From contig NC_008347.1 in the NCBI RefSeq assembly GCF_000014745.1, forward strand, positions 1,435,501 through 1,499,500: DNA of 64,000 bases, read 5' to 3'. Origin of the DNA: Maricaulis maris MCS10 (lineage in GTDB: Bacteria > Pseudomonadota > Alphaproteobacteria > Caulobacterales > Maricaulaceae). A program made the translations under genes and the position numbers. The notes under the pieces were generated by a model that worked only from the letters and a program-made list of their open reading frames with translations, was not told the DNA's origin and made no database searches. Below are positions 1 to 64,000 of this stretch, in pieces. Positions within the stretch are counted from its first letter, which is position 1; every line of letters starts with the position of its first letter.

Positions 1-147
1 CCGGTTAGATTGAATGTCGAAATCGAGTTCAATCGCCGTGATGGCTGTGAGCTAGCTCCGCCGCCAGGCTTGATGTATCCCGGCAGGAGTGGCGACGCGA
101 TTTTGTACGGGCAAACGGGTACCACTTCGTCGGAAGAGGACGAGTAA
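1..147 (+). CDS. C-terminal end of an unknown gene (partial)
   Basis: An open frame enters from the left edge and stops with TAA at 145-147, five bases before the cupin gene. The 48 visible residues end in an acidic tail (TSSEEDE). No family motif is visible, so I assign no function. Its tight spacing to the following co-directional gene suggests it belongs to the same transcript as the SUF genes. SufB is not in the window and would be expected somewhere upstream, but this tail does not look like SufB to me. Confidence 0.5.
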   Translation, partial: PVRLNVEIEFNRRDGCELAPPPGLMYPGRSGDAILYGQTGTTSSEEDE

Positions 148-152
148 CACCA

Positions 153-644
153 ATGGCCCGCTCTCCCATCACCCATATAGACGACGCGCCGCTGGAAAAC
201 CTGGCCCATGGCGAGACCTTCTCGGCCGACCTGGCACCGCTCGGGCCGTTGATCGGCCTGCAGCAACTCGGCTGTTCGCTGGCCATTGTACCGCCGGGCA
301 AGACGGCTTTTCCCTATCACAATCACCACGCCATCGAGGAGGCGATCATCATCCTTGAAGGCGAGGGCACCTATAGATTTGGCGAGGACCGCCACACCGT
401 GCGCGCCGGCCATGTCCTGGCCGCGCCGACCGGTGGCCGCGACGTAGCGCATCAATTGCTCAATACCGGTGCAGCCGACCTCAAATACATCTGTGTTTCG
501 ACCCAACAGCCGGTCGATGTGGTCGAGTATCCGGACTCAAACAAGGTCGGGGCCGTACATTGGTCGCCGACCGATGATGACGCCATTTTCCGGCACCGCG
601 CCTTTGCGGCCGAGCCGGTGGATTACTGGGAAGGTGAGGACTGA
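153..644 (+). CDS. Cupin domain protein
   Basis: A 163-residue single-domain protein with a cupin fold. The first cupin motif is seen around residues 52-72 (YHNHHAIEEAIIILEGEG), with the HxH-type metal ligands and the following acidic residues. The second motif region follows near residues 85-105 (AGHVLAAPTGG...AHQL). Cupins of this size bind a metal and may act as small-molecule isomerases, dioxygenases or sensors; the substrate cannot be read from the sequence. The gene lies inside the SUF-gene string, five bases after the preceding stop and one base before the next start codon, so it is almost certainly co-transcribed. A role in Fe-S or metal metabolism is only a guess from position. Confidence 0.85.
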   Translation: MARSPITHIDDAPLENLAHGETFSADLAPLGPLIGLQQLGCSLAIVPPGKTAFPYHNHHAIEEAIIILEGEGTYRFGEDRHTVRAGHVLAAPTGGRDVAHQLLNTGAADLKYICVSTQQPVDVVEYPDSNKVGAVHWSPTDDDAIFRHRAFAAEPVDYWEGED

Positions 645-645
645 G

Positions 646-1323
646 ATGGGTGTGTTCATGCAAGCCGCTGCTGTTCTGATGCTGGGCGGTCTCGCCGCCG
701 GGATTGCCGTGTCGCAGTCCGGGCGCGATGGCGCGTCGATTGTCGAGGAAACTGTCCCGGCCTGCGATCAGGCCGAGTATGACGGGGCGCATCAGGACTG
801 TGTCCTGCAGCTCGCAAATGGCTTGCTCGTCGTGCGCGTGTCTGAAGGTGGAACTGATGAGTGGGGCGATCCGATCGAGCGCGCGGATCTCAGTTTCCAC
901 CGGGCCGATGGCTTTACCCAGTCTTTCGACGGTACGCTCGGATCGAGCTTCATGCAGCCGACTGCAGAAGACGTTGATGGCGATGGCGATCTGGACCTCC
1001 TGCTGCCGCAGGCGACCGGCAATGTGAACACGACCTCCCAGGTCTGGCTGCAAGGCGAAACGGGCTTTGTCGCGGCCGGGAGCATCAACGGGATCGGTAT
1101 TGAACCAGTAGGCGGCGGCCTTATGTCCGTAGCGGCACGGTCCAGCGCGGCCGAGTGGGAGACGACCTACTACATCGCACGCGACAACCGATTGATTGGC
1201 CTTTTCAGCGTCTCCACCGACTTCTCCGACGGAAGTTGTGCGGTCAATGACTGGGATGGCGGACTGGCCGAGGCCGGGATGACACTCGACGACGCCACAG
1301 CGCGCTTTTGCGACGCCGACTGA
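646..1323 (+). CDS. Secreted protein with FG-GAP/EF-hand-like calcium motif
   Basis: I choose the ATG at 646 because it directly follows the cupin stop at 642-644 and gives a 225-residue protein with an N-terminal hydrophobic stretch (residues 5-20) that looks like a signal peptide. A second ATG at 658 would also keep it. Near residue 108 there is a DxDxDGDLD-type loop (DVDGDGDLDLLLP), the calcium-binding signature of FG-GAP/VCBS repeats. Only one clear copy is present, so it would be a short member. Cysteines near residues 40, 51, 205 and 222 could form disulfides. An exported protein in the middle of a cytosolic Fe-S assembly cluster is unexpected; I cannot name its role. Confidence 0.75.
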   Translation: MGVFMQAAAVLMLGGLAAGIAVSQSGRDGASIVEETVPACDQAEYDGAHQDCVLQLANGLLVVRVSEGGTDEWGDPIERADLSFHRADGFTQSFDGTLGSSFMQPTAEDVDGDGDLDLLLPQATGNVNTTSQVWLQGETGFVAAGSINGIGIEPVGGGLMSVAARSSAAEWETTYYIARDNRLIGLFSVSTDFSDGSCAVNDWDGGLAEAGMTLDDATARFCDAD

Positions 1324-1360
1324 ACACACCTGACACGCCGACAAGAAGAACGAGACGAAG

Positions 1361-2125
1361 ATGCTGAAGATCAACGACCTCAAATGCAAAGTCGAAACCC
1401 AGGACGGCGAAGAGAAGGCGATCCTGAAAGGGTTGTCGCTCGAAGTGCCGGCTGGCGAGGTCCACGCGATCATGGGGCCGAACGGGTCTGGCAAGTCGAC
1501 CCTGTCCTATGTCCTGACGGGCCGCGACGGCTATGAGGTCACCGGCGGTGAGATGCGCTTTGCCGACGAAGACCTTGCAGAGCTGGCCCCGGAAGAACGT
1601 GCCGCCCTGGGCCTTTACCTGTCCTTCCAGTATCCGGTCGAGATCCCGGGCGTGCCGACCATCACCTTCCTCAAGGAAGCCCTCAATGCCCAGCGCGCCA
1701 CGCGCGGCGAGGAAGAGGTCACGGCGCCGGAATTCATGAAGCTGATCCGCGCGAAGGCGAAACAGCTCAATGTGTCGATGGACATGCTCAAGCGGGCGGT
1801 GAATGTCGGCTTTTCCGGTGGTGAGAAGAAGCGGATGGAAATCCTCCAGGCGCTGGTGCTGGAACCCAAATTCCTGATCCTCGACGAGACCGATAGTGGC
1901 CTCGATATTGATGCCCTCAAGATTGTGTCCGACGGCGTCAACGCCCTGCGCTCGCCTGAGCGCGGCATGTTGGTGATCACGCATTATCAGCGCCTGCTCG
2001 ACCACATCACGCCGGACGTGGTCCACGTCATGGCCAATGGCCGCATCGTCAAATCCGGTGGGCCGGAACTGGCCCGCGAGCTGGAAGCCGAAGGCTATGA
2101 CAAATATCTCGGCGAGGCGGCCTGA
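1361..2125 (+). CDS. sufC: Fe-S assembly ATPase SufC
   Basis: A 254-residue ABC-type ATPase of the SUF system, which powers the SufBCD scaffold during Fe-S cluster assembly in the cytosol. Walker A (GPNGSGKST) is at residues 39-47, the ABC signature (FSGGEKKRMEIL) near 150-161, and Walker B with the SufC-typical LDETDSGLDIDAL near 173-185. It has no membrane segments, as expected for this soluble ABC protein. The start follows a purine-rich stretch (AAGAAGAACGAGACGAAG). The stop is 3 bases before sufD, so the two are translationally close. Confidence 0.97.
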   Translation: MLKINDLKCKVETQDGEEKAILKGLSLEVPAGEVHAIMGPNGSGKSTLSYVLTGRDGYEVTGGEMRFADEDLAELAPEERAALGLYLSFQYPVEIPGVPTITFLKEALNAQRATRGEEEVTAPEFMKLIRAKAKQLNVSMDMLKRAVNVGFSGGEKKRMEILQALVLEPKFLILDETDSGLDIDALKIVSDGVNALRSPERGMLVITHYQRLLDHITPDVVHVMANGRIVKSGGPELARELEAEGYDKYLGEAA

Positions 2126-2128
2126 CGC

Positions 2129-3157
2129 ATGACCGCAACGCTGACCCATACACCGGCCGAACAGGCCCTGATCGACGTACTCGACGGCGCGACCGGCTGG
2201 AGCGCACAATTGCGCGAAGCGACGCGCAAGGACGGCCTGCCAACCCGTCGCCACGAATTGTGGAAATGGTCCGACCTGCGCCGCGCTGCCAATGACGTGA
2301 CGACAGCAGGAATGCTCGAGGTAACGGGAGCCGATGCCCTGGCGACCATCGCGGAGGGTGATCGCATCGAGTTGTCTGTCACGGCCTCGGGCGGCGCCTG
2401 TGCGGGTGAGGCCGAACTGGTCGTGCCTGCAGGCGTCAGGCTTACCCTGATCGAGCGCCTGGCCGGTGAGGCCGGGGCGCTGGGCAATTGGCATATGAGC
2501 ATCCGGATCGAGGCCGGCGCATGGCTCGACCGCATCGTTGTCGCTGATCATCATCAGGCTGCGGTTTTTGTCGGGTCGGCGGAGATCACGCTGGCAGAGG
2601 GCGCTCACCTGAACCAGACCATGATCGATACCGGGGCGAAGCTGTCGCGCAACGAGACCCATATCTATCATCCGGGGCAGGGCGCGACCGTCGATCTGGG
2701 TGGTGCCTATGTCCTCGCGGCGGGGCGTCACGCTGACACTACGACTGTTGTCCATCACGCCGGCCCTGGCTGTCAGACAAAGCAGCTCGTCAAGGGTGCA
2801 GTCGCGTCTGGCGGCCATGGCGTCTTCCAGGGCAAATTCATCGTCGACCGGATCGCCCAGCAAACCGATGCGCGGATGACGCACCGGGCCCTCATGCTCG
2901 GCGAGAAGGCCGAGATCGATGCCAAGCCCGAGCTGGAGATCTATGCCGACGATGTCCAGTGCGCGCACGGTAACGCCCTCGGCACGCTGGACGAAACGGC
3001 GCTCTTCTATATGCGCCAGCGCGGTCTACCTGAAGTCAAGGCGCGGGCCCTGCTGATTGAAAGCTATCTTGCCGAACCACTGGACATGATCAGCGATGAA
3101 GCCTTGCGCGAGGAACTCAAGTCGATCCTGCGTCAACGACTGGGAGCGCTGTCATGA
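2129..3157 (+). CDS. sufD: Fe-S assembly scaffold protein SufD
   Basis: A 342-residue SufD protein, the partner of SufB in the SufBC2D scaffold. The right-handed beta-helix core covers about residues 90-290. The family's conserved C-terminal stretch is clear: HRALMLGEKAEIDAKPELEI near 252-271, followed by CAHGNALGTLDE. It is shorter than E. coli SufD (about 420 residues), mostly because the N-terminal helical part is reduced, which is usual in alphaproteobacteria. Its last bases overlap the sufS start (ATGA, 3154-3157), indicating coupled translation. Confidence 0.95.
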   Translation: MTATLTHTPAEQALIDVLDGATGWSAQLREATRKDGLPTRRHELWKWSDLRRAANDVTTAGMLEVTGADALATIAEGDRIELSVTASGGACAGEAELVVPAGVRLTLIERLAGEAGALGNWHMSIRIEAGAWLDRIVVADHHQAAVFVGSAEITLAEGAHLNQTMIDTGAKLSRNETHIYHPGQGATVDLGGAYVLAAGRHADTTTVVHHAGPGCQTKQLVKGAVASGGHGVFQGKFIVDRIAQQTDARMTHRALMLGEKAEIDAKPELEIYADDVQCAHGNALGTLDETALFYMRQRGLPEVKARALLIESYLAEPLDMISDEALREELKSILRQRLGALS

Positions 3158-4395
3158 CCGCGCAGTCCGCCATCAAGGCGCCGCTGAACATTGATGCTAT
3201 CCGCGCGGAGTTCCCGATCCTGCAGCGGGAAATCAACGGCTATCCCCTTCGCTATCTCGACAATGCGGCCTCGGCACAAAAGCCGGAATTCGTGATCGAG
3301 AGCATTGCGGGCGTCTACCGGGCCTCCTACGCGAATGTGCATCGCGGACTCCATACGCTGGCCAATGAGACCACCGAGGAGTTCGAGAAATCCCGCGAGG
3401 ATGTGCGCCGTTTTTTGAACGCGCCGCGCAGCGAGGAGATCGTCTTTACGCGCGGCTCGACCGAAGCGATCAATCTGGTTGCCCACTCTTTCGGCCAATT
3501 ACTGCAGCAAGGTGACGAGATCATCATCTCGCAGATGGAGCACCATTCGAACATTGTGCCCTGGCGCTTACTCGCTGATTCAAAAGGGTTGAACTTGCGA
3601 TGGGCACCGGTCACCGATAGTGGTGAACTGGATTATCCACAATTGGCAGACATGGTTAATGAGCGGACGCGACTGATCGCCATCTCGCACATGTCGAATG
3701 TCACCGGCACGATCAACGACGCGGCACGGATCGTCGAGATCGCGCGATCCCGCAGCGTGCCGGTCTTGCTCGATGGCTCGCAATCAGCGGTCCATCTGCC
3801 CGTCGATGTTCAGGCACTGGATTGCGACTTTTTCGTCTTCACCGGTCACAAGCTCTACGGCCCGTCCGGTATCGGCGCCCTCTATGCCAAGGGTGACTGG
3901 CTCGACCGGCTACCCCCCTATATGGGCGGCGGCGAGATGATTGCAGACGTGTATGAGGACCGGGTCACCTTTGCCGATGTGCCGCACAAATTTGAAGCCG
4001 GAACGCCGGCCATTGCCGACGCGATCGGTCTGGGCGCCGCCATCCGCTGGCTCGAGCGTCATGACCGCATGGCGGTGCTGGAACATGAGCGCGCCCTGAT
4101 GGATCGGGCGATGGCCGGTCTGGCAGAAATTGACGGTCTGCGCGTTGTGGGAACCGCCCAGGACAAGGGCGCGATCATCTCCTTCACCCTCGATGGCGCG
4201 CACCCGCACGACGTGGCGCAGATCCTCGACAAGTACGGGGTTGCCGTGCGGGCCGGGCATCATTGTGCCCAACCCCTGATGCGCCGCATGGGTGTCAGCT
4301 CGACCGCGCGCGCCAGTTTCGCCATCTACAACACAATTGAAGAGGCCGATGCGTTTGTCGACGCATTGAAAAAGGCCCGCGACTTCCTCATCTAG
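3154..4395 (+). CDS. sufS: Cysteine desulfurase SufS
   Basis: A 413-residue class V aminotransferase-fold cysteine desulfurase (group II, SufS type) that takes sulfur from cysteine for Fe-S assembly. The PLP lysine is K233 in FTGHKLYGPSGIG. The catalytic cysteine is C371 in RAGHHCAQPLM, the motif of the SufS/CsdA group, not the longer IscS loop. The EMEHHSN motif lies near residue 128. The gene overlaps sufD by four bases and is followed 8 bases later by sufT. SufE is not in the window. Confidence 0.97.
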   Translation: MTAQSAIKAPLNIDAIRAEFPILQREINGYPLRYLDNAASAQKPEFVIESIAGVYRASYANVHRGLHTLANETTEEFEKSREDVRRFLNAPRSEEIVFTRGSTEAINLVAHSFGQLLQQGDEIIISQMEHHSNIVPWRLLADSKGLNLRWAPVTDSGELDYPQLADMVNERTRLIAISHMSNVTGTINDAARIVEIARSRSVPVLLDGSQSAVHLPVDVQALDCDFFVFTGHKLYGPSGIGALYAKGDWLDRLPPYMGGGEMIADVYEDRVTFADVPHKFEAGTPAIADAIGLGAAIRWLERHDRMAVLEHERALMDRAMAGLAEIDGLRVVGTAQDKGAIISFTLDGAHPHDVAQILDKYGVAVRAGHHCAQPLMRRMGVSSTARASFAIYNTIEEADAFVDALKKARDFLI

Positions 4396-4403
4396 GTAGG
4401 ACC

Positions 4404-4820
4404 ATGACCGAACAATCCACCCGTGACGTGATCGATCTGTCGACGCCCGCCGATGCGCCGGCCACCGCTCCTGCCAGGCCGGCGGACGGAACTGGCGCGA
4501 TTCCGGCTGACGAGCTGGCCCGGATCACCGACGCCGTCGTCGAGGCATTGAAGTCTGTCTATGACCCGGAAATCCCGGTTGATATCTATGAGCTGGGTTT
4601 GATCTACAAGGTCGATCTGGAAGACGACCGGACCCTCAAGGTCCAGATGTCCCTGACCGCGCCGGGTTGCCCGGTTGCGGGTGAAATGCCGGGATGGGTC
4701 CAGGAAGCGGTCGAGAAGGTGGACGGGGTGGAGAAGGCTCTGGTCGACCTGACCTTCGAACCGCCCTGGACGCCGGACCGGATGTCGGATGAAGCGCGTC
4801 TTGCGCTCAACATGTTCTAG
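4404..4820 (+). CDS. sufT: SUF system DUF59 protein SufT
   Basis: A 138-residue protein of the MIP18/DUF59 family, which supports maturation of Fe-S proteins. The family signature DPEIPVDIYELGLIY is at about residues 54-68, and the conserved cysteine lies in APGCPVAGEMP near residue 92. An N-terminal stretch of about 40 residues rich in Ala, Pro, Asp and Thr precedes the domain and is probably disordered. Placement directly between sufS and sufA is the standard alphaproteobacterial arrangement and supports the name. Confidence 0.92.
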   Translation: MTEQSTRDVIDLSTPADAPATAPARPADGTGAIPADELARITDAVVEALKSVYDPEIPVDIYELGLIYKVDLEDDRTLKVQMSLTAPGCPVAGEMPGWVQEAVEKVDGVEKALVDLTFEPPWTPDRMSDEARLALNMF

Positions 4821-4829
4821 GAGACCGAA

Positions 4830-5189
4830 GTGGCTGTTCGTGAGCGACCCAAGGCTGTGAGCCTGACCGAAGCCGCCGCTGAGCGGGTCAAGGCATTGAT
4901 GGCCCAGCGCGGCGCCGGTTTCTTGCGCGTCGGCGTGAAGAATGGCGGCTGCGCCGGCATGGAATACGAGATGGCCTATGTGGATGCGCCCGGACCGCTT
5001 GATGAGCGTGTCGAGGACCACGGTGTGGAGATCGTCCTGGAGTCCAAGGCCCTCCTGTTCCTGCTTGGAACCCAGATCGATTATGAGATTTCGCCTCTTC
5101 ATGCGAAATTCGTGTTCAACAACCCCAACCAGACCGATGCGTGTGGGTGCGGGGAGAGCGTGACGATTGTGCCTGTCAAGGAAGTCTGA
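4830..5189 (+). CDS. sufA: A-type Fe-S carrier SufA
   Basis: A 119-residue HesB/IscA-family protein that carries or transfers Fe-S clusters. The three cluster-binding cysteines are C41 (NGGCAGM) and the pair C105/C107 (ACGCGES). The start is a GTG at 4830, preceded by AGGAGACC, a good ribosome binding site; no ATG fits better. The gene follows sufT after 9 bases. SufA and ErpA/IscA are similar; the SUF location is the main reason for this name. Confidence 0.93.
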   Translation: MAVRERPKAVSLTEAAAERVKALMAQRGAGFLRVGVKNGGCAGMEYEMAYVDAPGPLDERVEDHGVEIVLESKALLFLLGTQIDYEISPLHAKFVFNNPNQTDACGCGESVTIVPVKEV

Positions 5190-5195
5190 CCAGCC

Positions 5196-5786
5196 ATGAA
5201 GCTCATTATATCTGCCACCTCTCCCTATTCCCGCAAATGCCGCGTCATGGTGCACGAGCTGGGTCTTGCGGACCGGGTTGAGGAGATTGAATCACACCCG
5301 TTTGATGACGATCCGGCGCTGCTTCAGGCCAATCCGCTTGGCCGTGTGCCCTGTCTCGTGCTCGATGACGGTCAGGCCTTTACTGAGAGTGCGCTGATTG
5401 CTGATTACTTGTGTGAACAGGCGGAAGTGGCTTGGCCACGGGACTGGAATGACAAACGTCTTGAGGCTCTGGGCAATGGGTTGCTTGATCTGACCGTGGC
5501 CCGACGGGTGGAAATGGTAAGGGATGAGGGCATCCAGTCCGCTTATTGGATCGGACGCCGCGAACGCGGGATCATGCGTGCAGTCGATGAATTGGAAGCG
5601 GGGATGGGCGCACTCGGTACTGTTCTCGCCCAGGGCCCTCTGACGATGGCTGTCGCTCTGTCCTATATGGATTTCCGCTATCCGGAGAGCCAATGGCGAT
5701 CTGGCCGGCCGCGCCTGACGGCGATGCTCGAGGCCTGGGAGGCGAGGCCCAGTTTTGCCAATACCGGACCGCCAGCTCCCGGTTGA
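5196..5786 (+). CDS. Glutathione S-transferase family protein
   Basis: A 196-residue GST-like protein. The N-terminal thioredoxin-fold half begins with SPYSRKCRVMVHEL (residues 8-21), where Ser/Cys at the helix start would contact glutathione. The cis-proline region is GRVPCLVLDD, and the ESALIADYL segment near residue 65 is the usual glutathione gamma-Glu binding turn. The all-helical C-terminal half ends with YMDFRYPE...W. It begins 7 bases after sufA and ends just before a strong terminator, so it is the last gene of this transcript. The substrate is unknown. Confidence 0.88.
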   Translation: MKLIISATSPYSRKCRVMVHELGLADRVEEIESHPFDDDPALLQANPLGRVPCLVLDDGQAFTESALIADYLCEQAEVAWPRDWNDKRLEALGNGLLDLTVARRVEMVRDEGIQSAYWIGRRERGIMRAVDELEAGMGALGTVLAQGPLTMAVALSYMDFRYPESQWRSGRPRLTAMLEAWEARPSFANTGPPAPG

Positions 5787-5790
5787 TATG

Positions 5791-5820
5791 AAAAAAGCCG
5801 CCCGATGGGGCGGCTTTTTT
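5791..5820. terminator. Bidirectional intrinsic terminator
   Basis: A run of six A, a GC-rich stem (GCCGCCC with GGGCGGC around a GATG loop) and a run of T follow the GST-like gene directly. The symmetric A and T runs let it end transcripts from both sides: the SUF operon on the plus strand and the diguanylate cyclase gene on the minus strand, whose stop is at 5845. Confidence 0.9.
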
Positions 5821-5844
5821 ATTTGATGATGGCAGTCAATGGAG

Positions 5845-6897
5845 TCAGGCCGCGCTGCGAGACGGGGCGCGGCTGTTGTCGACCGTGGTCCGGTTGCGCC
5901 CTTCGGTCTTGGATCGGTAAAGATTGGTGTCCGAGCGTTCAATCAGTTCCTCGATCGATTCGCCTTCGTGATAGGTCGCGATCCCGAGAGAAACGGTGAT
6001 ATTGCCCAAGTCTTCATTGGTCGATTTGCGAAGAAGTTTTTTCGACTCAACGGTCTTGCGAATTTTTTCGGCAACCTGTTCGGCGACATTCGGTGCGGTG
6101 TTCGGCATCACGATTCCAAACTCCTCACCACCATATCGGGCGACAAGGTGATTTTCGCCAGCATGTCGGGTCAGGCAGCCGGCTACAAAGCGAATAATCT
6201 GGTCGCCGGTCTGATGGCCCCAGGTGTCGTTGAAGCGCTTGAAGAAATCGATATCGCAAAGAATCAGGCTGAGCGGCTGTTTCTTGGTATCCGCGTCGCG
6301 GCGGGCGCGGCGCAGGGATTCGTCAAAACGCTTGCGATTGGCAATGCCGGTGAGGGCATCCGTCATCGCTTCTTCACGGACTTTTTCCAGATTGGTCCGA
6401 AGCTGGGTGACTTCGTTCGAGGTCGCCTGCAAGCGGTCCTCGAGGGCCTGGCTGCGACGCTGCATGCGGGCGGTCGCTGAGACAAGGCTCTCGACAAGTT
6501 TTTTCATGCCCGGTGCGTCCGGAGTTGCGGTCAGCTCGTGGCTCGCACCTTCCAGAGCTTTCCCATAGGCAGCGGTGTCGCGCTCGGCCGCTTCAAGTGT
6601 TTCCTGAACAGCGCCAAGTTCGCGGCACATGACGCCGCCGCTTTCCAGAATAGCATCCTGGATGGCTTTCCACTGGAAGTACTGTTCGAACAATTCGTTG
6701 TTGACGGTTTCCGAGAAATCGCCGCCCGATTCGATGTGGTTCTTGAGTGTTTCACAAAGCTCTGGATTGGTGTCGCTGGCGAAGCAGACCCACACGGAAT
6801 AGTTTTCCGGGGTCGGCGCTACGCCGAATTGATCCATGAGATCCAGCGCCTTGAGCGCGAACTCACGTCCTTCTTTGCCAAGCAGTCGACCGTTCAC
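5845..6897 (-). CDS. Diguanylate cyclase (GGDEF domain)
   Basis: Makes cyclic di-GMP from two GTP. The GGDEF domain fills the C-terminal half; the active-site motif is GGEEF at residues 256-260, with the metal-binding CDIDFFKRFND upstream. The N-terminal half is a soluble helical region (FGVAPTPENYSVW near residue 24), followed by a probable coiled coil leading into the catalytic domain; no membrane segment is seen. The frame is open to a TTG at 6963, but I prefer the GTG at 6897 because AGGAAAGGA lies just upstream. The RxxD inhibitory site normally five residues before GGEEF is absent (ENHLVARY instead), so product feedback there is unlikely. Confidence 0.9.
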   Translation of the reverse strand: MNGRLLGKEGREFALKALDLMDQFGVAPTPENYSVWVCFASDTNPELCETLKNHIESGGDFSETVNNELFEQYFQWKAIQDAILESGGVMCRELGAVQETLEAAERDTAAYGKALEGASHELTATPDAPGMKKLVESLVSATARMQRRSQALEDRLQATSNEVTQLRTNLEKVREEAMTDALTGIANRKRFDESLRRARRDADTKKQPLSLILCDIDFFKRFNDTWGHQTGDQIIRFVAGCLTRHAGENHLVARYGGEEFGIVMPNTAPNVAEQVAEKIRKTVESKKLLRKSTNEDLGNITVSLGIATYHEGESIEELIERSDTNLYRSKTEGRNRTTVDNSRAPSRSAA

Positions 6898-6982
6898 CAG
6901 AAAGTCCTTTCCTGCGGAGGCGAATAACTTCGCCCTGCGGTTAACGAGGAAGCTAACCGGCAAACGGAAAGAAGAGGTAAAA

Positions 6983-7023
6983 ATTGGTCATAGCGTATGA
7001 GTTGGAGTCACCCACTGACCAAT
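6983..7023 (-). terminator. Possible terminator of the DEAD-box gene
   Basis: An 8-base inverted repeat (ATTGGTCA with TGACCAAT, 25-base spacer with a weaker inner stem GTTGG/CCCAC) lies 28 bases beyond the helicase stop. On the minus strand it is followed by TTTTT. The stem is AT-rich for this genome, so the call is tentative. Confidence 0.4.
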
Positions 7024-7051
7024 ACCCTGTCGCAAGGGGACGGGGGTGAGC

Positions 7052-8548
7052 TTACCGATCTGCGTTCATAAAACTGGGGACATGGTCGCCAAAACCGATG
7101 GTCGAACGTTCTTTGTCCTGACCTCGGTCGCGCTTCGACCCGGACCGGCGGTTTGATTGCCGCTTGCTGGGAGATGTGTTTTCACGAGCCGTTTCAGTGT
7201 CCTGAGCCTGCTTGACCGGGGCGGTGTCCACGATTGCGGCGTCCGCAGTTTCTGGCTCAGCGGCCGGAGAAGGGGTTTTCGGCGGGGCTTCGGCCTCAGC
7301 GGATTTGCGAGAAACGCGTGGCTTTCTTGTGCGTGTCCGTGTCGACGCTGTTTTTGGCGCAGCCGCTTCTGACTTGGCGTCGGGTGACGACGCTTTGGAC
7401 GCCGGCGCGTCGCCATTGCCGTCCAGAACCAGCTCCGGAATCTCTTCCTTGATGAGCTTCAGCACCGCGGCGAGTGATTTTTCATCGCCCGGCGCAAAAA
7501 TCGTGACCGATTCACCGGATTTGCCGGCGCGCCCGGTGCGGCCAATCCGGTGCACATAATCATCGGCATGGTGGGGCATGTCGTAGTTGAAGACGTGGCT
7601 GACATCGGGAATGTCGAGACCGCGTGCGGCCACATCGCTGGCCACCAGGAAGCGGAGTGTGCCGGCCTTGAAGTCGGCGAGCGTTGCTGTGCGGGCCGAT
7701 TGATCGAGATCGCCATGGATGGGCGCAGCTGAAAAACCGTGGCGCTGGAGCGAGCGGGCCACAACGTCGACATCGCGTTTGCGATTGGAGAAGATGATAC
7801 CGTTTTTCACGCCTTCGCGTGACATCGCCTGACGCAGGGCGAGGCGTTTGGCCTTCGCCGAATTGTCTGTCAGGCGGATCATCAGCTGTGTGATATTGGC
7901 GCCGGTCTGGGCCGGGCGGGAGACTTCGACACGCTCGGGATCGCGCAGGAAACGGTCGACCAGGCTCTGGATTTCCTTCGGCATCGTGGCCGAGAAGAAC
8001 AGGGTCTGGCGTCGCGGAGCCGGCGGCACCAGCGAGAAGATTTTCTCGAGATCCGGGATGAAGCCCATGTCCAGCATGCGGTCGGCCTCATCGACCACCA
8101 GCATCTGAACGCCGGTCATCAGGAGTTTGCCACGGCCGAAATGATCGAGCAGGCGACCGGGGGTCGCGATCAGGACGTCGGCGCCCTTATTGAGGATTTC
8201 TTCCTGCGGTCCAAAGGCCACGCCGCCGATCAGCAGGGCCATCGAGAGTTTCTGGCCCTTGGAATAGGTTTCGAAATTCTCGGCACACTGGGCCGCCAGT
8301 TCGCGCGTCGGTGCAATGATCAGGGAGCGAGGCATGCGGGCCTTCGCCCGGCCACGCGACAGGCGCTCGATCAGTGGCAGCGTGAAGGAGGCCGTCTTGC
8401 CGGTACCGGTTTGGGCAATGCCAAGCACGTCGCGCCCGGCAAGCGCCGCAGGAATGGCGCCGGCCTGGATCGGGGTCGGTTCGCTATAGCCAGCCTCTTG
8501 GATGGCTTCGAGTAGTTTTGGGCTCAGACCCAGTTCTGCGAACGTCAT
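7052..8548 (-). CDS. DEAD-box RNA helicase, RhlE-like
   Basis: A 498-residue ATP-dependent RNA helicase. In order: Q motif (SEPTPIQ, near residue 22), Walker A (AQTGTGKT), PTRELA, GG, TPGRLLD, DEAD (VVDEADRMLD), SAT, the RecA2 motifs ARGLDIPDV and HRIGRTGRAG near residue 340. After about residue 375 comes a 120-residue tail rich in Lys, Arg, Ala, Pro and Ser that should be disordered and bind RNA, ending in GFGDHVPSFM. Probable jobs are ribosome assembly or cold-shock RNA remodelling; the exact class (RhlE or another) is inferred from overall length and motif spacing. It is the first gene of its own unit; a GC hairpin lies upstream of its start. Confidence 0.93.
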   Translation of the reverse strand: MTFAELGLSPKLLEAIQEAGYSEPTPIQAGAIPAALAGRDVLGIAQTGTGKTASFTLPLIERLSRGRAKARMPRSLIIAPTRELAAQCAENFETYSKGQKLSMALLIGGVAFGPQEEILNKGADVLIATPGRLLDHFGRGKLLMTGVQMLVVDEADRMLDMGFIPDLEKIFSLVPPAPRRQTLFFSATMPKEIQSLVDRFLRDPERVEVSRPAQTGANITQLMIRLTDNSAKAKRLALRQAMSREGVKNGIIFSNRKRDVDVVARSLQRHGFSAAPIHGDLDQSARTATLADFKAGTLRFLVASDVAARGLDIPDVSHVFNYDMPHHADDYVHRIGRTGRAGKSGESVTIFAPGDEKSLAAVLKLIKEEIPELVLDGNGDAPASKASSPDAKSEAAAPKTASTRTRTRKPRVSRKSAEAEAPPKTPSPAAEPETADAAIVDTAPVKQAQDTETARENTSPSKRQSNRRSGSKRDRGQDKERSTIGFGDHVPSFMNADR

Positions 8549-8578
8549 GGCATCCTTTGGCTTGACCTGAAATCAGGA

Positions 8579-8603
8579 CGGCCGCGCCGTAGTGGCGCGG
8601 CCG
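8579..8603. other. GC-rich hairpin upstream of the DEAD-box gene
   Basis: A perfect 10-bp stem (CGGCCGCGCC with GGCGCGGCCG, GTAGT loop) stands between the amidohydrolase stop and the helicase start on the minus strand. No T run follows on either side, so it is not a standard intrinsic terminator. It could lie in the helicase 5' leader or form a terminator without a U tract. Confidence 0.5.
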
Positions 8604-8661
8604 CTTGGTGAGCGCAAAATACGGTGGCCCCGCTGCAAGTCAACGCAACAAGGCTGAACCG

Positions 8662-9936
8662 CTAACGCCGATAGGCGAATGGCGTCTCGTCCGTGATATT
8701 GATGTAACGGTCACGCAGGCGCGACTGACGCGAGTCCATGGCCGTCAACTCACCGTCGATGAGCACCGCTACCGGAGAACTCATCACCTCCAGCGGATCA
8801 CCGTCCCAGACAACGACATCGCCGGCATAGCCTGTGGCCAAGGCCCCATAAAGTTCACCGACGCCGTAAATCTCGGCCGGTGTCAAGGTTATGGATCGGA
8901 ATGCCTGATCCCACGCAACCCCGTTGGCGACGGCATTGCCGGCGTGCTGGGTAATCAGACGGGCATTGTAGTAGCCGTCAGAAGTCTGCGTTGTGTAGGC
9001 AAGCGTGACTCCCGCCGCATGAAGGCGCTGGGCTCCATCCAGCGTGGCGGCGATCTCGTCAAAAGAGGCCGGCAGGTTGCGCAGTGGGTCCAGCAGGACC
9101 GGAATGCCTGACGCTGCCAGCTCGTCCGCGACCAGCCAGGCTTCGGCGCCGCCCGTAATGATGATCTGGACTGGCGCATTTTCCGCTTTGAACCGGATCG
9201 CCCGACGCAGGTCGGCCGCGCGGTCGATGTTCAGGACCAGCGGCACTCGTCCGCGGACGACCGGCAGCAAGGCCTGTGCGTCAAAGCGGTTAAGCGCGTC
9301 GCCTTCATGATCGGCCGAGAATCGACCCGGATAGCCGCGGGCATCGTTGAATGCCGCTTCCAGATAGGCCCAGGCTGCCGGCCTGGATCCACCCGCGGTA
9401 GACGCGCCGGACTGGCTCAGATCGGCGAAGACAAAACTGCCGCTCTCGAACAGCGAGTCGGCGTCTCCGCCAGTTTCCACCAGAGCCCCCTGGCCGGCGA
9501 AGATATTGTGGCCGGTTGACGGATAGATGGCGGCCCGGGTCACGCCGCGCATACGGGTGGCGGCAATGTGCGTACCGGCCGGGTTGAAGCCATCGCTGAC
9601 ATCAAGGGCAACCGAGTAGGGCGAGTCGTCGGCGCCGGAATCGGTCGTCGACCCTTCCAGGGCAACCTCGATGAGGCCGATCTGGGTGACCGGGGCGAAC
9701 AGGCCCGGCGTGATCCAGCCGCCATCAGCGTCGATGATCTCGGTGCCGTCAGGAATGCTCACATCGGTTCCGACGGCGACGATATTTCCGTCGCGTACGA
9801 GGACGGTGCCACTGGCGAGGACGCCCTGCTCAGTATTGGTCACCACGCGGCCATTGGTCACGGCGTAGGATTGCGCGAGGCTGGGAGTTGCACTGGCGAG
9901 GACCAGGGCGAGCGTTGGAAGGATGGTTTTCATCAT
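8662..9936 (-). CDS. Exported amidohydrolase-like protein lacking the HxH metal site
   Basis: A 424-residue protein with a signal peptide (residues 1-21, ending SLA) and the amidohydrolase-family outline: N-terminal beta sandwich (GTVLVRDGNIVAVG), a TPG turn at 76-78, and C-terminal GYAGDVVVWDGDPLE. The strand after TPG, which should carry the HxH metal ligands, reads LFAPVTQ, so both histidines are replaced (V83, Q85). Later His positions are also not evident. It overlaps its upstream neighbour, an intact amidohydrolase, by four bases, so the two are co-expressed and may form a heteromer. It may be catalytically dead or use another chemistry; the substrate is unknown. Confidence 0.85.
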   Translation of the reverse strand: MMKTILPTLALVLASATPSLAQSYAVTNGRVVTNTEQGVLASGTVLVRDGNIVAVGTDVSIPDGTEIIDADGGWITPGLFAPVTQIGLIEVALEGSTTDSGADDSPYSVALDVSDGFNPAGTHIAATRMRGVTRAAIYPSTGHNIFAGQGALVETGGDADSLFESGSFVFADLSQSGASTAGGSRPAAWAYLEAAFNDARGYPGRFSADHEGDALNRFDAQALLPVVRGRVPLVLNIDRAADLRRAIRFKAENAPVQIIITGGAEAWLVADELAASGIPVLLDPLRNLPASFDEIAATLDGAQRLHAAGVTLAYTTQTSDGYYNARLITQHAGNAVANGVAWDQAFRSITLTPAEIYGVGELYGALATGYAGDVVVWDGDPLEVMSSPVAVLIDGELTAMDSRQSRLRDRYINITDETPFAYRR

Positions 9937-11360
9937 TGATCTCCTTCACCCGGCTGGCCGAGCATGAAGTCTCGGACCGGTTGCTGGCTCTCGTCGCGGC
10001 GATCAAAGCTCAAGGCTCCGTCGATCCAGACAAGATCCGCGCGTGTGTATGTTGAATAGGGATTGCCCGACCAAAGCACGACATCGGCGCGCAATCCGGC
10101 CTGCAGGCTGCCTGTCTGGTCAGCGATTCCAAGCGCTTCAGCGGGATTGGAAGAGACCCAGCGCCAGGCTTCACCGTCGGAAATGTCCAGCCCGGCCCGG
10201 CGACCATCGCCCAGGGCCTTGGCCACTTCCTGATTGAGGCGCTGGATGCCCATGTCGCTATCGGAATGGATCATGGCGCAGGCCCCGTTGGCGTGCGTCA
10301 TGGCCAGGTTTTCACGGATAGCGTCATAGGCCTCCATCTTGAACCCGCCCCAGTCGGCCCAGACGGCGGCACAGGTGCCGCTTTCGGCGAGCAGGTCGGG
10401 GATCTTGTAGGCTTCGACAGCGTGATGGAAAGTCGTCACCTGATAGCCAAACTCCTGCGACAGATCGATGATCTGGGCCATCTGGTCGGCCCGGTAACAA
10501 TGCATCTGGATCAGGATCTCGCCGTCGAGGACGCCCATCAGGGTTTCCAGCTCGAGGTCGCGGGTCGGCGCCGAGGCATCTTCGCCGGCTTCTGCAGCGT
10601 CCCAGTACTCCTGCCAGCTGTCGCGATACTCAGAGGCCTCGATCCAGGCCGTGCGATAACCGGCCATATTGCCCATGTCGGTGGCCGGCGAGCGCCCGCG
10701 ATTGCCGTAGACCCGCGACGGGTTTTCGCCGCAAGCCATTTTGAGCGTGTAGGGCGCGTCGGGAAATTTCATTTCCTGGACTGTCCGGGCTGACACATTG
10801 CGCAATGTCACGCCACGGCCACCGAACAAGTTGGCGGAACCAGGCAGCACGTGCAGCGTGGTGACGCCGCCGGCGAGGGCCGCTTCGAAGCCGGGGTCCT
10901 GTGGCCAGACACTGTGCTCGACCCAGACTTCCGATGTCACCGGCTGGGTCGCTTCATTGCCATCGCTGTGGGCGCTGACGCTCGGCGACGGGTAAGCACC
11001 AAGATGGGAGTGGATGTCGACCACGCCAGGCGTCGCATAACGCCCCGTCGCGTCAACCACGGTGGCGCCTTCCGGCGCCTCCAGACCGGTGCCGACGGCT
11101 ACGATCCGGCCATTCTCGATCAGCACGTCGCCGCCTTCGATCTCACCGCCCAGGCCGTCAAACACCGTGCCGCCCTGGATGAGGGTGACGCCGCTGGGAC
11201 GTGGCGTGTAGGTCGAGGGATAGGGATCGAGACTGTGTCGAACGATATCGGTATCTGACGAGGCAGCTTCGGGACCGTCGCTTTCGGTGCCCGAGCTGCA
11301 CGCTGCCAGACCCAGAGCGGCTATTGCCGCCAAGCTTGGCATCCATGCCTTGAAAGTCAT
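9933..11360 (-). CDS. Amidohydrolase lipoprotein
   Basis: A 475-residue amidohydrolase-superfamily hydrolase (imidazolonepropionase-like or dipeptidase-like group). Residues 1-21 form a lipoprotein signal with lipobox LAAC at C21, so it should be anchored in the outer or inner membrane and act in the periplasm. Metal ligands are seen: H117 and H119 (VDIHSH), later histidines in QMHCYRADQ and TTFHHAVEAY, and an acidic residue in IHSDSDMG. It lies upstream of, and overlaps, a paralogue that has lost the HxH pair. Related enzymes act on cyclic amides or peptides; the substrate here is not known. Confidence 0.87.
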   Translation of the reverse strand: MTFKAWMPSLAAIAALGLAACSSGTESDGPEAASSDTDIVRHSLDPYPSTYTPRPSGVTLIQGGTVFDGLGGEIEGGDVLIENGRIVAVGTGLEAPEGATVVDATGRYATPGVVDIHSHLGAYPSPSVSAHSDGNEATQPVTSEVWVEHSVWPQDPGFEAALAGGVTTLHVLPGSANLFGGRGVTLRNVSARTVQEMKFPDAPYTLKMACGENPSRVYGNRGRSPATDMGNMAGYRTAWIEASEYRDSWQEYWDAAEAGEDASAPTRDLELETLMGVLDGEILIQMHCYRADQMAQIIDLSQEFGYQVTTFHHAVEAYKIPDLLAESGTCAAVWADWGGFKMEAYDAIRENLAMTHANGACAMIHSDSDMGIQRLNQEVAKALGDGRRAGLDISDGEAWRWVSSNPAEALGIADQTGSLQAGLRADVVLWSGNPYSTYTRADLVWIDGALSFDRRDESQQPVRDFMLGQPGEGDQ

Positions 11361-11484
11361 TGTTATTCCCCACTTTGCGTCCAGCGTGACGGGGCCGGAC
11401 GAGATGCATGATTGAACGCCTTCACGACCGGGGCGTCAAACCCTGATCCAATGATCGCCTTGTGAAAATCTGGCCGGTGAGAAA

Positions 11485-11516
11485 TCCCGGCGCGGACAGG
11501 CGTGTTCGCGCCGGGA
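11485..11516 (-). terminator. Probable terminator of the M14 peptidase gene
   Basis: A 10-bp stem (TCCCGGCGCG with CGCGCCGGGA, 12-base loop) begins six bases past the peptidase stop. On the minus strand it is followed by TTTCTC, a short T run. Confidence 0.55.
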
Positions 11517-11521
11517 CGAGT

Positions 11522-14137
11522 TTATTCCTCTTCGTATTCGCCGAAAGGCCGGTCGATCAATCCGCCAAAGAATATCGCATTCATGAACGCCCGTTCCGTA
11601 CCGCGGAAGGTCGCACGGAAGGTCGGATTATCGGCAAACATGACCACCGTTCCGCGACCATGCCGCTGGGCGATGATTGCGGGTGTGCCAGCGATCTCAT
11701 CCTGCCGGCGCTGCGACGCATAGCCAGACAGAAGCGGCGCCTCGGTGTATTCGGCGACAACGGCGAAGGGATTGTCCTCTGGTCGTTGCAGCGTGAAGCT
11801 GGTGTTGCGATGGACAGGCAGATCACGGTCGGAATAGCCAAAACCGATCGGGTTCGACGGGTCGAGATCGGTCTGGAAGATCGCGCCGCCAATCACATGT
11901 TCAGCATCGTCGACGCCCATATCGGCATAATTCCGGCGCTCGGTTGGTGCTTCCCCATCGTCATCCGCATCGTTATCGACAGCTTCCATTCCGAGAAATT
12001 CGGTCTGTGCCATTCGTGAGGCCTGGCGCATGGTCACAAGGATGCCGCCATCCTCACGGATCCACTGATTCACCCGCTCTCTGGTGCGGTCCGACAGGCC
12101 GGTATTGCCGCCGCCGACGATGACCAGGTGCGTGTATCGCGACCAGTCCATGCCGCCCAGCTCGTTCTTGCGACGCAAGGTGACCGGGATGTGCATGCGG
12201 TGATCCAGCTGGTGCCAGACTTCGCCCGCGTCATAGCTGGCCAGACCGTCGTCAAACAGGACCAGGATTTCGGGGCGTCGGACGGCCCTGAAACCGTTGC
12301 CATCGCCCAGATCCGGAGACCCTGCGGCGGTGGAGCCGGACGTCACCGCGTGGACCGCAACGCCGTCTTCGCGAGCGATGGATGTGACCAATTGGTGGAT
12401 AGCGTCATTGTCGACATCCTGGCCGATCAGCGGCACGAACACGGCTCCCGGCCCGAAGCTTGTCGCGCCCATATGGGTTGCGATGGCGGTCGGTTCGGTC
12501 GCAACACGCACCCGAAGGTCAGCATCCAGCAGGCGATAGAGGCCGCGCGGCGCGTAATAATCTGACCATCGCAGGACGTAACCATAGTTTGAGCGGGGCG
12601 GGGCCGGCGCTGCCAGCTCTGCCGGTTGGGCCGCGGCTCCCACTAGGTCTGCCGACCAGTCGCGACCCAGCGCGGTATAATCGAGGTCGTAGGCGAGGGG
12701 CAGGGTCCATCCCGACACGTCGTAGAATACGTTCTCTTCGAAGGTCGTGAGCCGGTCGAACATCGATCGGATCATTGTGTATTGGGGTTGCGCCAGGGTG
12801 ACGACAAAGCTGTCATCTGACCGATAGGTGCGCCCATTGCTACGGACGTCTCGGGCCAATTGATTGACCCGTATATCGTGGCGGTTGAGCAGGTCGATGA
12901 ACATGTTGACCCGCGCCGGGTCACCCTCGGCCGTAAATACAAAACCCCGATCACGATCCCGCTGCGCTGCGGTCATCGAGTTGGCGAAGAACTCGCGCTG
13001 GTAGGCCGCGATCTCGTCGCGTGCCGCGAGGCCACCGGCAATGGTGGTCAGCGAGGTCCGGAAATGGGTGCGGACATTGTCCGCATGACTGACCAGCCCG
13101 CGCCGGGATTCGATCAGGCCACCGCGGGCAGCGCCGATCTCGAAAAGGATGCCCAGCGAGCCATTGACCTGGGGATAGGTCGAGCCCTTGCCGACATAGA
13201 AATTGTCGAAGCCTTCCTCGGATGTGTAGAGGCGGGCCTCGCTGTCCAGGAAGCTGATGTGGTGGCGGGCGATACCGAGGGTAAGCTCGCGGGCCTGTTC
13301 CGGGATGAGAGGGTTGCGTCGCAGAGGCTCTCCCGGGTGGAAATAGAAGGTGCTTTCCGTCCCCATCTCATGGAAGTCGGCAGACACTTGCGGCTTCCAC
13401 TCGTGCCATTGTTCCAGCCAAGCTTGCGATTCAGGCTGTGTCTGGAGCAACCACTGCCGGTTAAGGTCAAACCAGTAGTGATTGGTCCGGGCCGCAGTCC
13501 ATAAATTGTGTTGTTCGTGGGCCGGATCGGTGGTGCGGATATCCCCGCCGAAGGTCTCGACATGGTTGACCCGGCGGGAGTGACCGTCGGGATTGAATAT
13601 GGCGGTGATCAGGATGACGCTTTGGTCGAGGGTTGCCTCGATCTCGTCGCCCTGCGCAGCGGCCAGGTGATAGAGCGTCGGGATGGACGCATCCATGCCG
13701 GCCGACTCGGCGCCGTGTACGCCATAATTCAGCCAGACAACCGCGGGTCCGTCATTGGCGGCTGCACCGGGTTCCAGTGAGGCCAGGTGAGCGGCCCGGA
13801 TGTCGTCGATCCGCGCGTGGTTTTCGGGCGAGGTGACGACAAAAAAGAGGATCGGGCGGTGTTCGTGCGTATAGCCGATGGTCTCGACGGAGATCCGGTC
13901 GGAACCGTCGGCGATTTGCGAGAGATAACTCACCAGCTGGTCGTGGCGGACCGGGCGGTCGCCGAGACCCCAGCCAATCACCTCTTCCGGTGTCGGCACA
14001 GCGGCATCGTAGGACACGCCGTCGACCTGGAAGAATTCGATTGGTTCGGCCGCTGCCATGCCGGCAATGGTGACCGCGCCAAGGGCGAGCAGCGCGCAGC
14101 CGGCAAGTCCTGAACGAAAAGAGCGTCGCTTCATCAT
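11522..14137 (-). CDS. Exported M14-family zinc metallopeptidase
   Basis: An 871-residue peptidase of the zinc carboxypeptidase (M14) clan with a signal peptide (residues 1-30, ending AAA). The zinc ligands are H141 and E144 (GVHGAESAG) and H256 (SADFHEMG); the likely catalytic glutamate is E333 (LFEIGAARGG). The second half (about 540-870) contains a GATase-like Rossmann segment (HLVIVGGGNTGLSD near 695) often fused to this large subfamily. GAGGGGA lies before the start. It is upstream of the amidohydrolase pair on the same strand, and together they look like a periplasmic peptide or amide degradation group; that link is inferred. Confidence 0.9.
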   Translation of the reverse strand: MMKRRSFRSGLAGCALLALGAVTIAGMAAAEPIEFFQVDGVSYDAAVPTPEEVIGWGLGDRPVRHDQLVSYLSQIADGSDRISVETIGYTHEHRPILFFVVTSPENHARIDDIRAAHLASLEPGAAANDGPAVVWLNYGVHGAESAGMDASIPTLYHLAAAQGDEIEATLDQSVILITAIFNPDGHSRRVNHVETFGGDIRTTDPAHEQHNLWTAARTNHYWFDLNRQWLLQTQPESQAWLEQWHEWKPQVSADFHEMGTESTFYFHPGEPLRRNPLIPEQARELTLGIARHHISFLDSEARLYTSEEGFDNFYVGKGSTYPQVNGSLGILFEIGAARGGLIESRRGLVSHADNVRTHFRTSLTTIAGGLAARDEIAAYQREFFANSMTAAQRDRDRGFVFTAEGDPARVNMFIDLLNRHDIRVNQLARDVRSNGRTYRSDDSFVVTLAQPQYTMIRSMFDRLTTFEENVFYDVSGWTLPLAYDLDYTALGRDWSADLVGAAAQPAELAAPAPPRSNYGYVLRWSDYYAPRGLYRLLDADLRVRVATEPTAIATHMGATSFGPGAVFVPLIGQDVDNDAIHQLVTSIAREDGVAVHAVTSGSTAAGSPDLGDGNGFRAVRRPEILVLFDDGLASYDAGEVWHQLDHRMHIPVTLRRKNELGGMDWSRYTHLVIVGGGNTGLSDRTRERVNQWIREDGGILVTMRQASRMAQTEFLGMEAVDNDADDDGEAPTERRNYADMGVDDAEHVIGGAIFQTDLDPSNPIGFGYSDRDLPVHRNTSFTLQRPEDNPFAVVAEYTEAPLLSGYASQRRQDEIAGTPAIIAQRHGRGTVVMFADNPTFRATFRGTERAFMNAIFFGGLIDRPFGEYEEE

Positions 14138-14251
14138 CGGAATCCCCTCGTGATTCTGTCGGTCATCTCATAGGGGGAGGCTAGCGCGCTGCCGGCGCTT
14201 GTCTACTCACCGGACAGTCAGGTAACGAAACGAGGCGGCCTGGTCCGGGGA

Positions 14252-16270
14252 CTAAAGATCCAGGTCTTCTGTCACGAAGGTGGCGTTGTCCTGGATGAAC
14301 TTGAATCGCGCTTCCGGCTTCTTGCCCATCAGTGTTTCGACCAGTGCCTCGAGCGTCGGCATGTCATTTTCGTCGATGACGACCCGGGCGAGGGTGCGCA
14401 CGGCCGGGTCCATCGTGGTCTGCTTGAGCTGGGACGGGGTCATCTCGCCGAGACCCTTGAACCGCCCGACTTCGATTTTGCTGTTGGCCTTGAACTCGTC
14501 CCGGATCAGCTGTTCCCGGTGGGCATCGTCGCGCGCATATAGCGTACGGCTGCCTTGGGTGAGCCGGTACAAGGGTGGTTGGGCGAGGAAAAGTCGTCCG
14601 GAATGGATCAATTCCGGCATCGAGCGATAGAAGAAGGTGATGAGCAAGGCCGCGATGTGGGCGCCGTCGACATCGGCGTCAGTCATGATCACGACGCGCT
14701 CATAGCGCAGGTCTTCGAGCTTGAACTTGCTGCCGGTCAGACAGCCCAGCGCCAGAAGGAGGTCACTGATCTCCTGATTGGCCGAAATCTTGTCGGCCGT
14801 CGCAGAAGCCACGTTCAGGATCTTGCCGCGCAGCGGCAGAATGGCCTGGGTCTGGCGTGAGCGGGCCTGTTTGGCGGAACCGCCGGCCGAGTCGCCCTCG
14901 ACCAGGAAGAGTTCGGTCCCGTCGGCGTCGGCCCGCGAACAATCGGCCAGCTTGCCAGGCAGGCGAAGACGCCGAGACGCGGTCTGGCGCTTGACGTTCT
15001 TCTCCTTGCGGCGACGCATACGGTCGTCGGCACGCTCGATGGCAAACTCGACCAGTTTGGCCGCTTCTTTCGGTGACCCAGCCAGCCAGTGGTCGAACTG
15101 GTCACGGACCGCTGTCTCAACAAGCTTGGTTGCTTCCGGTGTCGCCAGTCTTTCCTTGGTCTGGCCCTGGAATTCAGGGTCGCCGATGAAGACCGAGACC
15201 AGGGCGCCTGCGCCGCCCAACACGTCTTCCGCCGTGATCTGGCTCGCCTTCTTGGCATGGGTGTGCTCGGCATAGGCTCGCAGGCCCTTTGAGAGTGCGG
15301 CGCGCAGCCCTTGCTCATGTGTCCCGCCTTGCGGCGTGGGAACGGTGTTGCAGTAGGACTGGCAAAACCCGTCCGCGTCCCCGCCATAGCCATTCCCCGA
15401 CCAGGTGATCGCCCATTCCACGCCACCGGCGCCATCCTCGCGCTCGACGCGGCCGCTGAAACCCTCGGCCGTCACCAGGGCGCGTTTTTCGGCCAGCTCG
15501 GCCATACGGTCGGCGAGACCGCCCGGGAAGCACAGAATGTCGTCGGCTGGAATATCCGTGCCTTCAACCAGGCTGGGCGCGCAACGCCACTGGATCTTGA
15601 CGCCCCGGCGCAGGAAGGCTTTCGAGCGGGCCATGGCGTAGATGCGGGCCGGTTTGACCGACATCTTGTCTCCGAAAATCTGGGTATCCGGCAGGAACCT
15701 GATTTTCGTCCCGCGCCGGTTCGGTGCCGGCCCGACCTTGACCAGAGGCCCTTGCGGCAAACCGCGGGAATAGGACTGGGTCCACAGCGTTTTCTCGCGA
15801 GCGACTTCGACGTCGAGAACCTCGGACAGGGCATTGACGACCGAGATGCCGACACCGTGCAATCCGCCGGATGTCTTGTAGGCGCTGTCGGAGAACTTGC
15901 CACCGGCATGGAGAATGGTCAGCACGACTTCCAGAGCGGACTTGTCGGGATATTTGGGGTGAGGGTCAACGGGGATGCCGCGGCCATTGTCCGTGACCGT
16001 GATATAGCTGTCTTCGTCGACTGCGACCTCGATCCGATCAGCCCAGCCGGCGACGGCCTCGTCCATCGAGTTGTCGAGGATTTCCGCGAACAGGTGGTGA
16101 TAGGCGCGCTCATCCGTGCCGCCGATATACATGCCGGGGCGGCGGCGGACCGCCTCAAGGCCTTCGAGAACCTCGATATGGGCAGCTGAATAGCCGGGGG
16201 CCGGCGCTTTTGATGGCGTCGGCGCTGGTGCGCCTGAGAACAGGTCGGAATCGGAGTTCTGGTTCGACAT
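14252..16270 (-). CDS. parE: DNA topoisomerase IV subunit B
   Basis: The ATPase subunit of topoisomerase IV, which unlinks sister chromosomes. The GHKL ATPase domain shows EILDNSMDEA and DNGRGIP with GGLHGVGISVVNAL; the TOPRIM part shows LVEGDSAGGSA and MTDADVDGAHI, and the C-terminus has GRFKGLGEM. At 672 residues it lacks the long insert of many proteobacterial GyrB proteins, and the RPGMYIGGTDERAYHHL motif is ParE-like. I take the ATG at 16270 (AGTGGATAC upstream); a GTG at 16285 would add five residues. ParC is not in the window. Confidence 0.93.
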   Translation of the reverse strand: MSNQNSDSDLFSGAPAPTPSKAPAPGYSAAHIEVLEGLEAVRRRPGMYIGGTDERAYHHLFAEILDNSMDEAVAGWADRIEVAVDEDSYITVTDNGRGIPVDPHPKYPDKSALEVVLTILHAGGKFSDSAYKTSGGLHGVGISVVNALSEVLDVEVAREKTLWTQSYSRGLPQGPLVKVGPAPNRRGTKIRFLPDTQIFGDKMSVKPARIYAMARSKAFLRRGVKIQWRCAPSLVEGTDIPADDILCFPGGLADRMAELAEKRALVTAEGFSGRVEREDGAGGVEWAITWSGNGYGGDADGFCQSYCNTVPTPQGGTHEQGLRAALSKGLRAYAEHTHAKKASQITAEDVLGGAGALVSVFIGDPEFQGQTKERLATPEATKLVETAVRDQFDHWLAGSPKEAAKLVEFAIERADDRMRRRKEKNVKRQTASRRLRLPGKLADCSRADADGTELFLVEGDSAGGSAKQARSRQTQAILPLRGKILNVASATADKISANQEISDLLLALGCLTGSKFKLEDLRYERVVIMTDADVDGAHIAALLITFFYRSMPELIHSGRLFLAQPPLYRLTQGSRTLYARDDAHREQLIRDEFKANSKIEVGRFKGLGEMTPSQLKQTTMDPAVRTLARVVIDENDMPTLEALVETLMGKKPEARFKFIQDNATFVTEDLDL

Positions 16271-16379
16271 GTATCCACTTTGCACGAGTCGGCGGTTGGT
16301 AGGGAATTCTACGCAGGGAATGGTGCTTGATCAGCCTGCCTGTACAGCCCCGGGCGGAATTCTCATCGGTCATCCACAT

Positions 16380-16415
16380 AAAAAACGCCCCGGCTGACGG
16401 GCAGCCGGGGCGTTT
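16380..16415 (-). terminator. Intrinsic terminator of the autotransporter gene
   Basis: A 14-bp stem (AAACGCCCCGGCTG with CAGCCGGGGCGTTT, 5-base loop) lies 23 bases past the autotransporter stop. Read on the minus strand it ends in a run of T, a canonical intrinsic terminator. Confidence 0.9.
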
Positions 16416-16438
16416 GTTCCACGAAGAAGGCGTGCGGC

Positions 16439-19400
16439 CTAGAAGACCATCCGCATAACGAGGCGGGCAGTGTGGCGAATGAAGTCCTCGCGCACATCGG
16501 CATCATAATCGAATGAGAAGGTCGAATAACCCGAACCGGCTGCGATTCCGAAGCCGAATATCCCGCCAGTGCCAGGCATTGACTGCGAGCGCAGGGTAAA
16601 GGTGTCGTCGAAGTCAGCGAAGCTAGCGTCCGTTTCCGATTCGCCACCGCCGAACTCGTTGCGGAAACCGACGCGCACACTCGGCGACCACCAACTATTG
16701 GTGTTCTCGAAGCGGGCGCCAAGGGTCAGAAGGCCGGTCCCGGAGAAGCTCGACGTCTCACGATCATCGACCGTCAGATCAACACCGACACCGCCGCCGG
16801 TTTCGGTATATCCGCTTTCGGACAGGCGCAAATAGTCGACCGAGAATGCCGGGCGGACAAACCAGCTGTCGCCAACGGCTATGTCGCGTGCGATCCGGGC
16901 CGAGGCCGAGGTGTGCCAACCCGTCCAGTCTGCGGTAGGTGAGGCGTCAAAGGCGCCAATGAGGACCCGGCGATTGTGCTCGAAGCTGTCATAGCCAACA
17001 GCTCCGTAAACATCGAAATCAAACGTCCCGAAACGGGCGCCAGCATAGGAGCCGATCTGGGCCGTGATGGCACTCATCGGCTCGTCAACACCATTGACTT
17101 CCGAGACTTCACTCGCCGCGCCAACCACATTCAGACCAACGGCGTAGAACGGCCCGACCGGGCGGTCGAAGCCGACGGCGACGCCGATACCATGTCCACG
17201 ATAGCCCGGACCAAATGCGCTTCCTGCCCGATCCGCGAAATAGCCGAATTCCTGAACCCAGAGACCACCGGACTCTTCAGGACTGCGACGAACGGCCTCG
17301 AGGCGGTTGGCGAGGGCGCCGACCGCACTGTCATTGGCCGCAAGAGCAAATTGAATGGCACTTGCGGAGTATTCCGGCAGAAGCTGATCATAAGCCGCGA
17401 AGAACTCGTCCTGGGTCAGCAAGGACGCGATGGCCTGACCGAGTTCATCATTGTTCTGCCACCCTTCGAGCGCTGCGGTATAGGCCGCGCCCTGGTTCGC
17501 ATTCATCCCCAACTCGTCCGCAGTGCGGCGACGCAGCGTGAGAATCAGTGCGTTGGCATTGTTCGGATCGAACTCCAGATTGGACTCATAGAGCCAGGGT
17601 GCTTCCGTGTCCTGGAGAATATCCAGGCTTTCTTCGATCACCAGATTATTGGCGGAGACCACCACAAAGGTTGCACCGTCACCGATCAGATTGGCCAAGG
17701 TCGCAGCAACGCGGGAACCGGACTGGAAGGTGATGTCACCCGAAGCCGTAATGTTCGCGGCGGTACCGCTCTCATCATCGATCTGGAATCGGATCACCGA
17801 GCCATCACCGAAGCGGGCGGTTGTGATGTTGGCGCTTGTATTGGCACCGAGGGACAGCTGGGCCCCATCAACTTCAACCACAAGATTGCCGTCGGAGTCA
17901 GTCAGCCCGCCGGTCACGATACCGCCAGTGATCATGAGTTGATCAGCACCGTCGCCGAAAGCGATGTCGCCGGTCACGACGCCCGACTCAATCTGGAGGA
18001 CATCATCACCCGATCCGAGGCGGACTTCACCGATGATCTCCTCGACATGATCGTCTGCAGCATCGGCGGCGCGATACTGACGGATGGTCGTGCCAATCGT
18101 GTTCGCTGACAGGTCGATCGCGACAAGGTCATCAACCTGCGGATCGGTGCCGACCACAGAGTTCAGATGGTAGGCCGCAATCTCACCGGTGTTCTCAATC
18201 ATCGTCAGCGAGTTTGACAGGTCGGTCAGTGCGACGGCGCCGCCCCCGTTCAGGGACGTGGCGTCGATGATGCCGGAGTTGACCAGCATTGGCACGCTGG
18301 CGCCGGTATCGATGTAAACACCGCGGGCGAGAGCCCCTTCACCATTGGTCCGGACCAGAATGTCCCCGGTATTGGCAAAGGTTGGTACAATCGCGCCCAT
18401 ACCCATGACCACACCGGTGGATGTGGCGGACCAGGCGGAACCACCGATATTGCCGTCATTCAGAAAGCCGCCGGTCAGGCTGACCGTGTGTCCGTCCGCG
18501 CCGCTGACTTGCAGCCCGATCGTGTCGATGCCGTCCAGATTGCCCTGGGCATTGATGGCTCCACGGTTGACGAGAGCGTAGCCGATCAACTCGGCAGCGA
18601 CGCTTTCGTCGACATCGGCTGTATCCGGGTCATCGGCAATCGCTTCCAGCACGACTTCACCGAGAACAATGTCCCCGGAGCTCGCATTGGCAAGGATATG
18701 GGCGGCCGGAGCCGAACCGCGTACTGTAATGCTCGTTGACGGGGTGCTCGGGCGATCCGCGGAATAGCCACTGAAGAAGACGCCGCCGCCGATATTGCCA
18801 TTTATGAGGACAGGGGACCCGCTCTGGCCTGTGTCTTCGGCTTCAAGACTGGCGCGCGCTTCCTCGCCCGGACGTCCGACAAAGCGATAGGCTGTTGCGG
18901 TCACGGTCGCGCCGATACTCACACCGCCATCCACATCGCTGGCGATGAGAATGCTGCCGCTGTCTTCACCTTGGATCTCCACCCGGCCGTCGATTTCGAC
19001 ATCGCCGGTGACATGGCCTCGGATTTCGACCCCGAAGCTGTTGTCACCGATGGCGCGAACATTGCCGGCCAGGTCGATATTTCCGTCCAGACCCGTCAGC
19101 ACGCGCAGACCCGCCGAATCATTGCCGATCACCGTCATCGTGCTGCCGGCGGTGGCGATGATGTCGCCGGTGAACACGGCGTTGCCATCGACAAGGATTG
19201 CGACACGGTTCGACCCGACGGCAAGCGGCCCGTCGACCATGCCGTCCGCAGGGTCGTCCGTATCGCCGGCGCGGGTCTCGGCCAGGACCTGGATCAGGCC
19301 GGAATGGGTGATCGTACCGGAATTGCCGCCGATCGCGTGAATGCCGACACCGCCATCATCATCGCCTTCGAGGATGATGCTGCCGCTGTTGGTCACGTCG

Positions 19401-19615
19401 TTATCACTGTCGATGGTGACCGCCGTGGCGCCCGGAACCAGGGTAACGCGGCCGCCTGCCGAGATGACGATGTTGTCGGGAACGCCGCCATCGCCTGCCG
19501 TAGACGTTGCGATCGGGGTGGTGATCTCGTCCGTGATTTCGCGATCTGCAAAAGCGGCAGGAGCTGTAACGGTCAGCGAAACAAGGGCGCTGGCGAACAA
19601 GAAACGGCGACGCAT
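16439..19615 (-). CDS. Autotransporter (type V secretion) adhesin-like protein
   Basis: A 1058-residue protein. The start at 19615 is chosen because AGGAG lies six bases upstream and gives a clean signal peptide (residues 1-23, ending AFA); an upstream start at 19663 would bury it. Residues about 30-700 are a Gly, Asp, Ser and Thr-rich passenger with repeated short beta strands (NSGSI, NTGEI, NDGNI types), expected to fold as a parallel beta helix. Residues about 780-1058 form the C-terminal beta barrel (from GLWVQEFGYFADRAG to the terminal RMVF with a final Phe). The passenger would be exposed on the outer membrane; adhesion is the likely but unproven role. No protease triad is recognised. 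Confidence 0.9.
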   Translation of the reverse strand: MRRRFLFASALVSLTVTAPAAFADREITDEITTPIATSTAGDGGVPDNIVISAGGRVTLVPGATAVTIDSDNDVTNSGSIILEGDDDGGVGIHAIGGNSGTITHSGLIQVLAETRAGDTDDPADGMVDGPLAVGSNRVAILVDGNAVFTGDIIATAGSTMTVIGNDSAGLRVLTGLDGNIDLAGNVRAIGDNSFGVEIRGHVTGDVEIDGRVEIQGEDSGSILIASDVDGGVSIGATVTATAYRFVGRPGEEARASLEAEDTGQSGSPVLINGNIGGGVFFSGYSADRPSTPSTSITVRGSAPAAHILANASSGDIVLGEVVLEAIADDPDTADVDESVAAELIGYALVNRGAINAQGNLDGIDTIGLQVSGADGHTVSLTGGFLNDGNIGGSAWSATSTGVVMGMGAIVPTFANTGDILVRTNGEGALARGVYIDTGASVPMLVNSGIIDATSLNGGGAVALTDLSNSLTMIENTGEIAAYHLNSVVGTDPQVDDLVAIDLSANTIGTTIRQYRAADAADDHVEEIIGEVRLGSGDDVLQIESGVVTGDIAFGDGADQLMITGGIVTGGLTDSDGNLVVEVDGAQLSLGANTSANITTARFGDGSVIRFQIDDESGTAANITASGDITFQSGSRVAATLANLIGDGATFVVVSANNLVIEESLDILQDTEAPWLYESNLEFDPNNANALILTLRRRTADELGMNANQGAAYTAALEGWQNNDELGQAIASLLTQDEFFAAYDQLLPEYSASAIQFALAANDSAVGALANRLEAVRRSPEESGGLWVQEFGYFADRAGSAFGPGYRGHGIGVAVGFDRPVGPFYAVGLNVVGAASEVSEVNGVDEPMSAITAQIGSYAGARFGTFDFDVYGAVGYDSFEHNRRVLIGAFDASPTADWTGWHTSASARIARDIAVGDSWFVRPAFSVDYLRLSESGYTETGGGVGVDLTVDDRETSSFSGTGLLTLGARFENTNSWWSPSVRVGFRNEFGGGESETDASFADFDDTFTLRSQSMPGTGGIFGFGIAAGSGYSTFSFDYDADVREDFIRHTARLVMRMVF

Positions 19616-19712
19616 ACGAACTCCTGACAGGACTTCCCAACGGGGTTGGGTCGATTGGTGCACGATTTGTAGCGAATGCCCGGGCGCTCGTCGACCTTGT
19701 CAGGTGTTCTCC

Positions 19713-19759
19713 GGTCAAAAGAAAACGGCCGGGCAAATGCCCGGCCGCTGCTTTTGACC
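19713..19759 (-). terminator. Intrinsic terminator of glnA
   Basis: A 9-bp core stem (CGGCCGGGC with GCCCGGCCG, AAAT loop, 19726-19747) lies 37 bases after the glnA stop. On the minus strand TTTTCTTTT follows. An outer 9-base inverted repeat (GGTCAAAAG with CTTTTGACC) flanks the core and could extend the hairpin. Confidence 0.88.
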
Positions 19760-19783
19760 ACAACTCGGTCGAAACTGTTTGAA

Positions 19784-21187
19784 TTAGCAGGAGTAATACA
19801 TGTCGAACTCGACCGGGTGCGGATGCATTTCGTAGCGCAGCACTTCTTCCATCTTGAGGTCGATATAGGCGTCGATCTGGTCGTCATCCATGACACCGCC
19901 CTTCTTGAGGAAGCCGCGGTCAGCGTCGAGTGATTCCAGAGCCTCACGGAGCGACCGGCATACGGTCGGAATATCCTTGAGCTCTTCCGGCGGAAGATCA
20001 TAGAGGTCCTTGTCCATGGGATCACCCGGATCGATCCGGTTCTCGATGCCGTCGAGGCCGGCCATCAGGAGGGCTGCGAAGGTCAGATATGGATTGCCGG
20101 CGGGATCCGGGAAGCGGGTCTCGAGACGCTTGGCGTTCGGCGAACCGACCCATGGGATGCGGATCGAAGCCGACCGGTTGCGGGCCGAATAGGCAAGCAG
20201 GACCGGCGCTTCAAAGCCGGGAACGAGACGCTTGTAGGAATTGGTCGAAGCGTTGGCGAAAGCGTTGATCGCGCGGGCATGCTTGATGACGCCGCCAATG
20301 TAATGAAGGCAGGTTTCCGACAGGTCGGCATAACGGTCGCCGGCGAACATCGGCTTGCCGTCTTTCCAGATCGATTGGTGCACATGCATGCCGGTGCCAT
20401 TGTCGTTCCAGACCGGCTTGGGCATGAAGGTCGCGGTCTTGCCATAGGCATGGGCCACCATGTGGACGGTGTATTTGTACAGCTGCAGGCGGTCGGCCAT
20501 CGTCGTCATCGACGAGAATTTCATGCCGAGTTCGTGCTGCGCTGGCGCCACCTCGTGGTGGTGTTTCTCCGGATTGAGGCCGAGCTCTTCCATCACGGTC
20601 AGCATCTCGGTACGCATGTCCTGGCCGCTATCGACCGGATTGACCGGGAAGTAGCCGCCCTTCGGTCCCGGGCGATGGCCCATATTGCCGCCTTCGAACT
20701 TGGACCCGGTATTGTGAGGCATTTCCTCACTGTCCAGCTTGTAGCCGGTGTCCTGCTGGCTGGTGGAGTAGCGGACGTCATCGAAAACGAAGAACTCCGC
20801 TTCCGGCCCGAAATAGGCAGTGTCACCGATGCCGGTGGACTTCAGGAAGGCCTCGGCCTTCTTCGCCGTGGTGCGCGGGTCACGGTTATAGGCTTCGCCG
20901 GTACCCGGCTCGAGGATGTCGGCCAGAAGAACCGCGGTCGGCTGCTGGTAGAACGGGTCAACCTCGCAATAGCTGGCATCCGGCTTGAGGACCATGTCGG
21001 ACTCGTTGATCGCTTTCCAGCCGGCGATTGAGGAGCCGTCGAACATGACGCCGTCCTCGAAGAAGTCTTCGTTGACTTCCGAGCGGTCGAACGTGACGTG
21101 CTGCAGCTTGCCGCGCGGGTCGGTAAAGCGCAGGTCGACATACTTGATGTCTTCGTCTTTGAGCTTTTTGAGAATTGCGTCTGACAT
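19784..21187 (-). CDS. glnA: Type I glutamine synthetase
   Basis: Makes glutamine from glutamate, ammonia and ATP; dodecameric cytosolic enzyme at the centre of nitrogen assimilation. It is 467 residues, normal for the bacterial GSI-beta type. The signature motifs are FDGSSIAGW near residue 50, [12 protein letters not shown], and the ATP-site region with [10 protein letters not shown]. The adenylylation tyrosine appears at about Y396 in [10 protein letters not shown], so regulation by GlnE adenylylation is expected. It is 32 bases downstream of glnB on the same strand, the classic alphaproteobacterial glnBA operon. Confidence 0.98.
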
Positions 21188-21219
21188 GGGCCAGGCTCCA
21201 GATATTTGATCAGATTGGA

Positions 21220-21585
<366 letters not shown>

Positions 21586-21688
21586 CTAGGCGCGGTGTGG
21601 CCGGTGACAAGACAGAAACCGGACTCCTCGACAGGCCGGTCAAGATATGCCCCACAATCGGGCAGGATTGCTACACAATGGGGCGCAT

Positions 21689-23203
21689 ATGACCACCGCT
21701 ATCCTTGCAACCGCTGACAGCGCAGTTTGTGATCACTTCGCTATTGAGAATGGCGTTGAGGTTCAAACCCTTATGGATCGAGCGGGGCGCGCGGTTGCGA
21801 ATGCGATTCGGGCCCGCTGGGCGCCTGTCCCTGTCTTGGTGCTGGCCGGGCCGGGCAATAATGGTGGCGATGGGCTGGTCGCCGCGCGGGTCCTGCGCGA
21901 AGCGGGCTGGCCTGTACGCGTGATGTTGCTGGCAGCGCGGGAAGGTCTTTCGACAGACGCAGCCAGAGCGTTGGAGGGATGGGGCGGCCTGGTTGAGTCC
22001 CCAGCCTCGGGATTTTTGGGGGATGCAGCGCTCGTGATCGACGCCCTGTTCGGCGCAGGTTTGTCGAGACCTGTCGAGGGAAGCGCGGCAGATTGGCTGG
22101 TCCGAATTCGTGATAGTGGCCTGCCGGTGGTCTCAGTCGACTTGCCCAGCGGGATAAACGGGGATGCGCGCCCCTTGGCAGCGCCCCACCTGACGGCCGA
22201 TCTGACAATCACCTTTCATTGCAGAAAGCTGGCGCACCTGGTTGAGCCTTTTGCGGAAATGTGTGGTGAAACTGTCTGTGTCGATATTGGTATCCCGGAC
22301 GGTTGGGAAGCCCGGGTAACGCCAGTGGCGCGAGAGGTCGACAATCCCGACTGGAAACCGGTCGAGCCCTCCGGATATCTCAGCTTGCACAAACATGCTC
22401 GCGGCCGCGTGGCGGTGTTCAGTGGGGGCAGCCAGTCCTCAGGCGCCGGGCGTCTGGCAGCGGCCGGCGCGCTACGCGCCGGCGCCGGCGTGGTGACACT
22501 TTGTACGCCGCCCTCGGCCAGCCTGGTCAATGCGGCGCATCTGACCGCCATCATGCTGGCCAGGTGGGGTAGTGACGATCAGATTGGTGAAGTACTGACC
22601 GGCTTGCGTGCCGAGGCTGCCGTCCTGGGGCCGGCCCTGGGTGTTGGTCCGGCCACGCGCAAAGCCGTGCTGGGTGCCCTGGAGGCCAATGTCCCTCTGG
22701 TCCTCGATGCGGATGCTTTGACCAGTTTTGCCGACGATGCGGATAGTCTTGTCGACCAATTGCATGATCGGTGCGTCCTGACACCGCATCATGGCGAGTT
22801 TTCCAGGTTGTTCGGGGAGGGCAGACCGAACTGGAACAAGCTCGAGCAAGCCCAGTCTGCGGCGGACCGGTGTGGCTGCACGGTGTTGCTCAAAGGTCCG
22901 GCGACCATCATCGCAACGCCGGGGCTGACACCATGGATAAACCGACATGCCTGCCGCTGGCTGGCCACGGCGGGGAGCGGGGATGTCCTGGCCGGCATCA
23001 TTGCGGCAGGACTGGCGGCGGGCATGTCGCCGCATGACGCGGCGGCCGGCGCGACCTGGCTGCACGGAGATGCCGCCTTGCGCCAGGGGGCAGGAATGAC
23101 CGCCGAGGACCTTCCCGACGCCTTGCCAGGCGCGCTGCAAGCCCTGCAACGACGAAGGCGCCAAACGGCAGCGCTGAGCCATCTCCTGTCGCATGGAAGC
23201 TAG
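21689..23203 (+). CDS. nnr: Bifunctional NAD(P)H-hydrate epimerase/dehydratase
   Basis: Repairs hydrated NADH and NADPH. The N-terminal YjeF epimerase domain (about 1-205) has GPGNNGGDGLVAARVL; the C-terminal ADP-dependent dehydratase domain (about 215-504) has the ribokinase-like TPHHGEFSRLFG, LLKGPATII and GSGDVLAGIIAAGLA. The ATG at 21689 begins MTTAILAT and is preceded by GGGGCG; an earlier ATG at 21647 lacks support. It is divergent from glnB, sharing a 130-base promoter region. Confidence 0.93.
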   Translation: MTTAILATADSAVCDHFAIENGVEVQTLMDRAGRAVANAIRARWAPVPVLVLAGPGNNGGDGLVAARVLREAGWPVRVMLLAAREGLSTDAARALEGWGGLVESPASGFLGDAALVIDALFGAGLSRPVEGSAADWLVRIRDSGLPVVSVDLPSGINGDARPLAAPHLTADLTITFHCRKLAHLVEPFAEMCGETVCVDIGIPDGWEARVTPVAREVDNPDWKPVEPSGYLSLHKHARGRVAVFSGGSQSSGAGRLAAAGALRAGAGVVTLCTPPSASLVNAAHLTAIMLARWGSDDQIGEVLTGLRAEAAVLGPALGVGPATRKAVLGALEANVPLVLDADALTSFADDADSLVDQLHDRCVLTPHHGEFSRLFGEGRPNWNKLEQAQSAADRCGCTVLLKGPATIIATPGLTPWINRHACRWLATAGSGDVLAGIIAAGLAAGMSPHDAAAGATWLHGDAALRQGAGMTAEDLPDALPGALQALQRRRRQTAALSHLLSHGS

Positions 23204-23273
23204 GCGTTAGCGGGACTTGGCACCTGACGCGGAGCGGTACATGGTCGGAACCGCACACTTCCCGGGATGAATC

Positions 23274-25550
23274 ATGGCTGAATCGACCTATCGCGCAGAC
23301 ACACAACTCGATGCGGATGCACTCGCCTTTCATATGAAGCCGACGCCTGGCAAGCTGTCTGTGGCCTCGACCAAGCCAATGGCGACCCAACGTGATCTGG
23401 CGCTGGCCTACAGCCCGGGCGTGGCCGCGCCGGTTCGGGCCATCGCAGCCGATCCGGACACGGTCTACGACTATACCTCCAAGGGCAATATGGTCGCCGT
23501 CGTGTCTAACGGGACGGCCATTCTCGGGTTGGGGAATCTCGGTCCCGCGGCATCGAAACCGGTCATGGAAGGCAAGGCTGTCCTGTTCAAACGCTTTGCG
23601 GATATCGACGCTGTCGACATCGAGGTCGACTACACCGATCCGGAAAAATTCATCGCCTGCGTGCGCGGATTCGGCGACACATTCGGCGGCATCAATCTGG
23701 AAGATATCAAATCGCCGGAATGCTTCGAAATCGAGACGCGCCTGCGCGAGGAACTCGACATCCCGGTCTTTCATGACGACCAGCACGGCACCGCCATCAT
23801 TGCGGCGGCCGGGCTGATCAATGCCTGCGACCTGACCGGCCGGCGCATGGAAGATCTCAAGGTCGTGCTTTGTGGTGCCGGCGCTGCCGGTCTGACCGTG
23901 CTCGAACTGATCGAGTCGATGGGCGTGAAGTCGGCAAACACGATCGTGGTCGACATTGATGGTGTTGTTTATGAGGGCCGGCCAGGTGGCCATGAGCGTC
24001 TGAACAGGCATGCCATCAAGACCGACAAGCGGACGCTGGCGGACGCTGCCGAGGGTGCTGACGTCCTGCTCGGCCTGTCCGCTGCGGGTGTCTTCACCAA
24101 GGACATTGTCGCGTCTCTGGCGCCTAACCCGATCATTTTCGCGATGGCCAACCCGACACCGGAGATCACGCCGGAAGAGGTCAAGGAAGTCCGCAATGAT
24201 GTGATCATGGCGACCGGTCGATCCGACTATCCCAATCAGGTCAACAACGTCCTCGGTTTCCCCTATATTTTTCGGGGCGCCCTGGATGTGCGGGCGCGTA
24301 CGATCAATGAAGAGATGAAAATTGCAGCGGCGCAGGCACTGGCGGCGCTGGCCCGCGAAGATGTTCCCGACGAGGTGGCGCAAGCCTACAAGGTCGACCG
24401 GCTGCAGTACGGGCCGGACTACATCATTCCGACGCCCTTCGATCCGCGCCTGATTTCCTGGGTGCCGCCCTTTGTCGCCCAGGCAGCAATCGAGAGCGGT
24501 GTCGCCCGGCGCCCCCTCGAGGACAGCGAAGCCTACAAGCAGGTCCTGGCCCGTCGGCTCGACCCGACCGCGGCTGTCCAGCAGCGCATCACGGCATCGA
24601 TCCGCGCTGCCCAGAAGACAATTGTCTTCGCGGAGGGCGAGGAACAGGCGGTCATTCGGGCAGCCCATGCCTTCCAGGTCCAGGGGTTGGGCAAGGCCAT
24701 CCTTGTGGCACGCGAAGACGTGGTTGCCGCGAACATGAAGGAATTGGGCATTCCGGCCGGTTCGCTGGAAGTGTGCAATGCACGTCTGTCGGAGCACAAT
24801 TCGGAATACGCCGACTATCTCTATGAGCGCTTGCAGCGCAAAGGCTATTTGCGTCGGGACGTGCAGCGCCGGGTCAATAACGACCGAAACGTGTTTTCGG
24901 CCTGCATGTTGAAAATGGGTCATGCCGACGGGATGGTCACCGGTGTGACCCGCCATTCCAATGTCGTGATGAAGGATGTCGAGCTGGTTCTGGACCCGAT
25001 CGAGGGGAGCCGACCGGTTGGCGTGACGATCGCCATCACCCGTGGTCGCAGCCTGGTGATCGGGGATACGTCGGTGACGGAGTTTCCGGATGCGCAGGCT
25101 CTCGCGGAAATTGCGGAGGTCACCGCGAATGCGGCACGCCGTTTCGGGATAACCCCGCATCTCGCATTCCTGTCCTATTCCAGTTTCGGCAATCCACCGG
25201 GTGAGCGCACCGCCAAGATCCAGCAAGCCGTCGAGATCCTCGACGCCCAGGGTGCGGATTTCGAGTATGAAGGCGAGCTTGCGGCCGACGTCGCTCTGGA
25301 CCCGGATCACCACAAACTCTACCCGTTTTCACGTCTCACCCAGCCGGCCAATGTGCTGATCATGCCGGCCATTCATTCGGCCTCGATCGCGGTCCGGCTA
25401 CTCAAGGCAGCCGGCGGAGCGACGGTGATCGGCCCGATGCTGGTGGGTCTGGAAAAGCCGGTCCAGATCGCGCGACTGGGAGCCAATGTGACCGACATCG
25501 TCAATTTGGCGGGTATCGCGGCCTTCGACCTGAACAAGGTCCCGGGCTGA
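23274..25550 (+). CDS. maeB: NADP-dependent malic enzyme with PTA-like domain
   Basis: Decarboxylates malate to pyruvate with NADP reduction. It is 758 residues, the length of the MaeB class: a malic-enzyme half (about 1-430; [38 protein letters not shown] dinucleotide site) fused to a phosphotransacetylase-like half (about 435-758; [21 protein letters not shown]). The latter is regulatory in studied relatives and is not thought to be an active PTA. It follows nnr by 70 bases and is probably a separate unit. Confidence 0.95.
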
Positions 25551-25948
25551 AGACGCGACATCCATCTCACTGTGAGTGCGAATTTAGTGTTTGGCGGGAT
25601 AGGCTGTTGCACGAAGCGAATCCGGAGGGACAGCCAGGAGCTCGCTAAGTCTGAGAAGAATTCCCCACCTTGCCAGCTTTGCCGGGCGTAATGACTTTCT
25701 TCGCTTGCGGGGCAGTGCCAGCGGAGACACACGCTGTTCCGGCTTCTCGGTGCCGCAGATCGGCGCGGAACTCGCTGAGCCGAGCTGTGCGATGCCGCCG
25801 ATGGACGGTGTTCAGGCCGAAATCGTCTGGACGGTCACGCGGACGCGATAATCGAAGCCCGGCCCTTCACAGCGATTTGACAGCGAGGCAGTGCAGACAG
25901 GCCCGACACTTCCTATCTATGCTCCGGCGTGAGTGAAGAGGGGACAAT
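25551..25948. other. 398-base gap, no gene seen
   Basis: Between maeB and the MATE gene I find no convincing gene, RNA or strong terminator. An 88-codon open frame at 25670-25936 has an Arg/Ser-rich composition typical of chance frames in GC-rich DNA. The MATE promoter presumably lies at the right end, where GAAGAGGGGA gives the ribosome binding site. Confidence 0.6.
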
Positions 25949-27385
25949 ATGGCCGGACGTGCAGCCCATGACATGACGGAAGGTCCGGTATTCGGACATA
26001 TCCTGCGCATGATCATGCCGATGAGTTTCGGCATCCTCGCCATGATGCTGGTCGGCATTGTCGATACCTATTGGGTCGGCACGCTGGGTACGGCCGAGCA
26101 GGCCGCAGTCCAGATGAGCTTTCCGGTCACCATGCTGGTAATGAGCGTGTCGATCGGGCTGGGGGCCGGCGCGGTTTCGGCCGTGTCACGGGCGGCTGGT
26201 CGCAAGGATGGCAGTTCGACCCTTGCCCGCATTTCCACCGACGCAATGTCCCTGGCGCTGATCTCCGTAGGCTCTGTTTCGCTACTCGGCGTTATCTTTG
26301 TCGAGCCGATTTTCGCCGGGCTCGGTGCCAGCGAAACCATGATGCCCCATGTCGTCGACTACATGACGGTCTGGTTCGCCGGGATCGTCCTGATCGTCGG
26401 CCCGATGGTTGCCGGCAATATCCTGCGGGCCCTGGGTCATGCAATCGTCCCAAGCCTGATGATGATCGCTGCTGCTGTCGTCAATCTGGTGCTGGATCCG
26501 ATTTTCATCCTGGATGACGTCTTTGGCCTCTTCCCCGGACTTGGCTGGGGGGTGTCCGGCGCGGCGCTGGCGACTGTGGCGGCGAATGCCATGACTTTCC
26601 TGATGGTGGCCTGGTATCTGGTATTCAAGGAAAAGCTGATCGACTTCAAACCCGAAGACCTCGGTGAAGTCTGGCATCACTGGGTGGATGTGGCCCGGGT
26701 CGGTCTGCCGGCCTGTCTGTCGAATATTTTCAATCCCCTGGCGATGACGGTTGCCATGTCCGGGCTGGCCATGGCGCGTTTCGGTGATGCGGCGGTCGGC
26801 GGGCTTGGCGTGGCGGGCCGGATCGAGGCATTTGCGATTGTGCCCCTGTTTGCGCTGTCGGCCTGTATCGGCGCGGTTACGGGCCAGAATGGCGGCGCAG
26901 ATCGACTGGACCGGGTCCGCGAGGCCTTCCGGTCCAGTTTCCTCTTCTGCATCGGCTGGAGCGTCTCGATCGCCGCCATCCTTTGGATCACGGCGCCCTG
27001 GTTGGCTGACCTGTTCCTGCCCAGTGAAGCCGGTCAGTCGGCGGCGATCGCCTACTGGCGCATCGTGCCGGTGACCATAGCCGGCTATGGCATCACGATA
27101 GCCGCTTCTGCCGGCTTCAACGGTTTGGGCCGGCCGGCCCATGGCATGGTGATCACGGCCAGTCGAGCGCTGGGTCTGATGATCCCGGCGGTCATTATTG
27201 GTGCCTACTATCTCGACGCACCGGTCGGCGTGATCTGGGGTGTCGCCTTCGCCAATGTTCTTGCCGGAGCCGCGACGGCGCTTTTCGTGCTGCTCCGCGC
27301 GCCGATGACCGCCAAGCATGGGCGTCAGCGCAAACGTCGCGCTGACCCGCAGGCCGATCCGGTTGCGGCCCAGGATACGCCCTAG
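25949..27385 (+). CDS. MATE family multidrug/Na+ exporter
   Basis: A 478-residue inner-membrane protein with about twelve hydrophobic segments in two similar halves, each about 200 residues, as in the MATE family (NorM/DinF-like). It exports cationic drugs or metabolites in exchange for Na+ or H+. The first half begins with the family's GPVFGHILRMIMPMSFG. The strong ribosome binding site GAGGGGA lies just before the ATG. Its stop overlaps the convergent methyltransferase gene by four bases, so no terminator separates them. Confidence 0.92.
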   Translation: MAGRAAHDMTEGPVFGHILRMIMPMSFGILAMMLVGIVDTYWVGTLGTAEQAAVQMSFPVTMLVMSVSIGLGAGAVSAVSRAAGRKDGSSTLARISTDAMSLALISVGSVSLLGVIFVEPIFAGLGASETMMPHVVDYMTVWFAGIVLIVGPMVAGNILRALGHAIVPSLMMIAAAVVNLVLDPIFILDDVFGLFPGLGWGVSGAALATVAANAMTFLMVAWYLVFKEKLIDFKPEDLGEVWHHWVDVARVGLPACLSNIFNPLAMTVAMSGLAMARFGDAAVGGLGVAGRIEAFAIVPLFALSACIGAVTGQNGGADRLDRVREAFRSSFLFCIGWSVSIAAILWITAPWLADLFLPSEAGQSAAIAYWRIVPVTIAGYGITIAASAGFNGLGRPAHGMVITASRALGLMIPAVIIGAYYLDAPVGVIWGVAFANVLAGAATALFVLLRAPMTAKHGRQRKRRADPQADPVAAQDTP

Positions 27386-27990
27386 CGGCGGATGAGGACC
27401 GCGCCGAGTTCGGCCTTGCCATTGAGCTGAGGATGAGGCCAGGGCTGGATGTCCGCTTCAGCCGGCCAGGTCCAGCGTTCGGCGGGAAAGAGGGCGCGCA
27501 TGGCGTCGAGCGCGCAGTCAAAGGGCGGTCCGCCACGCTCGGGCTTTTGCATGAAGAGCGCATAGAGCCGCCCGCCGGGTTTCAACCATCGGGCCAGGGC
27601 TTCCTCATAGCGCGTTCGCAGGCGGGGGTGGATCGCGCACAGGAAGGTCTGTTCGTAGACCAGGTCGAGTGCTTGCTGCGGTTGCCAATCGAAGACGTCG
27701 CCAGTGATCAGCTCAACCTGTTGCCCGGCATCGGCGAACAGTTTTCTCTGCCATGCCATCGCCGTCCCGGAAAGGTCGGCGCCGGTCACCGCCAAGCCAG
27801 CCTGTGCCAGGGCGAGGAGTTCCGGAGAACGGCCACAGCCTGGAATGAGAGCGCGGTCGCCGGCAGCGAATGCGGATTGATGTTGCCAAGCTTCGAACGC
27901 CGGGTGCAATGCGCCGCGCTCCCAAGGCGTATTGCCGTCGATGAAGCGGGCTTCCCAATCAAACGCGGACCGGTTTTCGTCATGTGTCAT
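27382..27990 (-). CDS. Thiopurine S-methyltransferase-like SAM methyltransferase
   Basis: A 202-residue protein of the TPMT family. The start region WEARFIDGNTPWERG is the TPMT-type substrate/SAM entry motif, and LIPGCGRSPELLALAQAG (near residue 47) is SAM motif I. QTFLCAIHPRLR and KPGGRLYALFM follow. Bacterial members methylate selenium, tellurium or thiol compounds; the native substrate here cannot be told. Convergent with the MATE gene, overlapping by four bases. Confidence 0.88.
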   Translation of the reverse strand: MTHDENRSAFDWEARFIDGNTPWERGALHPAFEAWQHQSAFAAGDRALIPGCGRSPELLALAQAGLAVTGADLSGTAMAWQRKLFADAGQQVELITGDVFDWQPQQALDLVYEQTFLCAIHPRLRTRYEEALARWLKPGGRLYALFMQKPERGGPPFDCALDAMRALFPAERWTWPAEADIQPWPHPQLNGKAELGAVLIRR

Positions 27991-28022
27991 GGCGGCACTA
28001 TCGGGGACGCAAAAGGGCGCGT

Positions 28023-29258
28023 CTAGGCTGCCTTGTTCATGCGGTAGAGGTCGACCATGGAGAGGGATTGTGACGGGGCGGGAGTTGCCCGGTCCGCGAC
28101 TACAGCCTGGCCGGAAAAGAAGCGGACGCCACTGGCCATCGCCGCCTTGAGGACGAGCAGGTCGCGCACGTCATGCAGATAGGTCGCGGCCTTCAGCTCG
28201 GCGGCTGCCTTCACCATCAGATTCAGGGCGCGGGCGTCATGGTCCATCATGCCCTCGGAATTGGCATTGGTCGGTGGCGGGCAGGCGCAGGAAAAAAGGC
28301 TGACGCCCTTGCCGGCAAATTGGCCCAGCTCGCATTCGCCGAAGGGGATTTCCGCCATCAGGCCAACGCCCAGCGGCGCCAGACCAGCCAGGGCGTCAGC
28401 TTGCACGCGCGGCTGGTCGCTGAGGCCGTCAACCCGAACGAGGAGGGACTTCCTCAATGGTTGCGGCAACTGCTCGATGAAATCTGTAAGGGCCGCGCGC
28501 TGGTCCCGGTCTTGCCAGCTGGAGGCATGGATGGCGGTGCGCAGTGTCATGCGCTTCTGTTTGCGGGCCAGTGCCGTGATCATTTCCGTCGCGGCCCCGA
28601 GTGCGCACTGGTCGAGGTCGAACTGACGGGCTGCGGACATCCGGGTTGAAATGGCCCGGCGGCCCTCCAGGGCGCGTCCGCCGATAACGATCTTTGCCAG
28701 GCAGGCATTCGCCGCCAACAATTGACGCTGGGCGTCCCAGAGCGGGCGATACTGGGCGATCACGCTTTCCTCCTCGCACTCCGCAACCGGGCGGGAGCGG
28801 GGCAGGGGGCGACTGTCTTCTTCGGACTTGACCGGGCGTGACGGCTTTTCTGCGGGCGTTGGCGGTGCTGTTGCTGTCGTAGCGGCGAGTTGCGAAATCT
28901 CGCTGGCATCAACCCGCGACGCCTGGGATTCCACGGCCATTGACTGGGTTTCGGGACTGCCGAGGAAAAAGGTCATCAACGCCTCGCCAAGCTCGGCCAG
29001 GAAGGCGGCCGGTTCGTCGGGCGGGCTTGCGAACAGGACGAGGAATCCCTCCTCGCAGGGGATCACAGCGTCATCCTCGTGTAGGCGTTTGGACAGGAAT
29101 TGCTGTCCGGCCGTCATGATCTTCTTTTTCGCCGACGGCCAATTGTCACCGGCCTGCTCGCGCACGGCGTCCAGATTGAGCAGGCGGAACTGGCCGGCAT
29201 CAATGCGCTCTCCGCGTGTCAGGGCCCGGCGGATGAAGGTTTTGAGGTCGGCAGTCAT
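28023..29258 (-). CDS. Unknown protein, degenerate EAL-like C-terminal domain
   Basis: A 411-residue protein; I choose the ATG at 29258 (MTADLKTF), though the frame stays open upstream to 29315. Residues 1-110 look like a compact alpha/beta domain (IPCEEGFLVLFASPPDEP). A Ser/Pro/Thr/Arg-rich linker follows to about 160. The last 240 residues resemble an EAL phosphodiesterase in outline: YRPLWDAQRQLL at its start, LLVRVDGL mid-way, GVGLMAEIPFG, and YLHDVRDLLVLKAAMASGVRFFSGQAV at the end. The EAL, DDFG and other metal motifs are absent, so it would not cleave c-di-GMP. The resemblance is my own pattern call and is moderate. Confidence 0.7.
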   Translation of the reverse strand: MTADLKTFIRRALTRGERIDAGQFRLLNLDAVREQAGDNWPSAKKKIMTAGQQFLSKRLHEDDAVIPCEEGFLVLFASPPDEPAAFLAELGEALMTFFLGSPETQSMAVESQASRVDASEISQLAATTATAPPTPAEKPSRPVKSEEDSRPLPRSRPVAECEEESVIAQYRPLWDAQRQLLAANACLAKIVIGGRALEGRRAISTRMSAARQFDLDQCALGAATEMITALARKQKRMTLRTAIHASSWQDRDQRAALTDFIEQLPQPLRKSLLVRVDGLSDQPRVQADALAGLAPLGVGLMAEIPFGECELGQFAGKGVSLFSCACPPPTNANSEGMMDHDARALNLMVKAAAELKAATYLHDVRDLLVLKAAMASGVRFFSGQAVVADRATPAPSQSLSMVDLYRMNKAA

Positions 29259-29382
29259 GAATGCTCTATCCGTGGGCGTCCTGGCAGCTGGCGTCCCGAT
29301 CATGGTGGCGCCCAATGCTTAAGGCAGGATTGACCACGCTGCATCCGCCGGTCACCCGCGTCCGGTCATGCACAAGGGACGC

Positions 29383-29411
29383 TTGCACAGCCACGAAACC
29401 CAAGCCATAAC
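29383..29411 (+). promoter_or_regulatory. Predicted tRNA-Leu promoter
   Basis: TTGCAC (29383-29388), 17-base spacer, CATAAC (29406-29411); transcription would begin just before the tRNA at 29425. Confidence 0.5.
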
Positions 29412-29424
29412 GCCCGCCCGACCT

Positions 29425-29509
29425 GCGGATGTGGCGGAACTGGTAGACGCGCCAGATTTAGGTTCTGGTGCCGAGAGGCGTGGGGGTTCGAGTCCCTCCA
29501 TCCGCACCA
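29425..29509 (+). tRNA. tRNA-Leu (anticodon UAG)
   Basis: An 85-base class II tRNA. The acceptor arms GCGGATG and CATCCGC pair; the anticodon stem CCAGA/TCTGG encloses loop TTTAGGT with anticodon TAG at 29459-29461. A variable arm follows, the T loop GGTTCGAGTCC is standard, and CCA is encoded at 29507-29509. It reads CUA and probably other CUN Leu codons. Confidence 0.97.
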
Positions 29510-29716
29510 TCTTCTTGGCCAACTCTCTGGAGTGGCAAGTCATCTGTTGACTGAGAGCGGGACGTCGATTTCAGGTCGGCACGCAGCGAACTGTGTGATG
29601 TGATGCGGGCCAACCGCTCCACAGCGTTGCACACGCCGAATCCGCGTGACATAACGCGCGCTCGATTTTGCACGCGGTTTCGACCGCCCGTCTGTTTGAA
29701 AATCTAAGGCTAACCC

Positions 29717-31273
29717 ATGAACGTCATCGAGAAAGCTTCCGAAGGCTTGAGCCGCACCTATGAGATCGTCATCCCTGCTGACGACCTGCAAGCTCGCCTG
29801 GCGGCGAAGATCGAAGAGATCCGCCCAGAAGTCCGCCTGAAGGGCTTCCGCCCGGGCAAGGTGCCGACCAGCCACATCCGCAAGATGTTCGGCGAAAGCA
29901 TCATGGGCGATCTGCTCAATGAGCTGGTTCCGGACACCACCCAGAAGACGCTCGACGAGAAGAAGCTGCGTCCGGCGTCCCAGCCTGACATCTCGGTGAC
30001 CAGCGAAGCCAAGGATGTGCTCGCCGGCAAGGCCGACTTCGTGTTCGAGATCGCCCTTGAAATCATGCCTGATTTCGAGCCGGCCGATCCGGCCAAGCTG
30101 TCGGTCACGCGCCCGGTTGCCGAAGTCGAGGATGCGGAAGTCGATGAGGCGCTCGAGCGTCTGGCCAATGAGAGCCGTGAATTTGCCGCCAAGAAGGGCG
30201 GCAAGAATGCCAAGGCTGAAGACGGCGACGTCGTCGTGATCGACTTTGTTGGCAAGCTGGACGGCGAAGTCTTTGAAGGTGGGTCCGCCGAGGATGCGCG
30301 CGTCGCGATCGGTGACGGCGCCTTCATTCCGGGCTTTGAAGAGCAGCTGCTTGGCGCCAAGGTTGGCGAAGAGCGCGAGCTGAACGTCACCTTCCCGGAA
30401 GATTACCAGGCCGCTCAGCTGGCCGGTAAGGCCGCCGTGTTCGACGTGACTGTCAAAGGACTGGAGTCTCCCCAGGAGGCAAAAGTCGATGACGAGCTGG
30501 CCAAGCGCCTCGGCCTCGAAAACCTCGACGGGCTGAAAGATGCGCTGAAGAAGCGTTTCGCCGGTGAGCACGGTCAGCAGTCGCGCATGAAGGTCAAGCG
30601 TGACCTGCTCGACAAGCTGGACGCGGAACACAAGTTCGATCTGCCGCCGAAAATGGTCGGCGCCGAGTTCGACAATATCTGGCGCGAAGTGGCTCACGCC
30701 ATCGAGCAGGACCAACTCGAGGACGAAGACAAGAACAAGTCGGAAGACGAGCTCAAGTCGGAATACCGCGAGATCGCCGAACGCCGTGTGCGCCTTGGTC
30801 TGGTGCTGGCCGAGATCGGCCGCCGCAACAATATCGACGTGACCCAGGAAGAACTGTCCCGCGCCATCAACCAGGAAGCGGTGAAGTATCCGGGCCAGGA
30901 GCGTCAGGTCGTCGAATTCTACCAGAAGAACCCGAACGCCGTCGCCCAGATGCGTGCGCCGATCTACGAAGAGAAGGTCGTTGATTACATCCTCGAGCTG
31001 GCTGACGTGACCGAGACCACCGTGTCCAAGGAAGCGCTGTACGCTGACGAGGACGAAGCGCCCGCCAAGCCGGCAAAAAAGGCCGTTGCAAAGAAAAAGG
31101 CACCGGCCAAGAAGGCGGCTGCCAAGTCCGACGACAAGCCGGCCGCGAAAAAGGCTCCGGCCAAGAAGGCTCCGGCCAAGAAAGCCGCCGCCAAGGATGA
31201 GGCACCTGCCAAAAAGCCGGCGGCGAAGAAGAAGGCTCCGGCCAAGAAGGCTGCTGCCAAGAAAGACGCGTAG
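29717..31273 (+). CDS. tig: Trigger factor with Lys/Ala-rich C-terminal tail
   Basis: Ribosome-bound chaperone and prolyl isomerase. The ribosome-docking motif LKGFRPGKVP is near residues 43-52; the FKBP-type domain covers about 155-245 (GDVVVIDFVGKLDGEVFEGG), and the helical chaperone domain follows to about 440. It is 518 residues against about 430-450 normally: the last about 70 residues are made of APAKKA and AAAKK-type repeats, like the C-terminal tails of histone H1 or some alphaproteobacterial DNA-binding proteins. The tail is continuous with the frame and base composition does not change abruptly, so it is not a sequencing artefact. Confidence 0.96.
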   Translation: MNVIEKASEGLSRTYEIVIPADDLQARLAAKIEEIRPEVRLKGFRPGKVPTSHIRKMFGESIMGDLLNELVPDTTQKTLDEKKLRPASQPDISVTSEAKDVLAGKADFVFEIALEIMPDFEPADPAKLSVTRPVAEVEDAEVDEALERLANESREFAAKKGGKNAKAEDGDVVVIDFVGKLDGEVFEGGSAEDARVAIGDGAFIPGFEEQLLGAKVGEERELNVTFPEDYQAAQLAGKAAVFDVTVKGLESPQEAKVDDELAKRLGLENLDGLKDALKKRFAGEHGQQSRMKVKRDLLDKLDAEHKFDLPPKMVGAEFDNIWREVAHAIEQDQLEDEDKNKSEDELKSEYREIAERRVRLGLVLAEIGRRNNIDVTQEELSRAINQEAVKYPGQERQVVEFYQKNPNAVAQMRAPIYEEKVVDYILELADVTETTVSKEALYADEDEAPAKPAKKAVAKKKAPAKKAAAKSDDKPAAKKAPAKKAPAKKAAAKDEAPAKKPAAKKKAPAKKAAAKKDA

Positions 31274-31298
31274 ACACAGTCGCGTTTCGCTTTGATAC

Positions 31299-31334
31299 AG
31301 CGCCGGTGCTTCCCAGAAGCGCCGGCGCTTTTCA
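31299..31334 (+). terminator. Intrinsic terminator of tig
   Basis: A 14-bp stem with one G-T pair (AGCGCCGGTGCTTC with GAAGCGCCGGCGCT, 3-base loop) followed by TTTTCATTT, 25 bases after the tig stop. Confidence 0.9.
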
Positions 31335-31463
31335 TTTCAGGACGAATTGGCAGAGATCGCTGCAGCGCGCGCCTTGCCTGAAACTTCGACGCCCGCGATA
31401 GTTCCCTGTCCCGTCTGATGAGAATCGGCCCGATCCTGGTGCCGTCACCCCAAGGAGCGCGAT

Positions 31464-32099
31464 ATGCATGATCCCCAGGACGTAATGATGAATCTGGTTC
31501 CGATCGTCGTCGAGCAGACGAGCCGCGGCGAGCGCTCATTCGACATTTATTCGCGGCTCCTGAAGGAGCGCATCATTTTCATCACTGGTCCGATCGAGGA
31601 CCACATGGCGAGCCTGATCATCGCCCAGCTTCTCTTCCTCGAGTCCGAGAACCCGAAAAAAGAGATCTCGATGTATATCAACTCGCCGGGTGGCGTGGTC
31701 TCCGCCGGCCTCGGTATCTACGATACGATGCAGTATATCCGCTCGCCGGTGTCGACGATGTGCCTGGGCATGGCCGCCTCGATGGGCTCGCTCCTGCTGA
31801 CGGCCGGTGAAAAGGACATGCGCTTTGCGGCGCCGAACGCGCGCATCATGGTGCACCAGCCTTCGGGTGGCTTCCGCGGTCAGGCATCGGACATTGAGCG
31901 TCATGCGGCCGATATCCAGAAAATCAAGCGGCGCCTGAATGAAATCTATGTGCACCACACCGGTCGCACCTATGACGAGATTGAAAGCGCACTCGACCGC
32001 GATAACTTCATGTCGGCGCAGGAAGGCTTGGAATTCGGCCTGGTCGACAAGGTTATCGAGCGTCGCGCCGAGGACGAGAAGGAAGGTTCTGACAGCTAG
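31464..32099 (+). CDS. clpP: ATP-dependent Clp protease proteolytic subunit
   Basis: The serine protease chamber that works with ClpX or ClpA. The catalytic triad is S106 (GMAASMGS), H131 (IMVHQPSGG) and D180 (DRDNFMSA), matching the E. coli S97-H122-D171 spacing exactly. It is 211 residues, normal for the family. AAGGAG precedes the ATG by six bases. It has its own promoter region after the tig terminator and precedes clpX by 162 bases. Confidence 0.98.
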
Positions 32100-32107
32100 C
32101 GATGATT

Positions 32108-32220
32108 CTGGATGCAGGCTTGGTGCTTGATCGCAACTGCATCCATGTGATCGAATACGCAGCGGCAGAAACCTTTCGCTAAAGTTCGGCCTTGATTTTG
32201 CACGAGGCTGAAAGCGAAAG
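32108..32220. repeat. Two inverted repeats in the clpP-clpX gap
   Basis: The first is TGGATGCAG at 32109-32117 with CTGCATCCA at 32137-32145, a perfect 9-bp stem with a 19-base loop. The second is CTTTCGCT at 32173-32180 with AGCGAAAG at 32213-32220, an 8-bp stem whose interior can also pair (CGGCCT with AGGCTG, one G-T). Neither has a long T run. They may be a clpP terminator-like element and a regulatory structure or operator ahead of clpX. Confidence 0.55.
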
Positions 32221-32261
32221 CAGGTATCATAACGATGCTTGCGGGTTGAAATGGAGCGGTC

Positions 32262-33533
32262 ATGAGTAAGACGACGGGCGGAGACAGCGAGTCGAAGAAC
32301 ACCCTCTACTGCTCTTTTTGCGGAAAGAGCCAGCATGAGGTTCGCAAACTGATCGCCGGCCCCACGGTGTTCATCTGTGATGAATGCGTCGAGCTCTGCA
32401 TGGATATCATCCGCGAGGAAAACAAATCCTCGCTGGTCAAATCCAAGGAAGGCGTTCCGTCTCCGCAGGAGATTTTCAACGTCCTCAATGATTATGTGAT
32501 CGGCCAGGCGCATGCCAAGCGCGTGCTCGCCGTGGCGGTCCACAATCACTACAAGCGGCTCAACCATGCATCGCAGAATTCCGACGTGGAGCTCGCCAAG
32601 TCCAACATCCTGCTGATCGGACCGACCGGTTGCGGCAAGACGCTGCTTGCGCAGACGCTGGCCCGCATCCTCGATGTGCCGTTCACGATGGCGGATGCCA
32701 CGACGCTGACCGAAGCCGGTTATGTCGGCGAGGATGTCGAGAACATCGTTCTGAAGTTGCTCCAGGCCGCCGATTACAATGTCGAGCGGGCCCAGCGCGG
32801 CATTGTCTATATCGATGAAATCGACAAGATTTCGCGCAAGTCGGACAATCCCTCCATCACCCGCGACGTGTCGGGCGAGGGTGTCCAGCAGGCGCTTTTG
32901 AAGATCATGGAAGGCACGGTTGCCTCTGTGCCGCCTCAGGGTGGTCGCAAACATCCGCAGCAGGAATTCCTGCAGGTGGACACGACCAATATCCTGTTTG
33001 TCGTCGGCGGTGCCTTTGCCGGTCTCGACAAGGTCATTTCCCAGCGCGGCCAGGGGTCCTCGATCGGGTTTGGCGCCGATGTGCGTGAGCCGGATGCCCG
33101 TCGCACCGGTGAGATCCTGCGCGAAGTCGAGCCGGACGATCTGCTGCGCTTCGGCCTGATCCCGGAATTCGTGGGTCGTCTGCCGGTCATTGCGACCCTT
33201 GAAGACCTTGATATCGGCGCCCTGGTCCAGATTCTGACCGAGCCGAAAAACGCTCTGGTCAAGCAGTATCAGCGACTGTTCGAGATGGAAGGCGTCGGCC
33301 TGACCTTCACCGAAGATGCGCTCAAGGCGATCGCCAATCGCGCCATTGCCCGCAAGACCGGTGCCCGCGGCCTGCGCTCGATCATGGAGGGCATTCTGCT
33401 CGAAACCATGTTCGATCTGCCAAGTCTGGAAGGCGTGGAAGAGATCGTCGTCAATGGCGAAGTGGTTGATGGCAATGCCAAACCGCTGTCCATCTATGCA
33501 GAGCGCAAGGACGACAAGCGGGAGGGCGCTTGA
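32262..33533 (+). CDS. clpX: Clp protease ATPase subunit ClpX
   Basis: The AAA+ unfoldase that feeds substrates, including cell-cycle regulators in related bacteria, to ClpP. It is 423 residues. An N-terminal C4 zinc finger (CSFCGKS...CDEC, residues about 12-40) precedes Walker A (GPTGCGKT), Walker B ([10 protein letters not shown]), the pore loop GYVGEDVE, the RKSDNPS segment and the ClpP-docking IGF tripeptide (SSIGFGAD). The start gives [19 protein letters not shown] is upstream. Confidence 0.98.
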
Positions 33534-33688
33534 CCTTTCGAGGTCGCATCGCCACCTCCTGTAGCAAGCCGGATCTCCGGGCCTCACGTTCGACGTGACG
33601 GTCCGGTGAGCCGTTCAGTCACGAATTGTAGGCCAACGCTGTAACAGGTCTGCCCGCGCTCCCCCGAGTGAGCGCGCTTGGAGAAAAC

Positions 33689-36097
33689 ATGTCCACGACG
33701 AAGACCCTTCCCCTTCTTCCCCTGCGCGACATCGTCGTCTTTCCGCACATGATCGTGCCGCTCTTCGTGGGCCGCGACAAATCGGTCAAGGCTCTGGAAG
33801 AGGTGATGAAGGCTGACAAGCAGATCCTGCTGGCCACCCAGCGTACTGCGTCCGACGACGAGCCCGGTGCCGACGCCATCCACAAGACCGGTGTGATCGC
33901 ATCTGTCCTGCAATTGCTCAAACTGCCTGACGGTACGGTCAAAGTCCTGGTCGAGGGTGGTGTTCGCGTCGAGATCAGCGCCTTCACCGAGCGCAGCGAC
34001 TATTACGAAGCCGTGTGCGACGTCCTTGATGAGGATCCCGGTGACGTTTCGGAGCTGGAAGCGCTGATGCGGACCGTCTCGGCCAAGTTCGATGACTACG
34101 TGAAGCTGAACAAGAAGGTTCCGCCGGAAGCGCTGGCGTCTTTGTCGCAGATCCGCGAACCGGGCAAGCTGTCGGACAGCATTGCCGCCCACCTCGCCGT
34201 CAAGATCGAGGAAAAACAGTCACTGCTGGAAGAGCCGGACGTCAATCGCCGGCTCGAGCGCATCCTTGGCATGATGGAAGGCGAGATCGGCGTTCTTCAG
34301 GTCGAGAAGAAAATCCGTTCGCGCGTCAAGCGCCAGATGGAAAAGACCCAGCGCGAATATTATCTCAACGAGCAGATGAAGGCGATCCAGCGCGAGCTGG
34401 GTGAGGGCGATGACAGCCGCGAGGAGCTGGCCGAGCTGGAAGAAAAGCTGGCCGAGGCCAAGCTTTCCAAGGAAGCCCGCACCAAGGCCGATGCCGAGTT
34501 CAAGAAGCTCCGCAATATGAGCCCGATGTCGGCGGAGGCCACCGTTGTTCGCAATTATCTCGACTGGATCCTGTCGGTCCCGTGGGGCAAGCGCAAACGC
34601 CTGAAGAACGATCTGGAGCGCGCTGAAGGCGTGCTCGAGACGGATCATTATGGCCTCGACAAGGTCAAGGAGCGTATCCTCGAGCACCTCGCCGTCCAGG
34701 CGCGGACGAAAAAGCTGAAGGGACCGATCCTGTGCCTCGTTGGCCCGCCGGGCGTCGGCAAGACCTCGCTTGGCCGCTCGATCGCCAAGGCCACGGGACG
34801 CGATTTCGTACGCATGTCCCTGGGCGGGGTGCGTGACGAGGCCGAAATCCGGGGCCATCGCCGCACTTATATCGGCTCCATGCCGGGCCGGATCATCCAG
34901 TCGATGAAGAAGGTGAATTCGTCCAATCCGCTCTTCCTGCTCGACGAGATCGACAAGCTGGGTGCCGATTATCGCGGCGATCCCGCTTCGGCCCTGCTTG
35001 AAGTGCTCGATCCGGAACAGAACGCCAATTTCAACGATCATTATCTGGAGGTCGATTACGACCTGTCAGACATCATGTTCGTGACCACGGCCAACACGCT
35101 CAACCTGCCGCAGCCCCTGCTGGACCGGATGGAGATCATCCGTATCGCTGGCTACACCGAGGATGAGAAGGTCGAGATCGCCCGGCGCCACCTGATTCCC
35201 AAGCAGATGAAGAACCATGCGCTCAAGGAGAGCGAATGGTCTCTGACAGAAGACGGCCTGCGCGATCTGATCCGCTATTACACCCGCGAAGCCGGTGTCC
35301 GTAGCCTCGAGCGTGAGATCGCCAATCTGGCCCGCAAATCCGTCGTTCAGATCGAACGCGGCAAGGCCAGCTCGATCACGGTTTCAGGCGATAATCTTGG
35401 TGAGTTTGCCGGCGTCCGGAAATTCCGGTTCGGTGAGACCGAGGACCATGACCAGGTCGGCATTGTTACCGGTCTGGCCTGGACTGAAGTCGGCGGCGAC
35501 CTGCTCACCATTGAAGCCGTCCGCATGCCGGGCCGTGGCAAGATGATGGTAACCGGCAATCTGCGCGACGTGATGAAGGAGTCGATCTCGGCGGCCAATT
35601 CCTTTGTCCAGTCGCGGGCCCCGTCACTGGGTATCAAGCCGACCATTTTCCGGGCCGCAGACATTCACGTCCACATGCCGGAAGGCGCGACTCCCAAGGA
35701 TGGACCGTCCGCCGGCGTTGGCATGATGACTGCGATCGTCTCGGTCCTGACCGGCATACCGGTCCGCAAGGATATCGCCATGACCGGCGAGATCACCCTG
35801 CGCGGTCGTGTCCTGCCGATCGGCGGGCTGAAGGAGAAGCTGCTGGCGGCCCTTCGTGGCGGTGTGAAGACCGTGCTCATTCCCAAGGACAATGAAAAGG
35901 ACCTCGCCGAGATCCCGGACAATGTCAAAGAGGGCATGGAGATCATTCCGGTCGAGACCGCTGATGAAGTCCTGATGCGGGCGCTGGTTGAACCGGTCGA
36001 GCCGGTCGAATGGACCGAGGCTGACGAGGCGGCTCTGGCAGCGATTGCCTCACAGCCGGGTGGTGATGGCGGAGCCGGACAGGCGATTGCGCACTAG
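33689..36097 (+). CDS. lon: ATP-dependent protease La (Lon)
   Basis: An 802-residue AAA+ protease that degrades misfolded and regulatory proteins. Start: ATG at 33689, six bases after GGAG; an earlier start at 33668 has no such site. Order: N-terminal substrate domain ([23 protein letters not shown]), coiled coil, Walker A (GPPGVGKTS) near 350, Walker B ([11 protein letters not shown]), and the protease domain with the Ser-Lys dyad S674 (KDGPSAG) and K717 (LKEKLLAA), spaced 43 residues as in E. coli. Completes the tig-clpP-clpX-lon block. Confidence 0.98.
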
Positions 36098-36128
36098 CAT
36101 CTGAAACTGGTTTCATTTGAAACAATAT

Positions 36129-36158
36129 TGGCCGGAGGCGTCGTCTCCGGCCATTTTT
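36129..36158 (+). terminator. Intrinsic terminator of lon
   Basis: A 9-bp stem (TGGCCGGAG with CTCCGGCCA, 7-base loop) followed directly by TTTTT, 31 bases after the lon stop. Confidence 0.92.
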
Positions 36159-36193
36159 GTGCGCAAATCCGGCCCCGAAGCGCAGAAAGTGGA

Positions 36194-36222
36194 TTGACCG
36201 TGCAGTCGGGGGCGGCCAATCT
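36194..36222 (+). promoter_or_regulatory. Possible promoter of the pheA leader
   Basis: TTGACC at 36194-36199, 17-base spacer and a weak CAATCT at 36217-36222. Transcription would then begin at about 36229-36230, right at the leader-peptide ATG, which has no ribosome binding site. This would make a leaderless leader mRNA. The -10 match is poor. Confidence 0.35.
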
Positions 36223-36229
36223 CCGTTTC

Positions 36230-36301
36230 ATGAGCAATGCGACGTACTTTTTTGCGGCCTATTTTGACAACGCAACCCGGGTGGGGGCGGTGGCCGGCTA
36301 G
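36230..36301 (+). CDS. pheL: Phe/Tyr-rich leader peptide of pheA
   Basis: A 23-codon frame: MSNATYFFAAYFDNATRVGA, then VAG and TAG. It holds three Phe and two Tyr within residues 6-12. All three Phe codons are TTT, the less favoured codon in this GC-rich genome, which would sharpen stalling. It lies 25 bases ahead of a terminator hairpin that precedes pheA, the arrangement of a transcription attenuator sensing charged tRNA-Phe. No Shine-Dalgarno sequence is seen before the ATG. Confidence 0.8.
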   Translation: MSNATYFFAAYFDNATRVGAVAG

Positions 36302-36358
36302 ATTGTGCGACAGCGCAACGAAACCAGGGCCTCCCCCACGGGGAGGCCCTTTTCTTTT
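36281..36358 (+). promoter_or_regulatory. pheA transcription attenuator
   Basis: Terminator: an 11-bp perfect stem, 36326-36336 with 36340-36350 and a CAC loop, then TTTTCTTTT. Antiterminator: GTGGGGG at 36281-36287 can pair with CCCCCAC at 36333-36339, which would take apart the terminator's left arm. A ribosome stalled at the Phe/Tyr codons (36245-36265) would leave 36281 onward free, so read-through; one reaching the stop at 36299-36301 would cover the antiterminator arm, so termination. Confidence 0.8.
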
Positions 36359-36377
36359 GTCTGAAGGGATTACACAC

Positions 36378-37532
36378 ATGGCAACGGACATGACGCGGGA
36401 TGAAATCCGCTCGGCTATCAGCGATATCGATAAGGAATTGATCGATGCCATCGCCCGTCGCTCCGGACTGGTGGAAGAAATCCTCAAGGCCAAGGCGCGG
36501 ACCGGCAGTCCGGTCAGGGACCGGGAGCGCGAGCGCGACGTGCTCCGGGCCGCCGTCCAGCAGGGCAGCGAGAAAGGCGTTCCGGCTGAACTGGTCGAGA
36601 CGCTGTTTCATGCGCTGTTCGAGGCGTCGGTCCGCCGTCAGCGCCAGCAATTCGACTCCATGCGCAATGACGAGCTCAATGAGGCCACGGTCGCCTATCT
36701 GGGCGGTCCCGGCAGCTACAGCCACATTGCCGCGCAAAAGGTCTTCCAGCGTCGCAATGCGACGGTGGTGCCATCGCCGAAACGGGACTTTGTCTCGATT
36801 TTCCGTGCGGTCGAGAATGCCGAAGTCGATTATGGCGTGATCCCGATCGAGAACACCACGACCGGGTCGATCAACGAGGTCTACGACATCTTGATCAATT
36901 CCCACACGCAGATCATTGGTGAGTTCCTGCTGCGGGTCGATCATTGCCTGGTCGGTCGGGCGAGCGGGCAGGGGCGCGTGCGCCGTGTGTTCGGCCATCC
37001 TCAGGCGCTGGCCCAGTGCCGGCGCTATATCAGCTCGCATCCGGAGCTTGAAACCCACATGGCGGCCTCGACCACGCGCGCGCTGGAGCGGCTGTTGGAG
37101 GACGATGATACGGCGGTGGCCGTCGCCGGCGAGGATGCGGCCCGCCTGTTCGGCATGGATATTCTGGAGCGCAATGTCGGTGACCACGAGCAGAATATCA
37201 CGCGGTTCATCGTCATCGGACGCAAGTCCAAACTCCCGACGCGCGAGGTCGAGTGCAAGACGTCGATGATGTTCACCACACGCGACACGCCGGGATCGCT
37301 GGTCAATGCGTTGATCGGTTTCCGTGATAACGGGATCAATCTGGTGAAGCTGGAATCGCGGCCGATTGCCGGCAATCCCTGGGAAGAAATGTTCATCATG
37401 GATGTCGAAGGGCATCTGGAGGACAGCAAGATCCGCGAGTCCATGTCGGTGCTTGAGGAGCATACCCGCGAGATCAAACTGCTCGGCTGTTATGCAATGG
37501 ACGCCATCGACAAGGTGTCGGTCGCCGAATGA
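36378..37532 (+). CDS. pheA: Bifunctional chorismate mutase/prephenate dehydratase
   Basis: The P-protein that converts chorismate to prephenate and then phenylpyruvate for phenylalanine synthesis. It is 384 residues from the ATG at 36378, which follows GAAGGGA. An AroQ-type chorismate mutase domain (about 8-95; IRSAISDIDKELIDAIARRS) precedes the dehydratase domain (about 104-280; YLGGPGSYSHIAA, IPIENTTTGSI) and a C-terminal ACT domain with the ESRP phenylalanine-binding motif (LVKLESRPI). Feedback by Phe is expected at the protein level, with attenuation at the RNA level. Confidence 0.96.
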   Translation: MATDMTRDEIRSAISDIDKELIDAIARRSGLVEEILKAKARTGSPVRDRERERDVLRAAVQQGSEKGVPAELVETLFHALFEASVRRQRQQFDSMRNDELNEATVAYLGGPGSYSHIAAQKVFQRRNATVVPSPKRDFVSIFRAVENAEVDYGVIPIENTTTGSINEVYDILINSHTQIIGEFLLRVDHCLVGRASGQGRVRRVFGHPQALAQCRRYISSHPELETHMAASTTRALERLLEDDDTAVAVAGEDAARLFGMDILERNVGDHEQNITRFIVIGRKSKLPTREVECKTSMMFTTRDTPGSLVNALIGFRDNGINLVKLESRPIAGNPWEEMFIMDVEGHLEDSKIRESMSVLEEHTREIKLLGCYAMDAIDKVSVAE

Positions 37533-37557
37533 CCGTCTCGCCCGTCCCTGTCAGCTG

Positions 37558-37586
37558 ACGGCGCCCGCGCGGGACGGGCGCCGTTT
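37558..37586. terminator. Terminator between pheA and the convergent yiaA-like gene
   Basis: A 9-bp stem (ACGGCGCCC with GGGCGCCGT, 9-base loop) followed by TTT on the plus strand. It sits between the convergent stops at 37532 and 37592. The T run is short. Confidence 0.6.
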
Positions 37587-37591
37587 GCCGG

Positions 37592-37855
37592 TCAGGCCTT
37601 GGTGACATAGTCCTCCAGTATCTTCTCGTGTTTGGCGCGTTCCAGCTTGGACGAGAACTGGTCGTTGATGCGCTGCTCCTGCAGCGTCTTGACCAGCGTG
37701 ATGAGTGAACCTGTCAGGAACAGGATCCCCATTCCGACATAGCCTTTGGTCGACAGGTCGACCGGCATCAGCATCAGTGACAGGCCCAGCATGGCGTAGG
37801 CCACGGCAACACAGGCATAGTTGAAACTGATCCAGAGTTTTGATTGTCCCAGCAT
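37592..37855 (-). CDS. YiaA/YiaB-like small membrane protein
   Basis: An 87-residue protein with two hydrophobic helices (about residues 8-30 and 38-58) joined by a short loop, with a charged C-terminal tail. This fits the two-helix YiaA/YiaB domain, whose function is unknown. It is 12 bases downstream of the PspA-like gene on the same strand, so the two are likely one operon under the divergent TetR regulator. A membrane partner for the PspA-like coiled coil is a reasonable guess. Confidence 0.8.
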   Translation of the reverse strand: MLGQSKLWISFNYACVAVAYAMLGLSLMLMPVDLSTKGYVGMGILFLTGSLITLVKTLQEQRINDQFSSKLERAKHEKILEDYVTKA

Positions 37856-37867
37856 GTCCTGTCCTCC

Positions 37868-38575
37868 CTAGGCCGGATGCGCGGCTGGTTGTTCGGTGTC
37901 GGTTCCGGCCCTGATCCGCTTGAGGATGTCATCCCCGCGTGCCTTTACTGCGGCGCCGAACCCCTGAACGGCCATGCGGTCGACCAGGTCATCGCCGGAC
38001 AGGTCCGCATTGATGTCGTCGAGGATATCGGCGAAATCGCCAGTGTTCGGGGCGGCGAGTGCCCGTTTGAGCACGGCCTCGCCCTCCATGAGGGCGCCGA
38101 GGCCGCCAAGGCTGCCCTGGAGGGCCGTCCCGCCGCGGCGTTCATCCTCCAGCGCCCGGGCCGTTATGAGGCCCTGTCTGAGATCGGTCAGCCGGCGCTC
38201 GGTCTTTTCCAGCAGCAGGCGCAATCGTCGTGCGCCGGCCCGTGTCCGAGCGAGGGCATCAGCGCGGGCCGCGTGTTCATTGTCCAGATCGGCGAGGGCA
38301 TTGGCGCCATCACCGGCCAGCTCCTCCATCCCGGCCTTGAGGGCATCACGCGTGCGGTTTTCCATGTCCTGGCGTCTCGCAGCGAGAGCCTTCAGCGCGG
38401 TGTCCTCCTGGCGCTCGCGAAGGATGAGGCCGGCCAGGGAGCGCTTGGCGGTATCGTGGCCCTGTTCGGCCTCCCGTATCTTCTGTTCGATGAGCAGGGC
38501 GGCGTTCTCGGTTTCCAACTTTTGCCGGCTGGATTCAGACCGGGCCCTGAACAATGCAACCAGTGTCGTGAACAT
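37868..38575 (-). CDS. PspA/IM30-like coiled-coil protein
   Basis: A 235-residue helical protein rich in Ala, Glu, Arg and Leu with long coiled-coil stretches (about 5-165), the outline of the PspA/IM30 membrane-repair family. The N-terminal MFTTLVALFRARS is amphipathic, as in PspA helix 1. The ATG at 38575 is chosen because AAGGAG lies six bases upstream; an earlier in-frame ATG overlaps that site. The C-terminal third is acidic, then ends HPA. Regulation by a TetR protein instead of PspF/sigma-54 would be unusual. The family call rests on fold outline, so it is moderate. Confidence 0.75.
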   Translation of the reverse strand: MFTTLVALFRARSESSRQKLETENAALLIEQKIREAEQGHDTAKRSLAGLILRERQEDTALKALAARRQDMENRTRDALKAGMEELAGDGANALADLDNEHAARADALARTRAGARRLRLLLEKTERRLTDLRQGLITARALEDERRGGTALQGSLGGLGALMEGEAVLKRALAAPNTGDFADILDDINADLSGDDLVDRMAVQGFGAAVKARGDDILKRIRAGTDTEQPAAHPA

Positions 38576-38590
38576 GTCATTCTCCTTTGT

Positions 38591-38601
38591 GAACAATGTT
38601 C
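38591..38601. promoter_or_regulatory. Operator 1 of the TetR regulator
   Basis: Palindrome GAACA-A-TGTTC, 16 bases upstream of the pspA-like ATG. Its 14-base extension reads AATGAACATTGTTC on the minus strand, identical to operator 2 on the plus strand. Confidence 0.75.
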
Positions 38602-38647
38602 ATTTAATTAGGCTAGGCGGGAATCCCATTCACGCAAGGCGAATAAT

Positions 38648-38658
38648 GAACATTGTTC
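38648..38658. promoter_or_regulatory. Operator 2 of the TetR regulator
   Basis: Palindrome GAACA-T-TGTTC, 31 bases before the tetR ATG, in opposite orientation to operator 1. Centre-to-centre distance is 57 bp. Placement suits joint control of both divergent promoters. Confidence 0.75.
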
Positions 38659-38688
38659 GGCGGGCCTCGCCGGAGTATCAGATGGGTT

Positions 38689-39330
38689 ATGACAGATGTT
38701 CAGGACAAACTTCGGCCACGAGGCCGTCCGGCCCTGGCTCCGGAAACCCGCGAGCAGGCGCTCGCCGCCGCCGGAGCCTTGCTGGCGGAGCAGGGCTTGA
38801 ACGGCATGAAGGCCCGGACCATCGCGGAACGGGCCGGTCTCAGCGTCGGGTCGATCTACAAGCTGTTCGGCGATATCGATGATTTGATTCGCGAACTCAA
38901 CATGATCACCTATCGCGATTTCGCCGAGCATCACCGTCAGGCGCTGGAGCGGGCCGCCCTCGATCCGTCCGAGGTGCACGGCCGGGTCATGGTGTTGGCA
39001 AGAGCCTATGTGGATTTTGTAACCGCCGAGAATGCGCGTTGGCGGGCCTTGTTGGCGTTCAATCGACGCCAGGGCGGTTCTGCGCCACAATACTATACGG
39101 ATTACGAGGACCAGCTTTTCAGGCTGGTGATCGACGTTCTCGAGGCGGCGCCCGGACTTGAGGATGCCGCCTTGCGGGAGACATCCGCGCGGGCGCTCTG
39201 GGCGGCTGTCCACGGCATTATCGGCATCGTGCTGCCCAATGCCAGTTATGACGATCCGGTCGCCACCGCGATGAACCAGATCGAGATGGTGGTGGGTGCT
39301 TATATTCGCGACGCTGCACAGCGACGCTGA
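38689..39330 (+). CDS. TetR family transcriptional regulator
   Basis: A 213-residue repressor. The N-terminal helix-turn-helix (about 20-65) reads ALAAAGALLAEQGLNGMKARTIAERAGLSVGSIYKLFGD, cut here by its parts: the recognition helix is GLSVGSIYKLFGD. The ligand-binding part is helical and ends with a WAAVHGIIGIVLPNA segment typical of TetR proteins of the WHG-domain type. The ATG at 38689 is favoured over a TTG at 38653, which would start inside operator 2. Divergent from the PspA-like operon with two matching palindromes between them. Confidence 0.9.
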   Translation: MTDVQDKLRPRGRPALAPETREQALAAAGALLAEQGLNGMKARTIAERAGLSVGSIYKLFGDIDDLIRELNMITYRDFAEHHRQALERAALDPSEVHGRVMVLARAYVDFVTAENARWRALLAFNRRQGGSAPQYYTDYEDQLFRLVIDVLEAAPGLEDAALRETSARALWAAVHGIIGIVLPNASYDDPVATAMNQIEMVVGAYIRDAAQRR

Positions 39331-39337
39331 GCCGGGC

Positions 39338-39366
39338 TTGCGCCATCGGGGTCGAACGCATTACAA
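39338..39366 (+). promoter_or_regulatory. Predicted tRNA-Val promoter
   Basis: TTGCGC (39338-39343), 17-base spacer and TTACAA (39361-39366), 34 bases before the tRNA. Confidence 0.45.
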
Positions 39367-39400
39367 GCGCCTCCTGCCCATCCGACGGGCACCGGTATCC

Positions 39401-39476
39401 GGGCGGTTAGCTCAGCTGGGAGAGCATCTCGTTTACACCGAGAGGGTCGGGGGTTCGAGCCCCTCACCGCCCACCA
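39401..39476 (+). tRNA. tRNA-Val (anticodon UAC)
   Basis: A 76-base tRNA with encoded CCA. Acceptor arms GGGCGGT and ACCGCCC pair; the anticodon stem TCTCG/CGAGA encloses TTTACAC with anticodon TAC at 39434-39436. T loop GGTTCGAGCC is standard. Confidence 0.97.
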
Positions 39477-39532
39477 TACCCAAGCCGTGAGGCCTGCGCC
39501 GCAAAGGCGCGGACCCGCGGGCAACCATGTTT

Positions 39533-40198
39533 CTAGTCGAGCAGGGTTTCTGCTGCGCGTTCGAACAGGTCGAGCAGCGCTTCGGGTGCGGCCGGGTCGA
39601 AGACACGGATATCAGCGCGCGGTGCGAAACGGCTGATTGTACGGGCGGTCTCGGCGATCGGCGTGTCGCTTTCGGGGTGGTCATTCAGGATCACGCTGCA
39701 GCGCCCATCGAGCACACGCAGTGCCGTCAAGGTGTGCGAAATCGTCCCCAGATAGCTGCCGGCGACCAGGACCGGATGGGCATCGAGTTCCCGGATCAGG
39801 TCGAGATTGAGTCCGTCAGAGGCGATCGGTGACATCACACCACCGGCGCCCTCGATCACGGTCGGCATGTCGCGACTGATATGGTCCAGACACCAGCTGA
39901 CGATCTTGTCGAGCGCCAGCTCGCGCCGTTCCTTGCGCGCCGCCAGGTCGGGTGAGAGCGGCGCCCGGAAGCGCCAGGGCGACACGGCCTGTACGCCTTC
40001 CCCGGTCAGGGCGTCCTCATTGGCCCGCATAAGGCGGATTGTATCGGTTTCGTTCAACGCTGACGGATCAAAGCCGGAAATGACCGGCTTGAGCACCCGC
40101 ATCGACCGGCCGCTGGCCCGCCAGGCGCGGATGATCTCGCACAATACATGGGTCTTGCCGATATCCGTTCCGGTGCCGGTGAAAAACAGGGGTCTCAT
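39533..40198 (-). CDS. bioD: Dethiobiotin synthetase
   Basis: Closes the ureido ring of dethiobiotin using ATP and CO2. It is 221 residues; the P-loop-like motif FFTGTGTDIGKTHV is at residues 5-18, and VIEGAGGVMSPI (about 115-126) is the second family motif. Its start codon shares one base with the bioF stop (TAATG), so the two are translationally coupled. Confidence 0.94.
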   Translation of the reverse strand: MRPLFFTGTGTDIGKTHVLCEIIRAWRASGRSMRVLKPVISGFDPSALNETDTIRLMRANEDALTGEGVQAVSPWRFRAPLSPDLAARKERRELALDKIVSWCLDHISRDMPTVIEGAGGVMSPIASDGLNLDLIRELDAHPVLVAGSYLGTISHTLTALRVLDGRCSVILNDHPESDTPIAETARTISRFAPRADIRVFDPAAPEALLDLFERAAETLLD

Positions 40199-41376
40199 TA
40201 CTCGGCAGCCTCGGCGGTTTGCAGGATCGATTTCAAGGTGGTGGCAAGGCGGTCGATATCGGCCTCGCTGTGCGCGGCATTGAAAGTGATACGCAGTCGG
40301 GCCGTGCGGCGGGGCACAGTGGGGGGGCGAATCGCGGTGACCAGGAAGCCGGCGTCCTCCAGCTCGGCCGAGGCTGAGAGGGCAGCCGATTCGTCGCCGA
40401 TGATGATCGGTACGATCGGTGAGTTGGGCTCAGCCAGGCCGAGCGTCCGGCAGAAGCGGCGGGCCAGGTCCATCGGTCGCTCGCGTAAAGCGGAGTCCTG
40501 TTCGATCAGGTCAAGCGCCGCCAGCGCGGCTCCGATACTGGCGGGCGGCAGGGCGGTGGTGAAGACGAGCGGCCGGGCGCGGGTGCGTAGCAGATCGCAG
40601 ACATCACGGGACGCGCACACATAGCCCCCATAGCTTCCCAGGGCCTTCGACAGCGTCCCCATCTGCAAGGGCGGAACCACCGATGGCTGAAAAGCGTGGG
40701 TGCTGCCGTGGCCGCCACCGATCACCCCGATACCGTGCGCATCATCAATCAGGGTCCAAGCGTCGTGTGTTTGAGCCAGCGCCATCATGTCGGGCAAGGG
40801 TGCGAGATCGCCATCCATGGAGAAAACGCCGTCGGTCAGGATCATGGCGTGACGATGGACGGGCCTCAGCGTCTTCAGCATCGCCTCGAGAGCCGCCATG
40901 TCATTGTGCGGAAAGACTTCGACACGGGCGCCGGATAGCCGGGCCCCGGCGTGCAGGCAGGCATGGGCGAGCGTATCGACGAAGATGATGTCGCCACTGC
41001 CGACCAGGGCGGGTGTTATCGCCAGATTGGCCAGATAGCCCGATCCGAACACCAGACAGTCCTCTGTCCCCTTGAAGGCTGCCAGGCGGGCTTCCAGTTC
41101 AAACAATAGCGGATGACCACCGGTCACCAGACGGGAGGCACCGGAACCGGCACCGAATTGCCGGGCTGCCGCGGCTGCCGCTTCAATCACGGCGGGGTGC
41201 TGGCTGAGGCCGAGATAGTCATTGGAACAGGCGTTGACGAGCTGGCGACCGTCGCGTTCGACAAGGGCACCGCCCAGCGGGCGGGTTTCACGGGTCCGGC
41301 GACGCAGATTGCGCCGGTCGAGCCCGGCCAGCTTGTTGGCTGCGAACCGCTCGAGGGAAGCACTGGCAGATGTCAT
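40198..41376 (-). CDS. bioF: 8-amino-7-oxononanoate synthase
   Basis: A PLP enzyme of the alpha-oxoamine synthase family that condenses pimeloyl thioester with alanine. It is 392 residues. Key motifs: NDYLGLSQHP, GSGASRLVTGGHPLLFELE, DDAHGIGVIG and the PLP-lysine loop TLSKALGSYGGYV near residue 235. Upstream gene of the bioFD pair, divergent from bioA. BioB and BioC are not in the window. Confidence 0.95.
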   Translation of the reverse strand: MTSASASLERFAANKLAGLDRRNLRRRTRETRPLGGALVERDGRQLVNACSNDYLGLSQHPAVIEAAAAAARQFGAGSGASRLVTGGHPLLFELEARLAAFKGTEDCLVFGSGYLANLAITPALVGSGDIIFVDTLAHACLHAGARLSGARVEVFPHNDMAALEAMLKTLRPVHRHAMILTDGVFSMDGDLAPLPDMMALAQTHDAWTLIDDAHGIGVIGGGHGSTHAFQPSVVPPLQMGTLSKALGSYGGYVCASRDVCDLLRTRARPLVFTTALPPASIGAALAALDLIEQDSALRERPMDLARRFCRTLGLAEPNSPIVPIIIGDESAALSASAELEDAGFLVTAIRPPTVPRRTARLRITFNAAHSEADIDRLATTLKSILQTAEAAE

Positions 41377-41440
41377 ACAAAGCCTGTCGCACAGAATTGT
41401 GGCCTGCTAAAGCCTCCACATGTTTCGGGATGCAGACAAG

Positions 41441-42709
41441 ATGAATTTCGACCCCGCTGATCATGCCCTTTGGCGTCCCTACGCCCAGATGAAAACCACA
41501 CCGCCCGCCCTTCCGGTCCTCAGTGCGGAAGGTGTCCGTCTGACACTTGCCGACGGCCGCGAGTTGATCGACGGGGTCTCGTCCTGGTGGACGGTCTGCC
41601 ACGGCTACCGCCATCCGCACATCATCAACGCGGTCAAGCGCCAGCTTGATGCCGTGCCGCATGTGATGCTGGGCGGGCTTACCCATGACCCGGCCGAGTG
41701 CCTGGCCCGCCGCCTGGCGGCAATCGCGCCGGGTGATCTCAACCACGCCTTCTTCAGCGAGTCGGGCTCGGTCTCGGTCGAGATCGCGATGAAGGTCGCG
41801 GTCCAGTCCTTCATCAATCGGGGCTTGCGTGGGCGCACCCGCTTCCTGGCCTTTCGCGGCGGCTATCATGGTGACACGCTGGCGACCATGTCGGTCTGTG
41901 ACCCCGAAGAAGGCATGCATACGATGTTTGCCGGGGCGATTGCCAGGCAGCTGATCGCGGACCTGCCAACCGATGCCGACCGTATCGACAGTCTCGACGC
42001 GCTGGTGTCTGACCATATCGACACGCTGGCCGGTGTGGTGGTCGAGCCCCTGGTCCAGGGCGCTGGCGGCATGCGTTTCCATGACGCCGCTACGCTGCAA
42101 GCCTTGCGCGATCTGTGTGACCGTCACGGCCTGCCGCTGATCTTCGACGAGATCATGACCGGTTTCGGCCGGCTGGGGACGATGTTCGCTGCCGAGAAGG
42201 CGGGGGTCACGCCCGATATCATGACGGTCTCAAAGGCGCTGACCGGCGGCACACTGCCACTGGCGGCAACGCTGGTTTCCACCCGTCTGTTCGAATTGTT
42301 CTGGGATGAAGATCCCGGCAAGGCGCTGATGCACGGCCCGACCTATATGGGCAATCCGGCTGCCTGCGCGGCGGCCAATGCCTCGTTGGACCTGTTCGAG
42401 CACGAACCGCGCCTGGCGCAGGTCCATGCCATCGAGGCGATGTTTGCCGCCCTCTTGCCGACAGCGCGGGACTTTCCCGGCGTTGTGGATGTGCGCTGGC
42501 AGGGCGCGATCGGGGTGATCGAGATGGCCAGCCTGCCCGAACTGGATGTGCTGAAGGCCTGTTTCGTTGATGCCGGGGTGTGGGTGCGCCCATTCAACAA
42601 CATCATCTATCTCATGCCGCCCTATGTGATCAGTGCTGAGGATCTGACCGTTCTGATCGATACCACTTTGCGGGTCACTGAAGGGTGGGCGCGGCGGCAT
42701 TTCTCCTAG
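41441..42709 (+). CDS. bioA: Adenosylmethionine-8-amino-7-oxononanoate aminotransferase
   Basis: A class III PLP aminotransferase that uses SAM as amino donor to make diaminopelargonate. Motifs: LWRPYAQM and VSSWWTVCHGYRHP at the N-terminus, IFDEIMTGFGRLGTMFA, and the PLP lysine in MTVSKALTGGTLPLAATL. Either the ATG at 41441 (422 residues, weak GGGA upstream) or one at 41420 (429 residues, no ribosome site) could be the start. The gap to the divergent bioF start is only 43-64 bases; I do not see a BirA or BioR operator in it. Confidence 0.93.
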   Translation: MNFDPADHALWRPYAQMKTTPPALPVLSAEGVRLTLADGRELIDGVSSWWTVCHGYRHPHIINAVKRQLDAVPHVMLGGLTHDPAECLARRLAAIAPGDLNHAFFSESGSVSVEIAMKVAVQSFINRGLRGRTRFLAFRGGYHGDTLATMSVCDPEEGMHTMFAGAIARQLIADLPTDADRIDSLDALVSDHIDTLAGVVVEPLVQGAGGMRFHDAATLQALRDLCDRHGLPLIFDEIMTGFGRLGTMFAAEKAGVTPDIMTVSKALTGGTLPLAATLVSTRLFELFWDEDPGKALMHGPTYMGNPAACAAANASLDLFEHEPRLAQVHAIEAMFAALLPTARDFPGVVDVRWQGAIGVIEMASLPELDVLKACFVDAGVWVRPFNNIIYLMPPYVISAEDLTVLIDTTLRVTEGWARRHFS

Positions 42710-42732
42710 GGCGAAAATTTTGAGAGCGGGAC

Positions 42733-42768
42733 TTGCGATCGCTGATTATTTCATTATATTGGAATAAT
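42733..42768 (+). promoter_or_regulatory. arsR promoter with overlapping operator
   Basis: TTGCGA (42733-42738), 16-base spacer, TATATT (42755-42760). An AT-rich inverted repeat, ATTATTTCA (42745-42753) with TGGAATAAT (42760-42768), 8 of 9 matching, covers the -10 box and reaches into the ATG. The predicted start of transcription is at the ATG itself and no Shine-Dalgarno site is present, so the mRNA is probably leaderless. Confidence 0.6.
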
Positions 42769-43111
42769 GGAAAAGACAGCTGCCATCACCGCGCTCGCCG
42801 CACTCGCCCATGAAGCCCGCCTGGATGTTTTCCGTCTGCTCGTCACGGCGGCATCGCCGTGTGAAGGCGAGGGCGGATTGACCCCCGGTGCAATGGCCAA
42901 GGCGTTGGGTTTGCCGGCGCCGACCTTGTCTTTCCACCTGAAGGAATTGTCGCGTGCCGGCCTGGTCCGGCACCAGAGGCGCGGACGCTCGCTGATCTAC
43001 ACGCCGTGTATTTCTGCTCTGCAGGCTCTCGCCGGATTCCTTCTCGACGATTGTTGCAAAGGGGCGCCAGCAAGTGCTGTCGCCGGGAAAGCCAAGGAAA
43101 CCGGTTCATGA
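42767..43111 (+). CDS. arsR: ArsR family metalloregulator
   Basis: A 114-residue winged-helix repressor. The recognition region is AMAKALGLPAPTLSFHLKELSRAGLVRHQRRGRSLIYTP in sequence, whose core is APTLSFHLKEL (51-61). Cysteines are at 32, 81 and the vicinal pair C96-C97 in LLDDCCKG. A C-terminal vicinal pair is known from ArsR types that bind As(III) or methylarsenite, and differs from the CVC pair of the E. coli plasmid type. It overlaps the ArsI-like gene by four bases, so it probably controls that gene. Confidence 0.87.
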   Translation: MEKTAAITALAALAHEARLDVFRLLVTAASPCEGEGGLTPGAMAKALGLPAPTLSFHLKELSRAGLVRHQRRGRSLIYTPCISALQALAGFLLDDCCKGAPASAVAGKAKETGS

Positions 43112-43512
43112 AACGTCTCCATGTCAGCTTCAATGTGCGCGACCTTGACGCGTCCATTCAGTTTTATACCCAGCTCTTCGGATGCCAGCCCACGCTTGTC
43201 CGGGATCAGTATGCGAAATGGTTGCTCGACGACCCGCGCATGAATTTCGTGCTCGAGGCGGGAGAGGGCGAGCCCGGGTTCAGCCATGCCGGACTGCAGT
43301 CCGAAACCCCGGGAGAATTGCATGAGGTGTTCGCGCGGATGAAATCTGCAGAAGCCCCCTATCTGCCGGAAGGCGTGACGACTTGCTGCTACCACAAATC
43401 GGAGAAGAGCTGGACGTCTGACCCTGATGGCGTGATGTGGGAAGCGTTTCACACGCAACATCAAACGGAAGAGCGCGGCGCGGCGCCGCAATTTGTGCTG
43501 CAGCCGGGCTGA
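43108..43512 (+). CDS. ArsI/CadI-like vicinal-oxygen-chelate protein
   Basis: A 134-residue glyoxalase-fold protein. The ATG at 43108 overlaps the arsR stop. Metal ligands of the fold fit H5, H60 and E112 (WEAFH). A vicinal cysteine pair C93-C94 (TTCCYHKSEKSW) followed by SDPDGVMWE matches the outline of ArsI, the Fe(II) dioxygenase that cleaves C-As bonds of trivalent organoarsenicals. Cadmium-induced CadI proteins are close relatives. ArsI is my preferred name given the adjacent ArsR; no arsenate reductase or efflux pump is nearby. Confidence 0.82.
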   Translation: MKRLHVSFNVRDLDASIQFYTQLFGCQPTLVRDQYAKWLLDDPRMNFVLEAGEGEPGFSHAGLQSETPGELHEVFARMKSAEAPYLPEGVTTCCYHKSEKSWTSDPDGVMWEAFHTQHQTEERGAAPQFVLQPG

Positions 43513-43557
43513 CTGCAATCGATCTGCGTTCGGCCTGCAAAGCGTGCTGAAACCCGC

Positions 43558-43586
43558 TTGACCGGGCCGCGCTCTGCCCATAAACA
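43558..43586 (+). promoter_or_regulatory. Predicted tRNA-Asp promoter
   Basis: TTGACC (43558-43563), 17-base spacer and TAAACA (43581-43586), 29 bases before the tRNA. Confidence 0.6.
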
Positions 43587-43615
43587 ACGCACCTCGCTGC
43601 GGCGAGACGCCTTAT

Positions 43616-43692
<77 letters not shown>

Positions 43693-43726
43693 TTTCTTTC
43701 ACGTTGGAAGAGATGGCCAGACGCCA

Positions 43727-43754
43727 AAACGGCCGCCCTTCGGGGCGGCCGTTT
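43727..43754. terminator. Bidirectional terminator after tRNA-Asp
   Basis: A perfect 12-bp stem (AAACGGCCGCCC with GGGCGGCCGTTT) closed by a TTCG tetraloop. Flanking A and T runs let it serve the tRNA and the convergent gene ending at 43781. Confidence 0.88.
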
Positions 43755-43780
43755 GCGTTTGGACTGTCCTTGGAACCGGT

Positions 43781-44632
43781 CTATTCGGCGGCGACCGGCT
43801 CGGCCAGATCGTAGAGCGACTCGACGTCGGCGATCAGATTGCGGTCATCAACCTGCCAGGGGTGAAAGCCGGGTTGGAAATAGGCCAGCCAGGGCAGGGC
43901 CACCCGTCGTACGACACCGGGGCGACCCCAGAGATAGCCGGCGAGGCCCAGGCGGGCCCTCAAACCGGTGATTCCGTCCTGTGCGAGCAGGTTGAGGGCG
44001 TCGGTCCAGCGCTTGAGCATGAAATCCTTCGAGACCCGGGCAAACACGGCACAGCGGATGCCCCAGCGCTTGAGCGGCGACACATCCCGCATGACATGGG
44101 CATAGGTGTCGTAGGCAACACTCTTGTGCTCGATCTCCTCGATCGCGTGCCACAGCCACATGCGTTGCGATTCGCGATCCGTGCCCGCGTATAGCTTCAG
44201 ATCCTTCAGGGCGAGATGGGCGAAAATCGCGGTGAAATGTTCCAGAGAGACCGTGATGCTCAGCTGGGCAACAGGATGGCCCTCCCGCGCCTCGGCGAGG
44301 CTGTCCTCGACCCGTTTCAGGGCGGTGCTGACATCATAACCGGCCTCGATGACGCGTTGGTTGAAGCTGTTGTGTTCGCGGGTGTGGAAGGCTTCCTGGC
44401 GGACGAAATCCTTTATCTGTGCGGCGAGGGCGGGCGGGACGTCCTTTTGGAAGCGCCTGACGCTTTCGATGAAGAAGGTCTCGCCAGCCGGGAAAGTGAT
44501 CGACAGGGCATTGTGCCAGGCACTCGCATAGGGATCGCCGCCAAGCCACCATCGTGGCCGGTGCGGATCGTCGGTGAACTTGCGGTTCCGGGGCGTGATT
44601 TCCAGATCGTCGGGTGTGGCGGTCCGGGCCAT
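43781..44632 (-). CDS. Ferritin-like putative metal-dependent hydrolase (PF10118 type)
   Basis: A 283-residue helical protein. Metal-ligand motifs of a di-iron or di-metal helix bundle are present: RQEAFHTREH (near 85), LEHFTAIFAH (near 130) and WHAIEEIEHKSVAYD (near 160). This matches the predicted metal-dependent hydrolase family PF10118, whose reaction is undefined. The ATG at 44632 follows GGAG at a good distance; one at 44644 lies inside that site. Single gene, with a strong terminator behind it. Confidence 0.82.
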   Translation of the reverse strand: MARTATPDDLEITPRNRKFTDDPHRPRWWLGGDPYASAWHNALSITFPAGETFFIESVRRFQKDVPPALAAQIKDFVRQEAFHTREHNSFNQRVIEAGYDVSTALKRVEDSLAEAREGHPVAQLSITVSLEHFTAIFAHLALKDLKLYAGTDRESQRMWLWHAIEEIEHKSVAYDTYAHVMRDVSPLKRWGIRCAVFARVSKDFMLKRWTDALNLLAQDGITGLRARLGLAGYLWGRPGVVRRVALPWLAYFQPGFHPWQVDDRNLIADVESLYDLAEPVAAE

Positions 44633-44644
44633 GTCGTGCTCCAT

Positions 44645-44986
44645 GCTGTGGACCCCAATCGGCGGGGTGAACAGTGTTTACCGTCCCCCGATGCCGGAGC
44701 TGTGTCAATTCCGGCTTTTTGCTGCAAGCGCGAAACAATTTGCCAATGGCGGCGAAACATGGGACACGCAGCTCACGATCCGCCGTGTGTAGGCAGCGAG
44801 TAGCTGCGAACGGTGGTCGTTGGCGAGACAGTCAGCCGTTTGACGGCCCGTATTGATCATTGCCACCCAGGCGCCAGGTCCGGCGCCAGTCACTGGCAGC
44901 TGATCTACGCAAGCTTCCGCAACAAGAACCCCGAGGATCGCGCCGCGCGGCTGTCTGCGCCCGGTCCATGAGAAAGATTTTGATTT
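44645..44986. other. 342-base divergent gap, no clear gene
   Basis: Contains the promoters of the hydrolase-like gene (minus) and the second DEAD-box gene (plus). The only frame with some protein-like character is a short one of about 50 codons ending at 44971 without a good start; I do not call it. The length would allow a long 5' leader for the helicase, as seen in cold-regulated DEAD-box genes, but I see no definite RNA structure. Confidence 0.5.
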
Positions 44987-46345
44987 TTGACCCAGTTTTC
45001 TGATCTCGGCCTGGCCGAGCCCATTCTGCGCGCTTTGAACGATGAGGGTTATGAGACCCCGACCCCGATCCAGCGCGAAGTCATCCCGGCGATGATTGAA
45101 GGCCGTGACATAGTCGGCATTGCGCAAACCGGCACCGGAAAGACCGCATCCTTCGTGCTGCCGATCCTCAATCGCCTGATCGAGGAGAACCGGCCCACCC
45201 ATCCGAAAACCTGCCGGGCGCTGATCCTGTCGCCAACCCGCGAGCTGTCAGCCCAGATTCTCGAGAATGTTCGCGGCTATAGCCGTCATATGCGGGTATC
45301 CTCGACCCTGGTCGTGGGCGGCGTGAAGCCCGGGCCGCAAATCCGTGCCCTGTCGAAGGGCGTCGACGTCCTGGTCGCCACTCCGGGACGCCTGCTCGAC
45401 CTGATGCAGTCCGGCGCCGTCAAGCTGAGCGAGACGAAAATCCTGATCCTGGACGAAGCCGACCAGATGCTGGATCTCGGCTTCTTCCCGGCTATCCGCA
45501 AGATTGTCAGCTTCCTGCCGAACAAGCGCCAGACGGCCCTGCTGTCGGCGACCATGCCCAAGCCGATCCGCGCCCTGGCGCAGGAAATGCTGGACGACCC
45601 CAAGGAAGTCTCGGTCGCGCCGGCCTCACGTCCGATCGAGCGTATCGAGCAATCAGTGGTGCTCCTGCCCAAGGAGTCCAAGAAGGACCTCCTGCTGGAG
45701 CTGATGTCGGATCGCGCCGTCGAGCGTGCCATCGTCTTTTCGCGGACCAAGCATGGCGCCGACAAGATCAACCGGCACCTGGTCGATTATGGTCTCAAGT
45801 CTGCTGCCATTCATGGCAACAAGTCGCAGGCCCAGCGGATCAAGGCGCTGGACGGTTTCAAGACCGGTGCGGTCAAGATCCTCGTCGCGACTGACATCGC
45901 GGCGCGCGGTATCGATGTCGACAATGTTTCCCACGTCGTCAATCACGACCTGCCCAACTTGCCGGAATCCTATGTCCACCGAATTGGTCGGACGGCACGG
46001 GCCGGCAAGTCCGGCGTCGCGGTCTCGATGTGTGAGCCGGGGGAGTATGAATATCTGCGCGATATCGAGCGCCTGACCGGGCTCGATATCGATCGGGTCT
46101 TCGTCGGTGACGAAGCGAAATTCCTCGCCGAGGCCAAGAATGCCACGCCGGCCGCGTCGCAGAAGAAGCAACAGCGCCCGGCCCGCAAGAAGCCCTTCAC
46201 GGCCGGTCGCGCCCGGCCGCAGGGACAGGGTAATGGCGGCAGCCGCGGTGGCGGCCAGGGTGGTGGCCAAGGCGGTGGTCAGGGCGGCGGATCCAAACGT
46301 CCCCGCCGCCGCAATAACCGCTCCGGCGCTCGTTCGCCGGCCTGA
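44987..46345 (+). CDS. DEAD-box RNA helicase with Gly/Gln/Arg-rich tail
   Basis: A 452-residue helicase, paralogous to the one at 7-8.5 kb. Motifs: ETPTPIQ, AQTGTGKT, SPTRELS, TPGRLLD, LDEADQMLD (DEAD), SAT, ARGIDVDNV, HRIGRTARAG. After about residue 390 the tail is basic, then GGGQGGGQGGGQGGG and RPRRRNNR, an RGG/GQ-type disordered RNA-binding tail. The start is TTG at 44987: no in-frame ATG fits, since TGA closes the frame of the nearby ATG at 44968. AGAAAG upstream is a weak ribosome site. Confidence 0.92.
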   Translation: MTQFSDLGLAEPILRALNDEGYETPTPIQREVIPAMIEGRDIVGIAQTGTGKTASFVLPILNRLIEENRPTHPKTCRALILSPTRELSAQILENVRGYSRHMRVSSTLVVGGVKPGPQIRALSKGVDVLVATPGRLLDLMQSGAVKLSETKILILDEADQMLDLGFFPAIRKIVSFLPNKRQTALLSATMPKPIRALAQEMLDDPKEVSVAPASRPIERIEQSVVLLPKESKKDLLLELMSDRAVERAIVFSRTKHGADKINRHLVDYGLKSAAIHGNKSQAQRIKALDGFKTGAVKILVATDIAARGIDVDNVSHVVNHDLPNLPESYVHRIGRTARAGKSGVAVSMCEPGEYEYLRDIERLTGLDIDRVFVGDEAKFLAEAKNATPAASQKKQQRPARKKPFTAGRARPQGQGNGGSRGGGQGGGQGGGQGGGSKRPRRRNNRSGARSPA

Positions 46346-46348
46346 CGA

Positions 46349-47908
46349 TTATCGTCGACCATCTGCCCCGGCTTCGGCCGGGGCGGACGCGGCTGCCGGC
46401 ACCTCATAGGTGAAGCTGGCACCATTGGGCCCCAACGGCAGGTCCAGTGCGAACCAGACGAAGATCATGGTCAACGACGAGACCAGGATTGCCATCGAAT
46501 AGGGCAGCATCACTGCAATCAGGCTGCCCAGGCCGAACTCCGGCACATAGCGCTGGCAGAAAATCAGGATCAGCGGCAGATAGGGCATCAATGGCGTAAT
46601 GATATTCGTCGCCTGGTCGCCCATGCGGTAGGCCAGCGTCGAACCCTCCGGGGAAATACCCAACAGCATCAGCATCGGCACGAAGACCGGTGCCAGAAGC
46701 GCCCATTTCGCTGACGCCGAACCCATGAACAGGTTCAGGACGGCGACCAGAATCACCATGCCGATTATCAGCAGCGGAGCCGGCAGGTTGAGCGATTGCA
46801 GTCCGCCTGCACCGGAAATAGCGATGACCGTGTCCATCTCGGAGGCACCGAACAGCATGATGAAATGCGCCATCGCGAAGGCGAGAATGATGTAGCCGCC
46901 CATGTCGGCCATTGAACGTGTGCCAAGCTGGACAACATCCTTGTCCGACTTCACCGAACCAACCGCGATACCGTAGATCGTGCCGGACACCAGGAAGGCG
47001 ATCATCAGGATAGCAACGATGGAGCGATAGAAGGGGGCGAGGTCTCCGTTCGGATCACGCAGAATGCCGTCAACCGGAACAGCCATGAACAGGACAATGA
47101 TCGTGATGGCGAGGAGGGAGAGACCGGCCCAGAGCAGGCCTTTCCGCTCGTTGGCGCTGAGGCTGCCATTACCCTCTGGTTCCGCGAAGTCGGCCGGGCG
47201 CACCCAGGTGCCCAGGCGGGGCTCGACGATACGGTCATTGACCAGCGTGCCGACTATCACCAGCAAGGGAGTGAGGGCGATGGTGAAATAGTAATTGTCG
47301 AGCATGCCGACGGTCGCGCCGGGCTCGATTGTCTGGGCGGCGACTTCGGTGATCCCGAACAGGAGCGGTTCAAGCGAGGTGACGACCAGGTTGGCCGAGA
47401 AACCGGCGGAGACACCGGCGAAGACAGCGGCGATACCCGCGATCGGGTGGCGGCCGGCAGCGGCGAAGACCACGGCGCCCAACGGGACCATGACGATATA
47501 GCCGGAATCGACGGCCAGATTGCCCATCACGCCGGCGAAGACGAGAACCGGGGTTAGGAGGTAGGAGGGCGCACCCGAGACCATGACCCGCAGACCGGCA
47601 GACAGGAGCCCGGTTTTCTCGGCGATCCCGGCTCCGATCATGACCACCAGGACCATGCCCAGCGGGGCAAAGCCGGTCAGGACGCCTGGCATCCCGACGA
47701 GCAGATTCTGCAATTGTGCACCGGTCAGGAGATTGACGACGGCGATATCGTCACCACTGACCGGATTGGTCACGGCTACGTCCAGTGCCGCCAGGCCGAA
47801 GGAAGCGCCCATCACCACAGCGATCAGGATCAGAAAGATCGTCACCGGGTCCGGCAGTTTGTTGCCGGCCTTCTCGACCGAATTGAGTATGGCTGATCCG
47901 ATGCTCAT
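46349..47908 (-). CDS. AbgT family transporter
   Basis: A 519-residue inner-membrane protein with about eleven to thirteen hydrophobic segments. The start at 47908 follows GGGGAGA; a TTG at 47929 would lie upstream of that site. AbgT-family traits: KLPDPVTIFLILI near the N-terminus, DSGYIVMVPLGAVVF, and the substrate region GASEMDTVIAISGAGGL and MGSASAKWALLAPVFVP. Members take up p-aminobenzoyl-glutamate or export sulfonamides (MtrF/YdaH). No aminobenzoyl-glutamate hydrolase is next to it. Convergent with the helicase, stops three bases apart. Confidence 0.92.
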   Translation of the reverse strand: MSIGSAILNSVEKAGNKLPDPVTIFLILIAVVMGASFGLAALDVAVTNPVSGDDIAVVNLLTGAQLQNLLVGMPGVLTGFAPLGMVLVVMIGAGIAEKTGLLSAGLRVMVSGAPSYLLTPVLVFAGVMGNLAVDSGYIVMVPLGAVVFAAAGRHPIAGIAAVFAGVSAGFSANLVVTSLEPLLFGITEVAAQTIEPGATVGMLDNYYFTIALTPLLVIVGTLVNDRIVEPRLGTWVRPADFAEPEGNGSLSANERKGLLWAGLSLLAITIIVLFMAVPVDGILRDPNGDLAPFYRSIVAILMIAFLVSGTIYGIAVGSVKSDKDVVQLGTRSMADMGGYIILAFAMAHFIMLFGASEMDTVIAISGAGGLQSLNLPAPLLIIGMVILVAVLNLFMGSASAKWALLAPVFVPMLMLLGISPEGSTLAYRMGDQATNIITPLMPYLPLILIFCQRYVPEFGLGSLIAVMLPYSMAILVSSLTMIFVWFALDLPLGPNGASFTYEVPAAASAPAEAGADGRR

Positions 47909-48001
47909 GTGCTGTCTCCCCGAATACAAGGCCGGGAGTTTGAGCGCATTCGACCGGTGGGCGCAATGCCTGTGCGGACTACACGATCGGGTCGAGCGGA
48001 A

Positions 48002-48736
48002 TCAGGTCCGGTTCGCGCTGTCGTCGGCCGCGGGCATCTCCACCCCATCCATGGCGTCCTCACCGGCGGCCAGCGCTGCGAGGGCGGGCGAGAAGAACTG
48101 GCGCGAGGCCAGCAGGCCGACGACTATCAGAGTCCCGCCGATCTGGGCCGCCGGTCCGGCGATCCAGGCGAGATAGCCGATGGAGAGGAATAGTGCCCGC
48201 AGGCCGCGATTGAACTGGCGGCCTGCCACCACATTCATGGCGCCGGCCCGATAGGCGCCGCGCAGCGCCTCGGCCGTCGCCTCGGTGTCGCGCTGGACGT
48301 CCGGTGTCGCGCCCAGCAGCATTGCCGAATAATTGACCAGCCGGTAGGCCCAGCCGAATTTGAAGAAGGCGTAGGCATAGATCACCAGCAGGCCCAGCGT
48401 CATCACCTCCCACTGGATCCGTGAGGAGGTGTCGAGGAAAGGCACATCCCCGACCGCGGCCATGACCGGGTCGAGTGCGGTGATCAGGGTGAAGGCGGCG
48501 CCGATGCCCAGCAGTGCGGTCGAGGCAAAGAAGGCGATCCCGTTCTGCAGCCCGGCGATGATCTGGCTGTCCATGATCCGCACCGAGCGGGCCGCCATGT
48601 GCATCATCCATTGCTTGCGATGGACATCCATCCGGCGCGACAGCGTGTGCTTGGCCAAGGGGCTGTGATCGACGAGCCAGGAAAACCCGGCCGCGATCAG
48701 TGCGAAACCGATGACACCATAATAATTGTCCAGCAT
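48002..48736 (-). CDS. DUF599 family membrane protein
   Basis: A 244-residue protein with four hydrophobic helices (about 6-24, 66-92, 108-130, 180-212). The ATG at 48736 follows GGGAGC; a longer version from 48799 has no hydrophobic or family features in its extra part. Motifs such as RRQW-like HRKQWMMHMAARSVRIMDSQI and NRGLRALFLSIGYLAW are in the DUF599 style. Function unknown. Confidence 0.83.
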   Translation of the reverse strand: MLDNYYGVIGFALIAAGFSWLVDHSPLAKHTLSRRMDVHRKQWMMHMAARSVRIMDSQIIAGLQNGIAFFASTALLGIGAAFTLITALDPVMAAVGDVPFLDTSSRIQWEVMTLGLLVIYAYAFFKFGWAYRLVNYSAMLLGATPDVQRDTEATAEALRGAYRAGAMNVVAGRQFNRGLRALFLSIGYLAWIAGPAAQIGGTLIVVGLLASRQFFSPALAALAAGEDAMDGVEMPAADDSANRT

Positions 48737-48886
48737 TGCACAGCTCCCGGCGTCCACAACGCCATGCAGCCATGAGTTCTGCAGCGCTTCAAGCCGCAAT
48801 TGTGCCGGTCGGTGACTTCCGTCGTCCCGGTCCGGGGGACAACCGTCGTGCCAGTCCCGCTATCGTGCTTAGTTGGCCGTGCAAGA

Positions 48887-49345
48887 ATGGCCAGCATGAA
48901 CCGCCTGTCCGCCCAACTCCGTCGATCGCTCTGGTATCTGCGAGCGACCTGGCCGCCGCTCGTTCTGGCCGCGACCTGCCTGCTGGCGTCGCTGTTGCAC
49001 GCGTCGGTCTGGTGGGGTGTTGCCTGCGCGACCGGCGCGCTTGTCCTCGTCATCGACAGCCTGGCCCGTCATCGCGAGTTTCGTGCCTTGCGGCATTCTG
49101 TCCGGGCGGCGTGCGGTCTGACCGGGGAGGCTCTGGCCCGTTTCCGGGCCGCCCGGTCGACCTGGTGTTCGCGCCGCGCGGCGATCGCTGCCGCCCAGGC
49201 GGAGGGTTTCGGTCTCGATGCCAGGGCCTTGGTCACCGGCTGGGGGTACAAGCCCTGGCACGTGTTTCCGGATCGCGCCTTCTCACTCAACTCGCCCTTC
49301 CTGCGCCTGGCTTTCTGGCAATCCGTGCTGGGATTCAAGCGCTAG
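48887..49345 (+). CDS. Small predicted membrane protein, unknown
   Basis: A 152-residue protein (or 149 from an ATG at 48896) with two adjacent hydrophobic segments at about 22-62, an Arg/Ala-rich middle and a C-terminal GYKPWHVFPDRAFSLNSPF segment that looks conserved in character. I do not recognise a family. Divergent from the DUF599 gene. No strong ribosome site is seen; the frame extends upstream to 48800 but that part is Val/Pro-rich and overlaps a promoter region. Confidence 0.6.
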   Translation: MASMNRLSAQLRRSLWYLRATWPPLVLAATCLLASLLHASVWWGVACATGALVLVIDSLARHREFRALRHSVRAACGLTGEALARFRAARSTWCSRRAAIAAAQAEGFGLDARALVTGWGYKPWHVFPDRAFSLNSPFLRLAFWQSVLGFKR

Positions 49346-49604
49346 GCATTGCCGGCCTGGTCTGTCGCTGCGCATTCCAGTTGAAAACCATTCGCAACTA
49401 GGTTTGATTATCCCCGGATCGCGTGACAAGGAACTGATGTCAGACGGTCTTTAGCCCTTGCTCCGAGCGTCCACGCGCTCTAGCTTCCGCGCCAAATCGG
49501 GCAGGGGGCCTGATTGGCGTTGGCGATTCGCTTTCGGCGTGTCTTGCCAGCCAATCCGCAGCCTCCCATACCCTACCGGACGCTCTTCTTGGCGAGGCCT
49601 GGCG

Positions 49605-49973
49605 ATGGATGCATTGCTTCTTGAATACCTGCCCATCCTGATCTTTTTCGCGATTGCCGCGGTGATCGGTATTGGTTTCATGGTGGCGGCCTTCGTCATT
49701 GCCCCGTCGCGTCCCGATCCGGAAAAAGTGTCGACCTATGAGTGCGGGTTCAACGCCTTTGACGACGCGCGGATGAAGTTCGACGTGCGATTCTATCTCG
49801 TCGCCATCCTCTTCATCATCTTCGACCTCGAAGTCGCCTTCCTCTTTCCCTGGGCGGTGACGCTTCGCGAGCATCTTGGCCAGTTCGAGTTCTGGTCGAT
49901 GATGGTCTTCCTCACTGTCCTCACCATCGGCTTCGTCTACGAGCTGAAAAAAGGCGCGCTGGATTGGGAGTAG
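49605..49973 (+). CDS. nuoA: NADH-quinone oxidoreductase subunit A
   Basis: First gene of the complex I operon; a 122-residue membrane subunit with three helices. The hallmark loop [34 protein letters not shown] is present in parts: ECGF near residue 45 and [13 protein letters not shown] near 60. The ATG at 49605 fits the usual N-terminus [15 protein letters not shown]. About 260 bases ahead of it hold the operon promoter, which I could not pin down. Confidence 0.97.
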
Positions 49974-49979
49974 TCCACA

Positions 49980-50546
49980 ATGGCATCTGATCTCACACCT
50001 CATGCCGGCATGGCCGGACGCGCGACCGTCCCGGGCTATGACCCCAAGAAGCACGACCCGTTCTTCGACGGTGTCAGCGATGCGCTGGCCGACAAGGGAT
50101 TCGTGGTTGCGGCTGCCGATGATCTTGTCACCTGGGCCCGCACCGGCTCCCTGATGTGGATGACCTTTGGTCTGGCCTGCTGCGCCGTTGAAATGATGCA
50201 GGCCTCGATGCCGCGTTATGATGTCGAGCGCTTCGGTTTTGCGCCGCGGGCCTCCCCGCGCCAGTCCGACGTGATGATCGTCGCCGGCACATTGACCAAC
50301 AAGATGGCTCCGGCCCTGCGCAAGGTCTACGACCAGATGCCCGAGCCGCGCTACGTCATCTCGATGGGCTCATGCGCCAATGGCGGCGGCTATTATCACT
50401 ACTCATACTCGGTCGTGCGTGGCTGCGACCGCATCGTTCCGGTGGATATCTATGTCCCGGGCTGCCCGCCGACCGCGGAAGCCCTGGTCTATGGCATTTT
50501 GCAATTGCAAAAGAAGATCCGCCGCGAAGGCTCGATTGAGCGCTAG
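49980..50546 (+). CDS. nuoB: NADH-quinone oxidoreductase subunit B
   Basis: Carries Fe-S cluster N2, the last donor to quinone. It is 188 residues; the cluster ligands are the CC pair in [10 protein letters not shown], the cysteine in [10 protein letters not shown] and that in [11 protein letters not shown]. Starts 6 bases after nuoA. Confidence 0.98.
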
Positions 50547-50559
50547 GAGAGAACGGCAA

Positions 50560-51162
50560 ATGAGCGAAGCCCTCAAGGTTCTCGGCGAGCATATTGCCAA
50601 CGCCCAGGATGCGGCCGTCACCGGCTGGTCGATCGCCAATGGCGAGCTGACGGTGGAAATCCATCGCGACCGGATCGAGACTGTGCTGACCTGGCTGCGC
50701 GATGATCCGGCCTGCCGTTTCACCACGCTGATCGATATTTGCGGCGTCGACTACCCGCAGCGCGCCGAGCGCTTCGAGGTCGTCTATCACCTGCTCTCCA
50801 TGCACCAGAATCACCGCATCCGCGTGAAGCTGTCGACGGATGAGGAAGCACCGGTCCCGACCGTGATTCCGGTCTACCCGGTCGCTGACTGGTTCGAGCG
50901 CGAAGCCTTCGACATGTATGGCATCGTCTTCGCCGATCATCCGGACCTGCGCCGCCTGCTGACCGATTACGGTTTCGAGGGCTATCCGCTGCGCAAGGAC
51001 TTCCCGCTCACCGGCTATGTCGAAGTGCGCTGGGACGAGGAAGAAAAGCGCGTCGTCTACGAGCCGGTCGAGCTGGTCCAGGAATATCGCGACTTTGATT
51101 TCATGAGCCCGTGGGAAGGTGCCAAATACATCCTCCCGGGCGATGAGAAGGCGGAGGGTTAG
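50560..51162 (+). CDS. nuoC: NADH-quinone oxidoreductase subunit C
   Basis: The 30-kDa peripheral-arm subunit, 200 residues. Motifs: [31 protein letters not shown] in sequence, with the core [10 protein letters not shown] near residue 120, and [13 protein letters not shown]. It is separate from nuoD, unlike the NuoCD fusion of E. coli. AGGAGAGAACGG gives the ribosome binding site; it follows nuoB by 13 bases. Confidence 0.97.
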
Positions 51163-51165
51163 ACG

Positions 51166-52374
51166 ATGGCTGACGACATGACCCAGGCCACCGAGGCCCC
51201 GCGCAATTTCACCATCAATTTCGGCCCGCAACACCCGGCTGCGCACGGCGTGCTGCGCCTGGTGCTGGAGCTGGATGGCGAGGTTGTCGAGCGCGTTGAT
51301 CCGCATATCGGCCTTCTGCACCGCGGTACCGAGAAGCTTCTCGAGCACAAGACCTATCTCCAGGGCATCGGTTATTTCGACCGTCTCGACTATGTCGCGC
51401 CGATGAACCAGGAGCACGCCTTCTGCATGGCCGCCGAAAAGCTCGCCGGCATCACCGTGCCCAAGCGCGGCGAATATGTCCGCGTGCTCTATTGCGAGAT
51501 TGGCCGGGTGCTCAACCACCTCTTGAACGTGACCACCCAGGCCATGGATGTCGGCGCGCTGACGCCGCCGCTCTGGGGTTTTGAAGAGCGCGAAAAACTG
51601 ATGGTCTTCTATGAGCGCGCTTCCGGTTCGCGCATGCACGCGCATTATTTCCGGCCGGGCGGGGTCCATCAGGACCTGCCGATGAAGCTGGTCGAGGACA
51701 TCCGTGCCTGGTGTGACCAATTCCCGGCCAAGCTGGACGATATCGACAGCCTTTTGACCGAAAACCGCATCTTCAAGCAGCGCAATGTCGATATCGGCGT
51801 TGTGACCAAGGAAGACGTGCTGGCCTGGGGTTTCTCCGGCGTCATGGTGCGAGGTTCTGGCCTGGCCTGGGATTTGCGCCGTTCGCAGCCCTATTCGGTC
51901 TATGACGAGCTCAAATTCGACATTCCGGTCGGCAAGAATGGCGATTGCTATGATCGTTACCTCTGCCGCATGGAAGAGATGCGCGAGAGCGTGAAGATCA
52001 TGATCCAGTGCTGCGACTGGCTCATGAAGGACGAGAATGCGGGCGAGGTGCTGGCCACTGACTCGAAATTCTCGCCGCCGCGCCGGGCCGAGATGAAGCG
52101 CTCGATGGAAGCGCTGATCCAGCACTTCAAACTCTATACCGAGGGTGTCCATGTCGAAGAGGGCGAGACCTATGTCGCCGTCGAGGCGCCCAAGGGCGAA
52201 TTCGGCGTCTACCTGGTCTCGGACGGCTCAAACAAGCCCTACCGCCTGAAGATCCGCGCACCGGGCTTCGCCCACCTCGCGGCGATGGATTACATGAGCA
52301 AGGGCCACATGCTGGCCGACGTGTCAGCGATCATCGGCTCGCTGGATGTCGTGTTCGGGGAGATCGACCGATGA
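51166..52374 (+). CDS. nuoD: NADH-quinone oxidoreductase subunit D
   Basis: The 49-kDa subunit that forms the quinone site with NuoB. It is 402 residues; [14 protein letters not shown] (near 18-31) and [12 protein letters not shown] are the quinone-site motifs, and the C-terminal end is DVVFGEIDR. It overlaps nuoE by four bases (ATGA). Confidence 0.98.
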
Positions 52375-53036
52375 GCGTTCGTCGTCTCGCAAAAGAGCAG
52401 CCGGAGAGCTTTGCCTTCAACAAGAAGAGCGAAGCCGAGATCAAGTTCTGGCTGGCCAAATATCCCGAGGCCAAGAAGGCATCGGCGGTCATTCCCATGC
52501 TGTGGATTGCGCAGAAGCAGGAAGGCTGGGTCTCAGAGCCCGCCATTCGCGACATCGCGGGCCGGCTGGAGATGCCCTATATCCGCGTCTACGAAGTCGC
52601 GACCTTCTACACCATGTTCAATCTCGAGCCGGTCGGGACACACCTGATCCAGGTCTGCGGTACCACGCCCTGCATGTTGCGGGGTTCGGGCGAGCTGATC
52701 GATGTGTGCAAGAAGCGCATCGGCAAGCAGCACGAGATTTCCGCCGACGGCAAGTTTACCTGGATCGAAGTCGAATGCATGGGCGCCTGCGCCAATGCCC
52801 CGATGATCCAGCTCGCCAACCCCGACGGCGACCATTACGTCGAGGATCTCGACGGGGCGAAACTGGAAGCCCTCATGGACGACCTCGCCGCCGGCAAACA
52901 GATCAAGTACGGCCCGCAATCGGAGCGCAATGCTTCCGAGCCGCATGGCACCAAGGTGCTCACCGACCCGTCGCTCTATGACGGTTCGCGCGCCAAGAAA
53001 ATCAAGCTGCCGAATACCGGCAAGGCGGAGGGCTGA
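52371..53036 (+). CDS. nuoE: NADH-quinone oxidoreductase subunit E
   Basis: The 24-kDa subunit with the N1a 2Fe-2S cluster, thioredoxin-like. It is 221 residues, longer at the C-terminus than most (about 160-220), with a Lys/Gly-rich tail. Cluster cysteines are in CGTTPCML and [10 protein letters not shown]. Coupled to nuoD by overlap and 3 bases from nuoF. Confidence 0.97.
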
Positions 53037-53039
53037 ACC

Positions 53040-54353
53040 ATGGCGACGCAACTCCTCCAGGACAAAGACCGCATCTTCACCAACCTGTTCGGGCATCACA
53101 GCCCGGATCTGGAAGGCGCCAAGCAGCGCGGCTGCTGGAATGGCACCACCGAGATCCTTCAGCAGGGTCGTGACTGGATCATCGAGAACATGAAGGCCTC
53201 CGGCCTGCGTGGTCGTGGCGGCGCCGGTTTCCCGACCGGTCTGAAATGGTCCTTCATGCCAAAGGAAGTGGGCGCCCGCCCGCATTATCTCGTCGTCAAT
53301 GCCGACGAATCCGAGCCGGGCACCTGCAAGGATCGCGAGATCATGCGGCATGATCCGCACCTTCTCATCGAAGGTTGCCTGATCGCCTCATTCTCCATGC
53401 AGGCCCATGCCTGCTACATCTATCTGCGCGGTGAATATGTCACCGAGCGTCTGGCCATGGAAAAGGCCGTCAAGGAGGCCTATGAGGCCAAGCTGATCGG
53501 CGATGACAACATTCATGGCTGGCCCTTCCACGTCTATATCCATCACGGCGCCGGTGCCTATATCTGCGGCGAAGAGACGGCCCTGCTGGAAAGCCTGGAA
53601 GGCAAGAAGGGGCAACCGCGCCTCAAGCCGCCATTCCCGGCCAATGCCGGCCTTTATGGCTGCCCGACCACGGTCAACAACGTCGAATCGATCGCCGTTG
53701 CCGGCACCATTTTGCGCCGCGGCGCCGAATGGTTCGCCAGCTTTGGCCGCGAGCGCAATGTCGGCACCAAGATCTTCTCGATCTCCGGCCATGTGAACAA
53801 TCCGTGCAATGTCGAAGAAGCCATGTCGATCCCGATGAAAACCCTCATCGAGACGCATGCCGGCGGCGTGCGCGGCGGTTGGGATAATCTCAAAGCCGTC
53901 ATTCCGGGCGGCTCCTCGGTCTCGCTCCTGCCGAAAGACATTTGCGACGACGTGCTGATGGATTTCGACGCGCTCTCCGCGCACAAGTCGGGTCTGGGCA
54001 CGGCTGCCGTCATCGTCATGGACAAGTCCACCGACGTGGTGAAGGCGATTGCCCGCATCTCCTACTTCTACCGCCATGAAAGCTGCGGGCAGTGCACGCC
54101 GTGCCGCGAAGGCACCGGCTGGATGTGGCGCGTCTTGACCCGCATGTCGCGCGGCGAGTCGACGATTGAAGAGATCGACATGCTGCTGGACGTCGCCGGT
54201 CAGGTCGAAGGTCACACGATCTGCGCCCTGGGTGACGCGGCCGCCTGGCCGGTCCAGGGCCTGATCCGCCATTTCCGGTCCGAAATCGAGGACCGCATCA
54301 ATAATTACCGCGCTGGCAAGCCTGTCTTTGTCAGCCAGGTCGCGGCCGAGTAG
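53040..54353 (+). CDS. nuoF: NADH-quinone oxidoreductase subunit F
   Basis: The 51-kDa subunit that binds NADH and FMN and carries cluster N3. It is 437 residues. [13 protein letters not shown] (nucleotide site, near 60), [13 protein letters not shown] (FMN), [14 protein letters not shown] and the cluster motif [15 protein letters not shown] near 350 are present. Confidence 0.98.
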
Positions 54354-54365
54354 GGGCATCATCCG

Positions 54366-56465
54366 ATGAGCGAAGATCTCCGCAAAATCATTATCGACGG
54401 CGAGGAAATCGAGGTTCCGAATTCCTATACGCTGTTGCAGGCCGCTGAAGCGGCTGGCCGGGAAATCCCGCGCTTTTGCTATCATGAGCGCCTCTCGGTC
54501 GCCGGCAATTGCCGGATGTGCCTGGTCGAGCTCGTTGGTGCGCCCAAGCCGGCTGCGTCTTGCGCGATGAATGTGCGTGACATGCGCGGCGGGCCGAATG
54601 GCGAGCCGCCGGCGATGAATACGCTGTCTCCGCTGGTCAAGAAGGCCCGCGAAGGCGTGATGGAATTCCTCTTGATCAACCACCCGCTCGATTGCCCGAT
54701 CTGTGACCAGGGCGGTGAGTGCGACCTGCAGGACCAGTCGCTGGTCTATGGCCGCACCGGCTCGCGTTTTCCGGAAAACAAGCGCGCCGTCGAAGACAAG
54801 GAAATGGGTCCGATCATCGCGACCGAGATGACGCGCTGCATCCAGTGCACGCGCTGCGTCCGTTTCGTGACCGAGGTCGCCGGCTCGCCCGAGATCGGCA
54901 TGATCGGTCGCGGCGAGGATGCCGAGATCACCACCTATCTGGAAAGCGCCGTGACGTCGGAGCTTTCCGGCAATGTCATCGATCTCTGCCCGGTCGGCGC
55001 GCTGACTTCCAAGCCTTACGCCTTCAACGCCCGTCCCTGGGAGCTGAAGAAGACCGAGACCATTGATGTGATGGATGCGCTCGGCTCGAATATTCGTGTT
55101 GATGCGCGCGGCTCCGCCGTGCTGCGCATCCTGCCGCGCGTCCATGAGGGCGTGAATGAGGAATGGATTTCCGACAAGACGCGCTACGCTTGGGAAGGCC
55201 TTGGCCGTCAGCGTCTCGACAAGGCTTATGTCCGCGAGAACGGCAAGCTGCGTCCGGCCGACTGGCCTGAAGCGCTGACCATCGCGGCTGAAAAGCTGGG
55301 TGGTGACGCCTCCAAGATCGGCATGATTGCCGGTGATCTCTGCTCGGCTGAAGAAATGAAAGCCGCCAAGGATCTCGCCGACGCGCTCGGCGTGGTCTCG
55401 ACCGATTGCCGCCAGGATGGCGCGAAAGTCGGCGCCAAGGACGGGAACGGCGCGCGTGAGGATTATCTCTTCAACGCGACCATTGCCGGGATCGAGGAGG
55501 CCGATGCCATCCTCATCATCGGGTCGAATCCGCGAAAGGAAGCGGCCATCCTCAATGCCCGCATCCGCAAGACCTGGCTGCATAATGACACAAAGGTCGG
55601 GCTGATCGGCGAAGCTGTTGATCTGACCTATCCCTATGAGCATGTCGGCACGTCTGCCGATATTCTCGCCGGCCTCAAGAAAAAGCGCTCCGGCTTCATC
55701 AAGACCCTCAAGGATGCCAAGCGTCCGCTCATCCTGGTCGGTTCCGGCGCCCTGACCCGCGCCGATGGCGCCCAGGTGCTGCGCGCCGCCGGTGAACTCG
55801 CCGATGCGGTAGGGGCTGTCAGCGCCGAATGGAATGGTCTCTCGATCCTGCACACGGCGGCCAGCCGTGTTGCCGGTCTCGATCTCGGCTTTGTGCCGGG
55901 CGAGGGTGGTCATGATGTGGCCGGCATGCAGTCTGCCGCACTCGACACGGTTGTCCTGATGGGCGCTGACGAGCTGGACATGGACCAGTTCGGCGACGCC
56001 TTCGTGATCTATGTCGGCAGCCATGGTGATGCCGGTGCCCACCGCGCCGATCTCATCCTGCCAAGCGCCGCCTGGACCGAGCAGGACGGACTGTTCGCCA
56101 ACACCGAAGGCCGGGTACAGCTGGGCTATCGTGCGACCTTCCCGAAGGGCGATGCGAAAGAGGGTTGGGCGATCTTCCGGGCCCTGTCCGAGCGTCTGGG
56201 CAAGACGCTGCCCTATAACAATCTCACCGAATTGCGCCACAAACTGTTCGAGGATGTTCCCGTGCTGGCGGGAATCGATCACGCACCGGGTGCAAGTGAG
56301 GGATATGACGCCAAGGCCGCCGGTGCTGCCGGTGACGTCGAGGCAACTGATTTCGTGCCGGCGGTGCGGAATTTCTACTTCACCAACCCGATCGTCCGGG
56401 CCTCCAAGACGCTGGCGGAATGTTCCGCCCTGGCGTCCGGTCCGGCCCAGATGGCTGCGGAGTAA
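54366..56465 (+). CDS. nuoG: NADH-quinone oxidoreductase subunit G
   Basis: The 75-kDa subunit, 699 residues. Ferredoxin-like N-terminus with a 2Fe-2S site (CYHERLSVAGNCRMC), the His-Cys3 motif (HPLDCPICDQGGECDLQD, near 100) and a 4Fe-4S site (CIQCTRCVRF...CPVGALTS). The rest is molybdopterin-oxidoreductase-like but non-catalytic. I do not see the extra N7 cysteine motif of E. coli NuoG, so it is of the mitochondrial type. Confidence 0.97.
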   Translation: MSEDLRKIIIDGEEIEVPNSYTLLQAAEAAGREIPRFCYHERLSVAGNCRMCLVELVGAPKPAASCAMNVRDMRGGPNGEPPAMNTLSPLVKKAREGVMEFLLINHPLDCPICDQGGECDLQDQSLVYGRTGSRFPENKRAVEDKEMGPIIATEMTRCIQCTRCVRFVTEVAGSPEIGMIGRGEDAEITTYLESAVTSELSGNVIDLCPVGALTSKPYAFNARPWELKKTETIDVMDALGSNIRVDARGSAVLRILPRVHEGVNEEWISDKTRYAWEGLGRQRLDKAYVRENGKLRPADWPEALTIAAEKLGGDASKIGMIAGDLCSAEEMKAAKDLADALGVVSTDCRQDGAKVGAKDGNGAREDYLFNATIAGIEEADAILIIGSNPRKEAAILNARIRKTWLHNDTKVGLIGEAVDLTYPYEHVGTSADILAGLKKKRSGFIKTLKDAKRPLILVGSGALTRADGAQVLRAAGELADAVGAVSAEWNGLSILHTAASRVAGLDLGFVPGEGGHDVAGMQSAALDTVVLMGADELDMDQFGDAFVIYVGSHGDAGAHRADLILPSAAWTEQDGLFANTEGRVQLGYRATFPKGDAKEGWAIFRALSERLGKTLPYNNLTELRHKLFEDVPVLAGIDHAPGASEGYDAKAAGAAGDVEATDFVPAVRNFYFTNPIVRASKTLAECSALASGPAQMAAE

Positions 56466-56468
56466 GCG

Positions 56469-57539
56469 ATGACGGATTTCATCGAACAATTCGGTGTCTG
56501 GGGCGGGTTCGGCATTGCCGTTCTGCAGATCCTGGCCTTTGCCGTTGTCCTGCTGATTTCACTGGCCTTCCTGCTGCTGATGGACCGCAAGGTCTGGGCC
56601 GCCGTGCAGATGCGCAAGGGCCCGAACGTCGTTGGCGCCTTCGGCCTGCTGCAGTCCTTCGCCGACTTCTTCAAATTCGTGTTCAAGGAAATCGTGGTTC
56701 CGGCCGGGGCGGATCGTTCGCTCTACCTGCTGGCACCGCTGATCACCCTGATCCTCGCCTTCGTGACCTGGGCCGTCGTCCCGGCAGCGCCGGGCTGGGT
56801 GATTGCCGATCTCAATGTCGGCATTCTCTATTTGTTCGCCATGTCGTCCCTGGGTGTCTATGGCATCATCATCGGCGGCTGGGCCTCGAACTCGAAATAT
56901 CCCTTCCTCGGCGCACTGCGCTCGGCGGCGCAGATGGTGTCCTATGAAGTCTCGATCGGCTTCATCATCGTCACGGTGCTGCTGTTCGCCGGCTCGATGA
57001 ACCTGTCCGAGATCATCGAGATGCAGGGTGGCGGTTTCTGGAACTGGAATGTGCTGTCCTTCCACGCCTGGCCGATGCCGATGTTCCTGGTGATGATCCC
57101 GATGGCGGTGATCTTCTTCATCTCGGCCCTGGCCGAAACCAACCGTCCGCCGTTTGACCTTCCCGAAGCCGAGTCGGAACTGGTGGCGGGTTATCAGGTC
57201 GAATATTCCTCGACCCCGTATCTGCTGTTCATGGTCGGCGAGTATCTCAACATCGTGCTGATGTGCGCGATGACGGCGATCCTCTTTTTTGGCGGCTGGA
57301 ATGACCCCTTCGGTCTGGACGTGTCCGGCTGGCCCTACCTGGCCTCGCACGCTTGGTATTTCTTCTGGTTCGCCGCCAAGATCGTCTTCTTCTTCTTCAT
57401 GTTCGCGATGGTGAAGGCCCTGGTGCCGCGCTACCGCTACGACCAGCTGATGCGGTTGGGCTGGAAAATCTTCCTGCCCATCTCGCTCGCGGCAGTCGCC
57501 CTGGTCGGCGCCGCCGTCGTTTACGGACCTCAGGGGTAA
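56469..57539 (+). CDS. nuoH: NADH-quinone oxidoreductase subunit H
   Basis: Membrane subunit (ND1) at the quinone entry, 356 residues with about eight helices. Motifs: [19 protein letters not shown] near residue 38-56 and [20 protein letters not shown] near 218. It starts 3 bases after the nuoG stop. Confidence 0.98.
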
Positions 57540-57542
57540 GTC

Positions 57543-58031
57543 ATGGGACGCATTCAACAAGCATTTCGCGGCGCGCTCCTGATGGACTTCTGGTCCGCAT
57601 TCGGGCTCGGCATGCGCTATTTCTTCGCCAAGAAGGCGACGCTGAACTACCCGTTCGAAAAGGGTCCGCTCAGCCCGCGTTTCCGCGGCCAGCACGCCCT
57701 GCGCCGCTATGCCAATGGCGAGGAGCGCTGCATTGCCTGCAAGCTGTGCGAAGCCATCTGTCCGGCCCAGGCGATCACCATCGAGGCCGAGCCGCGCTCT
57801 GACGGCTCGCGCCGGACCACGCGCTACGACATCGACATGACCAAATGCATCTATTGCGGTTACTGCCAGGAGGCATGCCCGGTCGATGCAATCGTGGAAG
57901 GCCCGAATTTCGAATTCGCCGCCGAAACCCGCGAAGAACTTTTCTACGACAAGGCAAAACTGCTCGAGAACGGCGATCGCTGGGAACGGGAAATTGCCAA
58001 GAACCTGGAACTCGACGCGCCTTACCGCTGA
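57543..58031 (+). CDS. nuoI: NADH-quinone oxidoreductase subunit I
   Basis: The 23-kDa subunit with clusters N6a and N6b, 162 residues. Two ferredoxin motifs, [12 protein letters not shown] (61-72) and [12 protein letters not shown] (100-111), are intact. It follows nuoH after three bases. Confidence 0.98.
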
Positions 58032-58078
58032 TGCGGTTGGGAGCGATTTTGGGACGCATTTGAGAGGACGAGGGCACC

Positions 58079-58690
58079 ATGCTCGCTAACCTGGCTTTCT
58101 GGGCCTTTTCCGGAGTGGCGATTTTGTCGGCCTTGATGGTCGTCATTGCCCGCAACCCGGTGCGGTCGGTCTTGTTCCTGATCCTGGCCTTCTTCTCGGC
58201 GGCCGGGCTCTTCGTGCTGCTCGGCGCCGAATTCCTCGCCATGCTGCTGATCGTTGTCTATGTCGGCGCGGTCGCGGTCTTGTTCCTCTTCGTCGTGATG
58301 ATGCTGGACGTCGATTTCACCGAGCTGAAACAGGGCTTTTTGAGCTATCTGCCACTGGGCGGTCTGGTCGCCATCATCCTGGCGGTCGAGCTGGGCATGA
58401 TCGGCATGACCTGGCAGGCCTCCGAGCAGGCGATGGCGCTGCGCGATGCGGCCATTCCCGACGGGCTGACCAATGTCGAGGCGCTCGGCCTCGTGATCTA
58501 TGACCAATATGTCTATTTTTTCCAGGCTGCGGGCCTGGTGCTGTTGGTCGCCATGATCGGCGCCATCGTGCTGACCCTGCGCCACAAGCCGGGCGTGCGC
58601 CGCCAGAGCGTTTCGGCCCAGGTCGCCCGCGACCGCAAGGACGCCGTGACCATGCATGATATCAAGCCGGGACAGGGGATTGGGGAATGA
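58079..58690 (+). CDS. nuoJ: NADH-quinone oxidoreductase subunit J
   Basis: Membrane subunit ND6, 203 residues with five helices; [27 protein letters not shown] (near 23-49) and the conserved [16 protein letters not shown] region near 61-76 are seen here in part. The 47-base gap after nuoI is the longest in the operon and has no recognisable terminator. The stop overlaps nuoK. Confidence 0.97.
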
Positions 58691-58998
58691 TGGACGTCGG
58701 ACTGGGACATTATCTCGCCGTCGCCGGTGTGCTCTTCACCATCGGTGTCTTCGGCATTTTCGTGAACCGCAAGAATGTCATCATCCTGTTGATGTCGGTC
58801 GAGCTGATCCTGCTCTCCGTCAATGTCAACCTGGTGGCCTTCTCGGCCTTCCTCGGCGATCTCGCCGGGCAGGTCTTCGCGCTTTTCGTCCTGACCGTGG
58901 CGGCCGCCGAGGCGGCGGTCGGTCTGGCCATTCTCGTCGTCTATTTCCGCAACCGGGGTGATATCTCGGTTGAGGGCGTCAACCTGATGAAGGGCTAG
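58687..58998 (+). CDS. nuoK: NADH-quinone oxidoreductase subunit K
   Basis: Membrane subunit ND4L, 103 residues with three helices. Proton-path glutamates lie in [12 protein letters not shown] and [12 protein letters not shown]. Either of two adjacent ATGs (58687, 58690) may be used; both overlap the nuoJ stop. Confidence 0.97.
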
Positions 58999-59004
58999 GG
59001 GATC

Positions 59005-61143
59005 ATGGCACCCATTATCGTCTTCGGGCCGCTGATCGCTTCGGCCTTTGCCGGTCTTCTCGGCAATCATGTCGGCCACCGCGCGGCGCAGATCGTCACC
59101 ACTTTCTTCGTGGTGCTGTCCTTCGTCCTGTCGGTGATCACCTTCTTTGACGTCACCTATGGCGGCAATGCCCAGACCATTCACCTCGCGACCTGGATGA
59201 GCGTTGGCGCGTTTGACGTCTCCTGGGCGATCAAGCTGGACAGCCTGTCCGCGGTGATGCTGGTCGTGGTGACCTCGGTCTCCTCGCTCGTGCACATTTA
59301 TTCCTGGGGCTATATGGAGCACGACCCGCACAAGGCGCGCTTCTTCTCCTACCTGTCGCTCTTCACCTTCGCGATGCTGTCGCTGGTGACCGCCGACAAC
59401 TTCCTTCAGCTCTTCTTCGGCTGGGAAGGCGTGGGGCTGGCCTCCTATCTGCTGATCGGCTTCTGGTACAAGAAGAAGTCGGCCAATGATGCGGCCATCA
59501 AGGCCTTCGTGACCAACCGGGTCGGCGATTTCGGCTTTGCCCTGGGCATCATGGCGATCTTCTACGTCTTTGGCTCTGTCAGCTTTGACGACGTCTTCGC
59601 CGGTGTCTCCGAGCATCGCGACACGGTGCTGGCCTTTGCCGGCATGGAGCTCAACGCGATCGAGCTGATTGCCTTCCTGCTGTTCATCGGCGCGATGGGC
59701 AAGTCGGCCCAGTTCTTCCTGCATGTCTGGCTGCCGGACGCGATGGAAGGCCCGACGCCGGTCTCCGCCCTGATCCATGCCGCCACCATGGTCACCGCCG
59801 GTGTCTTCCTGGTCTGCCGGGCTTTCCCGATCTTCCAGGACGCCGAAGCGGCCTCGGCCTTCGTCACCGTGATCGGTGCGACCACGGCATTGTTCGCAGC
59901 GACGGTCGGTGTGGCGCAGAACGACATCAAGCGCGTGGTCGCCTATTCGACCTGTTCGCAGCTTGGCTACATGTTCTTTGCTGCCGGTCTGGGCCTTTAT
60001 GGCGCCGCCATGTTCCACCTGTTCACGCACGCCTTCTTCAAGGCGCTGTTATTCCTCGGCTCCGGCGCGGTGATCCACGGCGTTCATGACGAGCAGGACA
60101 TGCGCAAGATGGGCGGCCTCTACAAGATGATGCCGATGACCTGGCTGATGATGCTCATCGGTACGGTCGCACTGACCGGCGTCGGCTTCTCCTTCGGGAT
60201 GCTGGGCCTGTTGCCCTGGGATCTGGGCTTTGCCGGTTTCTTCTCGAAAGATGCGATCATCGAGGGGGCCTTCATGGCCGGCCGCGAAGGTGTCTTCTTC
60301 GGCATCCCGGCCTTCTGGATCGGCTGTGTCGCGGCGTTGTTGACCAGCTTCTACTCCTGGCGCCTGATCTTCATGACCTTCCACGGCACCTATCGCGGTC
60401 CCAAGGATGTGTATGACCACGCCCATGACCCCAAATTCGCCATGGCAATGCCGCTGGTGGTGCTGGCGGTGGGCGCGATCCTGGCCGGTGGCATTTTCAA
60501 GGCCGACTTCATCGGCGAGCGGGCGTCCGCCTTCTGGCATGACGCCATGCCGTCAGCTGCGCACGGCGAGGCCGTTGCCGGTGGTCATGGTGATGACCAT
60601 GCTGAAGCCGGTGATCACGCGGTGGTCGATGATCATGCGGCGCAAGCCGGCCATGACGCGCCGCCGGCGCACGCGGCGGCGGATGACCATGCCGTGGTCG
60701 ATGATCATGGTGAGGCCGGTGAGGGCGATCATGGCGGTGGTCATCATCCGCCGACCTGGGTCTTGCTGTCGCCCTTCTTTGCCACGCTGACCGGTTTCGG
60801 GCTCGCGATCTGGTTCTACCTGATCAATGAGGGCATGGGCGCCCGCATCGCCGCGCGCGGTGGTCCGCTCCATTCCTTCCTCTACAACAAGTGGTATGTC
60901 GACGAGATCTACCATTTCCTCTTCGTCCGCGGTGCCAAGGCACTCGGTGACCTGTTCTGGAAAATCGGTGATGTGAAGATCATCGACGGGCTGGGTCCCA
61001 ATGGTGTGGCCGGCACGACGCTGGCCGCGGCGCGCCGCCTGGCCAAGGGCCAGTCCGGTTTCCTCTACCACTACGCATTCGTCATGCTGATCGGCGTCCT
61101 GGGCTTCACGCTCTGGATCATGATCGGGCAAGGGGGTCTTTAA
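59005..61143 (+). CDS. nuoL: NADH-quinone oxidoreductase subunit L with His/Asp-rich insert
   Basis: The distal proton-pumping subunit (ND5), 712 residues, with about sixteen helices. Antiporter-like core motifs: GWEGVGLASYLLIGFWY, SAQFFLHVWLPDAMEGPTPVSALIHAAT and HLFTHAFFKALLFLGSGAVIH in part. Between helices near the C-terminus, residues about 511-581, lies an insert with thirteen His and many Asp, Gly and Ala, built partly from two copies of DHAVVDDH 24 codons apart. Such an insert is not a general NuoL feature; it should sit outside the membrane and could bind metal. Confidence 0.96.
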   Translation: MAPIIVFGPLIASAFAGLLGNHVGHRAAQIVTTFFVVLSFVLSVITFFDVTYGGNAQTIHLATWMSVGAFDVSWAIKLDSLSAVMLVVVTSVSSLVHIYSWGYMEHDPHKARFFSYLSLFTFAMLSLVTADNFLQLFFGWEGVGLASYLLIGFWYKKKSANDAAIKAFVTNRVGDFGFALGIMAIFYVFGSVSFDDVFAGVSEHRDTVLAFAGMELNAIELIAFLLFIGAMGKSAQFFLHVWLPDAMEGPTPVSALIHAATMVTAGVFLVCRAFPIFQDAEAASAFVTVIGATTALFAATVGVAQNDIKRVVAYSTCSQLGYMFFAAGLGLYGAAMFHLFTHAFFKALLFLGSGAVIHGVHDEQDMRKMGGLYKMMPMTWLMMLIGTVALTGVGFSFGMLGLLPWDLGFAGFFSKDAIIEGAFMAGREGVFFGIPAFWIGCVAALLTSFYSWRLIFMTFHGTYRGPKDVYDHAHDPKFAMAMPLVVLAVGAILAGGIFKADFIGERASAFWHDAMPSAAHGEAVAGGHGDDHAEAGDHAVVDDHAAQAGHDAPPAHAAADDHAVVDDHGEAGEGDHGGGHHPPTWVLLSPFFATLTGFGLAIWFYLINEGMGARIAARGGPLHSFLYNKWYVDEIYHFLFVRGAKALGDLFWKIGDVKIIDGLGPNGVAGTTLAAARRLAKGQSGFLYHYAFVMLIGVLGFTLWIMIGQGGL
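60613..60708 (+). repeat. Twin repeat inside nuoL
   Basis: Two near-identical 24-base units encoding DHAVVDDH start at 60613 and 60685 (72 bases apart), inside the His/Asp-rich insert. They differ by third-position changes, so the duplication is not very recent. Confidence 0.8.
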
Positions 61144-62658
61144 ATGTTCGGCGAATTTGAAGCCTTCCTGTCGATCCTGACGTTCGTTCCGGCGCTTGGC
61201 GCGCTGGTCATTGCGATCTTCCGGTTCACGGCCCGCTCAGAGGACCAGAGCCTGATCGACCGTAATTCGCGCTGGGTGGCCTGGCTGGCCACCATGGTGA
61301 CGCTTGGCATGTCGGTTCTGCTTCTGGCCAATTTTGATGCCGAGGCGACCGGATTCCAGTTTGTCCACGAAGTGACCTGGCTCGAGCAGATTGGTCTGGG
61401 TTACCGGATGGGTGTTGACGGCCTGTCGATCCTGTTCGTCGTCCTGACCGCCTTCCTGATGCCGATCTGCATCATGGCGTCGGGCGCGATCAAGACCCGC
61501 GTCGCCGACTACATGATCGCCTTCCTGCTGCTGGAAACCATGGTCATCGGCGTGTTCTGCGCGCTCGACCTGGTGCTCTTCTACATCTTCTTCGAAGGCG
61601 GCCTGATCCCGATGTTCATCATCATCGGTGTCTGGGGCGGACAGAACCGCGTCTATGCGGCGTTCAAATTCTTCCTCTACACCCTGCTCGGCTCGGTGCT
61701 GATGCTGGTCGCCATGATCGTGATGTTCCTGCAGGCCGGCACGACCGATGTCACCGTTCTGCTGGAGACCGAGTTCGCCCGCAATGCCCAGATGTGGATG
61801 TGGCTGGCCTTCTTCGCCTCCTTCGCGGTGAAGATGCCGATGTGGCCGGTCCATACCTGGCTGCCCGATGCCCACGTGCAGGCGCCGACCGCTGGTTCGG
61901 TCATTCTGGCCGGCGTATTGTTGAAGCTGGGCGGCTATGGCTTCCTGCGCTTCTCCCTGCCGATGTTCCCGGAGGCGAGTGATTATTTCGCGCCAATGGT
62001 CTTCGTGCTGTCGATCATCGCCATCATCTACACCTCCCTGGTGGCTTTCCGGCAGACCGATATCAAGAAGCTGATCGCCTACTCCTCGGTCGCCCATATG
62101 GGCTTCGTGACCATGGGCCTGTTCGCGATGAATGAGACCGGTGTGCAGGGCGCGATCTTCCAGATGATCTCGCACGGCGTGATCTCCGGTGCGCTCTTCC
62201 TGTGTGTCGGCGTCATCTATGACCGCATGCACACCCGCGAGATCGCCTTCTATGGCGGGCTGGTTCACAGGATGCCGGTTTTCGCGGCGATCTTCGGCCT
62301 GTTTGCCATGGCCAATGTCGGACTGCCGGGCACCTCCGGCTTTGTCGGTGAGATCATGACCATGGTCGGCGCCTTCCAGGTCAGCTGGTGGATTGCCACC
62401 GGCGCCGCGGTCGGTGTGATCCTGTCGGCCATGTACATGCTGACCGTCTATCGCGATGTCGTGTTCGGCGAGATCACCAATCCCAAGCTCGAGACCATTA
62501 CCGATCTCAACCGGATGGAGTGGCTGATCTTCATCCCCTTGATCATCGGTACGCTGCTGCTCGGCGTGTTCTCGACCCTGATCACGGATGTCACCGCAAC
62601 CGCGGTTGATCATCTGCTTTCCAATTATGATGCGGCGCTTGCCGCATCGGCCCAGTAG
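61144..62658 (+). CDS. nuoM: NADH-quinone oxidoreductase subunit M
   Basis: Proton-pumping subunit (ND4), 504 residues. Motifs: [21 protein letters not shown] in part, [18 protein letters not shown] in part, [31 protein letters not shown] in part. It begins directly after the nuoL stop with no gap. Confidence 0.98.
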
Positions 62659-62670
62659 GAGAAGCCAGCC

Positions 62671-64000
62671 ATGACGGCGGACATGCTTTCCCACGACCTG
62701 TCGCTTCTCATTCCCGAGCTGGTGCTGGCCGGCGGCGCCATGGCGCTGCTGATGCTGGGCGTCTTCCTCAAGGGCGACGGGACCGAGAAACTGGTCCAGT
62801 GGCTGACCGTTGGCCTGCTGGCCGCGGCGGCACTGGCGGCGCTCTTCCTGGTGAGCGGTGAGGGCATGGCCTTCAATGACAGCTTCGTCTTTGACAGCCT
62901 GGCGCGTTTCTCCAAGACCGCCATCGGCCTTGTCGCGGCGATCGCCATGCTGCTGGCCATGCCGTATCTGCAGGCCGAGAAGCTGGGCAAGATCGAGTAT
63001 CCGGTCCTGGTCGTGCTGGCTGTGACCGGCATGATGATGATGGTGTCGGCCAATGACCTGATTGCCATGTATATGGGCATCGAGCTGCAATCGCTGGCGC
63101 TGTACGTGCTCGCCGCCTTCAATCGCGACAGCCTGCGGGCGTCCGAGGCGGGGCTGAAATATTTCGTGCTCGGCGCGCTGTCCTCCGGCCTGCTGCTCTA
63201 TGGTGCCTCGCTGGTCTATGGTTTCGCCGGCTCGACCGGTTTTGGCGACATCGCCCTGGCCGTCGAAAGCGGCAGCAATATCGGCCTCACCGTCGGCCTC
63301 GTCTTCGTGATCTGTGGTCTGGCCTTCAAGGTCTCGGCCGCGCCCTTCCACATGTGGACCCCGGACGTCTATGAAGGCGCGCCGACACCGGTCACCGCCT
63401 TCTTCGCAACGGCGCCGAAATTTGCCGCCATCGTGCTTTTGGCCCGCGTGCTCATGGAACCCTTCGGGGCTGTGGTCGACCAGTGGCGGGACGTGATCTG
63501 GATGATCGCGGTCCTGTCTATGGCTGTCGGTGCCTTCGGCGCCCTGACCCAGCAGAACATCAAGCGTCTGATGGCTTACTCGTCGATCAGCAATATGGGC
63601 TATGCCCTGGTTGCCGTAGCAGCGGCCAGCCAGACCGGCCTGTGGGCGCTGCTGGTCTTCATGGTGCTCTACATGGTCGGGGCCATCGGGTCCTTTGCCA
63701 CCATCCTGTCGATGCGGACACGTGAGGGCATGGTCGAGCAGATTTCCGATCTCGCCGGTCTCGCCCAGCGCAATCCCGGCCTCGGCTGGTCGATGACCGC
63801 CCTGATGTTCTCGATCGGTGGCCTGCCTTTCATGGTCGGCTTTTTCGGCAAATTCTTCGTGATCTATGCCGCCGTGCAGGCCGATCTGATGATCCTCGCG
63901 GTCCTCGCCGTCCTGTTCTCTGTCGTGGGTGCGGCCTATTATCTGCGCATCGTGAAAGTGATCTGGTTCGACAGCTCGGAGATCGAGTTCGTACCGTCTG
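62671..64000 (+). CDS. nuoN: NADH-quinone oxidoreductase subunit N (partial)
   Basis: Proton-pumping subunit (ND2). The ATG at 62671 follows AGGAGAAGCC; 443 codons are visible and the frame runs off the window without a stop, the full length being about 480. Motifs: YMGIELQSLALYVLAAF, FKVSAAPFHMWTPDVYEGAPTPV in part, and NIKRLMAYSSISNMGY. It is the usual last nuo gene. Confidence 0.97.
   Translation, partial: MTADMLSHDLSLLIPELVLAGGAMALLMLGVFLKGDGTEKLVQWLTVGLLAAAALAALFLVSGEGMAFNDSFVFDSLARFSKTAIGLVAAIAMLLAMPYLQAEKLGKIEYPVLVVLAVTGMMMMVSANDLIAMYMGIELQSLALYVLAAFNRDSLRASEAGLKYFVLGALSSGLLLYGASLVYGFAGSTGFGDIALAVESGSNIGLTVGLVFVICGLAFKVSAAPFHMWTPDVYEGAPTPVTAFFATAPKFAAIVLLARVLMEPFGAVVDQWRDVIWMIAVLSMAVGAFGALTQQNIKRLMAYSSISNMGYALVAVAAASQTGLWALLVFMVLYMVGAIGSFATILSMRTREGMVEQISDLAGLAQRNPGLGWSMTALMFSIGGLPFMVGFFGKFFVIYAAVQADLMILAVLAVLFSVVGAAYYLRIVKVIWFDSSEIEFVPS

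Follow-up and report, generated by a model that had tools for sequence, protein, structure and literature searches.

The 64-kb stretch of DNA analysed here (hereafter the window) belongs to a genome of 3,368,780 bases, whose nearest relatives by pheA are all Maricaulis. Between lon and pheA lie a predicted promoter, a short leader open reading frame (ORF; ATG AGC AAT GCG ACG TAC TTT TTT GCG GCC TAT TTT GAC AAC GCA ACC CGG GTG GGG GCG GTG GCC GGC TAG) and a hairpin followed by a T tract (Table 1). The product of pheA carries CM_2, PDT and ACT domains and is therefore a bifunctional P-protein. An earlier note on this DNA had described four features of the locus: a 23-codon frame with three Phe codons (all TTT) and two Tyr codons within seven codons; an 11-bp terminator hairpin with a T run; a possible pairing of GTGGGGG with CCCCCAC; and the placement of all of these before pheA. 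All four are borne out by the letters: the frame is read at 36230-36301, with the aromatic residues falling in codons 6-12; the hairpin occupies 36326-36350, with an 11-bp stem and a 3-nt loop, and runs into TTTTCTTTT; GTGGGGG (36281-36287) has its complement in CCCCCAC (36333-36339), the latter composed of terminator arm and loop; and the next gene, with its ATG at 36378, encodes the protein with the three domains.

Table 1. Features of the lon-pheA region, in window coordinates
Feature	Position	Strand	Remarks
lon	33668-36097		upstream of pheA leader
lon's own terminator	36129-36153		strong; good stem on other strand too
-35-like element TTGACC, pheA promoter (predicted)	36194-36199	+	TTGAC spacing kept across family loci
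-10-like element CAATCT (CANNNT in relatives)	36217-36222	+	7 nt before leader ATG; spacer 17 nt
Leader ORF, pheL-like, 23 codons, MSNATYFFAAYFDNATRVGAVAG	36230-36301	+	start, stop and Phe/Tyr core kept in relatives
Putative sensing codons Tyr6 Phe7 Phe8 Tyr11 Phe12	36245-36265	+	leader ORF sequence
Region 1, CGGCC	36255-36259	+	1:2 stem with GGCCG 36292-36296 if no ribosome is present or it has moved past; MFE fold
Region 2, GTGGGGGCGGTGGCCG, antiterminator 5' half	36281-36296	+	within last codons of leader ORF; duplex with 36328-36339; covariation
Region 3, terminator 5' arm and loop; antiterminator 3' half	36326-36339	+	fold and covariation
Region 4, terminator 3' arm and T tract TTTTCTTTT	36340-36359	+	terminator prediction; compensatory pair in relatives
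pheA, bifunctional chorismate mutase type II / prephenate dehydratase with ACT, 384 aa	36378-37532	+	Pfam CM_2, PDT, ACT

Conservation and alternative pairings of the pheA leader

Across both strands of the window, the pheA leader is the only short ORF in which at least five Phe or Tyr codons within 12 are followed by a strong terminator. The choice of Phe codon is also distinctive, with TTT accounting for 21% of the Phe codons across long ORFs of the window versus 41 of 59 (69%) in Maricaulis leaders. Comparison with relatives, which the earlier note had proposed, recovered the same layout before bifunctional pheA in 47 of 51 genomes of Maricaulis' family: all 19 Maricaulis and 28 of the 32 genomes from other genera, a count that includes L037, where a contig end leaves only the last part of the leader. 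Before monofunctional pheA the layout was found in 0 of 19 genomes of the same family; the presence of the element therefore follows that of bifunctional pheA, a point that goes beyond the earlier note. The four genomes with bifunctional pheA and no leader (L040, L041, L042 and L051) are regarded as natural losses of the attenuator. L040, L041 and L042 form one genus group, in which pheA directly follows the lon terminator. The leaders themselves diverge strongly among genera (e.g. MTANLFFFGGYFYRPHGAG, MITRASFFYGFYFAAPGGG and MNFGATYYGYFIKAPSEALG); what stays constant is the plan, namely an aromatic core, about 4-12 codons and then a G-rich end that codes for Gly-rich tails. Upstream of tyrA, trpE, pheS, phhA, the class II DAHP synthase gene and the two further chorismate mutase domains that this genome encodes, no comparable leader was found.

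Evidence for mutually exclusive folds comes from both energies and covariation. As an antiterminator, the stretch that begins with GTGGGGG and runs through the terminator loop has a folding energy of -30.7 kcal/mol, a value that none of 200 shuffles equalled. Pairing in the terminator reaches 98.5% over 18 Maricaulis leaders, and one pair has changed from G-C to A-U in 6 of these rows. Antiterminator double changes occur at two pairs within Maricaulis (U-A to A-U and G-C to U-A); their 3' partners lie in the terminator loop, and they are therefore explicable by the antiterminator alone. When region 2 was matched with cognate or foreign terminator arms, mean energies were -21.2 versus -19.1 kcal/mol and none of 20,000 permutations was as low, in a test on 23 representatives that removes relatedness only in part. 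At single loci, duplexes of region 2 and the arm modestly beat dinucleotide shuffles (9 of 45 below 5%), a test whose power the G-richness of region 2 keeps low. The putative protecting 1:2 stem, joining codons 9-10 to the end of the ORF, is weak and differs in register among rows; across Maricaulis rows it is 81.5% paired and has three doubly changed pairs, with shuffles matching some of these measures. The segment TTTACCAACGCAACCC (36263-36280, codons 12-17) is strongly kept in Maricaulis and lies outside every predicted stem; it is perhaps a spacer held free of structure.

Folds were modelled with the ribosome at set positions: when it occupies the last aromatic codon (codon 12 here), the arm pairs upstream through at least 6 arm bases in 34 of 44 loci, and when it has reached the stop codon all 44 form the terminator. 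For a stall at codon 12 in the present locus, the free RNA makes the antiterminator before the terminator 3' arm exists. The complete transcript at equilibrium usually favours the terminator, even after such a stall, and the antiterminator would therefore have to win by kinetics, the usual assumption for attenuators. The switch geometry put forward in the earlier note thus agrees with these folds and with the compensatory changes in three stems.

A further aspect, not raised in that note, is how the leader is likely to be started. In 44 of 45 family loci, the distance from the start of TTGAC to the leader ATG is 35-37 nt; the sole outlier (30 nt) arose where the script took an upstream ATG as start. 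A CANNNT hexamer is present in 43 of the 45, its end lying 6-7 nt ahead of the ATG. Letters resembling a Shine-Dalgarno site precede only 3 of 45 leaders. From the fixed spacing of -35 element, -10 element and ATG, transcription is predicted to start at or beside the A of the ATG, and the leader ORF is probably leaderless. Such a start has precedent in the alphaproteobacteria: rnTrpL of S. meliloti begins at the trpL ATG (PMC7298713, PMC10117765), and C. crescentus possesses 375 leaderless mRNAs whose translation is on a par with that of others (PMC4117421).

Layout, conservation and alternative pairings, all of them read from sequence, make it very probable that this element is a ribosome-mediated transcription attenuator of pheA, and the attenuation mechanism itself is a classic of the textbooks; the stalling, the read-through and the tRNAs sensed are what we infer. 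In the proposed scheme, the transcript would begin at the A of the leader ATG, without a 5' UTR, and a 70S ribosome would read the leader, with two possible outcomes: 1) where charged tRNA-Phe and tRNA-Tyr are ample, the ribosome would reach the stop codon and cover region 2 (36281-36296), the terminator would form, and transcription would stop near 36359, freeing a small RNA of about 130 nt; 2) where charged tRNA-Phe, and probably also tRNA-Tyr, is short, the ribosome would stall at codons 6-12, hiding region 1 and exposing region 2, which would pair with the terminator 5' arm, so that the terminator would be blocked and pheA transcribed.

Tyrosine codons and competing readings

The Tyr codons allow of more than one reading. 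The attenuator may respond to Phe only, with the Tyr codons being tolerated neighbours, one base off Phe, or pacers of the ribosome; this is a narrower form of the attenuation model and compatible with it. Phe is the product of the enzyme, Phe codons occur in 45 of 45 leaders, the L059 leader has Phe and no Tyr, and E. coli-type pheL carries Phe only. However, Tyr codons are present in 44 of 45 leaders (18 of 18 distinct Maricaulis leaders and 26 of 27 others) versus none of the 11 Rfam-confirmed gammaproteobacterial pheL leaders, and Tyr outnumbers Phe in five (L038, L046, L049, L052 and L054). Several residues are one base away from Phe, yet the exchanges are almost solely between Phe and Tyr: in Maricaulis (counts without the indel-bearing L010), 28 of the 34 cells at codons 6 and 7 hold Phe or Tyr, with swaps of order, codons 8 and 12 are invariably Phe, and codon 11 is invariably Tyr whilst varying between TAT and TAC. 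Sensing of Phe only is accordingly a reading that we hold to be possible and rather doubtful.

Since Phe and Tyr replace each other at shared positions, joint sensing, in which a shortage of either charged tRNA would open the switch, is favoured; the suggestion of Tyr sensing in the earlier note thereby gains support of an evolutionary kind, and we consider it reasonably likely. A physiological motive may exist, in that the genome encodes phenylalanine hydroxylase and Phe can therefore supply Tyr; the position of the PheA chorismate mutase at the Phe/Tyr branch is possibly a further reason. Counting against joint sensing, two more chorismate mutase type II domains are encoded in the same genome (2614169-2614405 and 2168371-2168604), and Tyr synthesis therefore need not rely on PheA. 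The leaders of L061, L063 and L065 have YYF at codons 11-13 and then a late LF beside the G-rich tail. Since a ribosome halted at that last Phe would mask region 2, the Tyr codons may be the working ones in these leaders.

Other readings fare less well. The freed leaderless RNA of about 130 nt, or the peptide, might also act in trans in the manner of Sinorhizobium rnTrpL/peTrpL, given an architecture shared with the leaderless trpL attenuator RNA (PMC7298713, PMC10117765) and a peptide segment, TNAT, that is kept in Maricaulis. Changes within TNAT are, however, both synonymous and non-synonymous, with selection at the level of the peptide not evident, and the GAVAG tail is accounted for by RNA pairing, leaving an additional role in trans improbable. 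It is more improbable still that the hairpin simply terminates constitutively or closes a transcript from upstream, with the ORF arising by chance: intergenic intrinsic terminators are common and lon ends at 36097, but lon already has a strong terminator of its own, the ORF, Phe/Tyr core, region 2 and promoter spacing are kept family-wide with compensatory changes, and the combination of ORF and terminator is unique in the window. Finally, an N-terminal extension of PheA, for which the frame is open back to 36237 (431 aa), is rejected as scarcely credible, as the 384-aa form is matched by relatives from its first residue onwards, the upstream open frame ranges from 387 to 443 aa in Maricaulis, and the upstream frame that is conserved is that of the leader, with fixed start, stop and Phe/Tyr core.

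Relation to known attenuators

At gathering thresholds, an Rfam search of the window returned tRNAs only. The Phe_leader family (RF01859) scored 28.6 bits against a threshold of 55, and among 14 relatives no match reached the gathering level; as positive controls, 11 gammaproteobacterial loci scored 68-136 bits. Rfam does not cover the Maricaulis-type pheA leader. Matches below threshold, to ctRNA_p42d and further sRNAs, stem from the terminator hairpin and were set aside. For attenuators in proteobacteria, the main survey is that of Vitreschak et al. (2004). No mention of a Maricaulis leader peptide, or of Tyr codons in an attenuator of this kind, was found in a search that covered few subscription papers, and an earlier prediction for Maricaulis is possible.

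As in E. coli and gammaproteobacterial pheL (RF01859), the very probable attenuator described here stands before a bifunctional CM-PDT pheA and combines a Phe-rich peptide with a terminator and an antiterminator. Apart from scoring below the Phe_leader threshold, it differs from pheL in three respects: the Maricaulis-type leader nearly always carries Tyr codons; it is probably leaderless, without a Shine-Dalgarno site; and its region 2 sits in the last codons of the leader ORF itself. With S. meliloti trpL (rnTrpL/peTrpL) it shares ribosome-mediated attenuation in an alphaproteobacterium and an RNA that starts at the leader ATG, as reported for trpL (PMC7298713, PMC10117765) and predicted here, whereas the codons and gene concerned are Trp and trpE(G) in the former and Phe/Tyr and pheA in the latter. 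A further likeness is to uORFC-8-2 (cysS) of Rhodobacterales, an alphaproteobacterial attenuator predicted to act through a leader peptide whose codons are cognate to the gene it controls (PMC8632094), although gene, codons and order are different.

Origin of pheA and significance of the probable attenuator

Among 288 alphaproteobacteria sampled across the class, a pheA this similar was found in the genome of the window only. Outside Maricaulis' family, the best PheA matches are P-proteins of gammaproteobacterial type (E down to 3e-87), the assignment of the matching genomes to that class resting on Phe_leader matches and leader peptides resembling E. coli pheL; other proteobacterial P-proteins match at about 1e-55. 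In a tree with long branches, PheA of the family and enteric-type gammaproteobacterial PheA group together as sisters (99/96), separated from alphaproteobacterial monofunctional proteins. Sister genera of the genomes with bifunctional pheA retain monofunctional PDT. Taken together, these sequence comparisons suggest that the bifunctional pheA of Maricaulis' family was horizontally acquired, probably as a replacement; an attenuator carried along with the gene and then remodelled, or one that evolved afresh, would fit this history.

The composite view, of a leaderless attenuator that integrates the charging of tRNA-Phe and tRNA-Tyr over a horizontally acquired CM-PDT in one alphaproteobacterial family, with Phe feeding Tyr via the hydroxylase, is one that we judge to be evenly balanced between right and wrong. 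The family holds both natural replacements, in which monofunctional pheA lacks the element, and losses, and is therefore suited to studying how an attenuator originates and travels with its gene. If the composite view is true, it would extend an Rfam family that is now blind to Maricaulis-type sequences, and it would add a further alphaproteobacterial case, after rhizobial trpL, of attenuation from a leaderless ORF. It would also place a Phe-type attenuator outside the enteric lineage, reading two amino acids and thus matching the role of its enzyme at the branch point.
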